From Catellatospora sichuanensis (lineage in GTDB: Bacteria; Actinomycetota; Actinomycetes; Mycobacteriales; Micromonosporaceae): 64,000 nucleotides of DNA. The stretch covers positions 248,001 through 312,000 of the forward strand of contig NZ_VIQO01000002.1 in NCBI RefSeq assembly GCF_007483665.1, given 5' to 3'. The notes under the pieces are model-generated. The model worked only from the letters and a program-made list of their open reading frames with translations, searched no databases and was not told the origin of the DNA. The translations under genes and the position numbers were made by a program. Positions within the stretch are counted from its first letter, which is position 1, and each line of letters begins with the position of its first letter. Shown here one piece after another: positions 1 to 64,000 of the stretch.

Positions 1-314
1 TCGACCGGCGACGAGGAGTCGCCCTCAGCCGGGGTGAGCAGCCAGGCCGCCAGGTAGATGACGATGCCCACACCGAACACGGCGAGCACGCCGATCAGTA
101 CCCGCCACAGCAGCGGGTCGGTCTTGGTGGCGCGGCCCAGCGCGCCGCACACGCCGGCCAGGTACCGGCCGTGCCGCGGCCGGATCAGGCCGTACGGCGC
201 CGCCCAGGAGACATAGGGGGAGGATTCGCCCGGGGGAGGGGGTGGAGCCTGCGCCGCGGGCGGAGCCTCCGCGGAGGGCGCCGCGCCGGGGGGCGTCGGG
301 GTCTCATCGCTCAT
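1..314 (-). CDS. PspC domain membrane protein (partial, runs off left edge)
   Basis: The gene starts at the ATG read from 314 and continues past the left edge, so only about 104 residues are visible. An alanine/proline-rich cytoplasmic leader (about residues 1-40) precedes a PspC-type segment: a GRYLAGVCGALGRAT helix followed by one hydrophobic span that ends in AAWLLTP. PspC domains mark membrane proteins of envelope-stress systems. The gene is divergent from the PspC-fused histidine kinase at 451, a common actinobacterial pairing, so the two probably share a regulatory region and a stress signal. The C-terminal part is not visible, so further domains cannot be excluded. Confidence 0.85.
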   Translation of the reverse strand, partial: MSDETPTPPGAAPSAEAPPAAQAPPPPPGESSPYVSWAAPYGLIRPRHGRYLAGVCGALGRATKTDPLLWRVLIGVLAVFGVGIVIYLAAWLLTPAEGDSSSPV

Positions 315-330
315 GCTGTCGATAGTCCCG

Positions 331-379
331 CTGAGCTGGCCTGACCTGCCTCAGGCGGCGACCCTGAGCGGACCCTGAG
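331..379. promoter_or_regulatory. CTGA/TCAG-rich repeat cluster between divergent PspC genes
   Basis: Between the divergent starts lie CCTGACCTGCCTCAGG (340-355, an interrupted inverted repeat) and two direct copies of ACCCTGAG (361-368 and 372-379) spaced 11 bp, about one helical turn. The arrangement suggests an operator, possibly for the response regulator encoded downstream. This is inference only. Confidence 0.3.
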
Positions 380-450
380 AATGTGTGGCGGCCCATCTCC
401 GGGGCCTCACCCGTGGGCGATGGCATCCACCTCGTGAAACCATCGACCCT

Positions 451-1698
451 GTGCAGCCCTCCGTGCCCGACTTCCCCCGCCTGACCCGCTCCCGTTCCGA
501 CCGCCTGGTCGCCGGGGTGGCCGGGGGCATCGCCGCGAACGTACGGCTGTCACCCACGCTGATCCGGATCGCCTTCGTGCTGCTGCTGCCGATCAACGGC
601 CTGGGCGCGCTGCTGTACGCCGCCTTCTGGGCCGTGCTGCCCGCCGGGCCGGGGGAGACCCGGCCCCGCTCGCTGCTGCGGCTGGCCCCCTTCGTGCTGG
701 CCGGGCTGGCGCTGATGACGATCAGCACGCTGATCAACCACAACGGCGGCATCGGGATGACCGTCGGCTGGCTGGTCGCCCTGGTCGCGGTCGGCGCGGG
801 CATCATCTGGCACCAGAGCGACCCGGACCGCCGCCAGCGCTGGTCCGACGAGTCGCCGTCGGCGCCCTGGCTGGCCGCCCTCTCCGACGGGGACCGCAGG
901 ATCTACCTGCTGCGTTTCCTGGCCGGCGGGGTGCTGGTCGCGGTGGGCATCCTCGGGCTGGTCTTCCTCTACTCCCCGGTCGCCAACGTCTCCTGGGCGG
1001 ACATGTGGCGGGCGATCGCGTTCGCGCTGGTGGCGCTCGCCGGGGTGGGCCTGGTGGCGGCGCCCGTGCTGTGGCGCACGCTGACCGCGCTGCGTGCCGA
1101 GCGCGAGGGCCGCATCCGCGAGCAGGAACGCGCGGAACTGGCCGCGATGGTGCACGACCAGGTGCTGCACACGCTCGCGCTGATCCAGCGCAACGCGGGC
1201 GACCCGGCGGCGGTGCAGCGCATCGCCCGCGGCCAGGAGCGCAGCCTGCGCAACTGGCTCTACCAGCCAACCGGTTCGCCGACCGAGCACTTCGCCGCGG
1301 CGCTCCAGCAGGCGGCCGCGGAGGTGGAGGACACCTACGGCATCGCGGTGGAGGCGGTGGTGGTGGGTGACCGCATGGTGGACGACAAGGTTTCCGCGAT
1401 CGTGGCCGCGGCGCGCGAGGCCCTGGTCAACGCGGCCCGCCACGCCAAGGTCAAGACCGTGTCGTTGTACGCCGAGGCGGAGCCGACCATGCTGAGCGTG
1501 TTCGTCCGCGACCGCGGCACCGGGTTCGACCTCAACGGCGTCGAGGAGCGGCGGCACGGCGTCCGTGGTTCGATCATCGGGCGCATGTCGCGGCACGGCG
1601 GCCAGGCGGAGATCCGCAGCGAGGTCGGCGAGGGCACCGAGGTCAGGCTGACCATGGCGGTCACCTCGCCGAAGGAGCCGAAGGAGACGCCGGCATGA
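451..1698 (+). CDS. PspC-fused sensor histidine kinase (MacS/NarX type)
   Basis: This membrane sensor kinase has about 415 residues. An N-terminal PspC domain (about residues 8-55, with LVAGVAGGIAANV and one membrane span) is followed by roughly four more hydrophobic spans up to about residue 210. The HisKA_3-type H-box MVHDQVLHTLALIQ carries the probable phosphorylated His235. A HATPase domain follows with N-box-like AREALVNAARHAK and the glycine box RDRGTGFDL. The start is taken as GTG 451, because the frame upstream lacks PspC-like sequence; GTG 463 is an alternative. The stop overlaps an ATG (ATGA at 1695-1698), which opens a chain of coupled micro-ORFs leading to the response regulator at 1979. 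The two genes form a two-component pair, probably sensing envelope state. Confidence 0.85.
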   Translation: MQPSVPDFPRLTRSRSDRLVAGVAGGIAANVRLSPTLIRIAFVLLLPINGLGALLYAAFWAVLPAGPGETRPRSLLRLAPFVLAGLALMTISTLINHNGGIGMTVGWLVALVAVGAGIIWHQSDPDRRQRWSDESPSAPWLAALSDGDRRIYLLRFLAGGVLVAVGILGLVFLYSPVANVSWADMWRAIAFALVALAGVGLVAAPVLWRTLTALRAEREGRIREQERAELAAMVHDQVLHTLALIQRNAGDPAAVQRIARGQERSLRNWLYQPTGSPTEHFAAALQQAAAEVEDTYGIAVEAVVVGDRMVDDKVSAIVAAAREALVNAARHAKVKTVSLYAEAEPTMLSVFVRDRGTGFDLNGVEERRHGVRGSIIGRMSRHGGQAEIRSEVGEGTEVRLTMAVTSPKEPKETPA

Positions 1699-1760
1699 GC
1701 GGGCGGCGGCAGGCACGACAGGCATCGGGCATGGGCGAGCGCAGCGAGGAGCGGTCATGA
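1695..1760 (+). CDS. Coupled micro-ORF 1 (21 aa) between kinase and regulator
   Basis: Its ATG overlaps the kinase stop as ATGA (1695-1698), and its TGA overlaps the next ATG as ATGA (1757-1760). The peptide is arginine-rich and ends MGERSEERS, the same tail as the repeats that follow. Its first 15 bases (1695-1709) match 2006-2020 within the regulator gene with one mismatch, so it may be the displaced original junction. Translation is predicted, not shown. Confidence 0.5.
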   Translation: MSGRRQARQASGMGERSEERS

Positions 1761-1834
1761 GCGAGCGCAGCGAGGCAATCGTGTGGCACGGGTTGGCTCA
1801 GGCATGTGACGAGCGCAGCGAGGAGCAGGCATGA
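1757..1834 (+). CDS. Coupled micro-ORF 2 (25 aa, repeat copy 1)
   Basis: The 25-residue peptide starts MSERSEAIVWHGLAQ and ends DERSEEQA. Start and stop both overlap neighbours as ATGA. GAGGAGC inside the codons just before the stop is positioned as the Shine-Dalgarno of the next ORF. It may be translated as a re-initiation relay rather than for its product. Confidence 0.5.
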   Translation: MSERSEAIVWHGLAQACDERSEEQA

Positions 1835-1908
1835 GCGAGCGCAGCGAGGGAATCGTGTGGCACGGGTTGGCTCAGGCATGTGACGAGCGCAGCGAGGAGC
1901 GGGCATGA
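1831..1908 (+). CDS. Coupled micro-ORF 3 (25 aa, repeat copy 2)
   Basis: The peptide starts MSERSEGIVWHGLAQ and ends DERSEERA. It differs from copy 1 at two positions only. The same ATGA overlaps occur at both ends. Confidence 0.5.
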   Translation: MSERSEGIVWHGLAQACDERSEERA

Positions 1909-1982
1909 GTGAGCGCAGCGAGGGAATCGTGTGGCACGGGTTGGCTCAGGCATGTGACGAGCGCAGCGAGGAGCGGGCATGA
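1905..1982 (+). CDS. Coupled micro-ORF 4 (25 aa, repeat copy 3)
   Basis: The peptide is the same as copy 2, with a synonymous AGT for AGC at codon 2. Its stop overlaps the ATG of the response regulator (1979) as ATGA, so regulator translation may depend on ribosomes passing through the chain. Confidence 0.5.
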   Translation: MSERSEGIVWHGLAQACDERSEERA

Positions 1983-2653
1983 GCGAGCGCAGCGAGGCAG
2001 CGGACATGAGCGGGCAGCGGTTGCGGGTGTTCCTGGTCGACGACCACGGGATGTTCCGGGCGGGCGTGCGGGCCGAGCTCGGGGCGCACGTCGACGTGGT
2101 CGGCGAGGCGGCGACGGTGGCCCAGGCCGTGTCGATGATCGGCTCCGTGGTCCCGGACGTGGTGCTGCTGGACGTGCACATGCCGGACGGCGGGGGCCGC
2201 GCGGTGCTCGACGCGGTGCGCAAGACCCAACCGCAGGTGCGTTTCCTGGCGCTGTCGGTCTCCGACGCCGCCGAGGACGTGATCGGCCTGATCCGGGCGG
2301 GCGCGCGCGGCTACGTCACCAAGACGATCTCCCCGGACGACCTGGTGGACGCGATCCGGCGGGTGGCCGACGGCGATGCGGTCTTCTCGCCCCGGCTGGC
2401 CGGGTTCGTGCTGGACGCCTTCGCCGCGCGCCCGGATGCGCCCGTGGCCGACCCGGAGCTGGATCAGCTGACCAACCGGGAGCGCGAGGTGCTGCGGCTG
2501 CTGGCGCGGGGGTACGCGTACAAGGAGATCGCCAAGGAGCTGTTCATCTCCATCAAAACGGTGGAGACCCATGTCTCCAATGTGCTCCGAAAGCTGCAGA
2601 TGTCCAACAGGTATGAATTGTCGCGTTGGGCCGCAGATCGACGCCTCGTGTAA
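1979..2653 (+). CDS. LuxR/NarL-family response regulator
   Basis: This 224-residue regulator is the likely partner of the kinase at 451. The receiver domain begins RVFLVDDHGMFRAG, has the phospho-acceptor Asp65 in LLDVHMPDGG, and a conserved TK pair in GYVTKTISPDDL. The C-terminal LuxR-type helix-turn-helix spans about residues 158-215, with LTNREREVLRLLARG and KTVETHVSNVLRKL. Two starts are possible: ATG 1979, supplied by the repeat element (MSERSEAAD...), and ATG 2006 (MSGQRLRV...), which gives the usual short N-terminus of the family and is probably ancestral. The first is coupled to the micro-ORF chain, so expression relative to the kinase may have changed when the array formed. Confidence 0.88.
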   Translation: MSERSEAADMSGQRLRVFLVDDHGMFRAGVRAELGAHVDVVGEAATVAQAVSMIGSVVPDVVLLDVHMPDGGGRAVLDAVRKTQPQVRFLALSVSDAAEDVIGLIRAGARGYVTKTISPDDLVDAIRRVADGDAVFSPRLAGFVLDAFAARPDAPVADPELDQLTNREREVLRLLARGYAYKEIAKELFISIKTVETHVSNVLRKLQMSNRYELSRWAADRRLV

Positions 2654-2776
2654 CTCTCGGTATCGCCCACAGGCTGGGATGCCAGTTACCAAAGTGTTTC
2701 GTTCCTCGATCGACTTCATGATCAACAGGCGCTATATCCGCTGGTCAAAAAGCTAGGTCGAGATGTGAAAATTTTC

Positions 2777-2807
2777 TTGACGGGATATCGGCGTCGTCCC
2801 GTATCGG
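2777..2807 (+). promoter_or_regulatory. Candidate promoter of first Opp operon
   Basis: TTGACG (2777-2782) and TATCGG (2802-2807) lie 19 bp apart in a locally AT-richer stretch about 100 bp before the binding-protein gene. The spacing is longer than ideal and the -10 is poor, so this is only a candidate. Confidence 0.25.
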
Positions 2808-2904
2808 TAACGGGTTGGTATCAGGCCCTTCCGGCGCGTGCTCGCGGGGTGCGAAAGTGTGGCCACCTCACACCCCCTCGTGAGACGCCTGAGGAGGCAC
2901 ACGC

Positions 2905-4539
2905 ATGCGTGGGATTACCCCATGGAAGGTGGCAGTCGGTCTGACCGCTGTCGCCCTGGCCGCGGCCGGCTGCACCAACGAGCCTGGCACGACGCCGCCC
3001 CCCGCTGACGGTTCGTTCATCATGAGCTGGACCGAGCCGCAGAACCCGCTGGTCCCGTCCGGAACGTCGGAGACCGGCGGCGGTACCATCATCGACGCCC
3101 TGTTCACGGGTCTGACGAACTACGCTGCGGCCGACGCGAAGACCGAGATGGCCAACGCCGAATCGATCAAGTCGACCGACGGCGGCACCACCTGGACCGT
3201 CAAGCTCAAGTCGGGCTGGAAGTGGCACGACGGCACCCAGGTCACCGCGAAGAACTACGTGGACGCGTGGAACCACGCCGCCTACACGCCGAACGGCATG
3301 GTCAACGGCACCTTCTTCGCCGACATCAAGGGCTACGCCGACGTCACCAGCGTGGACCCGGACGACGACGGGCCGAAGCCGGCCCCGAAGCCGGCCAAGG
3401 ACAAGATGGACGGCCTGAAGGTCATCGACGAGACCACGTTCGAGGTGACCCTGGGCGGCCCGTCGAACCTGTGGCCGATCAAGGTCGGTTACACGGCGTT
3501 CATGCCGCTGCCCGACGCGTTCTTCAAGGACCCGGCCGCCTTCGGCGCGAACCCGATCGGCAACGGCCCGTTCAAGATGAACGGCTGGACCAAGAACACC
3601 GAGCTCAAGGTCACCCGTTTCGACGACTACCAGGGCGCGGACAAGCCGAAGGTCAAGGACGTGACGTTCCGCGTCTACACCGACGACGCCGCGGCTTACG
3701 AGGACGTCAAGAACGGCACCATCGACTTCCAGCAGCAGGTCCCGCAGGCGAAGATCATCGGCGACCTGTACAAGGCGGACTTCCCGTCGGCCAGCAGCAA
3801 CAAGGCGATCTCGGTGTCGTCCTTCATCGCGTTCCCGAGCTGGCTGCCGGGCTACAACGACCCGAAGGTCCGCCAGGCCCTCTCGATGGCGATCGACCGC
3901 AAGCTGATCGTCGAGAAGATCTTCAACAACACGCGCATCCCGATGAACGGGTGGGTCAACCCGAACATGGAGGGCTACAAGGACGGCTCGTGTGGCGAGT
4001 TCTGCACCTTCGACGCCGCCAAGGCCAAGACCCTGTTCGACTCGGCGACCACCAAGCCGACGGAGATCTCCCTGGCCTACAACGGTGACGCCTCGCACAA
4101 GCCGTGGGTCGACGCCGTCTGCAACAGCATCCAGACCGCGCTGGGCGTGCCGTGCGTGGGCAAGCCGTTCCCGACCTTCGGTGAGTTCCGCACCCTGGTC
4201 ACCACCCAGAAGATGACGGGCATGTCCCGCGCCGCCTGGCAGGCTGACTACCCGCACATCGAGAACTGGCTGAACCCGCTGCTCAAGACGGGTGCCTCGT
4301 CCAACGACGGCAAGTTCTCGGACGCGGCCTTCGACGCCAAGCTGAAGGAGGCCGACGGCACCGCCGACCTCCCGGCCGCCACGAAGCTGTACCAGGACGC
4401 CGAGGCGATGCTGCCGGCGCTGATGCCGACCATCCCGCTGTGGCACACGTCGCAGCAGACCGTGTGGTCCGCGAAGCTCGCGACCGTCACCATCAACACC
4501 TTCGGCGAGCTGGACCTGGCCACCGTCACGGTCAAGTGA
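2905..4539 (+). CDS. Peptide ABC transporter substrate-binding lipoprotein (operon 1)
   Basis: This 544-residue SBP_bac_5 family lipoprotein captures oligo- or dipeptides outside the membrane and delivers them to the permeases at 4677 and 5578. The signal peptide ends in a lipobox, LAAAGC, with Cys23 as the acylation site. Family features include the near-N-terminal cluster LFTGLTNYA, WTVKLKSGWKWHDGTQVTAKNYVDAWNHA in the mature domain, and VRQALSMAIDRKLIVEKIF around residue 320. It is the first gene of a five-gene operon and is followed by a hairpin at 4559-4594. It is a distant paralogue of the binding protein at 30795. The peptide class cannot be read from the sequence. Confidence 0.92.
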   Translation: MRGITPWKVAVGLTAVALAAAGCTNEPGTTPPPADGSFIMSWTEPQNPLVPSGTSETGGGTIIDALFTGLTNYAAADAKTEMANAESIKSTDGGTTWTVKLKSGWKWHDGTQVTAKNYVDAWNHAAYTPNGMVNGTFFADIKGYADVTSVDPDDDGPKPAPKPAKDKMDGLKVIDETTFEVTLGGPSNLWPIKVGYTAFMPLPDAFFKDPAAFGANPIGNGPFKMNGWTKNTELKVTRFDDYQGADKPKVKDVTFRVYTDDAAAYEDVKNGTIDFQQQVPQAKIIGDLYKADFPSASSNKAISVSSFIAFPSWLPGYNDPKVRQALSMAIDRKLIVEKIFNNTRIPMNGWVNPNMEGYKDGSCGEFCTFDAAKAKTLFDSATTKPTEISLAYNGDASHKPWVDAVCNSIQTALGVPCVGKPFPTFGEFRTLVTTQKMTGMSRAAWQADYPHIENWLNPLLKTGASSNDGKFSDAAFDAKLKEADGTADLPAATKLYQDAEAMLPALMPTIPLWHTSQQTVWSAKLATVTINTFGELDLATVTVK

Positions 4540-4558
4540 GCTAGGCACCGGATATGAA

Positions 4559-4594
4559 CCGGCGTGCCGGGCCCTCGCGGGCGCGGCACGCCGG
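4559..4594 (+). terminator. Intra-operon hairpin after binding-protein gene
   Basis: CCGGCGTGCCG (4559-4569) pairs with CGGCACGCCGG (4584-4594), and the loop can itself fold. There is no T tract, so it should attenuate or stabilise transcripts rather than stop them. The second Opp operon has a hairpin at the equivalent place. Confidence 0.55.
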
Positions 4595-4676
4595 CGGTCC
4601 GACCCCCATGCCGTGGCGGCGACGTCGCGGCGTGCGGGGTCGGCCCTATCTCGGCGAGGCTCAGTGAGGAGTAGTC

Positions 4677-5585
4677 ATGGGGCGATATGCCCTCCGCCGG
4701 TTGCTGCAGGCGATCCCTGTGTTCATCGGCACCACCTTTCTCATCTGGTTCCTGGTGTGGGGACTACCAGGTGACCCCTTCGCAGGCCGCTGCGGCGAGA
4801 AGCAGTGTCCCGCGGCGTACGTCAACTACATGACGGAAAAGTTCGGGCTCGACGACCCGCTTCCGGTGCAGTACCTGAACTACCTGAAGAACCTGGCCAC
4901 CGGGAACTTCGGCCAGACGTTCAACGGCATCGAGATCGGCGAGCTGCTCGCGCAGGCCTTCCCCATCTCGATCAAGCTGGCGCTGGTCGCCGTCGCGGCC
5001 GAGGCGCTGATCGGCATCACCGCCGGCGTGCTCACCGGCCTGCGCCGGGGCAGCTTCCTCGACAACCTGGTGCTGGTGTCGACCCTGGTCCTCATCGCCC
5101 TGCCGATCTTCGTGATCGGTATCGTCGCGCGCTATGCGTTCGGCCTCGCCTCGGTGTCGCCGGAGGCGCCGTGGCACGAGCTGATCATTCCGGGACTCAT
5201 CCTGGGCAGCGGCTCGCTGGCCTACATCACCCGGTTGACCCGGGTGAACATCGTGGAGAACCGCCGTGCCGACTACGTGCGCACCGCGGTCGCCAAGGGC
5301 CTGTCGCCCGGTCGTGTCACCGGCGTGCACCTGCTGCGCAACTCGATGATCCCCGTGGTCACCTGGCTCGGCCTCGACCTCGGTGCCCTCATGGGCGGTG
5401 CGATCGTCACCGAGGGCATCTTCAACATCCGCGGCATCGGCGGCCTGCTCTTCGGCGCCATCAGCCGGCGGGAGTCGGGCATCGTCGTCTCGATCGTGGC
5501 GATCCTGGTGCTCGTCTACCTCATCGTCAACCTGCTAGTCGACCTTCTGTACGGGGTCCTGGACCCGAGGATCCGCTATGAGTAG
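4677..5585 (+). CDS. Peptide ABC transporter permease, DppB/OppB type (operon 1)
   Basis: This 302-residue inner-membrane permease starts MGRYALRRLLQAIPVFIGTT and has the usual six hydrophobic segments. The EAA-like loop lies around RADYVRTAVAKGLSPGRVTG, followed by LRNSMIPVVTWLG, where the ATPases dock. It pairs with the DppC-type permease whose ORF begins 8 bases before this stop. GAGGAG sits upstream of the ATG. The periplasmic loop between helices 1 and 2 contains two cysteines (AGRCGEKQCP), which is not a standard family feature. Confidence 0.92.
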   Translation: MGRYALRRLLQAIPVFIGTTFLIWFLVWGLPGDPFAGRCGEKQCPAAYVNYMTEKFGLDDPLPVQYLNYLKNLATGNFGQTFNGIEIGELLAQAFPISIKLALVAVAAEALIGITAGVLTGLRRGSFLDNLVLVSTLVLIALPIFVIGIVARYAFGLASVSPEAPWHELIIPGLILGSGSLAYITRLTRVNIVENRRADYVRTAVAKGLSPGRVTGVHLLRNSMIPVVTWLGLDLGALMGGAIVTEGIFNIRGIGGLLFGAISRRESGIVVSIVAILVLVYLIVNLLVDLLYGVLDPRIRYE

Positions 5586-6558
5586 CCCGGAAGTGGCGAC
5601 CGCCACCGCCGAGGCCGCCGTGGCGCCGGTGACCCCGGCGCCCGCCGAGCCCCCACGCAAGGACAAGCCCCGCAGCCTGTGGACGGACGCGTGGTACGAG
5701 CTGCGGCGCAAGCCGCTGTTCGTGATCTCCGCGATCATGATCACGATCTTCGTGCTGATGGCCGCGTTCCCATGGCTGTTCACCTCTGTCAGCCCGACCG
5801 AGGCCGACCTGAACCGGAGCCTGACGCCGCCCGACTTCGGCGCGTGGTTCCAGTTCGGCAAGGGCGGGCAGTTCGGATACGACCTGCAGGGCGCGGACGT
5901 CTACGCCCGGACGATCTACGGCGCCCGCGCCTCGATCGTGGTGGGCCTGTCCGCGGTGATCGGCAACATGCTGCTGGGCGGCTTCTTCGGCATCCTGAGC
6001 GGCTACCTGGGCGGCTGGACGGACGCGCTGCTGGCGCGGTTCGGCGACATCTTCCTGGGCCTGCCCTTCGTGCTGGGCGCGCTGGTCATCCTGTCGACCT
6101 TCGCCCCGGTGCAGAGCAGCCCGAGCGCGTTCCGGATCACCAGCCTGGTGATCGTCACGTTCATCACGCTGGGCTGGCCCTCGTTCGCCCGCATCATGCG
6201 GGCCGCGGTGCTGTCCACCAAGCAGCTGGACTTCGTGCACGCCGCCCAGGCGCTGGGCGCCCGACCGGGCCGGATCATCCTCCGGCACGTGCTGCCCAAC
6301 GCCGTCGCGCCGATGGTCGTGGTCGGCACGATCACGCTGGGCGCCTACATCGGCGCCGAGGCGACCCTGTCCTTCCTCGGTGTCGGCCTGCGTGAGCCGG
6401 TCGTCTCGTGGGGCATCATGATCGGCGAGGCCCGGCAGCTCATGGAGGCCGCGCCGTACATGATGGCCTTCCCGGCCGCTTTCCTCGCCATCGCGGTGCT
6501 CAGTTTCGTCATGCTCGGCGATGCCGTGCGCGACGCCCTCGACCCGAAGCTGCGTTAG
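5578..6558 (+). CDS. Peptide ABC transporter permease, DppC/OppC type (operon 1)
   Basis: This second channel subunit has 326 residues. A cytoplasmic alanine/proline-rich leader and the OppC_N segment (WYELRRKPLFVISAIMI) are followed by the membrane domain with the EAA loop FVHAAQALGARPGRIILRHV. The C-terminal GDAVRDALDPKLR is typical of DppC. It overlaps the DppB gene by 8 bases (translational coupling) and ends 8 bases before the ATPase gene, with an AGGAGG between. Confidence 0.92.
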   Translation: MSSPEVATATAEAAVAPVTPAPAEPPRKDKPRSLWTDAWYELRRKPLFVISAIMITIFVLMAAFPWLFTSVSPTEADLNRSLTPPDFGAWFQFGKGGQFGYDLQGADVYARTIYGARASIVVGLSAVIGNMLLGGFFGILSGYLGGWTDALLARFGDIFLGLPFVLGALVILSTFAPVQSSPSAFRITSLVIVTFITLGWPSFARIMRAAVLSTKQLDFVHAAQALGARPGRIILRHVLPNAVAPMVVVGTITLGAYIGAEATLSFLGVGLREPVVSWGIMIGEARQLMEAAPYMMAFPAAFLAIAVLSFVMLGDAVRDALDPKLR

Positions 6559-6566
6559 GAGGCGAC

Positions 6567-7604
6567 GTGAGCGACATCAAGGTGAAAACGGCGCCGGTGC
6601 TGGGCGTCGACGGCCGCTCCGCCGGCCATCTGCTCGAGATCGACAACCTGCACGTGGAGTTCCGCACCCGGGACGGCATCGCCAAGGTCATCAACGGCGT
6701 GTCGTACCACGTGGACGCCGGTGAGACGCTGGCGGTGCTCGGTGAGTCCGGGTCCGGCAAGAGCGTCACGGCGCAGACCATCATGGGCATCCTCGACACC
6801 CCGCCGGGCTTCGTCACGGACGGCGCCATCCGCTTCCGCGGCAAGGACCTGCTCACCATGGGCAAGGACGAGCGCCGGCTGGTCCGCGGCGAGGGCATCG
6901 CGATGGTGTTCCAGGATGCGCTGTCGGCGCTGAACCCGGTCTTCACGGTCGGGTTCCAGATCGCCGAGCTGTTCCGCAAGCGGCGGGGCATGAGCCGCGC
7001 CGACGGCTACAAGCGTGCCGCGGAGCTGCTGGACCTGGTCAAGATCCCGGCGGCGAGTGCGCGCCTGCGGGACTTCCCGCACCAGTTCTCCGGCGGCATG
7101 CGCCAGCGCGTCATGATCGCCATGGCGCTGGCGCTGGACCCCGAGGTGCTGATCGCGGACGAGCCCACCACGGCGCTCGACGTGACGGTGCAGGCCCAGA
7201 TCATGGACCTGCTGGCGGAGATCCGCCGCGACCGGAACATGGGCATGATCCTGATCACCCACGACCTCGGCGTGGTCGCCGACGTCGCGGACCGGATCGC
7301 GGTCATGTACGCGGGCCGGATCGTGGAGCAGGCCGACGTGCACGCGCTGTACGGCAAGCCCTGCCACCCGTACACGCTGGCCCTGCTGGACTCGCTGCCG
7401 CGCCTGGACCTCAAGGGCCAGGAGCTCAACACCATCAAGGGCCTGCCGCCCAACCTGCTGCGCATTCCCTCGGGCTGCGCCTTCCACCCGCGGTGCAGGA
7501 TGGCGCGCGACATCTGCTCGGCCGAGCGCCCGGCGCTCGTCGAGCTCGGCGGTGTCCGGTCCAGCGCCTGTCACTTCGCAGAGGAGCTGTACGGCCGTGA
7601 GTGA
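6567..7604 (+). CDS. Peptide ABC transporter ATPase, DppD/OppD type (operon 1)
   Basis: This 345-residue ATPase powers the transporter with the DppF-type subunit. It has Walker A GESGSGKS, signature [15 protein letters not shown], Walker [13 protein letters not shown], the H-loop THDLGVV, and the oligopeptide/dipeptide C-terminal domain with HPYTLALLDSLPRL and the cysteine-containing GCAFHPRC motif (a possible Fe-S or structural cysteine cluster in this family). GTG 6567 was chosen because AGGAGG precedes it and the open frame upstream overlaps the DppC coding region. Its stop is overlapped by the next gene. Confidence 0.93.
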   Translation: MSDIKVKTAPVLGVDGRSAGHLLEIDNLHVEFRTRDGIAKVINGVSYHVDAGETLAVLGESGSGKSVTAQTIMGILDTPPGFVTDGAIRFRGKDLLTMGKDERRLVRGEGIAMVFQDALSALNPVFTVGFQIAELFRKRRGMSRADGYKRAAELLDLVKIPAASARLRDFPHQFSGGMRQRVMIAMALALDPEVLIADEPTTALDVTVQAQIMDLLAEIRRDRNMGMILITHDLGVVADVADRIAVMYAGRIVEQADVHALYGKPCHPYTLALLDSLPRLDLKGQELNTIKGLPPNLLRIPSGCAFHPRCRMARDICSAERPALVELGGVRSSACHFAEELYGRE

Positions 7605-8604
7605 AGTGATCCTCGAAGTACGCGATCTGGTCAAGCACTTCCCGATCCGCCAGGGCATCCTCTTCAAGCGGACCATCGGGCAGATCAAGGCAGTGGACGG
7701 CGTCTCGCTCGACCTGCACAAGGGTGAGACCCTGGGCATCGTCGGCGAGTCGGGCTGCGGCAAGTCGACGCTGGCCAAGCTGCTGATGAACCTGGAGAAG
7801 CCGACCTCGGGCGAGGTGCGCTACCAGGGGCGGGACGTGCTGCGGCTCAACCCGGCCGATCAGCGCCGGCTGCGCCGCAACATCCAGCTGGTCATGCAGG
7901 ACCCGTACACCTCGCTCAACCCGCGGATGACCGTGGGCGACATCGTCGGGGAGCCTTACGAGATCCACCCCGACGTCGCGCCCAAGGGTGAGCGGCGCCG
8001 CAAGGTGCAGGAACTGCTCGACGTGGTCGGCCTCAACCCCGAGCACATCAACCGCTACCCGCACCAGTTCTCCGGCGGCCAGCGCCAGCGCATCGGCATC
8101 GCCCGCGCGCTGGCTCTCAAGCCCGAGGTCATCGTCTGCGACGAGCCCGTGTCGGCACTCGACGTGTCGATCCAGGCTCAGGTGATGAACCTGCTGGACC
8201 AGCTGCAGAACGAGTTCAACCTGTCGTACATCTTCATCGCCCACGACCTGTCGGTGGTGCGCCACATCGCCGACCGCGTCGGCGTGATGTACCTCGGCAA
8301 GATGGTCGAGGTCGGCACCGACGACGACATCTACATCCGGCCGACGCACCCGTACACGCAGGCTCTGCTGTCCGCGGTGCCGGTGCCGGACCCCACGGCG
8401 CGTCAGCGCAAGGCGGTCATCCGGTTGGAGGGCGACGTCCCGTCGCCGGCCAACCCGCCGTCGGGCTGCCGCTTCCGTACCCGGTGCTGGAAGGCACAGG
8501 AGATCTGCGCGACGGAGCCGCCGCTGCTGCAGATCCGCCCCACCTCGGGGCACCCGAGCGCATGCCACTTCGCGCAGGAGAAGGACGTGGTGCACGCAGG
8601 GTAG
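7597..8604 (+). CDS. Peptide ABC transporter ATPase, DppF/OppF type (operon 1)
   Basis: The last gene of the operon encodes 335 residues. It begins SEVILEVRDLVKHFPIRQG, the standard OppF start, followed by Walker [14 protein letters not shown]-loop [15 protein letters not shown], signature [15 protein letters not shown], Walker [13 protein letters not shown] and the C-terminal GCRFRTRC motif. GTG 7597 overlaps the DppD stop by 8 bases and GAGGAG precedes it. A strong hairpin follows at 8682-8714. It closely resembles the paralogue at 26634. Confidence 0.93.
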   Translation: MSEVILEVRDLVKHFPIRQGILFKRTIGQIKAVDGVSLDLHKGETLGIVGESGCGKSTLAKLLMNLEKPTSGEVRYQGRDVLRLNPADQRRLRRNIQLVMQDPYTSLNPRMTVGDIVGEPYEIHPDVAPKGERRRKVQELLDVVGLNPEHINRYPHQFSGGQRQRIGIARALALKPEVIVCDEPVSALDVSIQAQVMNLLDQLQNEFNLSYIFIAHDLSVVRHIADRVGVMYLGKMVEVGTDDDIYIRPTHPYTQALLSAVPVPDPTARQRKAVIRLEGDVPSPANPPSGCRFRTRCWKAQEICATEPPLLQIRPTSGHPSACHFAQEKDVVHAG

Positions 8605-8681
8605 GAGTGTCTCCCGGTGGCGAGCGGTCAGGTTGGGTTTGAGCCTCCGGCCGGACCGCCCGCCACCGGGTCAACATAGAG

Positions 8682-8714
8682 CAGGGCACCGTCCGCGTAG
8701 CGGGCGGTGCCCTG
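8682..8714 (+). terminator. Hairpin terminating Opp operon 1
   Basis: CAGGGCACCGTCCGC (8682-8696) pairs with GCGGGCGGTGCCCTG (8700-8714) across a 3-base loop, with one G-U pair. There is no clear T run, which is common for actinobacterial terminators. Confidence 0.7.
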
Positions 8715-8761
8715 TGCATACGGGCCCAGCCGCAGCTCACCGCTTGCGGCTCGCGCTTTAC

Positions 8762-8826
8762 ATAGACGCTGGCCTATCACATCGAGTATTCGTAGATCAA
8801 ACTCGATGTGATAGGCCAGCGTCTAT
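8762..8826. repeat. Perfect 26-bp inverted repeat with 13-base loop
   Basis: The arms 8762-8787 and 8801-8826 are exact reverse complements: ATAGACGCTGGCCTATCACA continuing TCGAGT, and its mirror. They enclose an AT-rich 13-base loop. It sits between the convergent Opp operon and chorismate mutase gene, so a bidirectional terminator is the simplest reading. It lacks T tracts, is much longer than needed, and follows a separate terminator. Confidence 0.8.
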
Positions 8827-8876
8827 TAAAAAGCGGGCGGGCGGCCTGAGTGGTGGGGCTGATGGGGCGGCCCGGG

Positions 8877-9161
8877 TCAGAGGGGGCCGCGGCCGGCGCG
8901 GAGGATGAGCAGGGCGAGCTGGGTGCCGTCGGGGCCTAGTTCGGCGCGGAAGCGGTCCATGATCTCGCGTTCGCGGCTGAGCACCAGGCGGGTGCCGCCC
9001 GAGGCGACGCGGGTCTTGCCGACCTGCTGCGAGATCGCGGCACGTTCCTTCCACAGCGCGATCAGGGCGGCGTCGATCTGGTCGATGCGCTCACGCATCG
9101 ACGTGATCTCCGTGGCCGCCTCCGGCGCGGTGGTGCCGGTCTCGTTGGCGATGGCGCTCAT
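8877..9161 (-). CDS. Chorismate mutase (AroQ class)
   Basis: This 94-residue all-helical mutase converts chorismate to prephenate at the branch to phenylalanine and tyrosine. It is a monofunctional single-domain protein. The helix 1 signature MRERIDQIDAALIALWKERA is followed by QQVGKTR and by SREREIMDRFRAEL, which contain the active-site arginine and lysine pattern of the family. The start is ATG 9161, preceded by GAGGAG. Residues 1-22 are an unstructured alanine/threonine-rich leader. It is monocistronic; the long inverted repeat at 8762-8826 lies beyond its stop. Confidence 0.85.
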   Translation of the reverse strand: MSAIANETGTTAPEAATEITSMRERIDQIDAALIALWKERAAISQQVGKTRVASGGTRLVLSREREIMDRFRAELGPDGTQLALLILRAGRGPL

Positions 9162-9210
9162 GTGGGACTCCTCAGTGGGATTGTCGCTCACCAGTGGCCG
9201 GGACAAGGCG

Positions 9211-9243
9211 AAAAGCCCCGGGCTCTGGGAGCCCGGGGCTTTT
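9211..9243 (-). terminator. Strong intrinsic terminator
   Basis: AAAAGCCCCGGGCT (9211-9224) pairs with AGCCCGGGGCTTTT (9230-9243) around a 5-base loop. Read on the minus strand it stops transcripts coming from the nucleotidase gene and the small ORF at 9260-9376. It lies upstream of the chorismate mutase start, insulating that gene. Confidence 0.85.
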
Positions 9244-9259
9244 CGTGAGGTCTGTGTGC

Positions 9260-9376
9260 TCAGGCGCGACCTACGACTGCCGGGTTCCCGGTGCCATAGG
9301 TAAAGTAGAATGCCTGGTTGATCACGTTGCCAAGTATGCCATGGATACCTGGCTGCGCAAGCACGTCGACCATCAT
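9260..9376 (-). CDS. Small hypothetical protein, 38 aa
   Basis: This open frame runs ATG 9376 (or ATG 9373) to TGA 9260, 29 bases after the nucleotidase stop and 17 bases before a strong terminator. The peptide starts MMVDVLAQPGIHGILGNVIN and ends TGNPAVVGRA. It is fairly hydrophobic with a Gly/Asn-rich end. GAGG lies about 6 bases before the ATG. Base composition is less GC-rich than neighbours. I do not recognise the family. It could be a genuine small protein or a chance ORF in a 3' UTR. Confidence 0.35.
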   Translation of the reverse strand: MMVDVLAQPGIHGILGNVINQAFYFTYGTGNPAVVGRA

Positions 9377-9404
9377 GTGAGACCTCGATCTATCCGCGCG
9401 GCGC

Positions 9405-11249
9405 TCAGCCGAGCTTGGTGATGCGGTTGGCCGGCCCCGGGGTGACCGGGCCCGTGGCCAGGTGCGCCACCAGCGCGTCGACGTCGAACCCGGGCGCGTA
9501 GACCCGGCCCGTGCCCGCGGTCAGCGCCGTGAAGTTGTCGCCGCCGTTGGCCAGGAAGTCGTTCGTCGTCACCTGGTAGGTCGCCGCCGGATCGATCGGG
9601 GTGCCGTTGAGCACCAGGTCGGAGACCCGGCTGCCCAGCGGCAGGGTGCTGTTGTACGAGTAGGTGAAGCCCGCCGAGATCTGGAGGATCTTGGTGGTGT
9701 TCTGGCCGGCCTGGCCGGCGAACTGCTGCTCCAGCACCGCGTCGAGCTGCGCCCCGGTCAGCGACTGGGTCACCACCAGGTTGTTGAACGGCTGGACGGA
9801 GAACGCCTCGCCGTAGGTCACCTGGCCCGCGGTCTCGCCACCGGGCGAGTTTGAGAAGGTGAGCGGCGCCCGGATGCCGCCCGGGTTCATCAGCGCGAGC
9901 TGTGCCCCGGCGGAGGCGGTCCAGGCAAGCTGGGCGTCCGCGATGACGTCGCCGAGCGGGCTCTCCCCGCTGGGCGCGACGTCGCGCACGATGTCCGCGG
10001 AGATGCTGCCGACGACCCGGTTGGCCAGCGGCGCCACGGCGGTGCGGTACTTGTCCGCGATCGTCTTGGCGGCCGGGTCGACCAGCGCGGGGTTGCGCAC
10101 GAACACGCCCGGCGCGGTGGTCTGCCAGGTGCCGTCGGCGTTGCGGACACCGTTCTCGACGACGACGTTGTGCGCCTCGATCGAGGTGAAGGTGCGGCTG
10201 CGCCGGTCCATGTTCAGCGTGATGTCGGTGACCAGCTGGCCGTTGGTGCCGGCGCTGGTGACGACCACGGGCTTGCCCGACTTGTTGGGCAGCTGGCACG
10301 AGTAGAAGCGGTGCGTGTGGCCGGAGACCACGACGCCGATCTCGTCGCGCAGGCCGGCCACGATCGGCGAGATCACGCCGGTGAAGCCGTCACAGGTGGA
10401 GACGTTGCCGGTGGCGCCCTGCTGGCCGCCCTCGTGCAGCAGCAGCACCTGCGCCTTGACGCCGAGCAGGCGCAGCAGGCCGCTCCACAGGTTCGCGGTC
10501 TCGACCTCGTCCCGGAAGTCGACCGTGGTGATGCCGGCCGGGTTCACGATGCCGGGGGTGCCCTCGAGCGTCATGCCGATGAAGCCGACCGGCACGCCGT
10601 CGATGATCTTCACATCGACCGGCGGGAGGATCGGCAGCTTGGTGCGCTTGTCGGTGACGTTCGCGGCGAGGTACTGGAACTCCGCGCCGTCGAAGCCGTC
10701 CCCGGCGAAGCAGCCGTCGACCGGGTGGCAACCGCCGTGCTGCATACGCTTGAGCTCGGTGACGCCCTCGTCGAACTCGTGGTTGCCCACCGAGCTGACG
10801 TCCAGGCCGAGCTCGCTGAGCAGCTCGATGCTGGGCTCGTCGTGGAACGCCGCGCTGACCAGCGGGGTGGCGCCGATCATGTCTCCCGCGCCGACGGTGA
10901 CGACCTCCTGGCCGGCCGCCTCGCCCTCGGCGCGCAGCTGCTTGACCCAGTGGGCCAGGTATTCGACACCGCCCGCGGGGGTGCCCAGCACCGCCGCGCC
11001 GCTGCCGGACGGCGGGTCGATCGCACCGTGGAAGTCGTTGAACGCGAGCAGGTTGCCGTACGCCGCGTGGTCGGCCGGAGCCGCCGCGGCCATGTTCACG
11101 GACACGGGCGTGAGCTGGTTCCACGCCGGAGTCGAGGAAGCGCTGGACCCGCTGCTCAGCGGGATCGTCGCGACAACGGCCAACGCCAGCGCCGGTAGCG
11201 CCAGGTGCCGCATAGTGCCTGCCCAGCCCCGAGAACGGGGGTGATTCAT
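9405..11249 (-). CDS. Secreted bifunctional metallophosphatase/5'-nucleotidase
   Basis: This exported enzyme has 614 residues and releases phosphate and nucleosides from extracellular nucleotides. The N-terminal signal peptide (MRHLALPALALAVVATIPL region) is followed by a calcineurin-like metallophosphoesterase domain with the metal-binding motifs FNDFHGAID, GDMIGATP, VGNHEFDEG and SGHTHRFY. The 5_nucleotid_C domain occupies the second half (SPLGDVIADAQL, NPGGIR, QPFNNLV), ending in TGPVTPGPANRITKLG. No sortase motif or C-terminal membrane span is visible, so it is probably released. ATG 11249 was chosen because GGAGG stands just upstream and the open frame before it has no signal-like sequence. 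Confidence 0.9.
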   Translation of the reverse strand: MNHPRSRGWAGTMRHLALPALALAVVATIPLSSGSSASSTPAWNQLTPVSVNMAAAAPADHAAYGNLLAFNDFHGAIDPPSGSGAAVLGTPAGGVEYLAHWVKQLRAEGEAAGQEVVTVGAGDMIGATPLVSAAFHDEPSIELLSELGLDVSSVGNHEFDEGVTELKRMQHGGCHPVDGCFAGDGFDGAEFQYLAANVTDKRTKLPILPPVDVKIIDGVPVGFIGMTLEGTPGIVNPAGITTVDFRDEVETANLWSGLLRLLGVKAQVLLLHEGGQQGATGNVSTCDGFTGVISPIVAGLRDEIGVVVSGHTHRFYSCQLPNKSGKPVVVTSAGTNGQLVTDITLNMDRRSRTFTSIEAHNVVVENGVRNADGTWQTTAPGVFVRNPALVDPAAKTIADKYRTAVAPLANRVVGSISADIVRDVAPSGESPLGDVIADAQLAWTASAGAQLALMNPGGIRAPLTFSNSPGGETAGQVTYGEAFSVQPFNNLVVTQSLTGAQLDAVLEQQFAGQAGQNTTKILQISAGFTYSYNSTLPLGSRVSDLVLNGTPIDPAATYQVTTNDFLANGGDNFTALTAGTGRVYAPGFDVDALVAHLATGPVTPGPANRITKLG

Positions 11250-11422
11250 GGGGGGCCTCCAGAGTAGGCATCGCGCGGGGGTGCGCGATGATTTATGAAG
11301 GCATCCTTGCGTATGCGTTTCCGCCGCGCCACCGCCCATCGGTGACACCTGCACGACCGTCTCGCTACCGGCCGGTTTCGCGCTCACCGGCGGCGGGCTG
11401 GGTCGATGTCGGTGGGGGCGCA

Positions 11423-11428
11423 TAGACT
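11423..11428 (+). promoter_or_regulatory. -10 box TAGACT for leaderless or near-leaderless pcrA
   Basis: TAGACT ends 9 bases before the pcrA ATG, and no Shine-Dalgarno intervenes. This fits a leaderless or very short leader transcript. Confidence 0.4.
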
Positions 11429-11437
11429 CTCCAGACG

Positions 11438-13855
11438 ATGCAATCGCTCTTCGATCTCCCCGAGATGACGCCGCCCGGGGGGACGCCCTCCGCCGTGAAA
11501 CCGCCCGCCGAGAAGGCCTCCGGCGGCTCCTGGCCGTCCCAGGGTGACCGGGCCCCCACCGAGTCCGCGCCGCGCGTCGCGGCGCTCCTGGAGGGCCTCA
11601 ACGAACCCCAGCGGGCGGCGGTGACCCACGAGGGCACGCCGCTGCTGATCGTCGCGGGCGCGGGCTCCGGCAAGACCCGGGTGCTGACCCAGCGCATCGC
11701 CTACCTGCTGGCCGCCCGCGGGGTGCACCCCGGCGAGATCCTGGCCATCACGTTCACCAACAAAGCCGCGGGCGAGCTGCGGGAACGGGTCGCGGCTCAG
11801 GTCGGCGGCCGGGCCCGGATGATGTGGGTGTCCACCTTCCACTCGGCCTGCCTGCGCATCCTGCGCGCGGAGCACGAGCACGCCGGCCTCAAGTCGACCT
11901 TCTCGATCTACGACGCGGACGACTCGCGCCGGCTGATGCAGCTGGTCGCGCGCGAGCTGGACCTCGACCCCAAACGCTACCCGCCGCGCAGCCTGGCCGC
12001 GCAGGTGTCGAACCTCAAGAACGAGCTGATCGACCCCGAGGCGTTCAGTCCGCACGGGCCCGCCGAGCGGGTGCTCGCCGAGGCCTACACGCTCTACCAG
12101 CAGCGGCTGCAGCAGGCCCACGCGCTCGACTTCGACGACATCATCATGCGCACCGTGCACCTGCTGCAGGCCAAGCCCGAGGTGACGGAGAAATACCGGC
12201 GGCGCTTCCGCCACGTGCTGGTCGACGAGTACCAGGACACCAACCACGCCCAGTACACGCTGGTCAAGGAGCTGGTGGGCGATACCGGCGAGCTGTGCGT
12301 GGTGGGTGACGCGGATCAGTCGATCTACGCGTTCCGCGGCGCGACCATCCGCAACATCCTGGAGTTCGAGCGGGACTACCCGCAGGCGCGCACCATCCTG
12401 CTGGAGCAGAACTACCGGTCCACGCAGACCATCCTGTCCGCCGCGAACGCGGTCATCGACCGCAACAGCGACCGCAAGCCCAAGCGGCTCTGGAGCGACC
12501 AGGGCGCGGGTGAGCAGATCGTCGGCTACGTCGCGGACAACGAGCATGCCGAGGCCGACTGGGTGGCCCGCGAGATCGACCGGCTCACCGACGCCGAGTC
12601 GGCCCGGCCCGGCGACGTCGCGGTGTTCTACCGCACCAACGCGCAGTCCCGCGTCTTCGAGGACATCTTCATCCGGCTCGGCCTGCCCTACAAGGTCGTC
12701 GGCGGGGTGCGCTTCTACGAGCGCAAGGAGGTCCGCGACGCGCTGGCCTACCTGCGGGCGGTGTCCAACGAAGACGACACGGTCAGCATGCGCCGCATCA
12801 TCAACACCCCCAAGCGGGGTCTCGGCGACCGTGCCGAGGCCGTGGTGGAGGCGCTGGCGGCGCGCGATCGGGTCTCCTTCGGCGCCGCGCTGCGCCGGGC
12901 CGCCGAGGCGCCGGGCATCTCGACCCGGGCGGTCAACTCGATCGGCGAGTTCCTGGCGATGATGGACTCCGCGCGTGAGCTGGCCCGCACCGCTCCGCCG
13001 GAGCAGGTGCTGGAGCTGCTGCTGACCGAGTCCGGCCTGCTGTCGGAGCTGGAGGAGAGCCTGGACCCGCAGGACGAGGGCAGGGTCGAGAACCTGCAGG
13101 AACTCGTCAGCGTGGCCCGGGAGTACGCCGAGCGCACCGCCGCGGCCGACGAGACGCCCACCCTGGCCGGCTTCCTGGAGCAGGTCGCGCTGGTGGCCGA
13201 CGCCGACCAGGTGCCCTCGGACGATCCGGAGCACCTGGGCGTGGTCACGCTGATGACCCTGCACACCGCCAAGGGCCTGGAGTTCCCCGTGGTCTTCCTC
13301 ACCGGCCTGGAGGACGGGGTCTTCCCGCACCTGCGGTCGCTGGGCGAGGTCAAGGAGCTGGAGGAGGAGCGGCGGCTGGCCTATGTCGGCATCACCCGCG
13401 CCCGCCGCCGGCTCTACCTGTCCCGGGCGGTGACCCGCTCGGCGTGGGGGCAGCCGCAGTACAACCCGGCGTCGCGCTTCCTCGAGGAACTGCCGCCCGA
13501 GCTGCTCGACTGGAAGCGCACCGAGGGGGCGTACACCTCCTGGGGCTCTCGGGGCGGCGGCATCGGCGGCCGGGAGCGGGCGCAGGAGCGGGGGAGCGGC
13601 ACCTTCGTGGGCGGCACTGCGCGCGCGGCGGCGCTCGCCAGCAGGATCGGCATCGATCCGAGCAAGCTGGCCACCGCGAGCGACCTGGCCGCGGCGCCGT
13701 CGCTGTCGGCCGGTGACCGGGTCAACCACCAGCGCTACGGCCTGGGCCGGGTGCTCGCGGTGCAGGGCGCGGGAGCGCGGGCCCAGGTGCAGGTCGACTT
13801 CGGCGACCAGGTGCTCTGGCTGGTGCTGCGCCACGCCCCGCTCGAGAAGATCTGA
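11438..13855 (+). CDS. pcrA: ATP-dependent DNA helicase PcrA/UvrD
   Basis: This superfamily 1A 3'-5' helicase acts in repair and replication restart and has 805 residues. After a proline-rich leader of about 50 residues come the Q motif LNEPQRAAV, Walker A AGAGSGKTRVLTQRIAYLL, motif Ia TFTNKAAGELRERV, Walker B LVDEYQDTN, motif III VGDADQSIYAFRGA, motif IV LEQNYRST, motif V TLHTAKGLEFPVVF and motif VI YVGITRARRRLYL. A basic linker leads to a C-terminal Tudor-like domain (GDRVNHQRYGLGRVLAV), which in PcrA contacts RNA polymerase. The length and domain order are complete. It is convergent with an M23 peptidase gene. Confidence 0.95.
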   Translation: MQSLFDLPEMTPPGGTPSAVKPPAEKASGGSWPSQGDRAPTESAPRVAALLEGLNEPQRAAVTHEGTPLLIVAGAGSGKTRVLTQRIAYLLAARGVHPGEILAITFTNKAAGELRERVAAQVGGRARMMWVSTFHSACLRILRAEHEHAGLKSTFSIYDADDSRRLMQLVARELDLDPKRYPPRSLAAQVSNLKNELIDPEAFSPHGPAERVLAEAYTLYQQRLQQAHALDFDDIIMRTVHLLQAKPEVTEKYRRRFRHVLVDEYQDTNHAQYTLVKELVGDTGELCVVGDADQSIYAFRGATIRNILEFERDYPQARTILLEQNYRSTQTILSAANAVIDRNSDRKPKRLWSDQGAGEQIVGYVADNEHAEADWVAREIDRLTDAESARPGDVAVFYRTNAQSRVFEDIFIRLGLPYKVVGGVRFYERKEVRDALAYLRAVSNEDDTVSMRRIINTPKRGLGDRAEAVVEALAARDRVSFGAALRRAAEAPGISTRAVNSIGEFLAMMDSARELARTAPPEQVLELLLTESGLLSELEESLDPQDEGRVENLQELVSVAREYAERTAAADETPTLAGFLEQVALVADADQVPSDDPEHLGVVTLMTLHTAKGLEFPVVFLTGLEDGVFPHLRSLGEVKELEEERRLAYVGITRARRRLYLSRAVTRSAWGQPQYNPASRFLEELPPELLDWKRTEGAYTSWGSRGGGIGGRERAQERGSGTFVGGTARAAALASRIGIDPSKLATASDLAAAPSLSAGDRVNHQRYGLGRVLAVQGAGARAQVQVDFGDQVLWLVLRHAPLEKI

Positions 13856-13879
13856 AGCCGCGCCGTCGGGCGGGGCGAA

Positions 13880-13944
13880 GATCGCTGTTTCTGGTCAGAT
13901 CGTGGGGTGGGACTGCACTTCTGGACCCGAAACAGCGATCATGC
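13880..13944. repeat. 65-bp inverted-repeat element, family B copy 1
   Basis: The element runs from GATCGCTGTTTCTGG to CGAAACAGCGATCATGC and forms a stem of about 13 bp. A copy of the same length with matching ends and a shared GGACTGCAC... core lies at 37993-38057. Both follow a plus-strand housekeeping gene in a convergent intergenic region. Confidence 0.7.
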
Positions 13945-13971
13945 ATCCTTCGTCCGCCTGAGCGCGGAGAC

Positions 13972-14007
13972 ACGTGTGGCCCGGATCGTGAGATCCGGGC
14001 CACACGT
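13972..14007. terminator. Bidirectional terminator between pcrA and M23 gene
   Basis: ACGTGTGGCCCGGATC (13972-13987) pairs perfectly with 13992-14007 around the loop GTGA. It lies between convergent genes. Confidence 0.8.
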
Positions 14008-14097
14008 ATTCGGGGGGAAGGGGTTTTCGCTGGGGGACGCGGTGTGCGCGGGTGGCGCACACCGGCGTCCGGGATGGGTGACCTGAGGGGAGCGGGC

Positions 14098-14898
14098 TCA
14101 GCAGCTGATCGGCACGCCGCGGGCCTTCAGCCACGCGCTCGGCTCGATCTGGTTCCACATGCCCTTGTGCACCTCGAAGTGCAGGTGGGGGCCGGTGGAG
14201 TCGCCGGTGGAGCCCTCGTAGCCGAGCAGGTCGCCGGCCTTCACCTTCTGGCCGACCTGCACCGCGTCGCGGCTCATGTGGGCGTAGTGGGTGAAGTAGC
14301 CGTCGCCGTGGTCGACGACCACGGAGATGCCGTAGCCGCTGAAGGCCCAGCCGTTGCTGAACACGGTGCCGGGACCGACCGCGCGGATCGGCGTGCCGGC
14401 GGGCTCGGCGAGGTCGACGCCGGCGTGCAGGACGCCCCAGCGCTGACCGAAGCAGGAGGTGACCTGAGCGCCCGGCATGGGGCTGCCCCAGGTGGGGCGG
14501 GCCTCGACCGGAGCGGCGGCCTTGGCCTTGGGCACCGAGGTGCCGGCCTTCGCCTTGCTCTCGGCGGGCTGGGCCGCCTTGGGTGTGACCGCCTTGGGCG
14601 CGGCCTTCGGCGCCGCCTTGGGCGCGGCGACCTGAGTCTTCGCCGTGGTGCGCGCCGCGCGGTCGGCGCGTTCGGCCGCGGCCTCACGGCTGACCGTGGA
14701 CGTCGCCGCCACGGGGGTGACCTCGGTGGGTCCGTTGTCGATGTTGGCTGCGACCAGGCCTACAGACGCGATGCCGGCCAGTGCCGCGATGGCCACGACA
14801 TGACGCGAGCGGCCGCTGAGGCCGCTTCGGATCTTGTCACTGACCACGTCGTACTTGGCGCGGGCTGCCTTGAGGAGTTCGGTACTGCTGCCTTGCAT
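14098..14898 (-). CDS. M23 (LytM) family metallopeptidase, membrane-anchored
   Basis: This putative peptidoglycan endopeptidase or LytM-type regulator has 266 residues. A short cytoplasmic N-terminus and one membrane span (about residues 33-52, VVAIAALAGIASVGLVA) lead to a long Ala/Lys/Pro linker (about 75-135). The C-terminal M23 domain has the zinc motifs HAGVDLAEPAG and GPHLHFEVH, and HYAHMSRDAV between them, so the catalytic residues are intact. ATG 14898 is preceded by GGAGG. A similar gene lies directly upstream on the same strand at 15174, but a terminator separates them, so they are probably independent transcription units acting on the cell wall. Confidence 0.88.
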   Translation of the reverse strand: MQGSSTELLKAARAKYDVVSDKIRSGLSGRSRHVVAIAALAGIASVGLVAANIDNGPTEVTPVAATSTVSREAAAERADRAARTTAKTQVAAPKAAPKAAPKAVTPKAAQPAESKAKAGTSVPKAKAAAPVEARPTWGSPMPGAQVTSCFGQRWGVLHAGVDLAEPAGTPIRAVGPGTVFSNGWAFSGYGISVVVDHGDGYFTHYAHMSRDAVQVGQKVKAGDLLGYEGSTGDSTGPHLHFEVHKGMWNQIEPSAWLKARGVPISC

Positions 14899-15125
14899 GA
14901 GGTGGGAACCTCCGGGTCTACGTTGACACGGGCTCGAGCTATGTTGCCTGGTCAGACCCGCTTTGGCTAGCCCGGTCATCGGGCGAATCGGACACTCCGG
15001 CAGGTAGCACGCGGGAGTTATGTCCTCTTTACGTACCCGGGCCTACCCTGAGTCCCGTCAGGGTCGAGTGATCCGCGCCACTGGATTTCGGTGACCGGGG
15101 CCACCTCCTGGGGTGGCTGAACACG

Positions 15126-15164
15126 ACAAAGCCGCCCGGATCTTGCGATACCGGGCGGCTTTGT
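15126..15164 (-). terminator. Terminator of second M23 gene
   Basis: ACAAAGCCGCCCGG (15126-15139) pairs with CCGGGCGGCTTTGT (15151-15164), 10 bases beyond the gene's stop on the minus strand. The minus-strand exit ends in TTTGT. Confidence 0.8.
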
Positions 15165-15173
15165 GGAGGAAAA

Positions 15174-15881
15174 TCAGCTCACCGAGCCGTCGTAGGCCTG
15201 TTCGATCTCCAACTCGAGGTCGACACCGTGCGACTTGAACCACGCGAGGGGGTTCACCGCCACGTCGTTCACGTGGATCTCGAGGTGGATGTGCGGGCCG
15301 GTGGAGTGGCCGGTGCTGCCGGAGATGGCGATGATGTCGCCCGCCTTGACCCGCTGGCCTGCCTTGACCCGGACGCTGCTGTTGTGGCCGTATGTGGTCT
15401 TCAGGCCGTTGCCGTGGTCGATGATCACCTGGTTGCCGTAGCCGCCGTTCCAGCCGGCCAGCACGATGATGCCCTCGTGCATCGCGGCGACGGGGGTGCC
15501 CTCGTCCACGGCGATGTCGACGCCCTTGTGCGCCTTGCCCCAGCGCTGACCGAACAGGGAGGTCAGGCGGTAGTCGTGGGCCGGCAGCACCCAGGCGTTC
15601 GGGGACTGGGCGATCGAGGTGCTGAGCGAGCGGTCCTCGCCACGGCCTGCGCGTTCGGCGGCCTCGAGGCGGGCGCTGCTGAGTTCTGAGGCGGAAGTGT
15701 CCCCGACGAGTGCGTCGGTCTTCGCGTCCTGGATGCCGGCTCCGGCGCCGAAGGCGACAACCCCTGCGCCTACGAAAGCGGTCGTGACTACAGCTAGGTA
15801 TCTGCTGCGGGGCGGGGCGGGAGCCCGTCGGCGGCCGCGGTAGCGGTCGCCCTCCCGTAACAGTGTTGGCCTGTATTGCAC
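15174..15881 (-). CDS. M23 (LytM) family metallopeptidase, second copy
   Basis: The protein has 235 residues. A basic N-terminus (RYRGRRRAPAPPRSRY) precedes one membrane span or signal anchor (about residues 28-48). A short variable region leads into a C-terminal M23 domain with the zinc ligands in AHKGVDIAVDEGTPV and GPHIHLEIHVND, and TTYGHNSSVRVKAGQ between. It probably cleaves peptidoglycan cross-links outside the membrane. The start is GTG 15881, preceded by GGAGG. It shares only the catalytic domain with the gene at 14098. Three direct repeats upstream (15940-15980) may be regulatory. Confidence 0.87.
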   Translation of the reverse strand: MQYRPTLLREGDRYRGRRRAPAPPRSRYLAVVTTAFVGAGVVAFGAGAGIQDAKTDALVGDTSASELSSARLEAAERAGRGEDRSLSTSIAQSPNAWVLPAHDYRLTSLFGQRWGKAHKGVDIAVDEGTPVAAMHEGIIVLAGWNGGYGNQVIIDHGNGLKTTYGHNSSVRVKAGQRVKAGDIIAISGSTGHSTGPHIHLEIHVNDVAVNPLAWFKSHGVDLELEIEQAYDGSVS

Positions 15882-16242
15882 GTACAGCCTCCGTCATCGG
15901 TGGCGCCGCCGGAACTGCGACGCTCTGTCACCCACTTTTGGATGGCACTCTTTGGTTGGCAACCGGTGTTTCTGGTTGGCACTGCGGCACAACTTAACCA
16001 ACCCGTAGGGGTAGGCACAAGCTCCTGTCCGCCATCTTCTCGCTATGAGTGCGACTGTCCGGCCCGAGTTGCCCGATAGCGCCATTATTTGTCCGTAAAT
16101 GCGATACCTACGGAGAGTAGCGACGCGCGGGGCAGCGCGTATATATAGGTGTCGCGTACAGAGACCGCTGGACCGCTGGCGGTGACCGCCGGCGAGTGGG
16201 TTACCGTTCGTTAAGGTCAGTACGGCGGAGAGGTGAGCACTG
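15882..16242. other. 361-bp divergent intergenic region
   Basis: This space separates the second M23 gene from the icmB-like gene. It holds the direct repeats described at 15940-15980, a TTAACCAACC complement of them near 15993, and an AT-rich patch GCGTATATATAGGT at 16137. No ORF with coding character and no riboswitch that I can recognise is present. Confidence 0.5.
15940..15980. promoter_or_regulatory. Three direct repeats of GGWTGGC upstream of M23 gene
   Basis: GGATGGC (15940), GGTTGGC (15954) and GGTTGGC (15974), each preceded by a T-rich patch, lie 60-100 bp before the GTG of the M23 gene at 15881. TTAACCAACC follows in the opposite sense near 15993. This looks like a multi-site binding region for a regulator. 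Confidence 0.35.
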
Positions 16243-16650
16243 ATGGGCACTCGTATTCGCGTGGTCGTCGCCAAGCCTGGGCTCGACGGGCACGACCGTG
16301 GCGCGAAGGTGGTGGCCAGAGCCCTGCGCGACGCGGGTATGGAGGTCATCTACACCGGCCTGCACCAGACCGCGGAGCAGATCGTGGAAACCGCGATCCA
16401 GGAGGACGCCGACGCGGTCGGCCTGTCCGTGCTGTCCGGCGCACACATGACCCTCTTCCCGCGCGTGGTCGAACTGCTGCGCGAGCGCGGCGCCGGCGAC
16501 ATGGTGGTGTTCGGCGGCGGCATCATCCCCGACGCGGACATCCCCGAGCTGGAGCGGCTGGGTGTGGCCAAGGTGTTCACGCCCGGGGCGACCACCCATG
16601 CCATCGTGGACTGGGTGCGGGCCAACGTGGCGACCGCGCAGCCTGCCTGA
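16243..16650 (+). CDS. icmB: Cobalamin-binding small subunit, IcmB-like
   Basis: This free-standing B12-binding domain has 135 residues. It closely follows the pattern of the small subunit of isobutyryl-CoA (or 2-hydroxyisobutyryl-CoA) mutase. The DxHxxG motif ([11 protein letters not shown]), whose histidine ligates cobalt, is followed by [13 protein letters not shown] and [12 protein letters not shown]. It needs a large catalytic subunit, which is not in the window, to isomerise acyl-CoA thioesters in valine or fatty-acid metabolism. GGAGAGG precedes ATG 16243. Partnership with a different mutase large subunit cannot be excluded from this window. Two hairpins follow the gene. Confidence 0.75.
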
Positions 16651-16674
16651 CCTCATATTCTTTGGGAACATCCC

Positions 16675-16705
16675 GCACCCCCGCGCCGGACCGGCCCGGG
16701 GGTGC
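16675..16705 (+). terminator. Hairpin after icmB-like gene
   Basis: GCACCCCCG (16675-16683) pairs with CGGGGGTGC (16697-16705). Confidence 0.55.
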
Positions 16706-16742
16706 GTGCGCGCTCCGGACGACTCACGGAAACGCAAAAAGG

Positions 16743-16779
16743 GAGGAGCCGGACGCACCCCTCACACGTCCGGCTCCTC
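16743..16779 (+). terminator. Second terminator after icmB-like gene
   Basis: GAGGAGCCGGACG (16743-16755) pairs perfectly with CGTCCGGCTCCTC (16767-16779), followed by TATG. It is preceded by an A-rich stretch (AAAAAGG), so it could act in both directions. Confidence 0.7.
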
Positions 16780-16943
16780 TATGCACGATGCCCCGCCGCC
16801 ACCCCTCGACCGACAGGGCATCGGCCGTTTGTGTCATCCTGCCTCAGCCGTTCCGGCCTCAGCTCTCTGACATCAGACTCAACGATGGCCCGCGGCCGGG
16901 GTTACGGCCTTTCGCGGGGTCACCGAGAAGAGTGACGGGCTGC

Positions 16944-16949
16944 TAGGTT
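16944..16949 (+). promoter_or_regulatory. -10 box TAGGTT, near-leaderless start
   Basis: TAGGTT ends 8 bases before ATG 16958. There is no Shine-Dalgarno, which fits leaderless initiation. Confidence 0.4.
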
Positions 16950-16957
16950 CACGCGCC

Positions 16958-17641
16958 ATGACCAGCCCTGACAACCTGGCGGGCACGCCCGTCCCCGCCA
17001 CCGTCCCGACACTGCGGCAGATCGTTCCGACAGACCTGCCGGTCACGGTGCGGCTCTCCGGCGTCAGCCGGCACGTGTTCACCCACCGCCGCGGGGAGGT
17101 GGTGCTGGTCGTGCTGGTGGCGCTGATGCTCCTGCCCGCCGCCGGCTACCTGCTGATGAACCCCGGCGAGACCGTGCACAGCAACCGGTACGGCGACATG
17201 AACGGCGGACTGCTGGGCGCGGGTGCGCTGCTGCTCGCCGTGGGCCTCGCGGTGGCACTGCCCGTCTCCGTGCTCCGGCAGCAGCGCCAGCTGCAGCTCG
17301 CGGCCGACGCGCACGGCGTGTACGTCCGGCCGTTCCTGGACAAGGCGCGGGTGCTGCACCTGCCGTGGGCGGACGTCGAGTCGATCTACGTCCGCCAGTG
17401 GCACGGCCCGCAGCTCTGTGTGAAGCCCCGTGACACCCGTATCGAGCCGCAGTTCAACCTCAACCAGCGGGGCGACGCGGGCAACCGGGCCGGTGCCGCC
17501 GTCGCGCAGAAGCGCAGGATGAAGAAGCTGGGGACCAACATCCACGTGCCGATCGCCGCGGCTCCCGGCACCCCGGCCGAACTCCTGGCGGCGCTGCGGT
17601 ACCAGGCCGGCGGCCGGGTGCCGGTGGAGATGTCCGCCTGA
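16958..17641 (+). CDS. Membrane protein with two spans and PH-like C-terminal domain
   Basis: I do not recognise a named family for this 227-residue protein. Two hydrophobic segments (about residues 49-66 and 85-106) are separated by a short loop, MNPGETVHSNRYGDMNGG. A soluble C-terminal half starts RQQRQLQLAADAHGVYVRPF and contains LHLPWADVESIYVR, the pattern seen in bacterial PH-like membrane proteins. It ends with PAELLAALRYQAGGRVPVEM. It sits alone between an icmB-like gene and sucC, with terminators on both sides. A structural or sensory membrane role is possible; no function is assigned. Confidence 0.75.
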   Translation: MTSPDNLAGTPVPATVPTLRQIVPTDLPVTVRLSGVSRHVFTHRRGEVVLVVLVALMLLPAAGYLLMNPGETVHSNRYGDMNGGLLGAGALLLAVGLAVALPVSVLRQQRQLQLAADAHGVYVRPFLDKARVLHLPWADVESIYVRQWHGPQLCVKPRDTRIEPQFNLNQRGDAGNRAGAAVAQKRRMKKLGTNIHVPIAAAPGTPAELLAALRYQAGGRVPVEMSA

Positions 17642-17654
17642 GTCCGGGCACGCT

Positions 17655-17684
17655 CGCCCGGTGTGCAGTTGGGCACACCGGGCG
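17655..17684 (+). terminator. Terminator before sucC
   Basis: CGCCCGGTGTGC (17655-17666) pairs perfectly with GCACACCGGGCG (17673-17684) around 6 bases. Confidence 0.7.
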
Positions 17685-17821
17685 GTCGTGCCGATACGTT
17701 GTGCTGACCGACCGTTAGGCTGCGCGGAAGGCCCAGCCAGCGGAGGATGGGCAATGGTCCCTACGCGTCGCAGCGGGCGTCCAGCCCGCGACGCCATGGG
17801 CTGGACAACGAAGAGGTATCG

Positions 17822-19000
17822 GTGGACCTGTACGAGTACCAGGGGCGCGATGTCTTCGAGAAGCACGGCCTGCCCGTGCTCGCCGGTGGCGTCGCCGAGA
17901 CCCCTGAGGAGGCCCGCGCCATCGCCGAGCGCCTGGGCGGCCGGGTCGTCGTCAAGGCGCAGGTGAAGGTCGGTGGCCGCGGCAAGGCCGGTGGCGTGAA
18001 GCTTGCCGCCGACGCGACCGAGGCGTACGACCGCGCGAACGACATCCTTGGCATGGACATCAAGGGCCACACGGTCCACAAGGTGATGCTGGCCGAGACC
18101 GCCGACATCGTCGAGGAGTACTACTTCTCCTACCTGCTGGACCGGGCGAACCGCACCTTCCTGTGCATCGCCAGCGTCGCCGGCGGCATGGAGATCGAGA
18201 CCGTCGCCGAGGAGGCCCCGGAGAAGGTCGCGAAGATCGCGATCGACGCCAACCGCGGTGTCGACGAGGCGCTGGCGCGTGAGATCGTCACCGCCGGCCA
18301 CTTCCCGGCCGAGGTTGCCGACCAGGTCGTGGACATCGCGATCAAGCTGTGGCAGACCTTCCGGGCCGAGGACGCGACCCTGGTCGAGGTCAACCCGCTC
18401 GCCAAGATCAGCTCCGGCAAGGTGCTGTGCCTGGACGCGAAGGTGACGCTGGACGAGAACGCCGGCTTCCGCCACGCCGATCACGAGGCGCTGGAGGACA
18501 AGGCCGCGGTCGACCCGCTGGAGCAGGCCGCCAAGGCCAAGGACCTCAACTACGTCAAGCTCGACGGCGAGGTCGGCATCATCGGCAACGGCGCGGGCCT
18601 GGTCATGTCCACGCTCGACGTGGTCGCGTACGCCGGTGAGGAGTTCGGCGGGGTCAAGCCCGCGAACTTCCTCGACATCGGCGGCGGCGCGTCCGCGGAG
18701 GTCATGGCGAACGGTCTGGAGATCGTGCTGTCGGACCCCGCGGTCAAGAGCGTGTTCGTCAACGTCTTCGGCGGCATCACCGCGTGCGACGCGGTCGCCA
18801 ACGGCATCGTGCAGGCGCTGGCCATGCTGGAGAGCCGCGGCGAGACCGTGACGAAGCCGCTGGTCGTACGCCTCGACGGCAACAACGCCGAGGCCGGTCG
18901 CGCGATCCTCGACAGCGCGAACAACCCGCTCGTGCAGCGGGTGGACACCATGGACGGCGCGGCCAAGCGTGCCGCCGAGCTCGCCGCAGCGGGGAAGTGA
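17822..19000 (+). CDS. sucC: Succinyl-CoA synthetase beta subunit
   Basis: This 392-residue subunit works with SucD in the substrate-level phosphorylation step of the TCA cycle (succinyl-CoA to succinate). It begins [20 protein letters not shown], the standard start. The ATP-grasp domain includes [27 protein letters not shown] and [15 protein letters not shown]. The C-terminal CoA-ligase domain carries [10 protein letters not shown] and [13 protein letters not shown] 17822 is preceded by GAAGAGG and gives the usual length; the longer open frame has no family support. sucD follows after 6 bases. Confidence 0.95.
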
Positions 19001-19006
19001 ACTGAC

Positions 19007-19894
19007 ATGGCTATCTGGCTCACCAAGGACTCCAAGGTCATCGTCCAGGGCATGACCGGTTCCGAGGGCTCCAAGCACACCCGTCGCATGCTGGCCGCGG
19101 GCACCCAGATCGTGGGTGGCGTGAACCCCCGCAAGGCGGGCACCTCGGTCGACTTCGACGGCACCGCGGTGCCGGTGTTCGGCTCGGTCGCCGACGCCAT
19201 GAAGGAGACCGGCGCGGACGTCACCGTCATCTTCGTGCCGCCGGCGTTCACCAAGGACGCCGTCGTCGAGGCGATCGACGCGGGCATCGGCCTGGCCGTC
19301 GTGATCACCGAGGGCGTGCCGGTGCACGACACCGCCGCCTTCTGGGCGCACGCGGTCGAGACCGGCAACAAGACCCGGATCATCGGCCCGAACTGCCCCG
19401 GCGTCGCGTCCCCGGGCGCCAGCAACGCGGGCATCATCCCGGCCGACATCTCCGGCTCCGGCCGCATCGGCCTGGTGTCGAAGTCCGGCACGCTGACCTA
19501 CCAGCTCATGTACGAGCTGCGGGACATCGGCTTCTCGACCGCGGTGGGCATCGGCGGCGACCCGATCATCGGCACCACCCACATCGACGCGCTCGCGGCC
19601 TTCCAGGACGACCCGGAGACCGAGGCCATCGTCATGATCGGTGAGATCGGCGGCGACGCCGAGGAGCGGGCGGCCGAGTTCATCAAGGCGCACGTGACCA
19701 AGCCGGTCGTCGGTTACATCGCCGGCTTCACCGCCCCGCCCGGCAAGACCATGGGCCACGCGGGCGCGATCATCTCGGGCTCGTCCGGCACCGCCGACGC
19801 CAAGAAGGCGGCACTGGAGGCGGCCGGGGTCAAGGTCGGCAAGACGCCGTCGGAGACCGCGCGCCTGATGCGTGAGGTCATGTCCGGCCGCTGA
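19007..19894 (+). CDS. sucD: Succinyl-CoA synthetase alpha subunit
   Basis: This 295-residue subunit binds CoA and carries the phosphohistidine. It starts [20 protein letters not shown]. The CoA-binding Rossmann domain has [11 protein letters not shown], and [11 protein letters not shown] lies in the middle. The active-site His251 is in [11 protein letters not shown]. It is cotranscribed with sucC and closed by the terminator at 19913-19949. Confidence 0.95.
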
Positions 19895-19912
19895 CGCCGT
19901 ACGCACGTGAAA

Positions 19913-19949
19913 CGGTGGGCGTCCTCCCGATCGGGGAGGACGCCCACCG
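19913..19949 (+). terminator. sucCD terminator with T tract
   Basis: CGGTGGGCGTCCTCCC (19913-19928) pairs with GGGAGGACGCCCACCG (19934-19949), followed by TGCTTTT. It may also serve the convergent gene that ends at 19960. Confidence 0.88.
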
Positions 19950-19959
19950 TGCTTTTCGG

Positions 19960-20352
19960 TCAGTAGCCGCGGTGGTTGGACATGCTCCCGCTGAACGCGC
20001 CCGCGACGCAGGCCAGGATCACGCCGATCACCGCCAGTGCGGTGAACGCGATGCCGAGCCAGAAGGCGACCTTGCCCAGCGTCTGGTCCACGCCCCGCTC
20101 CCGGGCCTCCTTCATGGACAGCCAGCCGAACAGGATGCCCAGCGGCGCGCAGCAGAACACGGCGGTGACGATGCCGATGATGCCGTAGATCAGCGGCATG
20201 TCCTTGCCGCCGCCCGGCGGCGGCGTCGCGCCGTACGGCGGTGGTGGTGGCGGCACCGGCGGCGGCGGTGGCGGCGGGTTGAGCGGCGGTGGCGCCGGTG
20301 GAGGGGTCACCGGTGGCGGCGGCTCATATGGCGGCAGCGGGTCGTTCGTCAT
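19960..20352 (-). CDS. Proline-rich small membrane protein (DUF4190-like) A
   Basis: A 48-residue N-terminal tail made mainly of proline is followed by two hydrophobic spans (IYGIIGIVTAVFCCAPLGILFG and AFWLGIAFTALAVIGVILACV) with a short basic loop, SMKEARERGVDQTLGK; total length is 130 residues. The first span holds a Cys-Cys pair. This organisation matches the DUF4190-like small membrane proteins common in actinobacteria. Translation through the polyproline tract should need EF-P. It is one of three similar genes in 4 kb; the next ends 24 bases upstream on the same strand, so the two may be cotranscribed. Confidence 0.78.
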   Translation of the reverse strand: MTNDPLPPYEPPPPVTPPPAPPPLNPPPPPPPVPPPPPPYGATPPPGGGKDMPLIYGIIGIVTAVFCCAPLGILFGWLSMKEARERGVDQTLGKVAFWLGIAFTALAVIGVILACVAGAFSGSMSNHRGY

Positions 20353-20375
20353 GGGTTTCCCCTATCCCGACTAGT

Positions 20376-20714
20376 TCAGTTGAACTTCATCCCGCCGCTG
20401 GAGTAGCGGATGCCGTAGATGATGTTCCAGATGATGCCGATGACACCGACGGCCATCGCGATGTAACCCAGCGTCGGTTTCTTGCCGACCTTCTTCGCCT
20501 CCTGCACCGACAGCCAGCCCAGGACCAGGCCGATGATGCCGCAGCAGCACAGGCCGAGCACGATGCCGAGCACGCCGTACAGGGTCACCCGGTCGCCGCC
20601 CTTCGACGGCATGCCCGACGGCGTCCCGTAAGGCGGCGGGCCCGGTGGCGGTGGCGGCACCGGCGGCGGTGGAGGCGGCGGCGGCACTGACGGCGGTGGC
20701 GGTGTGTAGGTCAC
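20376..20714 (-). CDS. Proline-rich small membrane protein (DUF4190-like) B
   Basis: This paralogue of the gene at 19960 has 112 residues. A 30-residue proline-rich tail is followed by two hydrophobic spans (LYGVLGIVLGLCCCGIIGLV and GYIAMAVGVIGIIWNIIYGI) with the loop SVQEAKKVGKKPTLG. Three adjacent cysteines lie in span one. The function is unknown; such proteins may act in envelope assembly. The start at 20714 is read as GTG, preceded by GAGGAGGC. Confidence 0.78.
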   Translation of the reverse strand: MTYTPPPPSVPPPPPPPPVPPPPPGPPPYGTPSGMPSKGGDRVTLYGVLGIVLGLCCCGIIGLVLGWLSVQEAKKVGKKPTLGYIAMAVGVIGIIWNIIYGIRYSSGGMKFN

Positions 20715-20838
20715 GACAAGCCTCCTCGATGAACGACCTTGTTCGCAGCGTATCCCTCCTAACTCGCATATCGGGTCGAAATGGCCACGGGGTAGGGTTC
20801 ATAGTCAACCCGGCTCGTTTGTGGTTAGGTAGCGCCTG

Positions 20839-22557
20839 ATGACGGAGCAAGGTGAGTCCCTCGGCGTGCAGCCTGAGCTGCGGCGCGCTGCGCCCGGCGA
20901 GAGTTTGGACGCATACTCGCGGTCGCCCTCGGACGGTCCGCGTCCCGCTGTACCGGACACCCGCGAACCCGGCTCGAACCCGTCCGAACGCGATGCCGCC
21001 GCACCGGCGGCGGCGCGCGGCGACACGCCCGGCGGCGCGGCCGAACCGGACACCGGCGCGAGCCCCGGCGTCGACACCACCGCACCGGACGGGCCCCCTC
21101 CCGCCGTCGAACCCGATCCGGACCGTGCCGCCGCCTCCGTCGAGGCCGAACCGGACACCGGCGGGTTCGCTGACGACGGGGCGCTGGCCACCCGGGACAC
21201 CGTCAAGATCGATCTGGCGCAGCTGGCGGCGCGGGAGACGGTCAAAATCGACGTCGGCCGCCCTGTGCCACGGGAGCCGCTGGACGACGAGATCGCCACC
21301 ATGGAGACCGTGCTGCTGCCGCGCGGCCGCCCGGCGGGCATGCTGCGCCCGCGGGGCGCGCCGCTGCCGGTGGCGGCGCTGGTCAACACGGGCTGGGCGG
21401 CGCTGCTGGTGCTCGGGCCGCTGATGCTGCTGACAGTGGCCGCGCGGGCCGCCGAGGGAGCCGTGGACTGGGGGCTCTCGCTGCGCCTGGTGCTGGCCGC
21501 TTGGCTGCTCGGCCACGGCGTGCCGATCACCGTGCCGGTCAATGGGCAGCTGGGCACGATGGAACTGGCGCCGCTCGCGCTCACCGCGTTCGCGCTGTGG
21601 CGGGTCAACCGGGCCGGGGTGCACACGACCCGGGCGATGGGAGCCCAGGGCAGCGGGTCGATCCGGCACGCGGTGCTGGGCACACTGGCGGTGGCCGCGG
21701 TGTACGGCTGCTTCGGTGTGCTCGCCGCGGCGCTGGCCGACGGGCCGGGACTGTTCGTGACCCCGTGGCGGGCCGGACTGCACTTCGTGGTGCTGGGCGC
21801 GGTGGCGGGCGCCATCGGGGTGCTGCGCAGCGGCGGGGTGCTGCGCCGGCTGGCCCGGCAGACGCCGGTGCTGCTGCGCGACGGCGTACGGGCCGGCGTG
21901 GTCGCCGCGCTGCTGGTGCTGGCGGTCGGCGCGGGCGCGGTGGGCCTCGCGGTGGCGATGAACGGCGCGCAGGCCACCCACGACCTCGCCGGGTTCTCCA
22001 CCGGGGTGCTCGGCCAGGCCGGGCTCACCCTGCTGAGCCTCGTGTACGGGCCGAACTTCGCCGTCTGGGCGGCGTCCTACCTGCTGGGCCCGGGGTTCGC
22101 CGCGGGCACCCTGCCGCTGACCCACCTGCCGGTGTTCGCCGGGGTGCCGACCGGCCCGCTACGGGGCCTGGGGTGGCTGCTCACGGTGCTGCCGCTGCTC
22201 GGCGGCGTGGCCGCGGCGGTGCTGATGGCGCGGCGGCGGCTGCGGCCGCGCCGCTCCCGCCTCGGCGACGTGCTCACGCCCCAGCCGCGATGGCTGCGGA
22301 TGTGCGGCTCGGCGCTGACCGCCGGAGTGGTGGCCGGAGCGCTGCTGGCCGCGGCCGCGTACGCATCGGGCGGGGTGCTGCCGGTGGCCGGCCCGGTGCG
22401 CACCGGACCGGTGGTCTGGCAGGTCGCGGCGATGGCGGCGCTGGTGGTGGCGCTGGGCGGCCTGCTCGGGGTCGCCGGGTTCTGGGCGGTGCGCGGTCTG
22501 CGGAAAGAGACCGACGGGCGGCCCGCCGTGCGGACCGCCCGTCAGCTGGTGCAGTGA
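20839..22557 (+). CDS. PerM-like polytopic membrane protein (DUF6350)
   Basis: This 572-residue protein begins with a long acidic, Pro/Ala-rich cytoplasmic region (about residues 1-175) that contains internal repeats (RDTVKIDLAQLAA and RETVKIDVGRPVP). About ten hydrophobic spans follow. The membrane core and its position between sucD and purN match the mycobacterial PerM (Rv0955) neighbourhood, where the protein is linked to cell division and persistence. That assignment is family-level. The extended VKID repeat region looks like a protein-binding or phosphorylatable tail (several Thr in TVKID and METVLLP). It is convergent with the small gene at 22565, and a hairpin lies within its last codons. 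Confidence 0.8.
   Translation: MTEQGESLGVQPELRRAAPGESLDAYSRSPSDGPRPAVPDTREPGSNPSERDAAAPAAARGDTPGGAAEPDTGASPGVDTTAPDGPPPAVEPDPDRAAASVEAEPDTGGFADDGALATRDTVKIDLAQLAARETVKIDVGRPVPREPLDDEIATMETVLLPRGRPAGMLRPRGAPLPVAALVNTGWAALLVLGPLMLLTVAARAAEGAVDWGLSLRLVLAAWLLGHGVPITVPVNGQLGTMELAPLALTAFALWRVNRAGVHTTRAMGAQGSGSIRHAVLGTLAVAAVYGCFGVLAAALADGPGLFVTPWRAGLHFVVLGAVAGAIGVLRSGGVLRRLARQTPVLLRDGVRAGVVAALLVLAVGAGAVGLAVAMNGAQATHDLAGFSTGVLGQAGLTLLSLVYGPNFAVWAASYLLGPGFAAGTLPLTHLPVFAGVPTGPLRGLGWLLTVLPLLGGVAAAVLMARRRLRPRRSRLGDVLTPQPRWLRMCGSALTAGVVAGALLAAAAYASGGVLPVAGPVRTGPVVWQVAAMAALVVALGGLLGVAGFWAVRGLRKETDGRPAVRTARQLVQ
22513..22543 (+). terminator. Hairpin inside end of PerM-like gene
   Basis: GACGGGCGG (22513-22521) pairs with CCGCCCGTC (22535-22543), just before the stop. 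It is possibly a terminator shared by the convergent genes. Confidence 0.4.
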
Positions 22558-22564
22558 CGGCTGA

Positions 22565-22855
22565 TCACATGCCCGCAGCGCCGTTGGCGCTGAGCACGAA
22601 GACCTGCAGGCCGCAGCAGATGCAGCCGAGGGCCCAGCCGATGCCGCCGATGATGAGGGCGAGCTTCGACCACTTCTTGGACTCGGCCGCGGCAGCCTGG
22701 GCGCCCGCGTAGTCGCCCGCCTGCAGCAGCGGGTTGACCTTGTTGGCGTTGATGATGGCCGGGATGGCCAGCGGCCAGAACAGGAAGATCGAGACGATCG
22801 ACATCGTCAGATTGTTGTCGATCTGCGGCTGCGGCTGCTGGGAACCGTAGGTCAT
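22565..22855 (-). CDS. CD225/dispanin family small membrane protein
   Basis: A short Gln/Pro-rich tail leads into a re-entrant or membrane segment (NLTMSIVSIFLFWPLAIPAI), the family-typical cytoplasmic loop NANKVNPLLQAGDYAGAQ, KKWSKLALIIGG and a second span with two cysteines (GCICCGLQVFVL); total length is 96 residues. This layout is characteristic of the CD225/dispanin family, whose eukaryotic members are the interferon-induced transmembrane proteins. Bacterial function is unknown. It lies among the proline-rich DUF4190-like genes, which share its two-span, Cys-rich architecture. Confidence 0.82.
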   Translation of the reverse strand: MTYGSQQPQPQIDNNLTMSIVSIFLFWPLAIPAIINANKVNPLLQAGDYAGAQAAAAESKKWSKLALIIGGIGWALGCICCGLQVFVLSANGAAGM

Positions 22856-22940
22856 GGAGACTCCAGGGGTGTCGGGGTGGTGGCTCGGAGTGAGCCGTTG
22901 CCAAACGTGCGGAGTCTAATGGCAAGCTGTGACGGATGTG

Positions 22941-22976
22941 ACTGGTGGGACAGCTGATATCAGCTGTCCCACCAGT
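22941..22976 (-). terminator. 36-bp perfect palindrome, terminator of proline-rich gene C
   Basis: ACTGGTGGGACAGCTGAT (22941-22958) is followed directly by its exact reverse complement (22959-22976). It begins 12 bases beyond the stop of the minus-strand gene at 22989. Confidence 0.7.
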
Positions 22977-22988
22977 CGACACAAGTGA

Positions 22989-23984
22989 TCAGTTGAACTG
23001 CTGGTACTGGTCGTAGATGCGGTCCTGCCATCCGGTCGCGATACCGCAGATCGCGGCGATCATGGCGATGACGCCGAGCGCGATGGCGACCCAGCCGAGC
23101 CACGACATCGAGGCCGCGCCCTTCTTCACCTTGTTGAGGTGCATGGCGCCGAGAATGACCGCCGGAATGCCGCCGATGAACGGGGCACCGTTGATCCAGG
23201 GGCAGCAGCAGCACCCGGTGCCGATGATGCCGCAGGCCAGCGCGATCCAACCGAACAGGTTGTTCTGCCCGCCCGCCTTCTGATAGACGGTGCCCTGGGC
23301 GGGACCCAGTGGCGGTGGTGGTGGCGGCGGCCCTCCGATCGAGGGCGGTGGCGGTGGCGGCGGTGGCGGCGGCAGCGGGGTGCCCCCTGAGCTGTACACC
23401 GTTCCGCCGCCCGAGCCGTAGGGATCGGCCACCGGGGGAGGCGGGGTGGGCGCCGGGAACGGCTGCTCTGCGGGCTCGGGCCAGCCCGGCGGCGTGGGCG
23501 TGCTCGCCCCGATCGACGGCGGTGGCGGCACCGGCGGCATCGGTGGCGGCGGTCCCGGCGGGGTGGGCGGCGTCGGCGGCGTGGGTGGCGTCGGCGGTGT
23601 CGGCGCGGTCGGGTCGCTCATGGCGGCCGGCGGCCCGAACTCCGGCGCGGGCGGCGGGTTGAACGGGTTGTCCACGCTGCCCGGCGGCTCCGGCCAGACG
23701 CCCCCGGCGGTGCCGGGGGAGCCCGTCGTCGGCGCGGCGGGCTCCGGCGCGGACGGCGGCTCCGGTGCGGACGCCGGGCTCGCGGACGGCGGCTCCGGCC
23801 CGGCGGCCGGGGAGACCGGTTCGGGACGCCACGTGGCGCCCTCGGGGGGTGCGGGAACCGGCTCGCTCGGTGGCGGCGGCACATCCGGCGAGGGCGGGGC
23901 AGGCGGCTGGTCCTCGCGCGGCGGCTGCGGCGGCCAGGACGGCGGCTCCTCCGGCGTCTCCGGTGGCTTCGGCGGTTGCGTCAA
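22989..23984 (-). CDS. Proline-rich small membrane protein (DUF4190-like) C, long tail
   Basis: About 240 residues of Pro/Glu/Ala-rich, low-complexity sequence precede a two-span C-terminal domain ([20 protein letters not shown] and [20 protein letters not shown]) with the loop [11 protein letters not shown]; the protein has 331 residues. The C-terminal domain resembles genes A and B at 19960 and 20376. The tail includes runs of [11 protein letters not shown] and polyproline. The start is TTG 23984, with GAGGAG 6-7 bases before it. The tail probably lies in the cytoplasm as a flexible or SH3-like-binding region. It may be cotranscribed with nothing else; a palindrome terminates it. Confidence 0.75.
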
Positions 23985-24161
23985 GATCGGCTCCTCGCGT
24001 TCGGCAGAGCGTGCGGGGTGACGGCGCCCGGCTGGCCGGGCGGGGTCGACACGTTCTGGAATGCAGTTCTTCGCCCAATATCTACTTTATTTGCGGGTTT
24101 GTCGGGCAAAACGCCGTAAGTGCGCCCCACACCCGACGCGAGCAGCGCCTCGGCTGCCCGA

Positions 24162-24167
24162 TAGGGT
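24162..24167 (+). promoter_or_regulatory. -10 box TAGGGT, leaderless purN
   Basis: TAGGGT ends 6 bases before GTG 24174, with no Shine-Dalgarno. This is the typical layout of a leaderless actinobacterial gene. Confidence 0.5.
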
Positions 24168-24173
24168 GCAGAG

Positions 24174-24779
24174 GTGACCGCTCGCCTCGTCGTCCTGGTC
24201 TCCGGTTCCGGTACCAATCTCCAAGCCCTGCTCGATGCCTGCGCCGACCCCGCGTACGGGGCGGCCGTCGTCGGCGTCGGCGCGGACCGCGCCGGCATCG
24301 CGGGCCTGACCCGCGCGCAGGCTGCGGGAGTGCCCACCTTCGTCGCCCGGGTCCCGGACTTCGCCACCCGCCAGGAGTGGGACGAAACGTTCACCGACCT
24401 GACCGCGGCGCACCAGCCCGACCTCGTGATCGGCGCGGGCTTCCTCAAGCTGGTGGGCAAGGCGTTCCTGGACCGGTTCGGCGGACGTTATGTCAACACC
24501 CACAACGCGCTGCTGCCGGCCTTCCCGGGCATGCACGGCCCGCGCGACGCCGTCGAGTACGGCGTGAAACTGGCCGGGGCGACGCTGCACTTCGTGGACG
24601 GCGGCGTGGACACCGGGCCGATCATCGCGCAGGTCGCGGTGCCGGTGCTCGACGACGACACCGAGGACACCCTCTCCGAGCGCATCAAGGACGCCGAGCG
24701 CGGGCAGCTGGTCGAGTACATCGGCCGGATGGCGCGCCACGGCTGGACCGTCAACGGCAGGAAAGTGATCGTCGGCTGA
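24174..24779 (+). CDS. purN: Phosphoribosylglycinamide formyltransferase
   Basis: PurN (201 residues) transfers a formyl group from 10-formyl-THF to GAR in purine synthesis. It starts [20 protein letters not shown], with the phosphate-binding SGSGTNLQ loop. The catalytic Asn and His are in [14 protein letters not shown], and the catalytic Asp is in [16 protein letters not shown] 24174 is supported by the -10 box 6 bases upstream. purH follows after 182 bases, interrupted by a micro-ORF element; the two catalyse linked steps of one pathway, and 10-formyl-THF can come from FolD at 33017. Confidence 0.94.
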
Positions 24780-24890
24780 ACGGCCCTGTTCCCGTGCCGG
24801 GATCGGCGGGGAATGGAACGCGACAGCGTGCGGCGAGCGGACCACGGGGTCGGCGGCTCAGGCCGGCCCTGAACGTAGCGAGGAGAAGGC

Positions 24891-24965
24891 ATGAGCGAGC
24901 CTGGCGAGCGAATCATCAGGCTGGTGGCCCATGCCTTCGACGAGCGGAGCGAGGAGAAGGCATGA
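24891..24965 (+). CDS. MIRU-like micro-ORF (24 aa) coupled to purH
   Basis: This peptide begins [16 protein letters not shown] and ends DERSEEKA, clearly the same design as the 25-aa repeats at 1757-1982 although much of the DNA between has diverged. GAGGAGAAGGC precedes both this ATG and the purH ATG. Its TGA overlaps the purH start as ATGA (24962-24965). Sequence just before it (CGTAGCGAGGAGAAGGC) looks like the end of another unit. A role in re-initiation at purH is inferred. Confidence 0.5.
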
Positions 24966-26545
24966 CCACGGGTGAGCGCAAGCCCATTCGACGCGCGCTG
25001 ATCAGCGTGTGGGACAAGACCGGGCTGGAGGCCCTCGCCGCGACGCTGCGGCGGCACGGTGTCGAGATCGTCTCGACCGGCAGCACGGCGCAGCAGATCG
25101 AGACCAGCGGCTCGCCGGTCACCCGGGTCGAGGAGCTCACCGGCTTCCCGGAGACCCTGGACGGGCGGGTCAAGACGCTGCACCCGCGGGTGCACGCGGG
25201 CCTGCTGGCCGACGTACGCCTCGACACGCACCGTGCGCAGCTCACCGAGCTCGACATCGAGCCGTTCGACCTGCTGGTGTCCAACCTGTACCCGTTCACC
25301 GAGACGGTGGCCTCCGGCGCGTCCATGGACGAGTGCATCGAGAAGATCGACATCGGTGGCCCGGCCATGGTGCGCGCGGCGGCCAAGAACCACGCCAACG
25401 TCGCGGTGGTCACCTCGCCGGCCGACTACCACCTGATCGCCGCGGCGCTGGAGTCCGGCGGTTTCTCGCCGGCCGAGCGCCGGGCGCTGGCGGCCCGCGC
25501 CTTCGCCGACATCGCCGACTACGACATCGCGGTGGCGAACTGGTGCGCCCAGGAGCTGGCGCCCGCCGAGCCGGCCGCGGCCGACGCGTTCCACTGGCCC
25601 GAGTACGCCGGTCTCGGCGTGTGGCGCACCAACGTGCTGCGCTACGGCGAGAACCCGCACCAGGCGGCGGCGCTGTACATCGACCCCGCCGCCGCGCCCG
25701 GCCTGGCCCGCGCGCAGCAGCTCGGCGGCAAGGAGATGTCCTACAACAACTACATCGACGCCGACGCCGCCTGGCGCACCGTGCACGACTTCGAGGGCGT
25801 GCACGCCGTCGCGGTGATCAAGCACGCCAACCCGTGCGGCATCGCGGTGTCCGCGGTGTCGGCCGCCGACGCGCACGCCAAGGCCCACGCGTGCGACCCG
25901 GTCTCGGCGTACGGCGGCATCATCGCGGTCAACAGTGAGGTGACCGCGGAGCTGGCCAAGCAGATCGCGGAGATCTTCACCGAGGTCGTGGTGGCTCCCG
26001 CGTACGCGGACGAGGCCGTGGAGATCCTGACCGCGAAGAAGAACCTGCGCGTGCTGCTCGCCCCGCCGTTCCGGCCGAACAAGGTCGAACTGCGGCAGGT
26101 GTCCGGCGGCATGCTGGTGCAGACCCGCGACGACTTCGGCGCGCCCGGCGACGACGCGGCCAACTGGCGGCTGGCCACGGGCGAGCCCGCTTCGGCGGAG
26201 CAGCTCGACGACCTGGAGTTCGCCTGGGGTGCGATCCGGGCCGTCAAGTCCAACGCGATCCTGCTGGCCAAGGACGGGGCAAGCGTGGGCGTGGGCATGG
26301 GCCAGGTCAACCGGGTCGACTCGTGCCGCCTGGCGGTCTCCCGGGCCGGTGACCGGGCCCGCGGCTCGGTGGCCGCCTCGGACGCGTTCTTCCCGTTCGC
26401 CGACGGGCTGCAGATCCTGCTGGACGCGGGGGTGACCGCGGTGGTGCAGCCGGGCGGCTCGATCCGCGACGAGGAGGTCATCGCCGCGGCGAAGGCCGCC
26501 GGGATCACCCTCTACCTCACGGGGTCCCGCCACTTCGCCCACTGA
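24962..26545 (+). CDS. purH: Bifunctional AICAR formyltransferase/IMP cyclohydrolase
   Basis: PurH (527 residues) carries out the last two steps of IMP synthesis. The N-terminal MGS-like cyclohydrolase domain (about residues 10-145) has [28 protein letters not shown] and HPRVHAGLL. The C-terminal AICAR transformylase domain has [13 protein letters not shown], the catalytic Lys-His in IKHANPCG, and FFPFADG near the end. ATG 24962 is preceded by GAGGAG that lies inside the upstream micro-ORF, so translation is probably coupled to it. A perfect palindrome ends the gene. The family length is normal. Confidence 0.95.
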
Positions 26546-26551
26546 CAAAGA

Positions 26552-26605
26552 CGAAGGAAGGGCACCTTCTTAACGGACGTCCGTTAAGAAGGTGCCCTTC
26601 CTTCG
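26552..26605. terminator. 54-bp perfect palindrome (family D copy 1), bidirectional terminator
   Basis: CGAAGGAAGGGCACCTTCTT continuing AACGGAC (26552-26578) is followed by its exact reverse complement (26579-26605) with no loop. It lies between purH and the convergent second Opp operon. The arm sequence recurs, mutated, at 34963-35004 and twice as direct repeats at 38555-38606. Confidence 0.8.
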
Positions 26606-26633
26606 CTTTAGCCCTTGCGGGGGTGGGCTGGCG

Positions 26634-27674
26634 TCAGCCGACTACCTGGCGCAGCTCGGCGAAGTGGCACGCGCTCGGGTGCGGGTCGACGCCGCGGCGG
26701 ATGAGCAGCGGCTCCTCCACCGAGCAGCGCTCCTGCGCCTTCCAGCACCGGGTGCGGAACCGGCAGCCCGACGGCGGGTTGGCCGGGGACGGCACGTCGC
26801 CGACGAGCCGGATGACGTCGCGGTGCGCGCGGGCGTCCGGGTCCGGCACCGGCACCGCGGACAGCAGCGCCTGGGTGTACGGGTGCGTCGGCCGCTCGTA
26901 GATCTCCGCGTCGGTGCCGACCTCGACCATCTTGCCGAGGTACATCACGCCGACCCGGTCGGAGATGTGCCGCACCACGGACAGGTCGTGCGCGATGAAG
27001 ATGTAGGACAGGTTCAGCTCGCCCTGCAGCTTCTCCAGCAGGTTGATGACCTGGGCCTGGATCGACACGTCCAGCGCGGACACCGGCTCGTCGCAGACGA
27101 TGATCTCGGGCTTGAGGGCCAGCGCGCGGGCGATGCCGATGCGCTGGCGCTGGCCGCCGGAGAACTGGTGCGGGTAGCGGTTGATGTGCTCGGGGTTGAG
27201 GCCCACGAGCTCCAGCAGCTCCTGCACCCGGCGCTGGCGGTCGCCCTTCGGCGCCACCTCGGTGTGGATCTCGTACGGCTCGCCGATGATGTCGCCGACG
27301 GTCATCCGCGGGTTCAGCGAGGTGTACGGGTCCTGCATCACCATCTGGATGTTGCGGCGCATGCGGCGCAGCTCGGAGCCGGACACCTTGAAGATGTCCT
27401 TGCCCTTGAGCATGGCCCGGCCCGCGGTCGGCGTCTCCAGCCGCATCAGCAGCTTGGCCAGCGTCGACTTGCCGCAGCCGGACTCGCCGACGATGCCCAG
27501 TGTCTCGCCGCGGTGCAGCTCGAAGCTGACCCCGTCGACCGCCTTGACCGCGCCGACCTTCTTCTTGAAGAGGATGCCCTGGGTGATCGGGAAGTGCTTG
27601 ACCAGGTTCTCGACCCGCAGCAGCGGCTCGCCGGCCGGGCGCACGCCCGCGACGTTCTCAGCGGAGTGTGCCAT
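26634..27674 (-). CDS. Peptide ABC transporter ATPase, DppF/OppF type (operon 2)
   Basis: This 346-residue ATPase is the last gene of the second Opp operon. Walker [14 protein letters not shown]-loop [15 protein letters not shown], signature [15 protein letters not shown], Walker [13 protein letters not shown] and the C-terminal GCRFRTRC motif are all present. It is highly similar to the gene at 7597 over its whole length, so these are recent or strongly conserved paralogues. The start overlaps the DppD stop by 17 bases. A palindromic terminator follows. Confidence 0.93.
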
Positions 27675-28689
27675 CGAGCATCTCCTTCGCGAAGTGGCAC
27701 GCGCTGGTCCGGCCGTGGCCGAGGTCCAGCGAGAGGGGTGTTTCGGTGGTGCAGACCGCCTTGGCGTACTTGCAGCGCGGGTGGAACGCGCAGCCCGTCG
27801 GCGGGCGCATCAGGTTCGGCGGCAGGCCCTTGATGGTGGCCAGCTCGGTGCCCTTGGAGTCGAGCCGCGGGATCGAGTCGAGCAGGCCCTCGGTGTAGGG
27901 GTGCGCCGGGTGCTTGTAGACGTTGCGCACGTCCGCGTGCTCGACGATGCGGCCCGCGTACATGACCGCGATGCGGTCCGCGACGTCGGCGACCACGCCC
28001 AGGTCGTGCGTGATCAGGATCAGGCCCATGTTGAGGTCGCGGCGCAGGTCACCGAGCAGGTCCATGATCTGGGCCTGCACGGTCACGTCGAGCGCGGTGG
28101 TCGGCTCGTCCGCGATGAGGACCTTGGGGTCCATGGCCAGCGCCATCGCGATCATGACGCGCTGGCGCATACCGCCGGAGAACTGGTGGGGGTAGTCCCT
28201 GATCCGGGCCCTGGCGGCCGGGATCTTGACCAGGTCCATCAGCTCGACCGCCCGGTTGAGCGCGTCCTTCTTCGACATGCCGGCGCGGGTGCGCAGCGTC
28301 TCGGAGATCTGCCAGCCCACCGGGAAGACCGGGTTGAGGGCGGAGAGCGCGTCCTGGAAGATCATGGAGATCTCCTTGCCGCGCACCTGCCGGCGCTTCT
28401 CCTCGGGCATGGCGAGCAGGTTCTCGCCCTTGTAGAGGATCTGGCCGCTGGGGATCTTCGCCGGCGGCATGTCCAGGATGCCCATGATCGCCTGCGCGGT
28501 CACCGACTTGCCGGAGCCGGACTCGCCCAGCACGGCCAGGGTCTCGCCCGGGTCGAGGTGGTACGACACGCCGTTGATCACGCGGGCGACGCCGTCGCGG
28601 GTGTGGAACTCGACGAACAGGTCCTTCACCTCGAGCAGGTGGCGACCGCCGCCGACGGTGGGAGGGGAGCTGACGTGGATGTCGGTCAT
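27658..28689 (-). CDS. Peptide ABC transporter ATPase, DppD/OppD type (operon 2)
   Basis: This 343-residue ATPase has Walker [13 protein letters not shown], signature [15 protein letters not shown], Walker [14 protein letters not shown]-loop THDLGVV, and the C-terminal GCAFHPRC motif. It pairs with the DppF-type gene that overlaps its end. It begins 4 bases after the DppC-type stop on the minus strand. Paralogue of the gene at 6567. Confidence 0.93.
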
Positions 28690-28693
28690 GAGG

Positions 28694-29662
28694 TCACCGC
28701 AGCTTCGGGTCGAAGGCTTCGCGGATCGTGTCGCCCAGGATGATGAAGGCGAGCACGGTCAGCGCGAGGAACGTCGAGGGCACGGCCAGCGGGATGAAGT
28801 TCTCCCGCATGTACAGGCGCGCGTGGGAGATGTCGATGCCCCACGACTGGCTCGGCGGCTGCAGGCCGACGCCCAGGAAGGACAGCGTCGCCTCGGCGGC
28901 GATGAACGAGCCCAGCGCCATCGTGATGATCACGATGAACGGCGCGAGCGCGTTCGGCAGGATGTGCCGCCACATGATCCGGCCGCTGCCCGCGCCCAGC
29001 ATCCTCGCGGCGTGCACGTAGTCCTGCTGCTTCGCCGTGATCACCGAAGACCGGATGACCCGGGCCGCGGTGGTCCAGCCCAGCAGGCCGAGCACCGCGA
29101 TCAGAGCGATCAGGCGGACGTTCGGGCCGCCACCGGCGTTGCTGACGCGCTTCATGAACACGATGGCGGCCAGCAGCAGCGGCAGGCCCAGCACGATGTC
29201 GATGACGCGGGAGACGAGCACGTCCCACCAGCGGCCGAAGTAACCGCCGGTGACACCGAACAGCATGCCCAGCAGGCCCGCCACCAGCGCCGCGCCGAGG
29301 CCGACCAGCAGCGAGTTCTTCGTGCCGTACACGGACTTGGCGAAGACGTCGCAGCCCTGCACGTCGTAGCCGAAGATGGCGGTGCCGGACGGCGGCCCCA
29401 TCCGGTTGCTCAGCGAGCAGGCGGTCGGGTCGCCGGAGGTGAACAGCGACGGCCAGGCGGCCATCAGGGCCACCACCGCGGTGATCACCAGTGCGACCCA
29501 GAACAGGGGCCGGCGGCGCAGCTCGCGCCAGGCGTCCGCGCCGGCGCTGCGTGGCTTGGACACCTCGAGGGTGTGCGGCTGGCCGGGCGCGTTCGGATCG
29601 CCGGCCGGTCCGGGGGTGGCCGTGTGCAGCTCGGTCGCGGCCACGGATTCGAAGTCACTCAT
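28694..29662 (-). CDS. Peptide ABC transporter permease, DppC/OppC type (operon 2)
   Basis: This 322-residue permease has a cytoplasmic leader followed by the OppC_N segment WRELRRRPLFWVALVI, about six spans, and the EAA loop YVHAARMLGAGSGRIMWRHI. It ends GDTIREAFDPKLR as DppC proteins do. A periplasmic segment with two cysteines (TACSLSN and VQGCDVF) might form a disulfide. ATG 29662 is preceded by GAGG. Paralogue of the gene at 5578. Confidence 0.92.
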   Translation of the reverse strand: MSDFESVAATELHTATPGPAGDPNAPGQPHTLEVSKPRSAGADAWRELRRRPLFWVALVITAVVALMAAWPSLFTSGDPTACSLSNRMGPPSGTAIFGYDVQGCDVFAKSVYGTKNSLLVGLGAALVAGLLGMLFGVTGGYFGRWWDVLVSRVIDIVLGLPLLLAAIVFMKRVSNAGGGPNVRLIALIAVLGLLGWTTAARVIRSSVITAKQQDYVHAARMLGAGSGRIMWRHILPNALAPFIVIITMALGSFIAAEATLSFLGVGLQPPSQSWGIDISHARLYMRENFIPLAVPSTFLALTVLAFIILGDTIREAFDPKLR

Positions 29663-29676
29663 TGTCAGGGAACCTC

Positions 29677-30603
29677 TTACTCGTACCGGATCCGCGGGTC
29701 GAGCACCGCGTAGAGCAGGTCGACGATCAGGTTGGCCACCAGGAAGATGACCACCAGCACGCTGACGATGCCGATGATCAGAGGGGTGTCCTCGGTCGTC
29801 AGCGCCTTGGAGAGCTGGTAACCGACGCCCGGGATGTTGAAGACGCCCTCGGTGACGATCGCGCCGGCCATCAGGCTGCCCAGCTCGACACCGAGGAAGG
29901 TGACGATCGGGATCAGGGAGTTGCGCAGCACGTGGATGCCGATGACGCGGCGGCCCGGCATGCCCTTGGAGCGGGCGGTGCGCACGAAGTCGGCGCGCAG
30001 GTTCTCGCTGACCGAGGCACGGGTGAGCCGCATCGCGGTGGCCACCGACAGCGAGCCGAGCACGATGCCGGGCAGCAGCAGATCCCACAGGGAGGCGTCG
30101 CCGCCCGCGGTGGTCGGGAAGATCTTCCACTGGATGGTGAAGAGGTACTGCGCCAGCGGGGCCAGCACCACCGAGGGGATGCCGATCACGATCAGGGTCA
30201 GCACCAGCGTGGTGTTGTCGAAGATGCTGCCGCGCCGGATGCCGGCGATCACACCGGCGGTGACGCCGAAGAGGATCGTGACGACGATCGCGATGACGGC
30301 GAGCTGGATCGTGATGGGCCAGGCGTCGGCCAGGACGTCCTTGATGGGGCGGCCGACCAGCGTGTTGCCGAGGTCACCGTGTAGCAGATCGGTTATGTAG
30401 TTCCAGTAGCGGACGAGGAAGGGCTGGTCGAGCCCGTACTCCTTGGTCAGCTGTGCGCGCAGGACGTCGTTGACCGGCTTCTCGCCGGCCAGTGCCTGGA
30501 TGGGGTCGCCTCCGGTCCAGTACATCAGGGCGTAGACGATGAACGTGGTGGCGAAGAACACCATGATCATCTGGAGGAAGCGCCGCACTAGGTAGCGGAA
30601 CAT
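29677..30603 (-). CDS. Peptide ABC transporter permease, DppB/OppB type (operon 2)
   Basis: This 308-residue permease starts MFRYLVRRFLQMIMVFFATT and has six spans. The EAA loop is RADFVRTARSKGMPGRRVIG, followed by LRNSLIPIVTFLG. The gene lies 14 bases before the DppC gene and 192 bases after the binding-protein gene, with a hairpin in the gap. The periplasmic loop carries GGDPIQALAGEKPVND and is shorter than in the first operon. Confidence 0.92.
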   Translation of the reverse strand: MFRYLVRRFLQMIMVFFATTFIVYALMYWTGGDPIQALAGEKPVNDVLRAQLTKEYGLDQPFLVRYWNYITDLLHGDLGNTLVGRPIKDVLADAWPITIQLAVIAIVVTILFGVTAGVIAGIRRGSIFDNTTLVLTLIVIGIPSVVLAPLAQYLFTIQWKIFPTTAGGDASLWDLLLPGIVLGSLSVATAMRLTRASVSENLRADFVRTARSKGMPGRRVIGIHVLRNSLIPIVTFLGVELGSLMAGAIVTEGVFNIPGVGYQLSKALTTEDTPLIIGIVSVLVVIFLVANLIVDLLYAVLDPRIRYE

Positions 30604-30739
30604 CGTCGAATTCTTCTCTCACCAGGCAGCCCGATTGGTACGAAATATCCGTGTTCTTCGTACCATGGCGCTGCGGTCGACGTGGTGGCGGTGCGCCGGT
30701 GTCGAGCCGGGGCTCGGGCGGCGAGGGGGTCTGGGCGAA

Positions 30740-30775
30740 GTGGTGGTGCCGGCCCGAGGGGACCGGCACCACCAC
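30740..30775 (-). terminator. Intra-operon hairpin after second binding-protein gene
   Basis: GTGGTGGTGCCGG (30740-30752) pairs perfectly with CCGGCACCACCAC (30763-30775) in the gap between binding-protein and permease genes. It mirrors the hairpin at 4559-4594 and probably gives more binding protein than permease. Confidence 0.65.
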
Positions 30776-30794
30776 CGTCAGTCGACCGTCAGCG

Positions 30795-32420
30795 TCAGCT
30801 GACCATCTGGATCTTGTTCAGGTCGACCCGGTTGAACAGGTCCATCTGCACGTCCTTGACGTTGGTCGAGTGACCGAAGACGTTCTGGCCGAAGCGCAGC
30901 GGAAGCACCGGCATGTCCTGCGCGAGGATGTCCTCGGCCTCCTGGTACTTCTTGATCGCCTCGTCCTGCGTCGCCGCGGCCGAGCCCTCCTTCAGGAGGT
31001 TGTCGAACTCGGGCTTGCTGTAGCCGTAGTAGTTCGAGGAACCACCGGTCGAGTACAGCGGGCCGAGGTAGTTCTCCATGGACGGGTAGTCCATGACCCA
31101 GCCCATGCGGAACATGCCGATTTCCTTCTTGGCCTTGGCCTTGGTCAGCAGGTCCGCGAACTTCGGCTCGGGGGTGCCGACGCACTCCACGCCCAGGTTG
31201 GCCTTCAGCTGGTTGCAGGTCGCGTCGACCCACTGCTGGTGGCCACCGTCGGTGTTGTACGTGATGTTGATCGTCTTCGGCCCGTCGTTGGCCTCGTACT
31301 GCTTCTTGGCCTCGGTCGGGTTGAACTCGCACGCCGCGCCACAGGTCTTGTCGCGGTAGCCCGCGACGACCGGGGAGACGAAGGAGTAGGCAGCCTTCTG
31401 CGAACCCTGGAAGACCTTGTTCGCGATCTCCTCGCGGTCGATCGCCATGGAGATCGCCTTGCGGACCTCGGGCTTCTCGAAACGCTTGTCGAAGGTCGGG
31501 AAGGCCAGCACCTGCAGGGTCGACGCCGGGCTGGTCTGGTAGCGGTCACCCAGGTCGCCGGGGGCCGTGGACAGGCTCTCGGTCGGGATCTGCTTCACCA
31601 CGTCCAGGTTGTTGGCCTGGAGGTCGGCGTACTCGGCCTGGCTGTTCTGGTAGATCTTGAAGACGGCGCCGCCGATGGTCGGCTTGGTGCCGGCGAAGGC
31701 GTCGTACTTCTCGACCTCGACCTGGGCGTCGTGCTGCCAGGCGCCCTTGATCTTGAACGCGCCGTTGCCGATCGGGGCGTCCTGGAAGTCCTTCTTCACC
31801 ACGAGCGGCGAGGCGGCGGGGTCCTCGAACGCCGCGTTCGGCAGCGGGTAGAACGCCGTGTAGCCCAGCATCGACTTGAACTCGCTGAACGGCGCGGCCA
31901 GGGTCACCGTGAAGGTCTTCTCGTCGACCTTCTTCAGACCGCTCAGCGTGGTCGCCTTCGGGGTGGCGGCGTTCTCGGCGGTGACGTCCTTGAACCCCTC
32001 GACCTTGTCGAAGAAGTAGGCGTTGTTCTGCTTGTTCGGGCTGTACGCCGCGTAGTTCCAGGCGTTGATGTAGCTGTCGGCGGTGACCGGCTCGCCGTTG
32101 TGGAACGTCCAGCCGTCCTTCAGCTTGATCGTCCAGGTCTTGTTGTCGGTGGTGCTGATCTCCTGCGCGGCGACCTCGAACGGCTTGTTGGCCTCGTCGA
32201 AGTCCACCAGCGGCGCGAACAGCGCGGCCAGCACCTGGGAGCCACTGGTCTCCGAGGTGTTGGAGGGGGAAAGGAACTGTGGTTCGGCGATGCCGATGGA
32301 AACCACACCATTGGGGTTGGCGCTACCCGAGTCGCTGCCACCGCTCTTGCCACAGGCCGACAGGCCGAGAGTGACAGCGAGCGGGAGAGCAGCCCAGGCT
32401 GCGAGCCTACGGACCTGCAT
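30795..32420 (-). CDS. Peptide ABC transporter substrate-binding lipoprotein (operon 2)
   Basis: This 541-residue SBP_bac_5 lipoprotein has a signal peptide ending LGLSAC with Cys23 as the lipidation site, then a Gly/Ser linker. Family segments include GSQVLAALFAPLVDF, WTIKLKDGWTFHNGEPVTAD and VRKAISMAIDREEIANKVF. It is the first gene of the second Opp operon, with 596 bp of non-coding DNA upstream. It differs substantially from the first-operon binding protein, more than the ATPases do, which suggests different peptide preferences. Confidence 0.92.
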   Translation of the reverse strand: MQVRRLAAWAALPLAVTLGLSACGKSGGSDSGSANPNGVVSIGIAEPQFLSPSNTSETSGSQVLAALFAPLVDFDEANKPFEVAAQEISTTDNKTWTIKLKDGWTFHNGEPVTADSYINAWNYAAYSPNKQNNAYFFDKVEGFKDVTAENAATPKATTLSGLKKVDEKTFTVTLAAPFSEFKSMLGYTAFYPLPNAAFEDPAASPLVVKKDFQDAPIGNGAFKIKGAWQHDAQVEVEKYDAFAGTKPTIGGAVFKIYQNSQAEYADLQANNLDVVKQIPTESLSTAPGDLGDRYQTSPASTLQVLAFPTFDKRFEKPEVRKAISMAIDREEIANKVFQGSQKAAYSFVSPVVAGYRDKTCGAACEFNPTEAKKQYEANDGPKTINITYNTDGGHQQWVDATCNQLKANLGVECVGTPEPKFADLLTKAKAKKEIGMFRMGWVMDYPSMENYLGPLYSTGGSSNYYGYSKPEFDNLLKEGSAAATQDEAIKKYQEAEDILAQDMPVLPLRFGQNVFGHSTNVKDVQMDLFNRVDLNKIQMVS

Positions 32421-33016
32421 TGAGCCTCCTCATCTCCTACGTCGCACCTCACAACGGCAGGCTGACCAGCCGTTGTCACGCAGTGCAACGTCCGGCAAAG
32501 GTAGGACGAAGCTCGGCCCGGCACCAAACCCATGGGTTGCAGATTCGCAACAGTCTACGGGGAGAGTGCTTGCGGATCCTGTCCCTACTCTGGTATTAGA
32601 GTGCCGCCTGCCATATGGGCGGAACTACGCCAGTATGCCCGATTCGAAGCGTGACCGAGGCAATAGCCGCCGGTCACATAGTGAGACTCACGAGCGCCCG
32701 GTTTGATCCCATATGGCGTCCCGGATGCTGGAAGATCCTGCAACCAGGACCACGTGGTGATCTATCCCACTGTTACCCACAGTTAGTTCCGCAGCTAAAG
32801 GGCTAAATGATCGACGGCGGTCATCGCAGTCGCTAGCCCCCAGCGCACCATGATCCTCGGATTTGCCTGGCAAACGGGCGTATCGCCGCGGCGCAAACGC
32901 CCCATCGCCCGGCAAGTCGGTCGATCATGGGGGACGCTCGCCGGGTTCCTGACGGATCCTTGGCGCGGGATGTCCTGGTTTCAGACGTTCGAAGTGGTGA
33001 TGGCAGGATCGACGAC
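32421..33016. other. 596-bp divergent intergenic region
   Basis: This is the longest gene-free stretch in the window. It separates the second Opp operon from folD. It contains the family A inverted-repeat element at 32848-32930 and otherwise no ORF with the codon bias of its neighbours. Locally AT-richer sequence near 32580-32620 could hold the promoter of the binding-protein gene, but no convincing -35/-10 pair was identified. Confidence 0.5.
32848..32930. repeat. 83-bp inverted-repeat element, family A copy 1
   Basis: The element is bounded by CCATGATC and GATCATGG. It contains GATTTGCCTGGCA near one end, answered by GCCCGGCAAGTC near the other, and a smaller inner hairpin. A copy of exactly the same length lies at 61827-61909. 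Confidence 0.72.
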
Positions 33017-33880
33017 ATGACGGCGACGATCCTCAACGGCACCGAGACCGCGGCGGCGATCAAGGCGGATCTGCGAACGCGGGTGGCCGCCCTGCACGCC
33101 CGTGGCATCACGCCTGGCCTGGGCACGGTGCTGGTCGGCGACGACCCCGGCTCGCAGTGGTACGTCAACGGCAAGCACCGCGACTGCGCCGAGGTCGGCA
33201 TCGCCTCGCTGCGCCGCGACCTGCCCGCCGACGCGACCCAGGCCGATGTGGAGCGCGCCGTCGCCGAGCTCAACGCCGACCCGGCGTGCACCGGCTACAT
33301 CGTCCAGTTGCCGCTGCCCAAGGGCCTGAACGAGCAGCGGGTGCTGGAACTGATCGATCCGGACAAGGACGCCGACGGGCTGCACCCGGTCAACCTCGGC
33401 CGGCTGGTGCTGGGCGTGCACGCGCCGCTGCCGTGCACCCCGCGCGGCATCGTCGAACTGCTGCGCCGCTACCACGTGCCGATCTCGGGCGCCGAGGTCT
33501 GCGTCGTCGGCCGCGGCGTCACCGTGGGCCGCCCGCTGGGACTGCTGCTCACCCGGCGCACCGAGAACGCCACGGTGACCCTCTGCCATACCGGCACCAA
33601 GGATCTGGCCGCGCACACCCGCCGGGCCGACATCGTCGTGGCCGCGGCGGGGGTGCCCGGCATCATCACCGCGGACCTGGTCCGTCCCGGCGCGGCCGTG
33701 CTCGACGTCGGCGTGTCGCGGATGGAGGGCCCGGACGGCAAGAAGCACATCGTCGGAGACGTGCACGCGGACGTCCTCGACGTGGCCGGGTTCGTATCGC
33801 CGAACCCCGGCGGGGTGGGGCCGATGACCCGGGCCATGCTGCTCACCAACGTGGTCGAGAAGGCCGAGTCGGCGCTCTAG
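33017..33880 (+). CDS. folD: Methylenetetrahydrofolate dehydrogenase/cyclohydrolase
   Basis: FolD (287 residues) interconverts 5,10-methylene-THF and 10-formyl-THF, the formyl donor for PurN and PurH. The catalytic motif [14 protein letters not shown] contains Tyr and Lys. [23 protein letters not shown]-like sequence follows, here [10 protein letters not shown]. The NADP-binding Rossmann part has [16 protein letters not shown], and the C-terminus [12 protein letters not shown] is typical. ATG 33017 gives the usual N-terminus; the longer frame from 32927 has no family match. Confidence 0.94.
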
Positions 33881-34004
33881 CCCACACTCGCCGCACCCGA
33901 CCGGCCGTCGATAGACGGTGCGGACTATGGTGCGGATCGTTACACCTTCGTCACAGGACTGTGCTGGTCACCACCAGACATCCGCCAGCAGGGAGTATGT
34001 GCCA

Positions 34005-34955
34005 ATGGGCAAGAAGGTCACCGTCGTCGGCGCCGGTTTCTACGGCTCGACCACCGCGCAGCGGCTCGCCGAGTACGACGTCTTCGAGACCGTCGTGCTG
34101 ACCGACATCATCGAGGGCAAGCCCGAGGGTCTCGCCCTGGACCTCAACCAGTCCCGCTCCATCGAGGGCTTCGAGACCAAGGTCGTCGGCGCCACCACGG
34201 GTGTCGACGGCTCGGGCTACGAGGCCATCGCCGGCTCCGACATCGTCGTGATCACCGCCGGCCTGCCGCGCAAGCCGGGTATGAGCCGCATGGACCTGCT
34301 CGGCGTCAACGCCAAGATCGTCCGTGGGGTGGCCGAGCAGGTCGCCAAGCACGCGCCCAACGCCGTCGTCATCGTGGTGTCCAACCCGCTCGACGAGATG
34401 ACCGCGCTGGCCCAGATCGCCACCCAGTTCCCGAAGAACCGGGTCATCGGCCAGGCCGGCATGCTGGACACCGCCCGTTTCACGCACTTCGTCGCCGAGG
34501 AGCTGAACGTCCCGGTCGGCTCGGTGAAGACGCTGACCCTGGGCTCGCACGGCGACACCATGGTGCCGGTGCCCTCGCGCTGCACCGTCGACGGCAAGCC
34601 GCTGTCCGAGCTGCTGCCCGCTGACAAGATCGAGGAGCTGGTCACCCGCACCCGCAACGGCGGCGCCGAGGTCGTGGCGCTGCTGAAGACCGGCTCGGCG
34701 TACTACGCCCCGTCGGCCGCCGCCGCCCGCATGGCCAAGGCCGTGGCGGAGGACTCCGGCGAGGTCATGCCGGTCTGCGCCTGGGTCGACGGCGAGTACG
34801 GCATCTCCGGCGTCTACCTGGGCGTCGAGGCCGAGATCGGTGCCACCGGCGCCCGCAAGATCGTCATCACCGACCTCACCGAGTCGGAGCTCGCCGGCCT
34901 CAACGAGGCCGCCGCAGCCGTCCGCGCCAAGCAGTCCGACGTAGCCGGCCTCTGA
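34005..34955 (+). CDS. mdh: Malate dehydrogenase (LDH-like type)
   Basis: This 316-residue enzyme oxidises malate to oxaloacetate with NAD in the TCA cycle. It belongs to the lactate/malate dehydrogenase family. It starts MGKKVTVVGAGFYGSTTAQR with the GxGxxG motif. The substrate-binding arginine occurs in PRKPGMSRMDLL, NAD contacts in VVSNPLDEMT, and the active-site histidine in LGSHGDTMVP. Arg in GLPRKPG is consistent with malate rather than lactate. ATG 34005 is preceded by GGGAG. A family D hairpin terminates the gene. icd lies 1.7 kb downstream and sucCD 15 kb upstream. Confidence 0.93.
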   Translation: MGKKVTVVGAGFYGSTTAQRLAEYDVFETVVLTDIIEGKPEGLALDLNQSRSIEGFETKVVGATTGVDGSGYEAIAGSDIVVITAGLPRKPGMSRMDLLGVNAKIVRGVAEQVAKHAPNAVVIVVSNPLDEMTALAQIATQFPKNRVIGQAGMLDTARFTHFVAEELNVPVGSVKTLTLGSHGDTMVPVPSRCTVDGKPLSELLPADKIEELVTRTRNGGAEVVALLKTGSAYYAPSAAAARMAKAVAEDSGEVMPVCAWVDGEYGISGVYLGVEAEIGATGARKIVITDLTESELAGLNEAAAAVRAKQSDVAGL

Positions 34956-34962
34956 CGAAAGG

Positions 34963-35004
34963 AAGGGCACCTTCACATCGCCATGCGTTGTAGAAGGTGC
35001 CCTT
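34963..35004. terminator. Family D inverted repeat, mdh terminator
   Basis: AAGGGCACCTTC (34963-34974) pairs with GAAGGTGCCCTT (34993-35004) around an 18-base loop. It is preceded by AAAGG and followed by CTTAAC, remnants of the fuller palindrome seen at 26552. It lies between convergent genes. Confidence 0.75.
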
Positions 35005-35067
35005 CTTAACACCTGACAGGCGCTGACCTGCGGGAACGGTCGGTTTTGAGGCGCGGGGAGCGATCCG

Positions 35068-35550
35068 TCACGACGGTAGGCAGGTCGCCGGGCGATCGGA
35101 CGTCGGCCACACATAGGGCAGGTCGGCTGGGACGTCGCCGAAGAGCGGCCGGTAGAAGACGTCGTCCTTGCGCAGCAGCGCCGATCGATGACTGAGATGG
35201 AACGCCTCGTCGCCGAGCCATGGGGGCAGGTCGCCGGTGGCGGCGAGCGTGCTCTGGTCGCGTACCGCCGAAAGCCCGCAGGCGGCGGTCAGGTCCGCGG
35301 CCAGCGTCGCCGCGCAGGTGTCCGACCGGCCCGCCGCGCACCAGACAGCGCAGGTCTCCAGGCCGTAGCGGACCAGGGCCTCCTCGTACCCGGCCCACAT
35401 CTTCACCGCGGGATGGTGCCGCCAGCCGTACCCGGGCATGGTGAGCCCGCGTAACACCTGGATGGTCTCCACCCGCTGCTTGCCCAACCGGAGCGGGTCG
35501 AGCGCCGCGGCGCTGGCGGCGAAGTCCGGATAGGGCAGGAACGTCTGCAC
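35068..35550 (-). CDS. MSMEG_6728-family protein (pyrimidine-dimer DNA glycosylase-like)
   Basis: This 160-residue protein begins VQTFLPYPDFAASAAALDPL, followed by RLGKQRVETIQVLRGL and GYGWRHHPAVKMWAGYEEAL. These are hallmarks of the actinobacterial MSMEG_6728 family, annotated as related to pyrimidine-dimer DNA glycosylases. An N-terminal catalytic residue and the Arg/His-rich block fit DNA binding. GTG 35550 is the start nearest the conserved N-terminus. It is divergent from the uracil-DNA glycosylase gene at 35641, with only 90 bp between, so two base-excision-repair-type genes may share control. Confidence 0.75.
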   Translation of the reverse strand: MQTFLPYPDFAASAAALDPLRLGKQRVETIQVLRGLTMPGYGWRHHPAVKMWAGYEEALVRYGLETCAVWCAAGRSDTCAATLAADLTAACGLSAVRDQSTLAATGDLPPWLGDEAFHLSHRSALLRKDDVFYRPLFGDVPADLPYVWPTSDRPATCLPS

Positions 35551-35614
35551 GACGATGGATACCCGCAGGTCAGGCGGGGCAAACCGCCGGGGTGGGGCGG
35601 AGCCGCGCGGTTGT

Positions 35615-35638
35615 CGGACACGGGCACTATGGTGTCCG
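35615..35638. promoter_or_regulatory. Inverted repeat overlapping the ung promoter
   Basis: CGGACAC (35615-35621) and GTGTCCG (35632-35638) flank TATGGT (35628-35633), a -10 box that ends 7 bases before the ung ATG with no Shine-Dalgarno. A repressor bound here would cover the start of ung transcription and possibly affect the divergent gene. Confidence 0.4.
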
Positions 35639-35640
35639 GC

Positions 35641-36312
35641 ATGGCATTGGACCTGCTCGACCTGCTGCCCGCTGAGTGGCGCGACGTGATGAAGCCGCAC
35701 CTGGACCTCGACGCCACGGCGCGGCTGTCCTCCTTCGTGGAGAACGCCTACGCCACGGAGACGGTGTACCCGCCGCGCGAGGACCTGTTCACGGCGTTCC
35801 GGCTGACCTCTCCCGCACACACCCGGGTGCTCGTCCTCGGCCAGGACCCGTACTTCAAGCCGGGCCAGGCGCACGGCCTCAGCTTCAGCGTGCGTCCCGG
35901 CGTGACCGTGCCGCCCAGCCTGCGCAATGTGTACAAGGAGCTCAAGGACGATCTGGGCGTCGAGCCGCCGCGCAACGGCGACCTGACCGGCTGGGCGAGC
36001 CAGGGCGTGCTGATGCTCAACGCCGTGCTGACGGTGGGCGTCAAACCGGGCAGCCACGCCAACCAGGGCTGGGAGGCGTTCACCGACGCCGCGATCAAGG
36101 CTGTGAACGACTCGCCTTACCGGGTGGTCTTCGTACTGTGGGGGTCCTACGCCCGCAAGAAGGCCGCGCTGGTGCGCAACCCGCAGCACGTCGTGCTGGA
36201 GGCCGGCCACCCGAGCCCGATGAACCCGAAGGGTTTCCTGGGCAGCAAGCCGTTCTCGCAGATCAGGGCCGCGCTGCAGGATGCCGGCCGCGGCGAGATC
36301 AACTGGAGCTGA
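35641..36312 (+). CDS. ung: Uracil-DNA glycosylase
   Basis: Ung (223 residues) removes uracil from DNA as the first step of base-excision repair. The water-activating Asp69 lies in VLVLGQDPYF. The family usually has His where Phe72 stands, a mild deviation. GLSFSVRPG and GVLMLNAVLTV follow, and the catalytic His190 with the DNA-intercalation loop is in GHPSPMNPKGF. ATG 35641 was preferred to the in-frame ATG 35611 because of the -10 box 7 bases upstream. A GC hairpin at 36320-36360 terminates it. Confidence 0.93.
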   Translation: MALDLLDLLPAEWRDVMKPHLDLDATARLSSFVENAYATETVYPPREDLFTAFRLTSPAHTRVLVLGQDPYFKPGQAHGLSFSVRPGVTVPPSLRNVYKELKDDLGVEPPRNGDLTGWASQGVLMLNAVLTVGVKPGSHANQGWEAFTDAAIKAVNDSPYRVVFVLWGSYARKKAALVRNPQHVVLEAGHPSPMNPKGFLGSKPFSQIRAALQDAGRGEINWS

Positions 36313-36319
36313 CGACTTC

Positions 36320-36360
36320 CCGCGCCGCGGCGAGGCCGGTCTCCGGGCGCCGCGGCGCGG
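36320..36360 (+). terminator. ung terminator
   Basis: CCGCGCCGCGGCG (36320-36332) pairs with CGCCGCGGCGCGG (36348-36360), 8 bases after the stop. Confidence 0.7.
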
Positions 36361-36364
36361 CAGG

Positions 36365-36508
36365 TCAGTGCAGGAGCAGCGCCACCGCGAACGGCCATTT
36401 GCGCGGTCGCGAGCAGGACACCGGCGGAAGTGGGTGCCGGTTGTCGGTCGTCACGGCGGGCAGCGTAATGGTGCGGTACAACTCGCGCGGTTCCGTGACG
36501 TGGGGCAC
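36365..36508 (-). CDS. Small hypothetical protein, 47 aa
   Basis: This frame runs from GTG 36508 to TGA 36365, with most third codon positions G or C, as in real genes here. The peptide has VTEPRELYRTITLP in the N-terminal half and HPLPPVSCSRPRKWPFAVAL near the end. The Pro/Cys/Arg cluster followed by a short hydrophobic end is distinctive. I do not recognise the family. It is divergent from icd, which starts at 36620. The ribosome site is weak (AGGG). It could be a real conserved small protein or a chance ORF. Confidence 0.4.
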   Translation of the reverse strand: MPHVTEPRELYRTITLPAVTTDNRHPLPPVSCSRPRKWPFAVALLLH

Positions 36509-36538
36509 CGACCCTGGCAGTTGCGGCAGGTCGATCCT

Positions 36539-36556
36539 GCAGTACGCTCGTACTGC
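36539..36556. promoter_or_regulatory. Perfect inverted repeat upstream of icd
   Basis: GCAGTAC (36539-36545), loop GCTC, GTACTGC (36550-36556), lying 64 bp before the icd ATG. Size and symmetry fit a dimeric repressor operator. The regulator is unknown. Confidence 0.4.
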
Positions 36557-36619
36557 TAAACGTGACCGCCGCCCGGCCCTCTGCAGCCGGACGCCAGAGG
36601 TTAGAGGAGCGCCTGCGCG

Positions 36620-37837
36620 ATGGCGAAGATCAAGGTAAACAACCCGGTCGTCGAGCTCGACGGCGACGAGATGACCCGGATCATCTGGAAGCAGATCCGG
36701 GAGCAGCTGATCCTGCCCTACCTCGACGTGGAGCTGGAGTACTACGACCTGGGCATGGAGCACCGCGACGCCACCGACGACCAGGTGACGATCGACGCCG
36801 CCAACGCCATCAAGCGGCACGGCGTGGGCGTCAAGTGCGCCACCATCACCCCGGACGAGGCCCGCGTCGCCGAGTTCGGCCTGAAGAAGATGTGGAAGTC
36901 GCCGAACGGCACCATCCGCAACATCCTCGGCGGCGTCGTGTTCCGCGAGCCGATCATCATGAGCAACGTGCCGCGCCTGGTGCCGGGCTGGACCAAGCCG
37001 ATCGTCATCGGCCGTCACGCCCACGGCGACCAGTACAAGGCCACCGACTTCGTGGTCCCCGGCCCGGGCAAGGTCACCATCACGTACCAGCCGGCCGACG
37101 GCTCGGCGCCGATGGAGCTGACCGTCGCGGACTTCCCCGACGGCGGCGTCGCCATGGGCATGTACAACTTCGACGAGTCGATCCGCGACTTCGCGCGTGC
37201 CTCGCTGCGTTACGGCCTGGCCCGCAACTACCCGGTCTACCTGTCGACCAAGAACACCATCCTCAAGGCGTACGACGGCCGCTTCAAGGACATCTTCGCC
37301 GAGGTCTTCGAGACCGAGTTCAAGGCCGACTTCGAGGCCGCGGGCATCTCCTACGAGCACCGCCTCATCGACGACATGGTCGCCGCGGCCATGAAGTGGG
37401 AGGGCGGGTTCGTCTGGGCCTGCAAGAACTACGACGGTGACGTGCAGTCCGACACCGTGGCGCAGGGCTTCGGCTCGCTCGGCCTGATGACCTCCGTGCT
37501 GATGACGCCCGACGGCAAGACCGTCGAGGCCGAGGCGGCGCACGGCACCGTCACCCGGCACTACCGCCAGTGGCAGAAGGGTGAGAAGACGTCGACCAAC
37601 CCGATCGCGTCGATCTTCGCCTGGACCCGGGGCCTCGCGCACCGCGGCAAGCTGGACGGCACTCCGGAGGTGACCGCGTTCGCGGACACGCTGGAGCAGG
37701 TCATCATCGAGACCGTCGAGGGCGGTGCGATGACCAAGGACCTCGCGCTGCTGATCTCGCGCGACGCGCCGTGGCAGACCACCGAGGAGTTCATGAACAC
37801 CCTCGACACCAACCTGGCCCGCCGCCTCGCCGCCTGA
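36620..37837 (+). CDS. icd: NADP-dependent isocitrate dehydrogenase, eukaryotic-type homodimer
   Basis: This 405-residue enzyme decarboxylates isocitrate to 2-oxoglutarate. It starts [20 protein letters not shown], the pattern of the homodimeric type shared with eukaryotes, and not the 740-residue monomeric type of some actinobacteria. [20 protein letters not shown] binds isocitrate. The metal-binding Asp residues lie in [20 protein letters not shown] and [23 protein letters not shown] binds NADP. GAGG precedes the ATG. A strong terminator and a family B repeat follow. Confidence 0.94.
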
Positions 37838-37934
37838 TTCTCCGGCGGTTCCGGCGGGAGCCGTCTCCTGACCCGCCTGCGATCGTTTGACCAGGTGAAA
37901 CAGCAGAAAAATCCCGCCTGAAAGTCCCTTCCCA

Positions 37935-37974
37935 AACAGTGCCGACCCGCAGTCCGCGGGTCGGCACTGTTTTG
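37935..37974 (+). terminator. icd terminator with T tract
   Basis: AACAGTGCCGACCCGC (37935-37950) pairs with GCGGGTCGGCACTGTT (37956-37971), ending in TTTTG. Confidence 0.88.
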
Positions 37975-37992
37975 CGCTCACGGCCTCGGCTT

Positions 37993-38057
37993 GATCGCTG
38001 TCTCGTGTCGAAAAGTGAGGCCGGACTGCACGTTCCGACACGAAGCGGCGATCATGC
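37993..38057. repeat. 65-bp inverted-repeat element, family B copy 2
   Basis: The element runs from GATCGCTGTCTCGTGTCG to CGACACGAAGCGGCGATC plus ATGC. It is exactly the length of copy 1 at 13880-13944 and shares both ends and the central GGACTGCAC. Its stem has compensating changes: copy 1 pairs CTGTTTC with GAAACAG, copy 2 pairs TCTCGTGTCG with CGACACGA. Confidence 0.72.
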
Positions 38058-38084
38058 GTGCCTCCCCGCCGCGCTGGGCGTGGG

Positions 38085-39371
38085 TCAGGGGGTATGGAGC
38101 CAGACGGGGCCGTCGGGGGTGTCGCGAAGTTCGACGGAGGCTGCGGTCAGCGCGGCGCGTACCCGGTCCGCTGCGGCCCAGTCGCGCTGCTCGCGGGCCT
38201 TCTCCCGGAGCCCGATCAGCGCCTCCACCAGCGGCGTGAGCAACGGGGTCGGGTCGGCGGTGCCGGCGAGCGCGCCGAGCCGCACGATCATGCCTCGGAG
38301 CAGGCCGTGCGCGTGCTCGCCGGAGTCCGAGGTGAGCGTGTCCGCACCCCAGTCGGTGATCGCCTGCTCCAGTTCCAGCACCGCCGCGACGCAGCCGTCC
38401 GCGTCGCGTCCGGCCAGCGCCGTGGAGAAACGTGCCTCGGCCTCGTCCGCCGCTTCCCGCAGCGTCGCCGCCACACCCGGCGCTCCGCCGCTCCTCACCA
38501 CGATCCCCGCCCGCCCGCCGCCCTCCGGGCCGACCGCGCCGAGCGTGCCGTCGGCGTTAAGAAGGTGCCCTTCCTCTACGTATTCCGTTAAGAAGGTGCC
38601 CTTCCTTTCTTCGGTGGGGAGGGGGAGGACGGTGCCGGTGGGGTAGGTGGTGCTGCGGCCGTGGCGGCGGAGGGTGACGGTGCCGTTGCCGAGGACGGTG
38701 GCGGTGCGGGCGTCGAGGTCGCAGACCAGGGCGGTGTGCTCGTCGACGCCGATGATCACGGTGTCGTCGGGGAGCTCGCGTTCGAGGTGGGCCAGCCGGG
38801 GTTCGCCGAGGTAGCAGAAGCGGGTGTCGTGGTGGCCGCCCTCGGCGTTGTCGTAGTGCGGGATGACCACCGCAGGCACGCCGGTGAGCTGCTCGAACAG
38901 GTTCAGGCCGGGCTCCCAGTGCGGCTCGGCGCCGGCCTTGTAGATCTCGTACACGGGGATGGTGTGCGAGCCGAGGGTGAGCGCGGCGGCGCTGGCGAAG
39001 ACGAGCACGTCGGCCTGGACGAGCAGCGACGGCAGCTCGGTGTCGCGCCACTGGCGCAGGGCGTACGTCGGCGAGCCCGGCCCCGCGAAGATCCAGCTCG
39101 CGCCGCGCAGGACGGCCAGCGCGCGTTCGCGGTCCAGGCCGGGGGCGGGACTGCGGCGCCAGGAGACCACGTCCACATCGCGTCCGACACTCTGCGCGAA
39201 GTAGCCGACGGCCCGCGCACTGATCTCGTCCGCGTTGAGCTGGAACCCGTACGGCGTGTCCAGCAGGGCCGCCCGGGCTCCGTCGCGCAGTGCGGCGAAG
39301 AACAGCCGATGCGGCTTGATCATGGTGGGGGTGGTCTCGCCGGATCCCATGATCACCAGCAGCTTCGTCAC
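38085..39371 (-). CDS. Peptidase S51/cyanophycinase-like domain fused to a CysRS-C-terminal-like domain
   Basis: This 428-residue two-part protein starts MTKLLVIMGSGETTPTMIKP. Residues 1 to about 255 have the class I glutamine-amidotransferase-like fold of cyanophycinase/S51 peptidases: LLDTPYGFQLNADEIS, then IFAGPGSPTYALRQW and ALTLGSHTIPVYEIYK. The usual G-x-S-A-G nucleophile elbow is not obvious (VFASAAALTLG), so catalysis is uncertain. Residues about 300-428 resemble the C-terminal helical part of cysteinyl-tRNA synthetase (LIGLREKAREQRDWAAADRV, then ASVELRDTPDGPVW). The linker is partly encoded by inserted repeat DNA (38555-38606). The GTG start overlaps the upstream hydrolase stop as GTGA. 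Confidence 0.7.
   Translation of the reverse strand: MTKLLVIMGSGETTPTMIKPHRLFFAALRDGARAALLDTPYGFQLNADEISARAVGYFAQSVGRDVDVVSWRRSPAPGLDRERALAVLRGASWIFAGPGSPTYALRQWRDTELPSLLVQADVLVFASAAALTLGSHTIPVYEIYKAGAEPHWEPGLNLFEQLTGVPAVVIPHYDNAEGGHHDTRFCYLGEPRLAHLERELPDDTVIIGVDEHTALVCDLDARTATVLGNGTVTLRRHGRSTTYPTGTVLPLPTEERKGTFLTEYVEEGHLLNADGTLGAVGPEGGGRAGIVVRSGGAPGVAATLREAADEAEARFSTALAGRDADGCVAAVLELEQAITDWGADTLTSDSGEHAHGLLRGMIVRLGALAGTADPTPLLTPLVEALIGLREKAREQRDWAAADRVRAALTAASVELRDTPDGPVWLHTP
38555..38606. repeat. Two direct family D repeats inside a coding region
   Basis: CGTTAAGAAGGTGCCCTTCCT occurs at 38555-38575 and again at 38586-38606, 31 bp apart. Elsewhere the same sequence forms palindromic terminators (26552, 34963). 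Here both copies lie in the reading frame of the gene at 38085, in two different frames, and encode ERKGTFLTEYVEEGHLLNA within the interdomain linker. Confidence 0.85.
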
Positions 39372-40390
39372 GCCGTCTCCTTCCGTCGGCCGCCGCGGCC
39401 GGGGCGGGGCGTGACCAGGGTGCGCAGGTCAGTGGTGATCATGTCCGGGTGCTGGGCGTGCAGGTCGTGGTCGCCGCCGGGATACCAGCGCACGCTCGCG
39501 TCGGGTAGGGCCGCGGCGGCGCGCCGCACCGTCTCGGCGCGTTCGTCCTGGGGCCCTAGCGCGGGCAGCAGCAACGTGGGCACGGCGACCAGCGGCAGGT
39601 CGGGGCCGGGCGGGTCGTCCCACATCGAGCGCAGGATTTCCAGGTGGTGCGGGATGGCCAGCCGCCGCTCCATGGTGCCGTCGGCGCGGATCCGCATGTT
39701 CGCCAGCGTCGCCTCCCGGGCCGTGTCCGACCAGTCGGGGTGTGCCGAGTCCAGCCACTGCCGCATCGTGGCGGCGGGCCGGCCGTCGATGTCCTGCGGG
39801 CGCAGTGTGCGCTCGCAGGACTCCCAGTCGGGGAAGGCGGCGTGCAGGTCGATCCAGCCGCCGTCGACCAGCCCGAGCGCGCCGGGCAGTTCCGGACGCT
39901 TGGCGGCCAGCCGGACCACCACGTTGCCGCCCCAGGACTGGCCCACCACCACCGGGCGGCGCAGGCCCAGCGCGGTGATGACAGCGGCCAGGTCGGCGGC
40001 GGCGGTGCCGGTGTCGTAGCCGGACTCCGGCGCATCCGACTCGCCGTGCCCGCGCAGGTCCACCGACCAGCACGGATGACCGGCGTCGGCGAGCGCCTCG
40101 GCCACCTCGTCCCACAGCCGGGCGTTCGACGACAGCCCGTGGACCAGCAGAAACGGCGTCGGCTCTGCCGGCCGGGCGCCGGGTCCGGCTGCGCCGTCAT
40201 CGACCGGTTCCGTCGTGCCTGGCCCGCTCGCGCCCTGGTCGGCTGAGACCGGGTCCGTCGTGCCGGGCCTGCTCGCGCCCTGGTCGGCTGAGACCGCGTC
40301 CATCGCGCCGGGCCTGGCCGCGGCACGGTGGCGCAGGCGCAGCCGGACGCCGGGTTCGACTTCGACTTCGTGGACCTCGGTATCGTTCAC
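39368..40390 (-). CDS. Alpha/beta hydrolase
   Basis: This 340-residue hydrolase has LLVHGLSSNARLWDEVAEAL with the oxyanion-hole HG, VDLRGHGESDAP, the nucleophile elbow VVGQSWGGNV (Ser), and a C-terminal PGGDHDLHAQHP supplying the catalytic His. The substrate cannot be inferred. Residues about 27-65, between the first strand and the core, contain tandem 15-residue repeats (VSADQGASGPGTTEP) not found in the family. Its stop overlaps the start of the fusion gene at 38085 by 4 bases, so the two are translated together. Confidence 0.82.
   Translation of the reverse strand: MNDTEVHEVEVEPGVRLRLRHRAAARPGAMDAVSADQGASRPGTTDPVSADQGASGPGTTEPVDDGAAGPGARPAEPTPFLLVHGLSSNARLWDEVAEALADAGHPCWSVDLRGHGESDAPESGYDTGTAAADLAAVITALGLRRPVVVGQSWGGNVVVRLAAKRPELPGALGLVDGGWIDLHAAFPDWESCERTLRPQDIDGRPAATMRQWLDSAHPDWSDTAREATLANMRIRADGTMERRLAIPHHLEILRSMWDDPPGPDLPLVAVPTLLLPALGPQDERAETVRRAAAALPDASVRWYPGGDHDLHAQHPDMITTDLRTLVTPRPGRGGRRKETA
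40206..40316 (-). repeat. 45-bp tandem repeat in hydrolase gene
   Basis: Two full 45-bp units (40206-40250 and 40251-40295) plus a partial third share GCTCGCGCCCTGGTCGGCTG. They encode 15-residue repeats, so changes in copy number keep the frame. Confidence 0.8.
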
Positions 40391-40400
40391 ATGTACGAAC

Positions 40401-41429
40401 TTAGAGGGAAACCGCCCTGAGCGCAGCAGCCGCCTGCTCCGGCGCGATGTCGTTGACCCACGCGCCCATCGCGGACTCCGACCCGGCCAGGTACTTCAGC
40501 TTGCCCGGCGCGCGCCGGGAGCTGATCAGGCGCAGGTGCAGGTAGCCGAGGTCGCGGTCGGCGTGCACGGGCGCCTGGTGCCAGCCGGCGATGTACGGCA
40601 TGGCCAGGCCGAACAGCCCGTCGAGCCGCCGGGTGATCTCCGACCAGAGCGGCGCGCACGCGTCCAGCTCCGCCTCGGTGAGCGCGGCCAGGTCGGGGAC
40701 CTGCCGGTGCGGGGCGAGGTGGATCTCGTACGGCCAGCGGGCCGCGTACGGCACGAACGCCGTCCACAGCTCGTTCGACGCGACGATCCGCGCGCCGTCC
40801 TCGCGCTCGCGGGCCAGCAGGTCGGCGTACAGGTTGCCGCCGTGCTCGTCCCGGAACCGGCGAGCCGCCTCCAGGTAGCGGCGGGTGACCGGGGTGACGT
40901 ACGGGTACGCGTAGATCTGCCCGTGCGGGTGGTGCAGCGTCACGCCGATCTCGACGCCCCGGTTCTCGAAGCAGAACACCTGCTCGACGCCGGGCTGGGC
41001 GGACAGTTCGGTGGTGCGGTCGGCCATCGCGCGCAGCACGGTGCGCACCCGCGACACGGGCAGATCCTTGAACGACGCGTCGTGCTGCGGCGAGAAGACG
41101 ACGACCTCGCAGCGCCCGGCGTCACCGGAGAACGAGGGGAAGCGGTTCTCGAACACCACCACGTCGTAGTCGTCGGCGGGCACCTCGCTGAGGAACGCGC
41201 CCGTCGTCGGGCAGAGCGGGCACTCCTCGGTCGGTGGCAGGAAGATGCGGGTCTGCCGGTGCGCGGCGACCGCGACCCACTCCTCGGTCAGCGGGTCGAA
41301 GCGCAGCTGCGCGGGTGGAGGCGGCGGGGGCAGCTCGCGGCTGTCCACCATGGCGCGTACGGCGTCGTCGTGCTCGTCGAAGTAGATCAGTTCGCGGCCG
41401 TCGGCCATCGTGATGCTGGTGCGCTTCAT
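40401..41429 (-). CDS. galT: Galactose-1-phosphate uridylyltransferase
   Basis: GalT (342 residues) exchanges UMP between UDP-glucose and galactose-1-phosphate in the Leloir pathway. The N-terminal zinc site begins EECPLCP. NRFPSFSGDAG and the active-site HHPHGQIYAYPY, with the uridylylated His, are present. FVPYAARWPYEIHLAPHR is the second half-domain motif. The start ATG overlaps the stop of the DeoR-type regulator gene (ATGA), so the pair is an operon. galK and galE are not in the window. UDP-sugars from this step could feed the polysaccharide locus next door. Confidence 0.93.
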   Translation of the reverse strand: MKRTSITMADGRELIYFDEHDDAVRAMVDSRELPPPPPPAQLRFDPLTEEWVAVAAHRQTRIFLPPTEECPLCPTTGAFLSEVPADDYDVVVFENRFPSFSGDAGRCEVVVFSPQHDASFKDLPVSRVRTVLRAMADRTTELSAQPGVEQVFCFENRGVEIGVTLHHPHGQIYAYPYVTPVTRRYLEAARRFRDEHGGNLYADLLAREREDGARIVASNELWTAFVPYAARWPYEIHLAPHRQVPDLAALTEAELDACAPLWSEITRRLDGLFGLAMPYIAGWHQAPVHADRDLGYLHLRLISSRRAPGKLKYLAGSESAMGAWVNDIAPEQAAAALRAVSL

Positions 41430-42181
41430 CCGGTCATCTCCACAACGGTGAACTCGCTGACGTCCACGGGCGGTTCGACGTCGGTTATCAGCAGGTCGAC
41501 GGCGCTGAGCGGGACGATCGACGCGATGCCGAGCGTCTCCCACTTGGTGTGGTCGGCGAGCACGACCAGGCGGCGGGTGGCCGCGATCAGGGCCCGGTTG
41601 GTCTCGGCTTCCAGCAGGTTCGGGGTGGTCAGCCCGGCCTCCACACTGAGCCCGTGCACCCCGAGGAACAGCTGGTCGACGTGCAGGTCGCGCAGCGAGG
41701 CGACGGCGATCGGGCCGACCAGCGCGTCGGACGGGGTGCGGGTGCCGCCGGTGAGCACCACGGTCTGGTCGGGGCGGCCCGAGCGGTAGAAGACGTCGGC
41801 GACCGGGATGGAGTTGGTCACCACGGTCAGCCCGGGGATCTCGACCAGGCGCTGGGCCAGCCGCACGGTGGTGGTGCCCGCGGAGAGCGCGATCGCGCTG
41901 CCGGGGGCGACGTGGGCGGCGGCGGCCTCGGCGAGCTTCGCCTTCTCCGTGCGCTGGCGTTCGGCCTTGGCGGCGAAGCCCGGCTCGTCGGCCACGCCGG
42001 ACGGGGGTGCCGTCGCCCCGCCGTGCACCTTGACGACGAGGCCGCGCTCGGCGAGCACCTCGAGGTCGCGCCGGATGGTCATGTCGGAGACGCCGAGTTC
42101 GGCGACGAGGTCGGCCACCCGCACCCCGCCGGAGCGGCGTACCTGGGCGAGGATCGCCTGCTGGCGCTGCGGGGCGAGCAT
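41426..42181 (-). CDS. DeoR/GlpR-family transcriptional regulator
   Basis: This 251-residue regulator begins MLAPQRQQAILAQVRRSGGV. The N-terminal helix-turn-helix includes VADLVAELGVSDMTIRRDLE and ends VVKVHGGA. The C-terminal sugar-phosphate-sensing domain has SAGTTTVRLAQRL, VVTNSIPVADV and VLADHTKWE. It probably controls galT and itself in response to a sugar phosphate. Upstream, between 42195 and 42250, lies GTTGAACCTTGTTGGA (minus strand), a candidate operator with near-repeats. ATG 42181 is preceded by GAGGAG. Confidence 0.88.
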   Translation of the reverse strand: MLAPQRQQAILAQVRRSGGVRVADLVAELGVSDMTIRRDLEVLAERGLVVKVHGGATAPPSGVADEPGFAAKAERQRTEKAKLAEAAAAHVAPGSAIALSAGTTTVRLAQRLVEIPGLTVVTNSIPVADVFYRSGRPDQTVVLTGGTRTPSDALVGPIAVASLRDLHVDQLFLGVHGLSVEAGLTTPNLLEAETNRALIAATRRLVVLADHTKWETLGIASIVPLSAVDLLITDVEPPVDVSEFTVVEMTG

Positions 42182-42315
42182 CCCGTCTCCTCACCTGTGG
42201 CTCCGAGGAGCCTAAGTCACCGAAATCCAACAAGGTTCAACACCGTATCGTACGCGGACGCGCACGGGCAACGGTGGAACCTGAGGATCGGTGCAGGTGT
42301 GCTGTGGGAACGCGG

Positions 42316-43386
42316 TCAGATGCCGTGCCCGCGCCGGTGCAGCGCGGTCAGCACGGTCTCGACCTTGACCGCCCCGCTGAGCGCTGCAAGTGCGATCGCG
42401 GCCCGCGGCTCGCGCCAGTTGTTGCGCACCGTCTCGCGGGTCCAGCGCCAGGCCTGCCGCTTGTCTCCGGCCGCCGCCGACCAGCAGGCCAGCTGGCCGT
42501 AGACCCGGGCCGCGCCGGGCCGGCAGCCGGAGATCTCCGGGTGGCGGGCCATCATCCAGCGCAGCGAAGAGATCTTGGTGCTGTACTCGTACGCGTAGAA
42601 GCTGCTGCGGCCCCAGAGCACCCGCACCAGCGGCTCGTCGACGTGCACGATCGGGTGCCGGCGGGCGGCCCGTAGCAGCAGGTCCCAGTCCTCGTTCTGG
42701 CTGCCCGGGGCGTCCTCGGAGACCGGGCCGATGACGCCGGACTCCAGCAGCGCCTCGCGCCGGGCCAGGAAACCCGATGAGTGCAGCATCGACATCCGGG
42801 AGCGGGCCAGGTGGTCGACGGTGACCACGTCGGTGCCGGCCAGCCGCGGGTGGGCGACCCCCTCGAACTCCACCTCGATCGCACACGTCGCGAACTCCGC
42901 GTCCGGCGTGCGCACCAGGGCGCCGACCTGGCGGCGCAGCTTGCTCGGGTGCCATACGTCGTCGTCGTCGCAGAACGCCACCAGCTCGGTGTCCAGCGCG
43001 GCGATGCCCGTGTTGCGGGCCCCGGCCAGTCCCATCTGCCGCCAGTTGGCCAGCACCAGCACCGGCCGGTGGTCGGTGCAGGCCAGCTCCAGGTCGGGCT
43101 CGGCCTGGTCGAAGACCACGATGACCCGCACGGGGCCGGGATAGTCCTGTGCGCGTACCGCGTCGAGGGCCTTGCGCAGCAGCTCCGGACGATTGCGGGT
43201 GGGGATGACCACACCGACCGCGGGCCAGTCGCCGCGTCCCGCCGGCGCGGTGTCCGGGGCCGTGCCGCCTGCCGCCGATCCACCGGCCCGGCCACTTCCG
43301 GCCGTCATGCTGCCTGCCGGGGAGGCGGCGGCGGGGCGGGCGCCGCGAGTGCCGTCGAACCGGCCGGTGTTGACTTTGATCTTCAT
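42316..43386 (-). CDS. Family 2 glycosyltransferase
   Basis: This 356-residue enzyme has an N-terminal Gly/Ala-rich leader (about residues 1-50), then the GT-A fold: VGVVIPTRNRPELLRKALDA, GLAGARNTGIAALDTELVAF, and the nucleotide/metal motif FCDDDDVWHPSKL. Later, SGFLARREALLESGV and EDWDLLLRAARRHP supply acceptor and catalytic residues. It probably adds one sugar to a lipid-linked polysaccharide unit. Its ATG overlaps the stop of the sulfotransferase upstream (ATGA). It ends the leftward half of the polysaccharide locus. Confidence 0.87.
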   Translation of the reverse strand: MKIKVNTGRFDGTRGARPAAASPAGSMTAGSGRAGGSAAGGTAPDTAPAGRGDWPAVGVVIPTRNRPELLRKALDAVRAQDYPGPVRVIVVFDQAEPDLELACTDHRPVLVLANWRQMGLAGARNTGIAALDTELVAFCDDDDVWHPSKLRRQVGALVRTPDAEFATCAIEVEFEGVAHPRLAGTDVVTVDHLARSRMSMLHSSGFLARREALLESGVIGPVSEDAPGSQNEDWDLLLRAARRHPIVHVDEPLVRVLWGRSSFYAYEYSTKISSLRWMMARHPEISGCRPGAARVYGQLACWSAAAGDKRQAWRWTRETVRNNWREPRAAIALAALSGAVKVETVLTALHRRGHGI

Positions 43387-44345
43387 CGGTGCGCTCCCAC
43401 GATCTCAGCGGTACTGCTCAGCGGGTAGCCGTACGCCCGCAGCAGCGGCGCGCACACGGCCCCGACCAGGGCGCGCTGGCGCGGCGGCAGCTGCCGGCGC
43501 CAGGCGTCGTCACGGCGCAATCCGATGCGCCCGACCGTGAACCGCATCGGGTTGCCCGCGGCGCTGTGGCCGAGGGACAGCTCGACGGCGTCGTCGGAGA
43601 CGAAGCCCAGGTCCATCACGGACGGGTCCAGCCCCATGAACGCGGCGATGCGTTGCACACTGTTGCGGGGCCGGGCCAGGAACTCCTCGTAGCGCACCCG
43701 GCGCACGGCGACGCCGCGCCGGCGCAGCAGCCCGAAGGCGGCGTTGTGCGCGTTCCACAGCAGCGCGCTGCGGGTCGGGGCGTATCGCGTCATGTCCTCG
43801 GCGCCGTCGGTCTCCGGCCGCGCCACCGTCTTGGTCCACGAGTACGCCACCCCGCGGGCGTCGCGGACCACGTGCAGCACCCGCAGGTCCACCGCGTCCG
43901 ACCAGCGCAGGCAGTGCGCCAGCGCGCTGTGCTTGGAGGAGTCGATCACCACGCTCGCCCCGGAGACCTCGGCTGCCGCGGCGTAGATGCGCGCGTAGTA
44001 GTCGGCGTACTCGGTGACCAGTGCGGTGAAGTCCTTGGCGAGCCGGCTCGACCCCGCCAGTCGGGGGATGTGCCGGGTGCGCTCGACCAGGTCGCGCAGC
44101 GCCAGGATGCGGTGCACGTCCACCCGGTGCCAGCCGCCGAAGGCGGCGATGCCGACCCGCTGCCAGAAGTCGCAGCCGCTGAACCGCTCACCGCAGCCGC
44201 AGCGCTCGTCGTCGCGCAGGTCCCGCTGCCACAGGTGGACGATCTCGCCCAGGGCGCACACGCCGGGCAGCTCGCCGAGCACGCGCTCGATCAGGGTCGT
44301 GCCGCTGCGGCCGAGCCCACCGACGAAAAGAACCCTGGTCGTCAT
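43383..44345 (-). CDS. PAPS-dependent sulfotransferase 1
   Basis: This 320-residue protein begins MTTRVLFVGGLGRSGTTLIE. The GRSGTT loop binds the 5'-phosphosulfate of PAPS, and VIDSSKHSALAH fits the 3'-phosphate-binding region. The acceptor is probably a carbohydrate, because a GT2 gene overlaps its end and the whole locus is polysaccharide-related. It contains a Cys-rich stretch (DERCGCGERFSGCDFW) that may bind metal or form disulfides. Divergent from the WecG-type gene, with about 90 bp between. Confidence 0.8.
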   Translation of the reverse strand: MTTRVLFVGGLGRSGTTLIERVLGELPGVCALGEIVHLWQRDLRDDERCGCGERFSGCDFWQRVGIAAFGGWHRVDVHRILALRDLVERTRHIPRLAGSSRLAKDFTALVTEYADYYARIYAAAAEVSGASVVIDSSKHSALAHCLRWSDAVDLRVLHVVRDARGVAYSWTKTVARPETDGAEDMTRYAPTRSALLWNAHNAAFGLLRRRGVAVRRVRYEEFLARPRNSVQRIAAFMGLDPSVMDLGFVSDDAVELSLGHSAAGNPMRFTVGRIGLRRDDAWRRQLPPRQRALVGAVCAPLLRAYGYPLSSTAEIVGAHR

Positions 44346-44433
44346 ACATCCCCCACTGCGGCATGCCGGTCCGCGACGCGCCTCGTGCGGTATAACGACC
44401 GAACAGAGTTATTGGTCTGTATTGTCTGAATTC

Positions 44434-45240
44434 GTGGCTTTTACGGGGACAATTTATGGGCGAAAGGTCCACCTCGCCGGCACCTGGTTCGACGCCGTCA
44501 CCGAGGAGGCCGTAGCCGAAAGAGTGATCGCCGCCCTGGAACGCGGCGACGGGGGCCGCATCCTCACCCCGAACGTCGACATCATGCGGCTGGCCTCCGG
44601 TCGCGGCGTGCGCGCCGCCGAGGTCCGCGGCTTCCTCGAGGACGCGACCATGGTCGTCGCCGACGGCATGCCGCTGGTCTGGGCCAGCAAGCTGTCCCGC
44701 ACCCCGCTACCCGAACGGGTGACCGGCTCCGGTCTCATCTGGAGCCTGTCCGCCGCCCTCGGCCGCGCCCGCCGCTCCGTCTACCTGCTCGGCGGCACAC
44801 CTCCCGACGAGACCGGCACCGACGGCGCGGTCAAGGCCGCGGCCGTGCTCGCCGCCGGCTGCCCCGGGCTGCGCATCGCCGGTCAGGTCGCCCCGCCGTT
44901 CGGCTTCGACCTCGACCCGGACGCCTGCGCGCAGGTGTACACCGACGTCATCGAAGCCAAACCCGACTTCGTCTTCGTCGGACTGGGCTTTCCCAAGCAG
45001 GAGCGCGTCATCTCCGACCTGCGCGCCGAGCTGCCCTTCACCTGGTTCATCGGCTGCGGCGCCGCGATCGGCTTCGTCGCCGGGGAACTGCACCGTGCCC
45101 CGATCTGGATGCAGCGCAGCGGCCTCGAATGGGCCCACCGCCTGGCCCAGGAACCCGGCCGCCTCGCCGGCCGGTACCTCGTCCACGACCTCCCCTACGC
45201 CGCCAAACTCCTGGCCACCGCCGCCCTCCGCCGCCGGTAA
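44434..45240 (+). CDS. WecG/TagA/CpsF-family glycosyltransferase
   Basis: This 268-residue GT26-type glycosyltransferase transfers UDP-ManNAc(A)-like sugars onto lipid-linked intermediates. TPNVDIMRLASG is followed by the conserved VVADGMPLVWASKL, YLLGGTPPDE, and FVGLGFPKQERVI, and it ends with EWAHRLAQEP. GTG 44434 is the chosen start; TTG 44422 is possible, and neither has a strong ribosome site. It is the only plus-strand gene in the left part of the locus. A priming polyprenyl-phosphate sugar transferase is absent from the window. Confidence 0.87.
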   Translation: MAFTGTIYGRKVHLAGTWFDAVTEEAVAERVIAALERGDGGRILTPNVDIMRLASGRGVRAAEVRGFLEDATMVVADGMPLVWASKLSRTPLPERVTGSGLIWSLSAALGRARRSVYLLGGTPPDETGTDGAVKAAAVLAAGCPGLRIAGQVAPPFGFDLDPDACAQVYTDVIEAKPDFVFVGLGFPKQERVISDLRAELPFTWFIGCGAAIGFVAGELHRAPIWMQRSGLEWAHRLAQEPGRLAGRYLVHDLPYAAKLLATAALRRR

Positions 45241-45294
45241 CCACGCCCCCTCGTCGCCCCGTCGCCCCGCCGCCTGCCGCCACGCCCCCGTCGC

Positions 45295-45353
45295 CAACTC
45301 TTGAAGAGTCGCGGCGTCCGCGAGTGGTTGAGGCCGTATGTCTTTAAGAGTTG
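45295..45353. repeat. Imperfect inverted repeat between convergent genes
   Basis: CAACTCTTGAAG (45295-45306) pairs with CTTTAAGAGTTG (45342-45353) with one G-U pair. The loop contains a small TCGCGGCGTCCGCGA hairpin. It probably terminates the WecG-type gene and the convergent GH26-like gene. Confidence 0.6.
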
Positions 45354-45369
45354 CGGCCGGAGGTCAGCG

Positions 45370-46368
45370 TCAGCGCCCGGGTGTGGGGCGGGTGAAGTGG
45401 GGGTCCCGGGCGGTGGTGCGGAAGGCGGCCAGGGGGGCGGGGTCGGGGCGGAGGGCGAATTCGCCGGCGGGGGTGCGGTTGTCGGGGTTGGACTCGAAGT
45501 AGAGGACCGCCTTGATCTGGGTGTTGCGGCGGAAGACGGTGGTCGCATCGCGGAGCCAGGCGGCGCGCTGGGTCGCGGTCCAGGCGCGGGAGACGCCGTA
45601 CTCGCCGATCATGATGGGGTGGGGGCGGGCGGCGGCCCAGCGCAGGAACGGTTCCAGCAGCTTGCCCAAAGGGACCAGTTCGGAGCCGGCGTACACGTCG
45701 ACGCAGGTCCAGTCGACCTGGTCGTCGCCGGGGTAGAAGTCCTGGGCGCGGCCGGAGGCGAAGCCCTCCTCGGTCGGGCACCATACCCAGGACACGTTGT
45801 CGGCGCCCTCGGCAGCGAACAGGGCGCGGGTGTGCCGCCAGGCGGCGACGTACTCGTCCGGCGAGCCGACCTCGGCGACCAGGTTGGGCCGGTCCATCTC
45901 CCAGCGCAGCCGCAGCAGCACGGGCACGTCCAGCTCGCGCGCCTGGCGGGCGTGCTCGCGGATCTCGTCGTCGTGGTCGCCGAGGACCACCTCGGCGCTA
46001 GGCCCGCCGGTCCAGCTGAACATCAGCGTCGTCCCGGACTTCAGGAAGGTCCGGTCGGAGCTGGTGCCGAACTCCTCGCGCAGGCGGCGGTACGTGTTGA
46101 CGACGTCGAGCCGGCGGCCCAGCTCCTGCTCGAACTCGGCGACGCCGGTGACCCGGCCGGCCTGGGTGAGGCTCTCGGGGCGGACCCACGCGCCCAGCAG
46201 CGCGCCGGTCGCGGGGGCGGCGACCGGCCCGCCCGCCGCGGCGGGCGCGACGGGGGAGCCGGGCGGCGGGGACACCGCGATGCCGCGGTCCACCGGGGGA
46301 GGGGAGCCGCACGTGGCCAGCGTGGCGACGGCGGCCACCCCGGTCAGGATCCGCAGCAGGCGGGCCAT
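45370..46368 (-). CDS. GH26-like glycoside hydrolase lipoprotein
   Basis: This 332-residue lipoprotein has signal and lipobox LATC with Cys20, then a Pro/Ala-rich spacer and a (beta/alpha)8-type domain. LLRLRWEMDRPN places a candidate acid/base Glu157. WVWCPTEEGFASG and FYPGDDQVDWTCVDVYAG match GH26 mannanase-like proteins, and IMIGEYGVSR gives the nucleophile Glu256. It should act on the cell surface, perhaps trimming or releasing the polymer made by this locus. It is separated by 1 base from the methyltransferase gene, so they are cotranscribed. Confidence 0.82.
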   Translation of the reverse strand: MARLLRILTGVAAVATLATCGSPPPVDRGIAVSPPPGSPVAPAAAGGPVAAPATGALLGAWVRPESLTQAGRVTGVAEFEQELGRRLDVVNTYRRLREEFGTSSDRTFLKSGTTLMFSWTGGPSAEVVLGDHDDEIREHARQARELDVPVLLRLRWEMDRPNLVAEVGSPDEYVAAWRHTRALFAAEGADNVSWVWCPTEEGFASGRAQDFYPGDDQVDWTCVDVYAGSELVPLGKLLEPFLRWAAARPHPIMIGEYGVSRAWTATQRAAWLRDATTVFRRNTQIKAVLYFESNPDNRTPAGEFALRPDPAPLAAFRTTARDPHFTRPTPGR

Positions 46369-46369
46369 G

Positions 46370-47122
46370 TCAGTCGACGGTCCGGGTGCGGCGGGCGACG
46401 TACAGCACGTTCACGGCCCAGGTGCCGCCCCAGCCGGTGCGGGCGACGAAGTCGTCGACGAGCTTGGCCAGGGTGCGCAGCCCGCGCCGCCCGTACCAGC
46501 CCTGCGTGAACAGCGCGAAGCCGCGCTGCTCGACGATGGTGAAGCCGTGCCGGTCGAGCAGTTCGGCGACCTCGGTGTGGTCGAGCTCGGCGAACCAGGG
46601 CGAGCCGGTGTGCCGGGCGTGGCGCAGGTGGCGCAGCGAGTGCCGGTTGCCGTGGTTCTCCACCACGAGCAGGCCCGCGTCGTAGTTGGGCAGCACCTTC
46701 GCGGCGAACGCGATGGCCCGCTCGCGTACGTCGTTGTCGACGTTGAGCAGCAGCCGGAAGATGGTGACCAGGGCGGGGACCTCGGTCGGCACGGGGTCGG
46801 GCACCTCCCCCTCGGCGGCGACGTGGTGCAGTTCGGCGTACGCGCCCACCTCCTCGGCCTTGGCCAGCATCGCCGCCGACGTGTCGTAGCCGTGCGCGCC
46901 GCGGACCAGGCCGTGCAGGATCCGGATGGCCCGGCCCGTGCCGCAGGCGAAGTCGTGCTGCACGGGGCGGCGGTAGGGGAACGCCCGTTTGGCGAGCCGG
47001 CGCAGGTAGGCGCGTTGGCGCCGATTTATCGCCGAGGCGTAGCTGTCCGGGGCGTATACGACGTGCTCGTATTTCTCGACCGTCGCCTCGTCCTGGAAGA
47101 TCTCGGTGTAGTCGGCGCGCAT
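46370..47122 (-). CDS. Class I SAM-dependent methyltransferase
   Basis: This 250-residue methyltransferase has the SAM-binding motif HDFACGTGRAIRILHGLV and the acidic residue that follows in HGYDTSAAMLAKAEE. FRLLLNVDNDVRERAIAFAA is motif-II-like, and EVAELLDRHGFTIVEQRGF lies near the end. The acceptor is unknown; sugar or lipid methylation in the polysaccharide locus is plausible. ATG 47122 is preceded by AAGGAA. No targeting sequence is seen, so it acts in the cytoplasm. Confidence 0.8.
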   Translation of the reverse strand: MRADYTEIFQDEATVEKYEHVVYAPDSYASAINRRQRAYLRRLAKRAFPYRRPVQHDFACGTGRAIRILHGLVRGAHGYDTSAAMLAKAEEVGAYAELHHVAAEGEVPDPVPTEVPALVTIFRLLLNVDNDVRERAIAFAAKVLPNYDAGLLVVENHGNRHSLRHLRHARHTGSPWFAELDHTEVAELLDRHGFTIVEQRGFALFTQGWYGRRGLRTLAKLVDDFVARTGWGGTWAVNVLYVARRTRTVD

Positions 47123-47181
47123 GCGGTTCGTGTTCCTTTTCTTCTCTGAGTGGTGCTGTCGGTGCTCTAGCTCCGCTACCC

Positions 47182-48807
47182 CTACGGAGCGGCCTTGATG
47201 TTGTTGCGGCGACCGGGACGGGCCGCGGCGAGCAGTGCCGGGAGTGCCAGCCGGTCCTGGAAGCGGCGCAGCCCGCCGAAGTAGACCCCGGCGGCCAGCA
47301 CCAGGGCGGCGCCCGCGCCCAGCGGCTGGCTCGGCATGACCAGGCGCGCCAGCCAGGGCAGCACGCCGAAACTGCCGGCGGCCAGCGCCATCGCGGTGCG
47401 CGTGCCGGGTCCGAACGGGTGCAGCCGCAGCGAGGTGGCGAGCTGGGCCAGCGGTAGCAGGTTGTTCACCGCGACCGCGGCGGCCAGGCCGATCGCGGCG
47501 CCGACCACGCCGAGCCGGGGGATCGCGACCAGGTCGATGGCGACCATGGTGACCAGGGCCAGCAGTACGTTCATCAGGTTCCAGGTGGTGCGCCCGGCCA
47601 TGGACAGCACCATGTCGACCATTCCGCAGCCGGTGCTGATCAGCATCGCCGCGGCCAGCACCCGCACCGCGGGGGCGGCCGAGGTGTAGGACGGGCCGAA
47701 CAGCCCCAGGTACAGGTCGGCGTAGCAGGCCACGATGAGGTGCAGCGGCCAGCTGATCATCACGAGCCAGGCGGTGGCCGTCTGGTAGAGCCGCAGCGCA
47801 CCCTCCCGGTCGCCGACGGCGAGGGTCTCGGCGAGCCGGGGCTGCACCACCTGCGCGATGGAGCCGTTGGCGAGCTGTCCGAGCACGACGAAACGACCGG
47901 CCACGGCGTACGCGGCAGCCGGGGCGAGTCCGGCCAGCCCGGCGACCATGAGCACGTCGACCCGCTGCAACGCGGTCTGCGCGGCGTTGGCCAGCGCGCG
48001 GGGGGCGGTGTAGCGCCAGAACGCGCGGCCCACGGTGCGCCCCTCGATCCGCGCGGCGGCCCGGTCGCGGCGGGTCAGCGTCGGCTCGGAGTGCCAGCGC
48101 CGCCACACCAGGAAGCCGGCGATCGCGGCCCCCGGCACGTACGGCAGCACCCAGGCCAGCGCCCAGGTGGACGGCGGCGAGACGATGTCGGACAGGGCCA
48201 GCACGGCCAGCGAGCCCACGCACAGCAGCTGGGTGGCGGGCCGCATGATCTTCTCGAGCAGCACCGTGGGGCGCATCATGCGGTAACCGCGGGTCGCCGC
48301 GAGCAGCGCCTCCGACAGCGCCGCGACCGGCAGGAACAGGGCGAGCATGGTGAGCGGGGCGGCGTACTCGGGCACGAAGTGCGCGGCGGTGAGCCATACC
48401 GCGATGCCCAGGGCCAGGCCGAGCACCGCGACCGGAACCAGCCCGCTGCGCAGGCACGGTCCGATCAGCTCGGGCCGCCCCTGGGCCCGCAGCCGAGCCG
48501 GCCAGTAGACCAGCGCCGTCGTCGTGCCCAGCCGGGCGACGCCGCCGACCAGTACGAACGCCGCGGTGGCGGCGAAGAAGGAGCCCGCCGCCGACGGGCC
48601 CAGCCCGCGGGCGACCAGCCAGGTGACGCCGACCCCGGCCACCGCGGCCAGCGCCGCGCCCGCGAGGTTGGCCACCCCGCCCCGGGCGAACCCGGAGATG
48701 CCGCTCGGGTCGTCCGGCGGGTTCCCGCCCGTCTGGGTCCGCGTGGGCGCGGCCTGGTGCGGCGGCCCCACCGGTGCGGCAGGCGGTGTGCTCAGCCGGC
48801 CGGTCAC
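47182..48807 (-). CDS. Wzx-like polysaccharide flippase (MVF/MATE superfamily)
   Basis: This protein has 541 residues and about 14 hydrophobic spans. It begins (after a Pro-rich leader) with FARGGVANLAGAALAAVAGV and GVTWLVARGLGPSAAGSFFA, the Wzx/MurJ-like N-terminal bundle. Later, AIAFLVWRRWH and RALANAAQTALQRVDVLMVA resemble the second bundle of lipid-linked oligosaccharide exporters. It probably flips the undecaprenyl-linked repeat unit outward. GTG 48807 was preferred because GAGG lies 8 bases upstream; GTG 48843 is also open. Confidence 0.82.
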   Translation of the reverse strand: MTGRLSTPPAAPVGPPHQAAPTRTQTGGNPPDDPSGISGFARGGVANLAGAALAAVAGVGVTWLVARGLGPSAAGSFFAATAAFVLVGGVARLGTTTALVYWPARLRAQGRPELIGPCLRSGLVPVAVLGLALGIAVWLTAAHFVPEYAAPLTMLALFLPVAALSEALLAATRGYRMMRPTVLLEKIMRPATQLLCVGSLAVLALSDIVSPPSTWALAWVLPYVPGAAIAGFLVWRRWHSEPTLTRRDRAAARIEGRTVGRAFWRYTAPRALANAAQTALQRVDVLMVAGLAGLAPAAAYAVAGRFVVLGQLANGSIAQVVQPRLAETLAVGDREGALRLYQTATAWLVMISWPLHLIVACYADLYLGLFGPSYTSAAPAVRVLAAAMLISTGCGMVDMVLSMAGRTTWNLMNVLLALVTMVAIDLVAIPRLGVVGAAIGLAAAVAVNNLLPLAQLATSLRLHPFGPGTRTAMALAAGSFGVLPWLARLVMPSQPLGAGAALVLAAGVYFGGLRRFQDRLALPALLAAARPGRRNNIKAAP

Positions 48808-48859
48808 GGGCGCACCTCGCCGCGTTCGCGGACGTTCGGGCACGTCCGGCTGCTGACGA

Positions 48860-49732
48860 TCATGCGCGCCAGCTCGGCTTGTGGCCCAGCCAGCCGGCGA
48901 GCTCGGCGTCGTGCGGCGCGTAGTGCGCGGTCAGCTCGGCGCGCAGCCGGGCCGGCATCGGCGCGCTGCGGGGCCGGGCGTTGTGCTGCTCGAACTCGGG
49001 GTAGCTCAGCTGCGGCAGGCCGAGGAACGCGAGCACCTCGTCGTAGGTCGGCCGCGGGTCGGCGAAGAAGCGCTCGCTCTCCACCACCAGGATCCGGTCG
49101 CGCCCCACCTGCTCGGACAGTCGCCGCAGGTAGACGGCGTACTCGCCGCGTGAGCGGTAGCCGTGGTGCTGGTGCGAGAAGGAGTAGGCGTGGTGGTCGG
49201 CCAGCAGCCGCTCGCGCTGGCCGCGCAGCCGGGCCGGTTCCAGGTCGAGGGCCTGCGCGAAGTCGGTGACCGTCTCGAAGCCCCGCGCGACCTCGTGCGC
49301 GTGCTGGGAGTAGGCCCGCTCCACCGGGTCGCGGACCAGCACGATCAGTTTGACGTCGGGCAGGTCGCGGGCGATGCGCGCGCCCGCGTGCGGGTGGTAG
49401 AGGTAGTACGGGCTGGACTCGAAGGTCTGCGGCGGCACGCCCAGTTCCCGCTCGACGCGGGCGGCGGTGCGGCGGAGCGGGAAGTGCCCCTGATACCAGG
49501 CCCGGCCGCGGTGGTAGCTGGTGTCGAAGTAGTGCACGCCCTTGTGCAGCACCGCCTTGAGCACGGCGGGGTGCGCGGCGAGCGCCCGGTACAGCGAGGT
49601 GGTGCCGCACCGCTGACCACCGCAGATCAGGAACGACGGCAGCATGCGCGCACCCGAGGTCATCCAGCCGACCGAACGGGAGCCGATGTGGACCACCCGC
49701 TTGACCGACTCGGGCACGTTCGACGTCTTCAC
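48860..49732 (-). CDS. PAPS-dependent sulfotransferase 2
   Basis: This 290-residue protein belongs to the Sulfotransfer_1 family (heparan-sulfate sulfotransferase type). FLICGGQRCGTTSLYRAL is the 5'-PSB loop, and LIVLVRDPVERAYSQHAHEV is the 3'-phosphate motif with the conserved Arg and Ser. HHGYRSRGEYAVYLRRL follows. It is unrelated in detail to the sulfotransferase at 43383, so two different positions or acceptors may be sulfated. Its GTG overlaps the stop of a 34-codon upstream ORF (GTGA). Confidence 0.85.
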   Translation of the reverse strand: MKTSNVPESVKRVVHIGSRSVGWMTSGARMLPSFLICGGQRCGTTSLYRALAAHPAVLKAVLHKGVHYFDTSYHRGRAWYQGHFPLRRTAARVERELGVPPQTFESSPYYLYHPHAGARIARDLPDVKLIVLVRDPVERAYSQHAHEVARGFETVTDFAQALDLEPARLRGQRERLLADHHAYSFSHQHHGYRSRGEYAVYLRRLSEQVGRDRILVVESERFFADPRPTYDEVLAFLGLPQLSYPEFEQHNARPRSAPMPARLRAELTAHYAPHDAELAGWLGHKPSWRA

Positions 49733-49833
49733 TGGCTCTCCATGGGCGGGTTGGCGCGGGTCCTGCTCCGGATCTTGCGCAGTCGGCGCCGCCAGGGCGA
49801 CATCGACCGCACAGGATCCGGAGCGGGGATCAT
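49729..49833 (-). CDS. Coupled basic micro-ORF (34 aa) before sulfotransferase 2
   Basis: ATG 49833 follows directly on the TAG of the upstream gene (TAGATG), and the TGA overlaps the sulfotransferase GTG (GTGA). The peptide is strongly basic in the middle (SPWRRRLRKIRSRTRANPP). It may be a translational bridge between two genes or a real small protein. No homologue is recognised. Confidence 0.4.
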   Translation of the reverse strand: MIPAPDPVRSMSPWRRRLRKIRSRTRANPPMESQ

Positions 49834-51090
49834 CTAGAGGGACCGGACCTTGCGGATCAGGACCGGCAGCAGCCAGGTGCCGGTCACGCCGAGGCGGGCG
49901 CCGGCCTCGGCCTGGCGGTCGCTGAGGTATCGGGTGGCGAGGTCCACCAGGTACAGCAGCGCGACGATCTCGGCGCTGCCGGGTGCCACGTCGAACGGCG
50001 CGAGCAGCGCCGCAGCCTGCCGCACCGTGGACTCGACCGCGGTCTGCGCGTCGACCCCGTCCTGGATCTGCCGCTGCAGCTCGAAGTGCACGGCGTCGAA
50101 ACCGAGCGGGACGCCGGGGGTGAACCGTTCCCAGTCCCAGATCAGCAGCGCCCCGGCGACGTTGGCCATGTTCCACGGGGCCCAGTCGCCGTGCCACGCG
50201 CCGTAGCGCAGGTTCAGCTCGGCGGCGTGCTCGACCAGCGTGCGCGCGGCCTCGAACAGCTGCGACACCTCGGTCGCGGCCCGGCCCGAGCCCTCCGGGG
50301 TGTCGGCGACGAGCTGGCACAGCCGGTTGCGCAGGTCCGCCCAGTACGGGCTGGTGGCCAGCCAGCCCTGGGTGAGTCCGCAGGCGCCGGCGACCTCCGC
50401 CATCGCGCGCTGCAGGCGGGCGCCGGACAGCGGCACCCGCGGCTCCCATACCGGCAGCGCGGACTGCACCAGCACCTGCATGCCCCGCCACTGGCCGGCG
50501 TGCAGGATGCTCGGCACCACGATGTCGGGCAGCTGCACGTGGGAGAGCGCGGACAGGGCCGCGGTCTCGGCGCGTACCAGCCGCCGGGTGAGCGGCCCGA
50601 CCCCGAACTTGGCGAAGCCGATGGTGCCGCCCCGCGGGTCGAGCAGCTGCAGCACCGGCTTGCGGTTGGCCCGGACGGGTCCGATATGGATGCTGACCTG
50701 CAGCGGGGTGCCCAGCGCCGCGGACAGGAAGTGGTCGACGGTGTCCGTCCCGCCGTCCGGGGAGGTCAGCCGGACCCGGTCGCGGATCAGCGTGGACCAC
50801 GCGCCCGAGCGCAGCGCCATGGCGACGGCGTCGCGCTTGAGCCGGCCCAGCCGGCCCTGCGGCTCGCTGAAGCGGCGCACCGCGGCGGCGGCGACCCGGC
50901 GTGAGCCGGCGGGCACCAGCAGCTTGCACCGCCGGGCGTCGGGGATCGCGAGGTACTCGACCACGCGGCGGCCCTCGGCGGCGGTGGAGCAGCCCGGGTA
51001 GAGCAGTTCCAGCACCTCGCGCAGGTACTGCCCGCGCAGCTGCGCGTCACCGGTGTCGACCTGCCCCGCGGCGGTGCCGATCGCCGTCAC
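49834..51090 (-). CDS. Aminoglycoside-phosphotransferase-fold protein in polysaccharide locus
   Basis: This 418-residue protein has the APH/choline-kinase C-lobe: RYGAWHGDWAPWNMANVAGA, with the catalytic HGDxxxxN, followed by LLIWDWERFTPGVP, the metal-binding DWE. The N-lobe is long (about 170 residues) and less typical. Drug resistance is unlikely given the surrounding genes. Phosphorylation of a sugar, lipid or polysaccharide precursor is a plausible role, but the substrate is unknown. It lies between the polymerase and sulfotransferase genes on the same strand. Confidence 0.7.
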   Translation of the reverse strand: MTAIGTAAGQVDTGDAQLRGQYLREVLELLYPGCSTAAEGRRVVEYLAIPDARRCKLLVPAGSRRVAAAAVRRFSEPQGRLGRLKRDAVAMALRSGAWSTLIRDRVRLTSPDGGTDTVDHFLSAALGTPLQVSIHIGPVRANRKPVLQLLDPRGGTIGFAKFGVGPLTRRLVRAETAALSALSHVQLPDIVVPSILHAGQWRGMQVLVQSALPVWEPRVPLSGARLQRAMAEVAGACGLTQGWLATSPYWADLRNRLCQLVADTPEGSGRAATEVSQLFEAARTLVEHAAELNLRYGAWHGDWAPWNMANVAGALLIWDWERFTPGVPLGFDAVHFELQRQIQDGVDAQTAVESTVRQAAALLAPFDVAPGSAEIVALLYLVDLATRYLSDRQAEAGARLGVTGTWLLPVLIRKVRSL

Positions 51091-51120
51091 GGGGTGTGCC
51101 CGTCTTCGCTGCTTCGCACG

Positions 51121-52551
51121 TCAGCTCCTCCGCTGGTGTCCGTTATGTCCCACGGACTCAACGGAGCTGGACGCGATCTGGAAGCGGGAGTTGCGCCACA
51201 GCACCACATATCCGAGGAACGTGAACGCCAGCGGCGTGACGAGCGAGTTGTACCAGAGCGCGGCGATGAAGGAACCCGCGATGGCGGCCGAGGCGGCCAG
51301 CCCGAGCGCGGAGCGGTCACGGCGGAAGCGCCACAGTGCGTATCCGAAGAAGCCGAAGTAGGTCAGCGTGCCGGCCAGGCCGTGTGCGTACAGCAACTGC
51401 CACAGCTGGCCGTTGCCGCCGACGGTGAAGTTGCCGCAGCGCTCGCAGGCCGCCGACTCGCCGACCGCGATCGACTGCCGACCGCCCTGGGTGCTGCGGG
51501 TCGATCCGAAGCCGAGCACCGGTGACTCGGCCGCACCGGACACGGCCCGCTCGGTGAGGAACATGCGCACCCCGTTGGACTTGCCGTTGTCGAGGCGGCG
51601 CTCGATGACCCCGCCGAGCGGGGTGGTGGCCAGGGCGACGGCCAGCCCGGCCAGCACCACGCCCAGGGCGACGAGTGCCCGCAGCCGTCCCGCGAGTGCC
51701 TGACGCACCGCGATGAAGACCGCCGTCGCCCCCAGGCCGATCCACAATCCCCGGTTCAGCGAGTGCACCACCGGCACCACCGAGACGGCGAGCAGGCCGA
51801 CGGCCAGCAGCCGGGTGCGCGGCCGGCTCGGGTAGGCGAACACGGCGGCCACGAACCACACCACGAGCAGGCAGAAGTTGTTGCCCCAGGTGTTGGTGTA
51901 GCCCCAGGGCGCGGCCGGGCGCGGCAGCGGGTCGCCGACCAGGTCCATGATCTGCGCGGCGTACGGGTGGACCAGCGACTTGACGAAGCCCTTGCCGCGG
52001 ACGCCGTCGGGCAGCAGCAGCTCCACCGGCGAGGTGAACTCGAAGTGCCCGGCGAACGTGCCCAGCAGCCCGCCTGCCACGGTGACCGCGAACATCCAGC
52101 CGAGCAGGTTCACCAGCCGCCGCTGCGGCAGCACGGCCGCGGACAGGTTGCCGGCGTACACCAGCAGCACCGTCAGGGCGAGGTGCTGGACCAGCTTGTA
52201 GACGGGTGCGGTGATGCGGTCCGCGAAGGTCGCCGTGAGCGTGCCCTCGGGGTCCACGTCGAGCACGCCGAACCCGACCACGGTGACCGTGCAGAAGGCC
52301 AGCCACAGCCAGAACGCGGGCGGCAGCCGGACCGGCAGGCCCTGCGTGTGCCGCCGGTAGAGCTGCCAGGCCATCGGCACCGCCATGAGCGGGAAGATCA
52401 GCACGCCGAGACCCAGCGCCCACCACAGCGGATAGAGCGCCAGCAGCGAGGTCAGCGGCCAGGCAGGCCCGAACAGCAGCCGGGGGCGGGCCGTCGCGGC
52501 GGCCGGCGTGGCGACGCCGTCCGAAACGCCGGCCCGGAGGGCGAGGCTCAT
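51121..52551 (-). CDS. O-antigen ligase/Wzy-polymerase family membrane protein
   Basis: This 476-residue protein has about 12 hydrophobic spans and a large outer loop. Typical Wzy_C/ligase features appear in the second half: AESPVLGFGSTRSTQGGRQS and NGQLWQLLYAHGLAGTLTYF. Two cysteines (AACERCGNFTVGGNG) lie in the loop and could form a disulfide. It probably polymerises repeat units outside the membrane. ATG 52551 overlaps the stop of the Wzz-like gene (ATGA), so the two are coupled, matching their joint role in polymer length. Confidence 0.83.
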   Translation of the reverse strand: MSLALRAGVSDGVATPAAATARPRLLFGPAWPLTSLLALYPLWWALGLGVLIFPLMAVPMAWQLYRRHTQGLPVRLPPAFWLWLAFCTVTVVGFGVLDVDPEGTLTATFADRITAPVYKLVQHLALTVLLVYAGNLSAAVLPQRRLVNLLGWMFAVTVAGGLLGTFAGHFEFTSPVELLLPDGVRGKGFVKSLVHPYAAQIMDLVGDPLPRPAAPWGYTNTWGNNFCLLVVWFVAAVFAYPSRPRTRLLAVGLLAVSVVPVVHSLNRGLWIGLGATAVFIAVRQALAGRLRALVALGVVLAGLAVALATTPLGGVIERRLDNGKSNGVRMFLTERAVSGAAESPVLGFGSTRSTQGGRQSIAVGESAACERCGNFTVGGNGQLWQLLYAHGLAGTLTYFGFFGYALWRFRRDRSALGLAASAAIAGSFIAALWYNSLVTPLAFTFLGYVVLWRNSRFQIASSSVESVGHNGHQRRS

Positions 52552-54257
52552 TGCCGGTGGGCCTCGTCCAGCTCGGTCAGGGCCGAGGCGTCCAGCGGGG
52601 CCAGCATGATGGTCTGCTCGTCGGCGTGCGGCTTGTGGCCGTTCGCGACCGCCTCGACGGGCTCCTCTTCGCCGCCGAGCAGCGGGCGGCCGGCCGGCTC
52701 GATGGGCGTGGTCTCGCCGGCGGCGGCGGACGTGGTGCGGCGGGCCCGGTGCGGCAGCCGCGGCATCATCACGCCACCCAGCAGCGGCGTGCCGACCCGG
52801 CGCAGCTGCTCGGCGGCGTCGGCGACCTCGGGACGGCTGGTGCGCCGGGTCTCCACCGCGAGGATCGCGGCGTCGGCGAGGCTGGCCAGGCTCTGCGCGT
52901 CGGCGCTGGCGGAGGTGGAGGGGGCTTCGACCACCAGGTAGTCGGCGTGGGCACGCAGCGTGGTGATGATGTCGCGCAGGGCGTGCGACTGCAGCATGCC
53001 TGCCGCAGTGGCGGTGCCGCCGGTGGTGATGACATGCAACGAGGGGGTACGCGCCGCGCGCTGCGTCGACTCGGCCAGGCTGACCCGGCCGGCCAGCACC
53101 TCGGACAGCCCCGGGGTCGGCGCGACGCCGACGAGCCGGGCCAGCGGCGCGGCCTCGGTCAGCGAGTCGGGCAGCTGCGCGCCGATGAGCACGACCTCCG
53201 CGCCGGTGCGCGACAGCGCCGCGGCGAGGTTGGCGGCGACCAGGGTCGCGGCCGGGCCGCGGCTGGCGCCGGTGACCACGACGACCTGCTCGCCGGGGCG
53301 GAACGCGGCGACGACCTCGTTGCGCAGCCGGTTGAAGGCCCGCCCGCCGGGGCTGAACGGGGTGAAGATCTCGGTGCAGCCGGTGCCCTTGCCGGGCACC
53401 GCGCCGAGCACGGCCACGCCGCTGCGGACCAGGTCACGCCCGGCCCGTACGCGCCGGTCGAGCCGCTCGCGCAGGGCCGCCACGCCCAGGCCGGCCAGCA
53501 GCCCGAGCAGCGCGCCCGCGGCGTAGTTGACCGCCGCGGTCGGCTTCACCGGGCGGCTCGGCACGCGGGCCTCGCGGATCACGGTGCCGGCGCTGACGGT
53601 CTCGGTGGCCAGCTGGTTCACCTTGTTGTTGAGCTGGTTGATCTGGGTCACCGTGGTGTCGCGCTGGCTGTCCAGGGTGGCGTAGTTCGAGCTCTTCGGG
53701 CTCGCGTCGGAGAGCTTGCCGTTGATCTTGGTGAGGTCCTCGGTGAGGTCCTTGATCTTGTCGCGCAGCGCCGCGGCCTGGCGTTCCAGCTCCGCCTTGG
53801 CGTTGCCCTCCCGGTTGGCCAGGTAGGACTGCGCGAACGCCTTGGCCCCGGCCTGCGCCTCCTCGGGCGCCCCCGCCGCGTAATTGATCTGGAGCACGGC
53901 GGTGTTCGGCGGCACCTCGACCGAGACCGCGCCCGCGAGCACGTCGACGTCCTCGCGCTGGAGCACCTTGGCGGCCCCGGCGACGACCGCGGTGGAGCGC
54001 ATCAGCTGCGCCTCGGTGTCCAGGTTGATCTCGTCGCGGGTGCGCCCGCCGGCGACGTTGGCGTCCAGGCCGGCCGGTCGCACCAGCACCGACGCCGTGG
54101 AGACGTACTCGCGCGGCAGCGATTCGTTGTACGCCGCACCCGCGGCGGTGCCTGCCAGTGTCAGCAGTACGGCGATCCACCAGTGACGGGCGATCAAACC
54201 CAGGTAGTCGCTCATGTCGTACGACGAGGGGGGTGGCCCGGCGTATGTCGCGTCCAC
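52548..54257 (-). CDS. Wzz/BY-kinase-like protein with degenerate ATPase site
   Basis: This 569-residue protein has a Wzz-type first membrane span (HWWIAVLLTLAGTAAGAAY), an outer region rich in coiled coil (about residues 130-225: KAELERQAAALRDKIKDL), a second span at about 240-260 (AAGALLGLLAGLGVAAL), and a cytoplasmic MinD/BY-kinase-like domain. The Walker A position reads VTGASRGPAATLVAANLA, without the Lys-Ser/Thr needed for ATP, and Walker A' reads VVLIGAQLPDS instead of the usual Asp-containing motif. It may regulate chain length by its fold only. GTG 54257, with GGAGAAGGG upstream, is the chosen start; ATG 54215 is an alternative. It ends with a Glu/Pro-rich tail. Confidence 0.82.
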   Translation of the reverse strand: MDATYAGPPPSSYDMSDYLGLIARHWWIAVLLTLAGTAAGAAYNESLPREYVSTASVLVRPAGLDANVAGGRTRDEINLDTEAQLMRSTAVVAGAAKVLQREDVDVLAGAVSVEVPPNTAVLQINYAAGAPEEAQAGAKAFAQSYLANREGNAKAELERQAAALRDKIKDLTEDLTKINGKLSDASPKSSNYATLDSQRDTTVTQINQLNNKVNQLATETVSAGTVIREARVPSRPVKPTAAVNYAAGALLGLLAGLGVAALRERLDRRVRAGRDLVRSGVAVLGAVPGKGTGCTEIFTPFSPGGRAFNRLRNEVVAAFRPGEQVVVVTGASRGPAATLVAANLAAALSRTGAEVVLIGAQLPDSLTEAAPLARLVGVAPTPGLSEVLAGRVSLAESTQRAARTPSLHVITTGGTATAAGMLQSHALRDIITTLRAHADYLVVEAPSTSASADAQSLASLADAAILAVETRRTSRPEVADAAEQLRRVGTPLLGGVMMPRLPHRARRTTSAAAGETTPIEPAGRPLLGGEEEPVEAVANGHKPHADEQTIMLAPLDASALTELDEAHRQ

Positions 54258-54442
54258 GGCGTGTGGCCCTTCTCCGGCGTTGTTGCGTCCGGTGAGGTCA
54301 ACGGTCCGGCGGTAACGACGTAACTCGGCATATCGGCCGATACACCGCGAACTACTGTTGGTGCAGGTGAGAGGGCCTGTCGGTAACTAAGCGTCAGTAA
54401 GCGCGTTCTTCGGCGAAAAGCTCGCAAACAAGACACAACGGT

Positions 54443-54448
54443 TATGAT
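54443..54448 (+). promoter_or_regulatory. Candidate -10 (TATGAT) for the large GH26-like gene
   Basis: TATGAT lies 66 bp upstream of ATG 54515 in an AT-richer stretch that follows CTCGCAAACAAGACACAACG. No good -35 is visible. The region is shared with the divergent Wzz-like gene. Confidence 0.35.
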
Positions 54449-54514
54449 GCCCCTGAGGGTACGCAGAATCGGACAGAAATCTGAGTGCCTGCTTTCGGGG
54501 GAAGGGGCGACCTG

Positions 54515-57115
54515 ATGAACAGGACGCGTTTCGGCATCGCGGTCACCGTCACCATGTCCACGCTGGCCTCGGCCGTGCTGCTGGGTCTGGTGGCGGGGCG
54601 GTTGTCCGCGCCACCGACGCGGGTCACCGTGTCCGAGGACTCGTACACGATGAGTACCCAGCCCGGCGTCACCGCCGGCGGCCGGCTCTACCTCACCGCG
54701 GGTGGGGTGGGCGGCGGTGCGGCGGTCAGCTACCTCAAGTTCGACGTCAAGCTGCCGACCGGCCGCCAGCCGAAGAAGGTCTGGCTGTGGCTCGGCCGGC
54801 ACAGCGGCCCGCTGCCCCGGCTGGTCGAGCTGACCAGCGTCCCCGACACCCGCTGGCGGGAGGGCACCCTCACCGCCGCCACCGCGCCGCGGCTGGGCAG
54901 CGTGGTGGGCAGCGTCGCGCCCGGCCGGTTCGACCGGGCAGTCGCCTTCGACGTCACCCGCGTCATCCGCCGTTCCGGCCGGTACGCCTTCGCGGTCACC
55001 GCGCCGAGCAGCACCGAGATCGCCCAGTTCGTGGCGGGTGAAGCCGGTGCCGAGAGCACCACCACCGGCCCGCCGACCATCACCTTCGAGTGGCAGGCGC
55101 CCGCCTCGCCGACTCTGCCGCCGCTGGTCGACCAGCCCACGATCGCGCCGAGCCCGTCCGGGACGCCCGAGCCGGAGCCCACCGTGACGCCGTGGCCGGG
55201 CACGACGTTCGACCCGAGCGCGACGCCCATGCCGTCCACCGCGCCCGAACCGTCGATCCCGGCCGACCCGGTGACCGACCCGAGCCCGGTGCCGACCGGC
55301 ACCTACGCCACCGACCCGGTCTACGAACCCGAGCCGAGCCTGCCGGACCCGAGCGCCGCGCCGACCGACCCGGGCCAGCCCGGCGATCCCGGCCCGTCGA
55401 CCGGTCCCGAGCCCGGCACCGAACCGGTCCCCAGCACCGAGCCCGGCCAGCAGCCCAGCCCGGACCCGGCCACCGAGCCGAGCCCCGATCCGGGCACGCA
55501 ACCCGGTGACCCGGGCACGGAACCGGGACCCGGCACCGAGCCCAGCGCGGGCCCCGACCCGGGCACCCCGCCAGGCCCCGACCCGGGCCCCGGCACCGAA
55601 CCCGGCCCTGCGCCCGGCCCTGGCCCTGGCCCGGGCCCCGACCCCGGCCAGCCCGATCCCGGCACCGAGCCGGGCCCAGAGCCGAGCCCCGGCTTCCCGC
55701 CGGTGACCGACCCGACCGAGCCGCCCGTGACCGACCCGACCGAGCCGCCGGTCACGGACCCGACCGAGCCGCCCGTGACTGACCCGACCGAGCCGCCGGT
55801 CACGGACCCGACCGAGCCGCCCGTGACCGACCCGACCGAGCCGCCGGTCACGGACCCGACCGAGCCGCCCGTGACTGACCCGACCGAACCGCCGGTCACG
55901 GACCCGACCGAGCCGCCCGTGACTGACCCGAGCCTGCCGCCGGTCACCGACCCGACCGTCCCTCCGGGCACGGACCCGAGCACGCCGCCGGGCACGGACC
56001 CGAGCGCGCCGCCGGGCACGGACCCGAGCGCGCCGCCGGGCACGGACCCGAGCGCGCCGCCCAGCACCGACCCGAGCGCGCCGCCGGTGCCGGACCCGAG
56101 CGCGAGCCCGACCGTGCCGCCGGCCTCGCCCTCCCCGTCGACGGACCCGAATCTGCCGGTGGACTGCGTTATCGGGCAGGCCCTGGTGCCCACCTGCGGG
56201 GCGCTCTGGGGCGTCGCGCCGGGCGCGCACACCTCGCAGAACCGCATCCAGGCGCTGTACGAGTTCGAGCGGCGCACCAACCGCCGACAGGTCGTGTACC
56301 ACGCGTACCACCGCGGCACCTCGCTGTTCCCGACCCCGGAGGAGCTGTCCATCACCAAGGACGCGCTGCACAAGCGGGTGCTGTTCCTCAACTGGAAGCC
56401 GCAGGGCGTCAGCTGGGCCGGCATCGCCCGGGGCGACGGGCGCACCGAGGCGTACCTGGACCGGCTGGCCGTACACATCCGCGGCTCGCTGCAGGACCAG
56501 TTCTTCTTCACGATGAACCACGAGCCGGAGAACGACGTCAACCCGCGGCCGGGCTCCGGGATGACCGCGCAGGACTACGCGGCGGCCTTCCGGCACGTCG
56601 TCACCGGGCTGCGGGCCCGCGGCGTGAACAACCTGGTCTCGGTGATGTGCTACATGGCGTTCGTGCCGTGGAACGTCAAGGACTGGTTCGAGGACCTGTA
56701 TCCCGGTGACGACGTGGTGGACTGGGTCGCCTGGGACACCTACGCCTACAGCGACCCGGGCTACGGCTACGGCGACTTCGCGGAGATGATGAACCGCAAG
56801 TCGGGCAGCCGCAAGGACTGGCCGGGCTTCTACAACTGGGCCGCGACGTCCTTCCCGGACAAGCCGCTGATGCTGGGCGAGTGGGGGGTGTGGCACTCCC
56901 GGTCCAACCCGCAGCACCAGGCGCGGTTCTTCGACTCGGCCCGGCTGCAGCTGGAGCTTTTCCCACGGCTGAAGGCGCTGGTCTACTTCGAGTCGCCCAG
57001 CGCCGAGGAGGGCCGCAGCTCGATGATCGACATGACCTCGACCGGGCTGGCGTCGTTCCAGCAGTTCAGCAAGCATCCGGCGTTCGACATCACGACCGGA
57101 CCCGTCGGCTACTGA
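54515..57115 (+). CDS. Secreted multi-domain GH26-like glycoside hydrolase
   Basis: This 866-residue exported enzyme has a signal peptide or anchor (about residues 5-30) followed by a beta-sandwich DNRLRE/CBM96-like domain (about 35-190, with SYLKFDVKL, WREGTLTAA and VAFDVTRVIRR). A proline/threonine/aspartate-rich linker of about 355 residues contains the octapeptide repeats at 55700-55930. The C-terminal catalytic domain (about 550-866) has FFTMNHEPEN with the acid/base Glu670, and LMLGEWGVWHS with the nucleophile Glu789. It probably hydrolyses or remodels a beta-linked polysaccharide at the cell surface. ATG 54515 is preceded by GAAGGGG. It is divergent from the Wzz-like gene and convergent with the APS kinase gene. 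Confidence 0.87.
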   Translation: MNRTRFGIAVTVTMSTLASAVLLGLVAGRLSAPPTRVTVSEDSYTMSTQPGVTAGGRLYLTAGGVGGGAAVSYLKFDVKLPTGRQPKKVWLWLGRHSGPLPRLVELTSVPDTRWREGTLTAATAPRLGSVVGSVAPGRFDRAVAFDVTRVIRRSGRYAFAVTAPSSTEIAQFVAGEAGAESTTTGPPTITFEWQAPASPTLPPLVDQPTIAPSPSGTPEPEPTVTPWPGTTFDPSATPMPSTAPEPSIPADPVTDPSPVPTGTYATDPVYEPEPSLPDPSAAPTDPGQPGDPGPSTGPEPGTEPVPSTEPGQQPSPDPATEPSPDPGTQPGDPGTEPGPGTEPSAGPDPGTPPGPDPGPGTEPGPAPGPGPGPGPDPGQPDPGTEPGPEPSPGFPPVTDPTEPPVTDPTEPPVTDPTEPPVTDPTEPPVTDPTEPPVTDPTEPPVTDPTEPPVTDPTEPPVTDPTEPPVTDPSLPPVTDPTVPPGTDPSTPPGTDPSAPPGTDPSAPPGTDPSAPPSTDPSAPPVPDPSASPTVPPASPSPSTDPNLPVDCVIGQALVPTCGALWGVAPGAHTSQNRIQALYEFERRTNRRQVVYHAYHRGTSLFPTPEELSITKDALHKRVLFLNWKPQGVSWAGIARGDGRTEAYLDRLAVHIRGSLQDQFFFTMNHEPENDVNPRPGSGMTAQDYAAAFRHVVTGLRARGVNNLVSVMCYMAFVPWNVKDWFEDLYPGDDVVDWVAWDTYAYSDPGYGYGDFAEMMNRKSGSRKDWPGFYNWAATSFPDKPLMLGEWGVWHSRSNPQHQARFFDSARLQLELFPRLKALVYFESPSAEEGRSSMIDMTSTGLASFQQFSKHPAFDITTGPVGY
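55700..55930 (+). repeat. 24-bp tandem repeat encoding PPVTDPTE
   Basis: About nine or ten copies of an 8-codon unit lie in a row. Alternate copies differ at synonymous sites (CCCGTGACYGACCCGACCGAG versus CCGGTCACGGACCCGACC...), giving a 48-bp higher-order unit, a sign of recent paired duplication. Less regular DPSAPPGT repeats follow to about 56100. Confidence 0.9.
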
Positions 57116-57122
57116 CCCCGAT

Positions 57123-57155
57123 CGTGACGGCCCGCCCTGGTGGCGGGCCGTCACG
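57123..57155. terminator. Bidirectional terminator between GH26-like and APS kinase genes
   Basis: CGTGACGGCCCGCC (57123-57136) pairs perfectly with GGCGGGCCGTCACG (57142-57155) around 5 bases, between convergent genes. Confidence 0.85.
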
Positions 57156-57159
57156 CTGT

Positions 57160-58680
57160 TCAGCTGCGAGGGTTGATCCAGCCTTCTTCGCCCAGGTAGA
57201 CCAGGACGCTGTCGACGGCGTCGTCGATGGTGCCCTCCGACGTGTCGAGCACCAGCTCGGCGTCTTTCGGCACCTCGTACGGGTCGTCGATGCCGGTCAT
57301 CCCGGTGATCTGACCGGCCCGGGCGCGGGCGTAGAGGCCCTTGCGGTCGCGCTGCTCGCAGACCTCGATCGGGGTCGCCACGTGCACCAGCACGAAGTCG
57401 GCCCCCGCAGCGGTGGCCATGGCGCGGGCGTTGGCGCGGGCGCTGGCATACGGCGCGATCGGGCAGCAGATGGCCATGCCCCCGTGGCGGGCCGTCTCCG
57501 CGGCGACCCAGCCGATGCGGCGGATGTTGAGGTCGCGGTCGGCCTTGCTGAAGCCGAGCCCGGCGCTCAGCTCGCGGCGTACGACGTCGCCGTCGAGCAC
57601 GGTCAGGCTGCGCTCGCCGGTCTCCAGCAGCGCGTCGGCCACGCCGCGGGCCACCGTGGACTTGCCGGATCCGCTGAGACCGGTGAAGAACAGCACCACG
57701 CCGCGCTGGCGGCGGGGCGGGCGGGCCTTGGACAGCTCGCGGGCCACGGCGGGCGGGGTGTGCCACTCGGGCAGCGGCAGGCCGTCGTCGAGCAGCCCGG
57801 AGATCTCCTCGTCGGTGAGCGCGATGCGCTCGAACCGCTCGGGGACCTCGTCGCGGTCGCGCCACTGGCCGTCGCGGCTGTCGTAGACGAGCTCGCGCGG
57901 GACCAGCACGCGCGGCCCGCCGCCGGACATGGTGGTGGCCGTGCCGAGCAGGTGGGTGACGCCGTACGCGGCGGCGACCCGGGCCCGGATCAGGGCGTCG
58001 GTGACCTCGTTGCCGCGGCCGGTCAGCGGGATGGCCACGATCACGGGCTCGTTCATCCGGTCGCGCGCGGCCAGCACGCAGCGCACCAGCGACTCGGAGG
58101 TGAGCCCGTCAGGGCCGGGGTGGCCGACCGGCACCAGCACCACGAGCTCCGCGTTGAGCTGGCGGGCGGCATGGTTGAGCTGGGCGAGCTGCGGGCGGTG
58201 CAGCGGCCGGTCGGCGAAGTAGCCGAGCACGCGCTGCGCGGTGAGCAGTGCCCGGACGTGGTCGGTGGGCAGCCGCAGCCGGTCGAACGGGGCCCGCCCG
58301 CCGTCGCCGTACGCGGTGACCGGCCCGGCGACGCCGCACCAGCCCTCGCGGGTCGGCCACACCTCGGCGACGTCGAGCCGCGCGATGGGCGCGCCCTCGG
58401 CGTCGGTCAGCACCAGCGGCGGGGCGTCGGCGACGTCGATGCCGTCCAGCATCCCGGCCGGCACCTCCAGCTTCACCTGCAGCGGCCAGGGGCGACCGTC
58501 GACGAGCCGGGAGGTGGCGGCCACCGACCGCAGGTCGTCCCGGCCCAGGAAACCACCGAGCGGCGCATATGCCCCGGCCAGCAGCAACTCGAGGTCGGAC
58601 AGCTCGGTCGGGTTGGGGGTCCACGTGGGGGCACCACGCAGCGCCTCGTCGCCGATCACCCGTTCGCTCCGCTCGCTCAC
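57160..58680 (-). CDS. cysC: Adenylylsulfate kinase with N-terminal degenerate ATP-sulfurylase domain
   Basis: This 506-residue fusion has a C-terminal CysC domain (about residues 330-506) that is intact: FFTGLSGSGKSTVARGVADA, LTVLDGDVVRRELSAGLGFS, DLNIRRIGWVAAETARHGG and GLYARARAGQITGMTGID. It phosphorylates APS to PAPS, the sulfate donor. The N-terminal domain resembles ATP sulfurylase, but the usual QxRNPxHxxH reads FADRPLHRPQ and the GRDHAG motif is missing, so it is probably not catalytic. The start is GTG 58680; the first residues (MSERSERVIGDEAL) derive from the repeat seen at 1757. It could supply both sulfotransferases in the adjacent locus. Confidence 0.88.
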   Translation of the reverse strand: MSERSERVIGDEALRGAPTWTPNPTELSDLELLLAGAYAPLGGFLGRDDLRSVAATSRLVDGRPWPLQVKLEVPAGMLDGIDVADAPPLVLTDAEGAPIARLDVAEVWPTREGWCGVAGPVTAYGDGGRAPFDRLRLPTDHVRALLTAQRVLGYFADRPLHRPQLAQLNHAARQLNAELVVLVPVGHPGPDGLTSESLVRCVLAARDRMNEPVIVAIPLTGRGNEVTDALIRARVAAAYGVTHLLGTATTMSGGGPRVLVPRELVYDSRDGQWRDRDEVPERFERIALTDEEISGLLDDGLPLPEWHTPPAVARELSKARPPRRQRGVVLFFTGLSGSGKSTVARGVADALLETGERSLTVLDGDVVRRELSAGLGFSKADRDLNIRRIGWVAAETARHGGMAICCPIAPYASARANARAMATAAGADFVLVHVATPIEVCEQRDRKGLYARARAGQITGMTGIDDPYEVPKDAELVLDTSEGTIDDAVDSVLVYLGEEGWINPRS

Positions 58681-58700
58681 GTCTGCTCCTGCCTCCCCAG
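58663..58700 (-). repeat. Remnant of the MIRU-like element at the cysC start
   Basis: Read on the minus strand, AGGAGCAGACGTGAGCGAGC followed by GGAGCGAACGGGT matches the end and start of the 1757 repeat (AGGAGCAGGCATGAGCGAGC followed by GCAGCGAGGG) with few changes. The remnant carries the ribosome site, start codon and first residues of cysC. Confidence 0.6.
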
Positions 58701-58815
58701 CGCCGGCACCGCAATCGCGACGCTCCGCTGTCGCCCATGACCGACAGGTGACAAGTGTGGCAGCAGCGCGCACCGCGGTCGAGTGCATCACGCCCATGAT
58801 GAGATCGTGCCGCGG

Positions 58816-58868
58816 TTTCGGCGAAGTAACACCTGCCGATATGTCCGGTAGGTGCAACTTCGCCGAAA
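58816..58868. repeat. Inverted repeat between ppc and cysC
   Basis: TTTCGGCGAAGTAACACCTG continuing CCG (58816-58838) pairs at 20 of 23 positions with 58846-58868 around the loop ATATGTC. It lies 13 bases beyond the ppc stop on the minus strand, so it probably terminates ppc. Confidence 0.65.
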
Positions 58869-58880
58869 CATTCGGTCCAT

Positions 58881-61691
<2,811 letters not shown>

Positions 61692-61826
61692 CGCGCTGTT
61701 CCTTCCGTGGGTACGAAGGACGGCGCTGTCCTGCGGTGGATGCTACTGCCCTGGTGGCCTATGCGGCGGTGTGACGCGGGCCATCCCATTATTCGCGATC
61801 ATCTCCGCCCCACTCGCCGTCCCACT

Positions 61827-61909
61827 CCATGATCGCCCGATTTGCCTGGCACTTGTGCGTATCTTCAACGCGCATTCGCCCATGTGCCGGGCAAGTCGAG
61901 CGATCATGG
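61827..61909. repeat. 83-bp inverted-repeat element, family A copy 2
   Basis: The element is bounded by CCATGATCG and CGATCATGG. GCCCGATTTGCCTGGCAC at one end is mirrored by GTGCCGGGCAAGTCGAGC at the other. It has the same 83-bp length as the copy at 32848-32930; loops differ but stems match. It lies 14 bases beyond the stop of the short-chain dehydrogenase gene, so here it could act as that gene's terminator. Confidence 0.75.
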
Positions 61910-61923
61910 GCGCTCGCGGAGGG

Positions 61924-62697
61924 TCAGGCGACGTGGGTGCCCCAGCCGCCGGCGGAGTCGACGATCTGGCCGGTGATCCACTCGGCTTCGGGGGAGCAGA
62001 GCCAGCCGACGAGTTTGGCGGTGTCGGCCGGGGTGCCCCAGCGCTTCGTGGGGAAGCGGTCGCGCACCCAGGCGTGGGTCTCCGGGTCGGCCCAGCCGGT
62101 GTCGTTGGGGCCGGGGTTGACCGCGTTCACGGTGATGCCGCGCCCTGCCAGCAGCACGGAGAAGTCGCGGGTCAGGTACTCGATCGCGGCCTTGCTCGCG
62201 GCGTACGCCAGCTCGCCGGTCATCGGGCCGAGCCGCTGGCCGGAGGTGAACAGCACGATCCGGCCCGGTCGGGCGTCGTCGTGCGCCGCGGCGTACGCCT
62301 GCACCAGCAGCATGTTGGCTCGCACGTTGACGGTCAGGTGCCGGTCGATCTCGGCCGCGGCCAGCTCGCCCAGCGGCGTCGACGTCGAGTAGGTATGGCA
62401 GGAGACCAGCGTGTCGATCGCGCCGAACCGCTCCACCGCGGCTGCGACCAGCGCCTCCGGCCCGCCGGGCGCGGTCAGGTCGAACGGCTGCCAGTGCACG
62501 TCGGGTCCGAGTCCGGCGGCGAGGTCGGCCGGGTCGCCGCCCGACAGTCCCTGCTCGCTGTCGTACGACGGATAACCGGTGATCATGACGCGATACCCGT
62601 CGGCCACCAGCCGCCGGGCCACCGCCGCACCGATGTTGACACTGCGCCCCACGCCGGTGACCAGCGCGACGGGTCGATATGCAAGATCGTTTGTCAT
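61924..62697 (-). CDS. Short-chain dehydrogenase/reductase
   Basis: This 257-residue SDR has LVTGVGRSVNIGAAVARRL, an extended variant of the TGxxxGxG cofactor loop. The catalytic Ser is in VLFTSGQRLGPMTGELA, and the Tyr and Lys are in YAASKAAIEYL. NAVNPGPNDTGWADPE resembles the substrate-loop region, and the gene ends TGQIVDSAGGWGTHVA. The annotation 3-oxoacyl-ACP reductase-like is common for such proteins, but the substrate is not evident. ATG 62697 gives a normal N-terminus. Confidence 0.85.
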   Translation of the reverse strand: MTNDLAYRPVALVTGVGRSVNIGAAVARRLVADGYRVMITGYPSYDSEQGLSGGDPADLAAGLGPDVHWQPFDLTAPGGPEALVAAAVERFGAIDTLVSCHTYSTSTPLGELAAAEIDRHLTVNVRANMLLVQAYAAAHDDARPGRIVLFTSGQRLGPMTGELAYAASKAAIEYLTRDFSVLLAGRGITVNAVNPGPNDTGWADPETHAWVRDRFPTKRWGTPADTAKLVGWLCSPEAEWITGQIVDSAGGWGTHVA

Positions 62698-62979
62698 CGA
62701 AGGAACCTTAGGGGCATCGAAGGTGCGGGGCAATGCTGTTTGTCGCCGCCGGCGGGAAGCTTGGCGGTAGGACGGCGCTGCCGGGTGCGGCCTCGATCGT
62801 GTGAGGCGTTTGTGCAGCCGGCGGCGTGTGCGGCAGAGATCCGGCAGGGTTCGGCAGCGGGTGCGCGGTCGTCCGGCAGCGCGATCCCGCACGATCGTCG
62901 TCGTCAGCCGCCCCGAACGGTCGCCACCTGCGCAGACGGGTTTGCCGGGCGGTATCTCCCCAAGGAAAGAGGAACCCCC

Positions 62980-63432
62980 ATGCGTCGTGCGCTCGCGGCC
63001 GTATTCCTGAGCGGTGCGCTGCTCGCCACCGCCGCCTGTGGCACCGAGGCAGCCCCGGAGGCCGCGGCCCCCGACTACTCGGCCAACACCAAGACCGTCT
63101 GCACCGCGCTGGAGGACGTGCTCTCCGGCCGGACGCTGGAGAAGGACACCACCGACGCGCTGGCCAAGGCGATCAAGGGCAAGAAGACCGAGGCCGAGAT
63201 CGAGAAGGCCTCGATCGCCGTCATGAAGGGCGTCTTCACCGACTGGGCGACGGACATCGAGGCGGAGGCGGCGAAGGCCGAGGACCCGCAGCTCGAGGCC
63301 GACATCAAGGGCTTCGCCGGCGCGCTCAAGGCCGAGGTGAACAAAATCAAGGTCGTGGACGACGCCGACAAGGTCATGGACGGCGCCGCCGTGACCGCCG
63401 CCGGCGAGAAGCTGGACAAGTACTGCGCCTGA
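62980..63432 (+). CDS. Small secreted lipoprotein, helical
   Basis: The signal peptide ends in the lipobox LATAAC with Cys20; total length is 150 residues. The mature part is mostly charged helices (EKDTTDALAKAIKGKKTEAE) and ends LDKYCA. Two cysteines besides the lipidated one (KTVCTALEDV and KYCA) probably form a disulfide joining the ends of the helical bundle. The family is unrecognised; it resembles small actinobacterial lipoproteins of unknown function. GAGG precedes the ATG. A strong terminator follows. Confidence 0.8.
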   Translation: MRRALAAVFLSGALLATAACGTEAAPEAAAPDYSANTKTVCTALEDVLSGRTLEKDTTDALAKAIKGKKTEAEIEKASIAVMKGVFTDWATDIEAEAAKAEDPQLEADIKGFAGALKAEVNKIKVVDDADKVMDGAAVTAAGEKLDKYCA

Positions 63433-63453
63433 CGGCAGGCTCCGCGTTCCGCC

Positions 63454-63495
63454 CGCGAACCGCGCCCGTCCGCACCAGGACGGGCGCGGTTCGCG
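63454..63495 (+). terminator. Terminator of small lipoprotein gene
   Basis: CGCGAACCGCGCCCGTCC (63454-63471) pairs perfectly with 63478-63495 around GCACCA. Confidence 0.85.
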
Positions 63496-63603
63496 TCTGG
63501 TGATCCGGCCCGGTGCCAGCTGCCGAGTCCGGCACGACCCGCCCGGCCGGCCGCGACCGCGTCAGGGGCGTAAACGGGTCGGGGGTCAGGAGTAGGCTCG
63601 ACG

Positions 63604-63642
63604 ACGAAACCCCGTACCTGCCTGGTTGCGGGGCTTTCGCCG
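63604..63642. other. Imperfect hairpin upstream of mfd
   Basis: CGAAACCCCG and CGGGGCTTTCG flank ACCTGCCTGGTTG about 50 bp before the mfd start. It may be a leader structure or a stray terminator; it ends with TTTC. Confidence 0.4.
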
Positions 63643-63687
63643 TGGTTTGCCATGGCCCGTGCGCACCGGGCGGGAAGGCGCTTACCC

Positions 63688-64000
63688 GTGAACCTCACCG
63701 GACTCCTCCAAGCGGCTTCGGCCGATCCCGCGCTGGCCCGGGCCACCGAACTGGCCCGCACCGAACCCCAGCTCGACCTGACCGCCCCCACGTCGGCCCG
63801 CCCGTTCCTGGTGGCGAGCGCGGCCCGGCAGCGGCCGGTGCTCGTGGTGACCGCGACCAGCCGGGAGGCCGAGGACCTGGCCGAGGCGCTCGCCGAGTTC
63901 CTCGATCCGGCCATCGTGGCGGTGTACCCGGCCTGGGAGACGCTGCCGCATGAGCGCCTGTCGCCGCGCTCGGACACCGTCGGCCGGCGGCTGGCCGTGC
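63688..64000 (+). CDS. mfd: Transcription-repair coupling factor Mfd (partial, runs off right edge)
   Basis: Only the first 104 residues are visible. The sequence begins MNLTGLLQAASADPALARA and continues with RPFLVASAARQRPVLVVTAT, EDLAEALAEFLDPAIVAVYP and AWETLPHERLSPRSDTVGRR. This is the UvrB-homology start of Mfd, which removes stalled RNA polymerase and recruits UvrA. WETLPHERLSP is highly characteristic. GGGAAGG precedes GTG 63688. Confidence 0.88.
   Translation, partial: MNLTGLLQAASADPALARATELARTEPQLDLTAPTSARPFLVASAARQRPVLVVTATSREAEDLAEALAEFLDPAIVAVYPAWETLPHERLSPRSDTVGRRLAV

Follow-up and report, generated by a model that had tools for sequence, protein, structure and literature searches.

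The presence of a chain of coupled micro-ORFs between a sensor kinase gene and the gene of its response regulator in Catellatospora sichuanensis raises the question of what such micro-ORFs are, whether they belong to this two-component system alone, and what they may do to the expression of the genes that they join. The features concerned, in the window (the whole stretch of 64,000 nucleotides that was analysed), are as follows, where G002, G005 and G010 are genomes of the same genus:

385..1698, + strand: PspC-domain sensor kinase with a HATPase domain (Pfam PF04024 and PF02518 on 451-1695), start uncertain, stop overlapping micro-ORF 1
1695..1760, + strand: micro-ORF 1, a degenerate unit of 21 aa with a 62-bp step, a similar 5′ half being present in G002, G005 and G010
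1757..1834, + strand: micro-ORF 2, 74-bp unit, 25 aa
1757..1779, + strand: 5′ module of unit 2, start codon and GAGC-GCA-GCGAG, the outer stem being imperfect in this array (G, not C, at position 19)
1808..1825, + strand: 3′ core of unit 2, GACGAGC-GCA-GCGAGGAG, hairpin-like, containing the Shine-Dalgarno-like GAGGAG, with further copies at 1734 (1 mismatch), 1882 and 1956
1831..1908, + strand: micro-ORF 3, 74-bp unit, 25 aa
1905..1982, + strand: micro-ORF 4, 74-bp unit, 25 aa
1979..2653, + strand: NarL/LuxR-type response regulator, 1979-2005 probably a fused unit remnant, alternative start at 2006

The consecutive ATGA overlaps by which the preliminary description linked the kinase stop, four micro-ORFs and the regulator start were indeed found at 1695, 1757, 1831, 1905 and 1979, the kinase TGA (1696-1698) lying inside the first and the regulator ATG at the fifth. 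The same description gave every unit as 74 bp with 25 codons, which is correct for units 2 to 4, whereas unit 1 is 62 bp in length, encodes 21 aa and has a different 5′ half. Tandem Repeats Finder returned a period of 74 with 3.7 copies and a 95% match, and units 2 to 4 differ from one another at 1 to 3 of 74 bases. Each unit carries, as described, a Shine-Dalgarno-like GAGGAGC, which forms the 3′ edge of the core GACGAGCGNAGCGAGGAG at 1734, 1808, 1882 and 1956. With up to two mismatches, ATGAGCGAGCGCAGCGAG occurs 5 times in the window as compared to 0.02 expected, a number reached by none of 100 shuffles. As the first 27 bases of the regulator (1979-2005) look by eye like an extra truncated unit fused in frame, the true regulator start may be the ATG at 2006.

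The purN-purH interval of the window also holds an intact unit and a decayed one, absent from the preliminary description, and here the upstream coupling has been lost:

24828..24890, + strand: decayed unit 3′ of purN, matched by the unit model (C2:272828-272894, E 4.2e-8)
24891..24965, + strand: 71-bp unit with a 24-aa micro-ORF before purH, its TGA overlapping the purH start codon at 24962

Across the 9.45-Mb genome the array region gave 41 DNA matches, and the bare 12-mer GAGCGCAGCGAG occurred exactly 113 times as compared to 3 times for its reversed control. A sequence-only model, R1, was constructed from 24 units, all taken from junctions and thus biasing it toward the recovery of more junction units; it gave at least 152 matches at E 0.01 (150 candidates scored). 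Around the matches in this genome 153 overlapping loci (713 kb) were fetched, which contain 128 3′ motifs deviating at no more than two bases by substitution, followed by RTGA exactly 5 nt on in 118 cases, at another spacing in 5 and not within 14 nt in 5, while looser anchors (at most four substitutions) numbered 290 and were mostly due to chance. The 123 RTGA-bearing motifs resolve into 97 chains (80 single, 11 double, 3 triple and 3 quadruple), of which 93 enter an ORF of at least 80 codons directly and 96 do so within 90 nt, against a background, in this GC-rich window, of 336 ORF starts of that size at 774 RTGA sites (43%). A model-free test of 107 distinct exact 12-mers in the fetched loci placed 34 after a start codon, 53 in the 24 nt preceding an ORF start (80 codons or longer), 12 inside arrays and 8 elsewhere, so that 99 of the 107 distinct GAGCGCAGCGAG occurrences in these fetched parts of the genome lie at a start codon or in an array, in line with the enrichment proposed earlier. 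Ten genes sampled 3′ of units were of mixed kinds, with a Pfam match in 8, and included ABC transporters, an oligopeptide permease, FUR, a hydrolase and DUFs; as the same units precede these unrelated genes and purH, a special role in two-component systems is unlikely. A subfamily of units ending about GACGGAGCCGAGCGNAGCGAGGTG was seen at five loci (L036, L212, L226, L248 and L266), which suggests that more than one unit lineage exists within one genome.

In the 58 chains for which the first-unit step could be measured, the 39 of 97 without a recognisable 5′ module being left out, it was 3n+2 in 55, 3n in 2 and 3n+1 in 1. Among the matches listed, full-model matches (closing TGA counted) were divisible by three in 39 of 41 cases in this genome and in 69 of 71 in congeners and other genera of the family. 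Steps are mostly 68, 71 or 74 bp here and 77 or 80 bp in other Micromonosporaceae, which indicates that indels happen, mostly in threes. Openness alone is a weak sign, as a 20-codon stretch is free of stops in frame 0 in 97, in frame +1 in 63 and in frame +2 in 56 of the 97 chains. Upstream of the first RTGA, the frame that closes there extends over 60 codons or more in 45 of the 58 chains, although this is a weak test of an upstream gene, as 25% of all RTGA sites in the window behave likewise and micro-ORF frames can themselves stay open far upstream.

Filled and empty sites were then compared between this genome and ten genus-mates, including Catellatospora paridis, vulcania and coxensis. 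The orthologous kinase/regulator junction holds four micro-ORFs here, two in G004 and one each in G002, G003, G005 and G010, the latter single micro-ORFs being of 16 to 37 aa and partly fused or degenerate; it is a bare ATGA overlap in G001 and G006, while in G007, G008 and G009 a TAG and a gap are present without overlap. Copy number, which it was suggested may vary between strains, ranges from 0 to 4 micro-ORFs among the 11 genomes, that is, between species. In none of the six occupied genomes is the chain of stop-start overlaps between kinase and regulator interrupted. At a second locus (B, downstream protein L003:1715-2455) a bare ATGA overlap is found in 7 of the 11 genomes and the remaining four are occupied, by three 24-aa micro-ORFs in this genome, one of 24 aa in G002, one of 18 aa in G004 and one of 21 aa in G005, where the 62-nt step is 9 shorter; all four chains run unbroken to the downstream start. 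Locus B was read forward in the frame of the upstream gene, backward reading from starts being ambiguous because micro-ORF frames stay open upstream. The bare ATGA of some species, together with the unbroken occupied chains, indicates that units insert at pre-existing RTGA overlaps and remain translatable, as judged by comparison of these sequences. A target duplication beyond RTGA was also sought between element ends and the downstream gene (72 chains, 28 positions, re-pairing control) and none was clear: base 1 (P 0.006), -4 (0.0095), -1 (0.0105), and base 14 and -5 (0.03) exceeded the controls (minus denoting upstream) and the other positions did not, a signal that is weak given the many positions tested.

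Mycobacterial interspersed repetitive units (MIRUs), reportedly described by Supply in 1997, are a long-used typing marker to which the units had been likened. MIRUs are described as apparently mobile and inserting at start codons with -4 nt coupling (PMC12548453), as occupying 41 locations in H37Rv (PMC2734929) and, in that strain, as including three 77-bp units (PMC4213456); the literature consulted gives no account of their origin or mover. The MIRU-like design was supported, in that RTGA insertion, a coupled ORF, and tandem as well as dispersed copies were all seen; the resemblance extends to a short unit with RTGA at both ends, a position between kinase and regulator, a 3n+2 length (53 bp for the MIRU in L356; 77 bp according to PMC4213456), bare RTGA sites in related species and the common 3′ core GAGCGNAGCGA. 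The present units differ in carrying an extra 5′ module, RTGAGCGAGC-NNN-GCGAGCGAAY, in usually ending 5 nt after the core, and in forming 97 chains as compared to the 41 H37Rv locations stated in PMC2734929.

Stretches around senX3-regX3 were drawn from 26 genomes of the genus of M. gordonae, chosen by size out of 396, some of them ending before regX3, and the mycobacterial units in them were recognised as MIRUs by place and size rather than by a named record. They comprise 53-bp tandem units in L356, a mixed array in L373, leprae-like single units in L376 and L380, and shorter micro-ORFs or remnants elsewhere, with bare RTGA in L362, L369, L374 and L378. When R1 was run unfiltered on these surroundings (95.7 kb), it returned 90 matches to E 5, of which ranks 1 to 6 were all MIRUs, at marginal and roughly calibrated E values of 0.0086 to 0.059 and aligned over the 3′ half only; rank 7 (L379, E 0.24) is also in MIRU position but ties with background, and the MIRU-like remnants in L357, L375 and L376 are not near the top. 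These six best matches, for all their modest E values, make it doubtful that the element is independent, as had been suggested. Since RTGA ends, a coupled ORF and the 3′ core are shared with the senX3-regX3 MIRUs, the units are probably a variant of the MIRU type to which a 5′ module has been added, and not independent of MIRUs; convergence is possible, as the likeness is confined to the 3′ half, the E values are marginal, rank 7 ties with background and other phyla have the same 18-mer as a hairpin tip. The senX3-regX3 junctions of L360, L361, L364, L366 to L368 and L375 likewise showed MIRU-like micro-ORFs or remnants, a wider occurrence than that given in PMC4213456, where MIRUs at this junction are said to be restricted to M. 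leprae and the M. tuberculosis complex.

We propose, with a probability of about 0.7, that the units are non-autonomous MIRU-type repeats with a particular niche for insertion, the RTGA at which stop and start overlap (or the RTG start) in genes of the same direction, the ribosome relay outlined here included. The term MIRU-type is used because the host is a Catellatospora and not a Mycobacterium, the genus to which the name was originally applied. Sense orientation at start codons, keeping of the frame, tandem arrays, and presence or absence between species are established by comparison at the level of sequence. Each unit begins and ends on RTGA and nearly always retains an open frame with a 3n+2 step, so that a ribosome reaching the kinase stop could start anew on one micro-ORF after another and finally on the regulator. 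The micro-ORFs would be translated and passed by termination-reinitiation, fresh initiation may be limited by hairpins holding the start codon and Shine-Dalgarno sequence, the element could persist by being nearly transparent to expression, and extra copies may slightly lower regulator output through imperfect reinitiation. We infer the relay from this layout and from the general finding (PMC12548453) that overlaps of -4 nt couple well.

Tandem copies might instead have been selected as a rheostat setting the kinase/regulator ratio by stepwise loss of reinitiation. Such a role would agree with the differing copy number between species at this junction and with the modest link between repeat length and fpg1 mRNA in M. 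tuberculosis strains (PMC2734929), yet it appears unlikely, as the same units precede transporters, FUR, a hydrolase, other genes and purH, and the kinase/regulator junction is devoid of units in 5 of the 11 genomes. Because the units are scattered over genes of unrelated kinds and some junctions are empty, we favour tolerated passengers over a dedicated rheostat. Local replication slippage of a start-codon sequence without any mobility would account for near-identical units arrayed within one locus, and slippage is likely the cause of the tandem arrays; as an account of the units themselves it is exceedingly improbable, as 97 chains at separate places have the same ends and full units occupy, in some species, sites that are a bare ATGA in others. 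For the MIRU-type repeats proposed here, some 100 places per genome, bare sites in sister species and host organisms not known to be pathogenic render the mover, the ribosome relay and the effect of copy number testable.

For the 5′ module, RTGA-GC-GA-GC-NNN-GC-GA-GC-GA-AY, a putative hairpin with the start codon at its foot can be drawn (pairs 1-23, 2-22, 5-19, 6-18, 9-15 and 10-14, with G.A between). Such 5′ segments were found at 67 of the 123 anchors; of the 44 distinct ones, 37 to 43 have a standard or wobble match at each proposed pair, as compared to 0 to 10 for control pairs with the exception of the off-register pair 5-23 (41, via G-T). When all loci were pooled, giving 65 distinct 23-mers, bases 1 and 23 were seen to covary (A-T 42, G-C 12, A-C 5, G-T 2, other 4; Fisher P 2.6e-7 for the 61 in the two-by-two table, shared descent uncorrected). 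As the 23-mers were partly chosen by the fixed G.A positions and pairs 9-15 and 10-14, the free tests are only 1-23, 2-22, 5-19 and 6-18, of which 5-19 is poor (52 G-C, 2 C-G and 11 unpaired of 65). The change at base 23 converts Ile to Thr in the peptide, which makes a peptide reason for the covariation unlikely, and the loop (positions 11-13) takes 28 different triplets in the 65 segments. In the 3′ core, taken as GAGC-loop-GCGAGG with any loop allowed, GNA was found in 93 of 111 contexts of this genome, 30 of 32 of other Catellatospora, 29 of 29 of other Micromonosporaceae and 12 of 17 of the rest, a share inflated by loci mostly drawn by GNA-favouring patterns or model and by several Micromonosporaceae loci representing one orthologous site. 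A GNNA loop, unasked by the search pattern, was present in 8 of 8 contexts from two genomes of another family of the same order. According to PMC4686876, extraordinarily stable DNA mini-hairpins are formed by loops of the GNA or GNNA type that sit on two or more G-C pairs. The N is also synonymous in the ERSE frame, so that GNA alone cannot distinguish DNA structure from coding, a distinction better served by the GNNA version, whose peptide is different.

A functional small peptide with a 20-residue consensus would explain why the frame is kept open and why most of the 97 chains have ERSE and DERSEE in common. It is nevertheless very improbable: the 5′ variation falls on the would-be hairpin loop at positions 11-13 and alters codons 4 and 5, and in the two genomes of the other family the 3′ motif is one base longer and five peptides end EPSASE.., EPSGSE.., QPSASE.. 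or APSASE.. instead of DERSEE. Standard energy models gave no excess folding stability (RNA z -0.14 to 0.56, DNA z 0.44 to 2.16), the 3′ 30-mer as DNA folded worse than 200 of 200 shuffles, and in the ATG version the most favourable fold, as RNA and as DNA, has CATGA paired with TCATG, off the proposed register. Either these adverse energies argue against hairpins or the energy models handle G.A pairs poorly. Two hairpin-like motifs rather than the peptide seem to be conserved, with covariation and loop pattern for this and folding energies against it, which suggests that hairpin-like ends and an open frame are what is maintained.

REP/RAYT and IS200/IS605-derived elements have one-strand hairpin-like ends, a fixed tetranucleotide and no terminal inverted repeat, features that the present units, with their putative hairpins, would share. 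A single-strand DNA element of this type, with one-strand hairpins at both ends and RTGA as target tetranucleotide, would fit the layout, the covariation of base 1 (the target R) with base 23, and the agreement of the GNA/GNNA loops with the stable mini-hairpin rule (PMC4686876). It remains a doubtful reading, as DNA folding energies speak against hairpins and the stretch around the only Y1 transposase found in this genome is without GAGCNNNGCGAG; in addition, and unlike in the known elements, no matching transposase was found in this genome in a search of the Y1 family, and insertion is tied to start codons and frame. The Y1 transposase rejected as mover was the sole PF01797 match in the genome (L289), with a tnpB-like neighbour, and its 3363-base stretch contains no GAGCNNNGCGAG.

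At 1e-5, R1 matched 157 of 250 Micromonosporaceae genomes in 26 of 44 genera (19 candidates scored per genome). In 15 named genomes at 1e-3, among the matches listed, hits fell in C. paridis (140), C. coxensis (117), C. vulcania (87), Plantactinospora endophytica (30), Geodermatophilus siccatus (28), Gordonia namibiensis (16), Micromonospora phytophila (14), Nocardioides sp. B-3 (13), a Sporichthya MAG (11), Saccharothrix sp. (9), a Sporichthyaceae MAG (8), Microbispora corallina (6) and Mycobacterium gordonae (1), with 0 matches in Microbacterium sp. and Amycolatopsis coloradensis. Among the few loci read, those of Microbispora, Sporichthyaceae, Geodermatophilus and some other taxa also run from RTGA to RTGA, while different surroundings were seen for the 18-mers initially detected in Gordonia, Nocardioides and Microbacterium. 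A phylum-wide search at 1e-6 returned 3 of 396 genomes, the host included, and was insensitive, as 12 candidates were scored per genome and a known carrier (G013) was missed. Titles and abstract openings in the literature revealed no such elements outside mycobacteria, and, although 46 papers contain one or more of six motif strings, the titles of the 40 listed are unrelated. A broader proposal, which we regard as speculative and improbable, would be a widespread actinobacterial class of "translation-transparent" mobile elements, bounded by RTGA, with mini-hairpin ends of the d(GC-GNA-GC) type, moving as single-stranded DNA, in which RTGA would be recognised through pairing to the element's own GAAY, stop-start overlaps would be a private niche and MIRUs would be shortened descendants or cousins.

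In Gordonia, Nocardioides and Microbacterium, other repeats surround the core (L110, L117, L119, L126, L097 and L151), several of the form GTTGAG..GACGAGCGNAGCGAGGAG..CGAAAC. By eye, the GACGAGCGNAGCGAGGAG 18-mer was also seen as a cross-phylum hairpin tip at L083, L085, L111, L132 and L140, inside archaeal palindromes, some adjoining tRNA-like sequence, and in repetitive DNA from Chloroflexota, Acidobacteriota and Bacteroidota. The 18-mer core of these tips is identical to that of the present units, but, again by eye, they often lie in long palindromes, some in haloarchaea by tRNA-like sequence, unlike the units at gene starts described here. A repeat of another kind in the window is a 24-bp tandem array of about 17 copies (55697-56116), 9 of them encoding exact PPVTDPTE, in the gene of an 876-aa protein (54485-57115).
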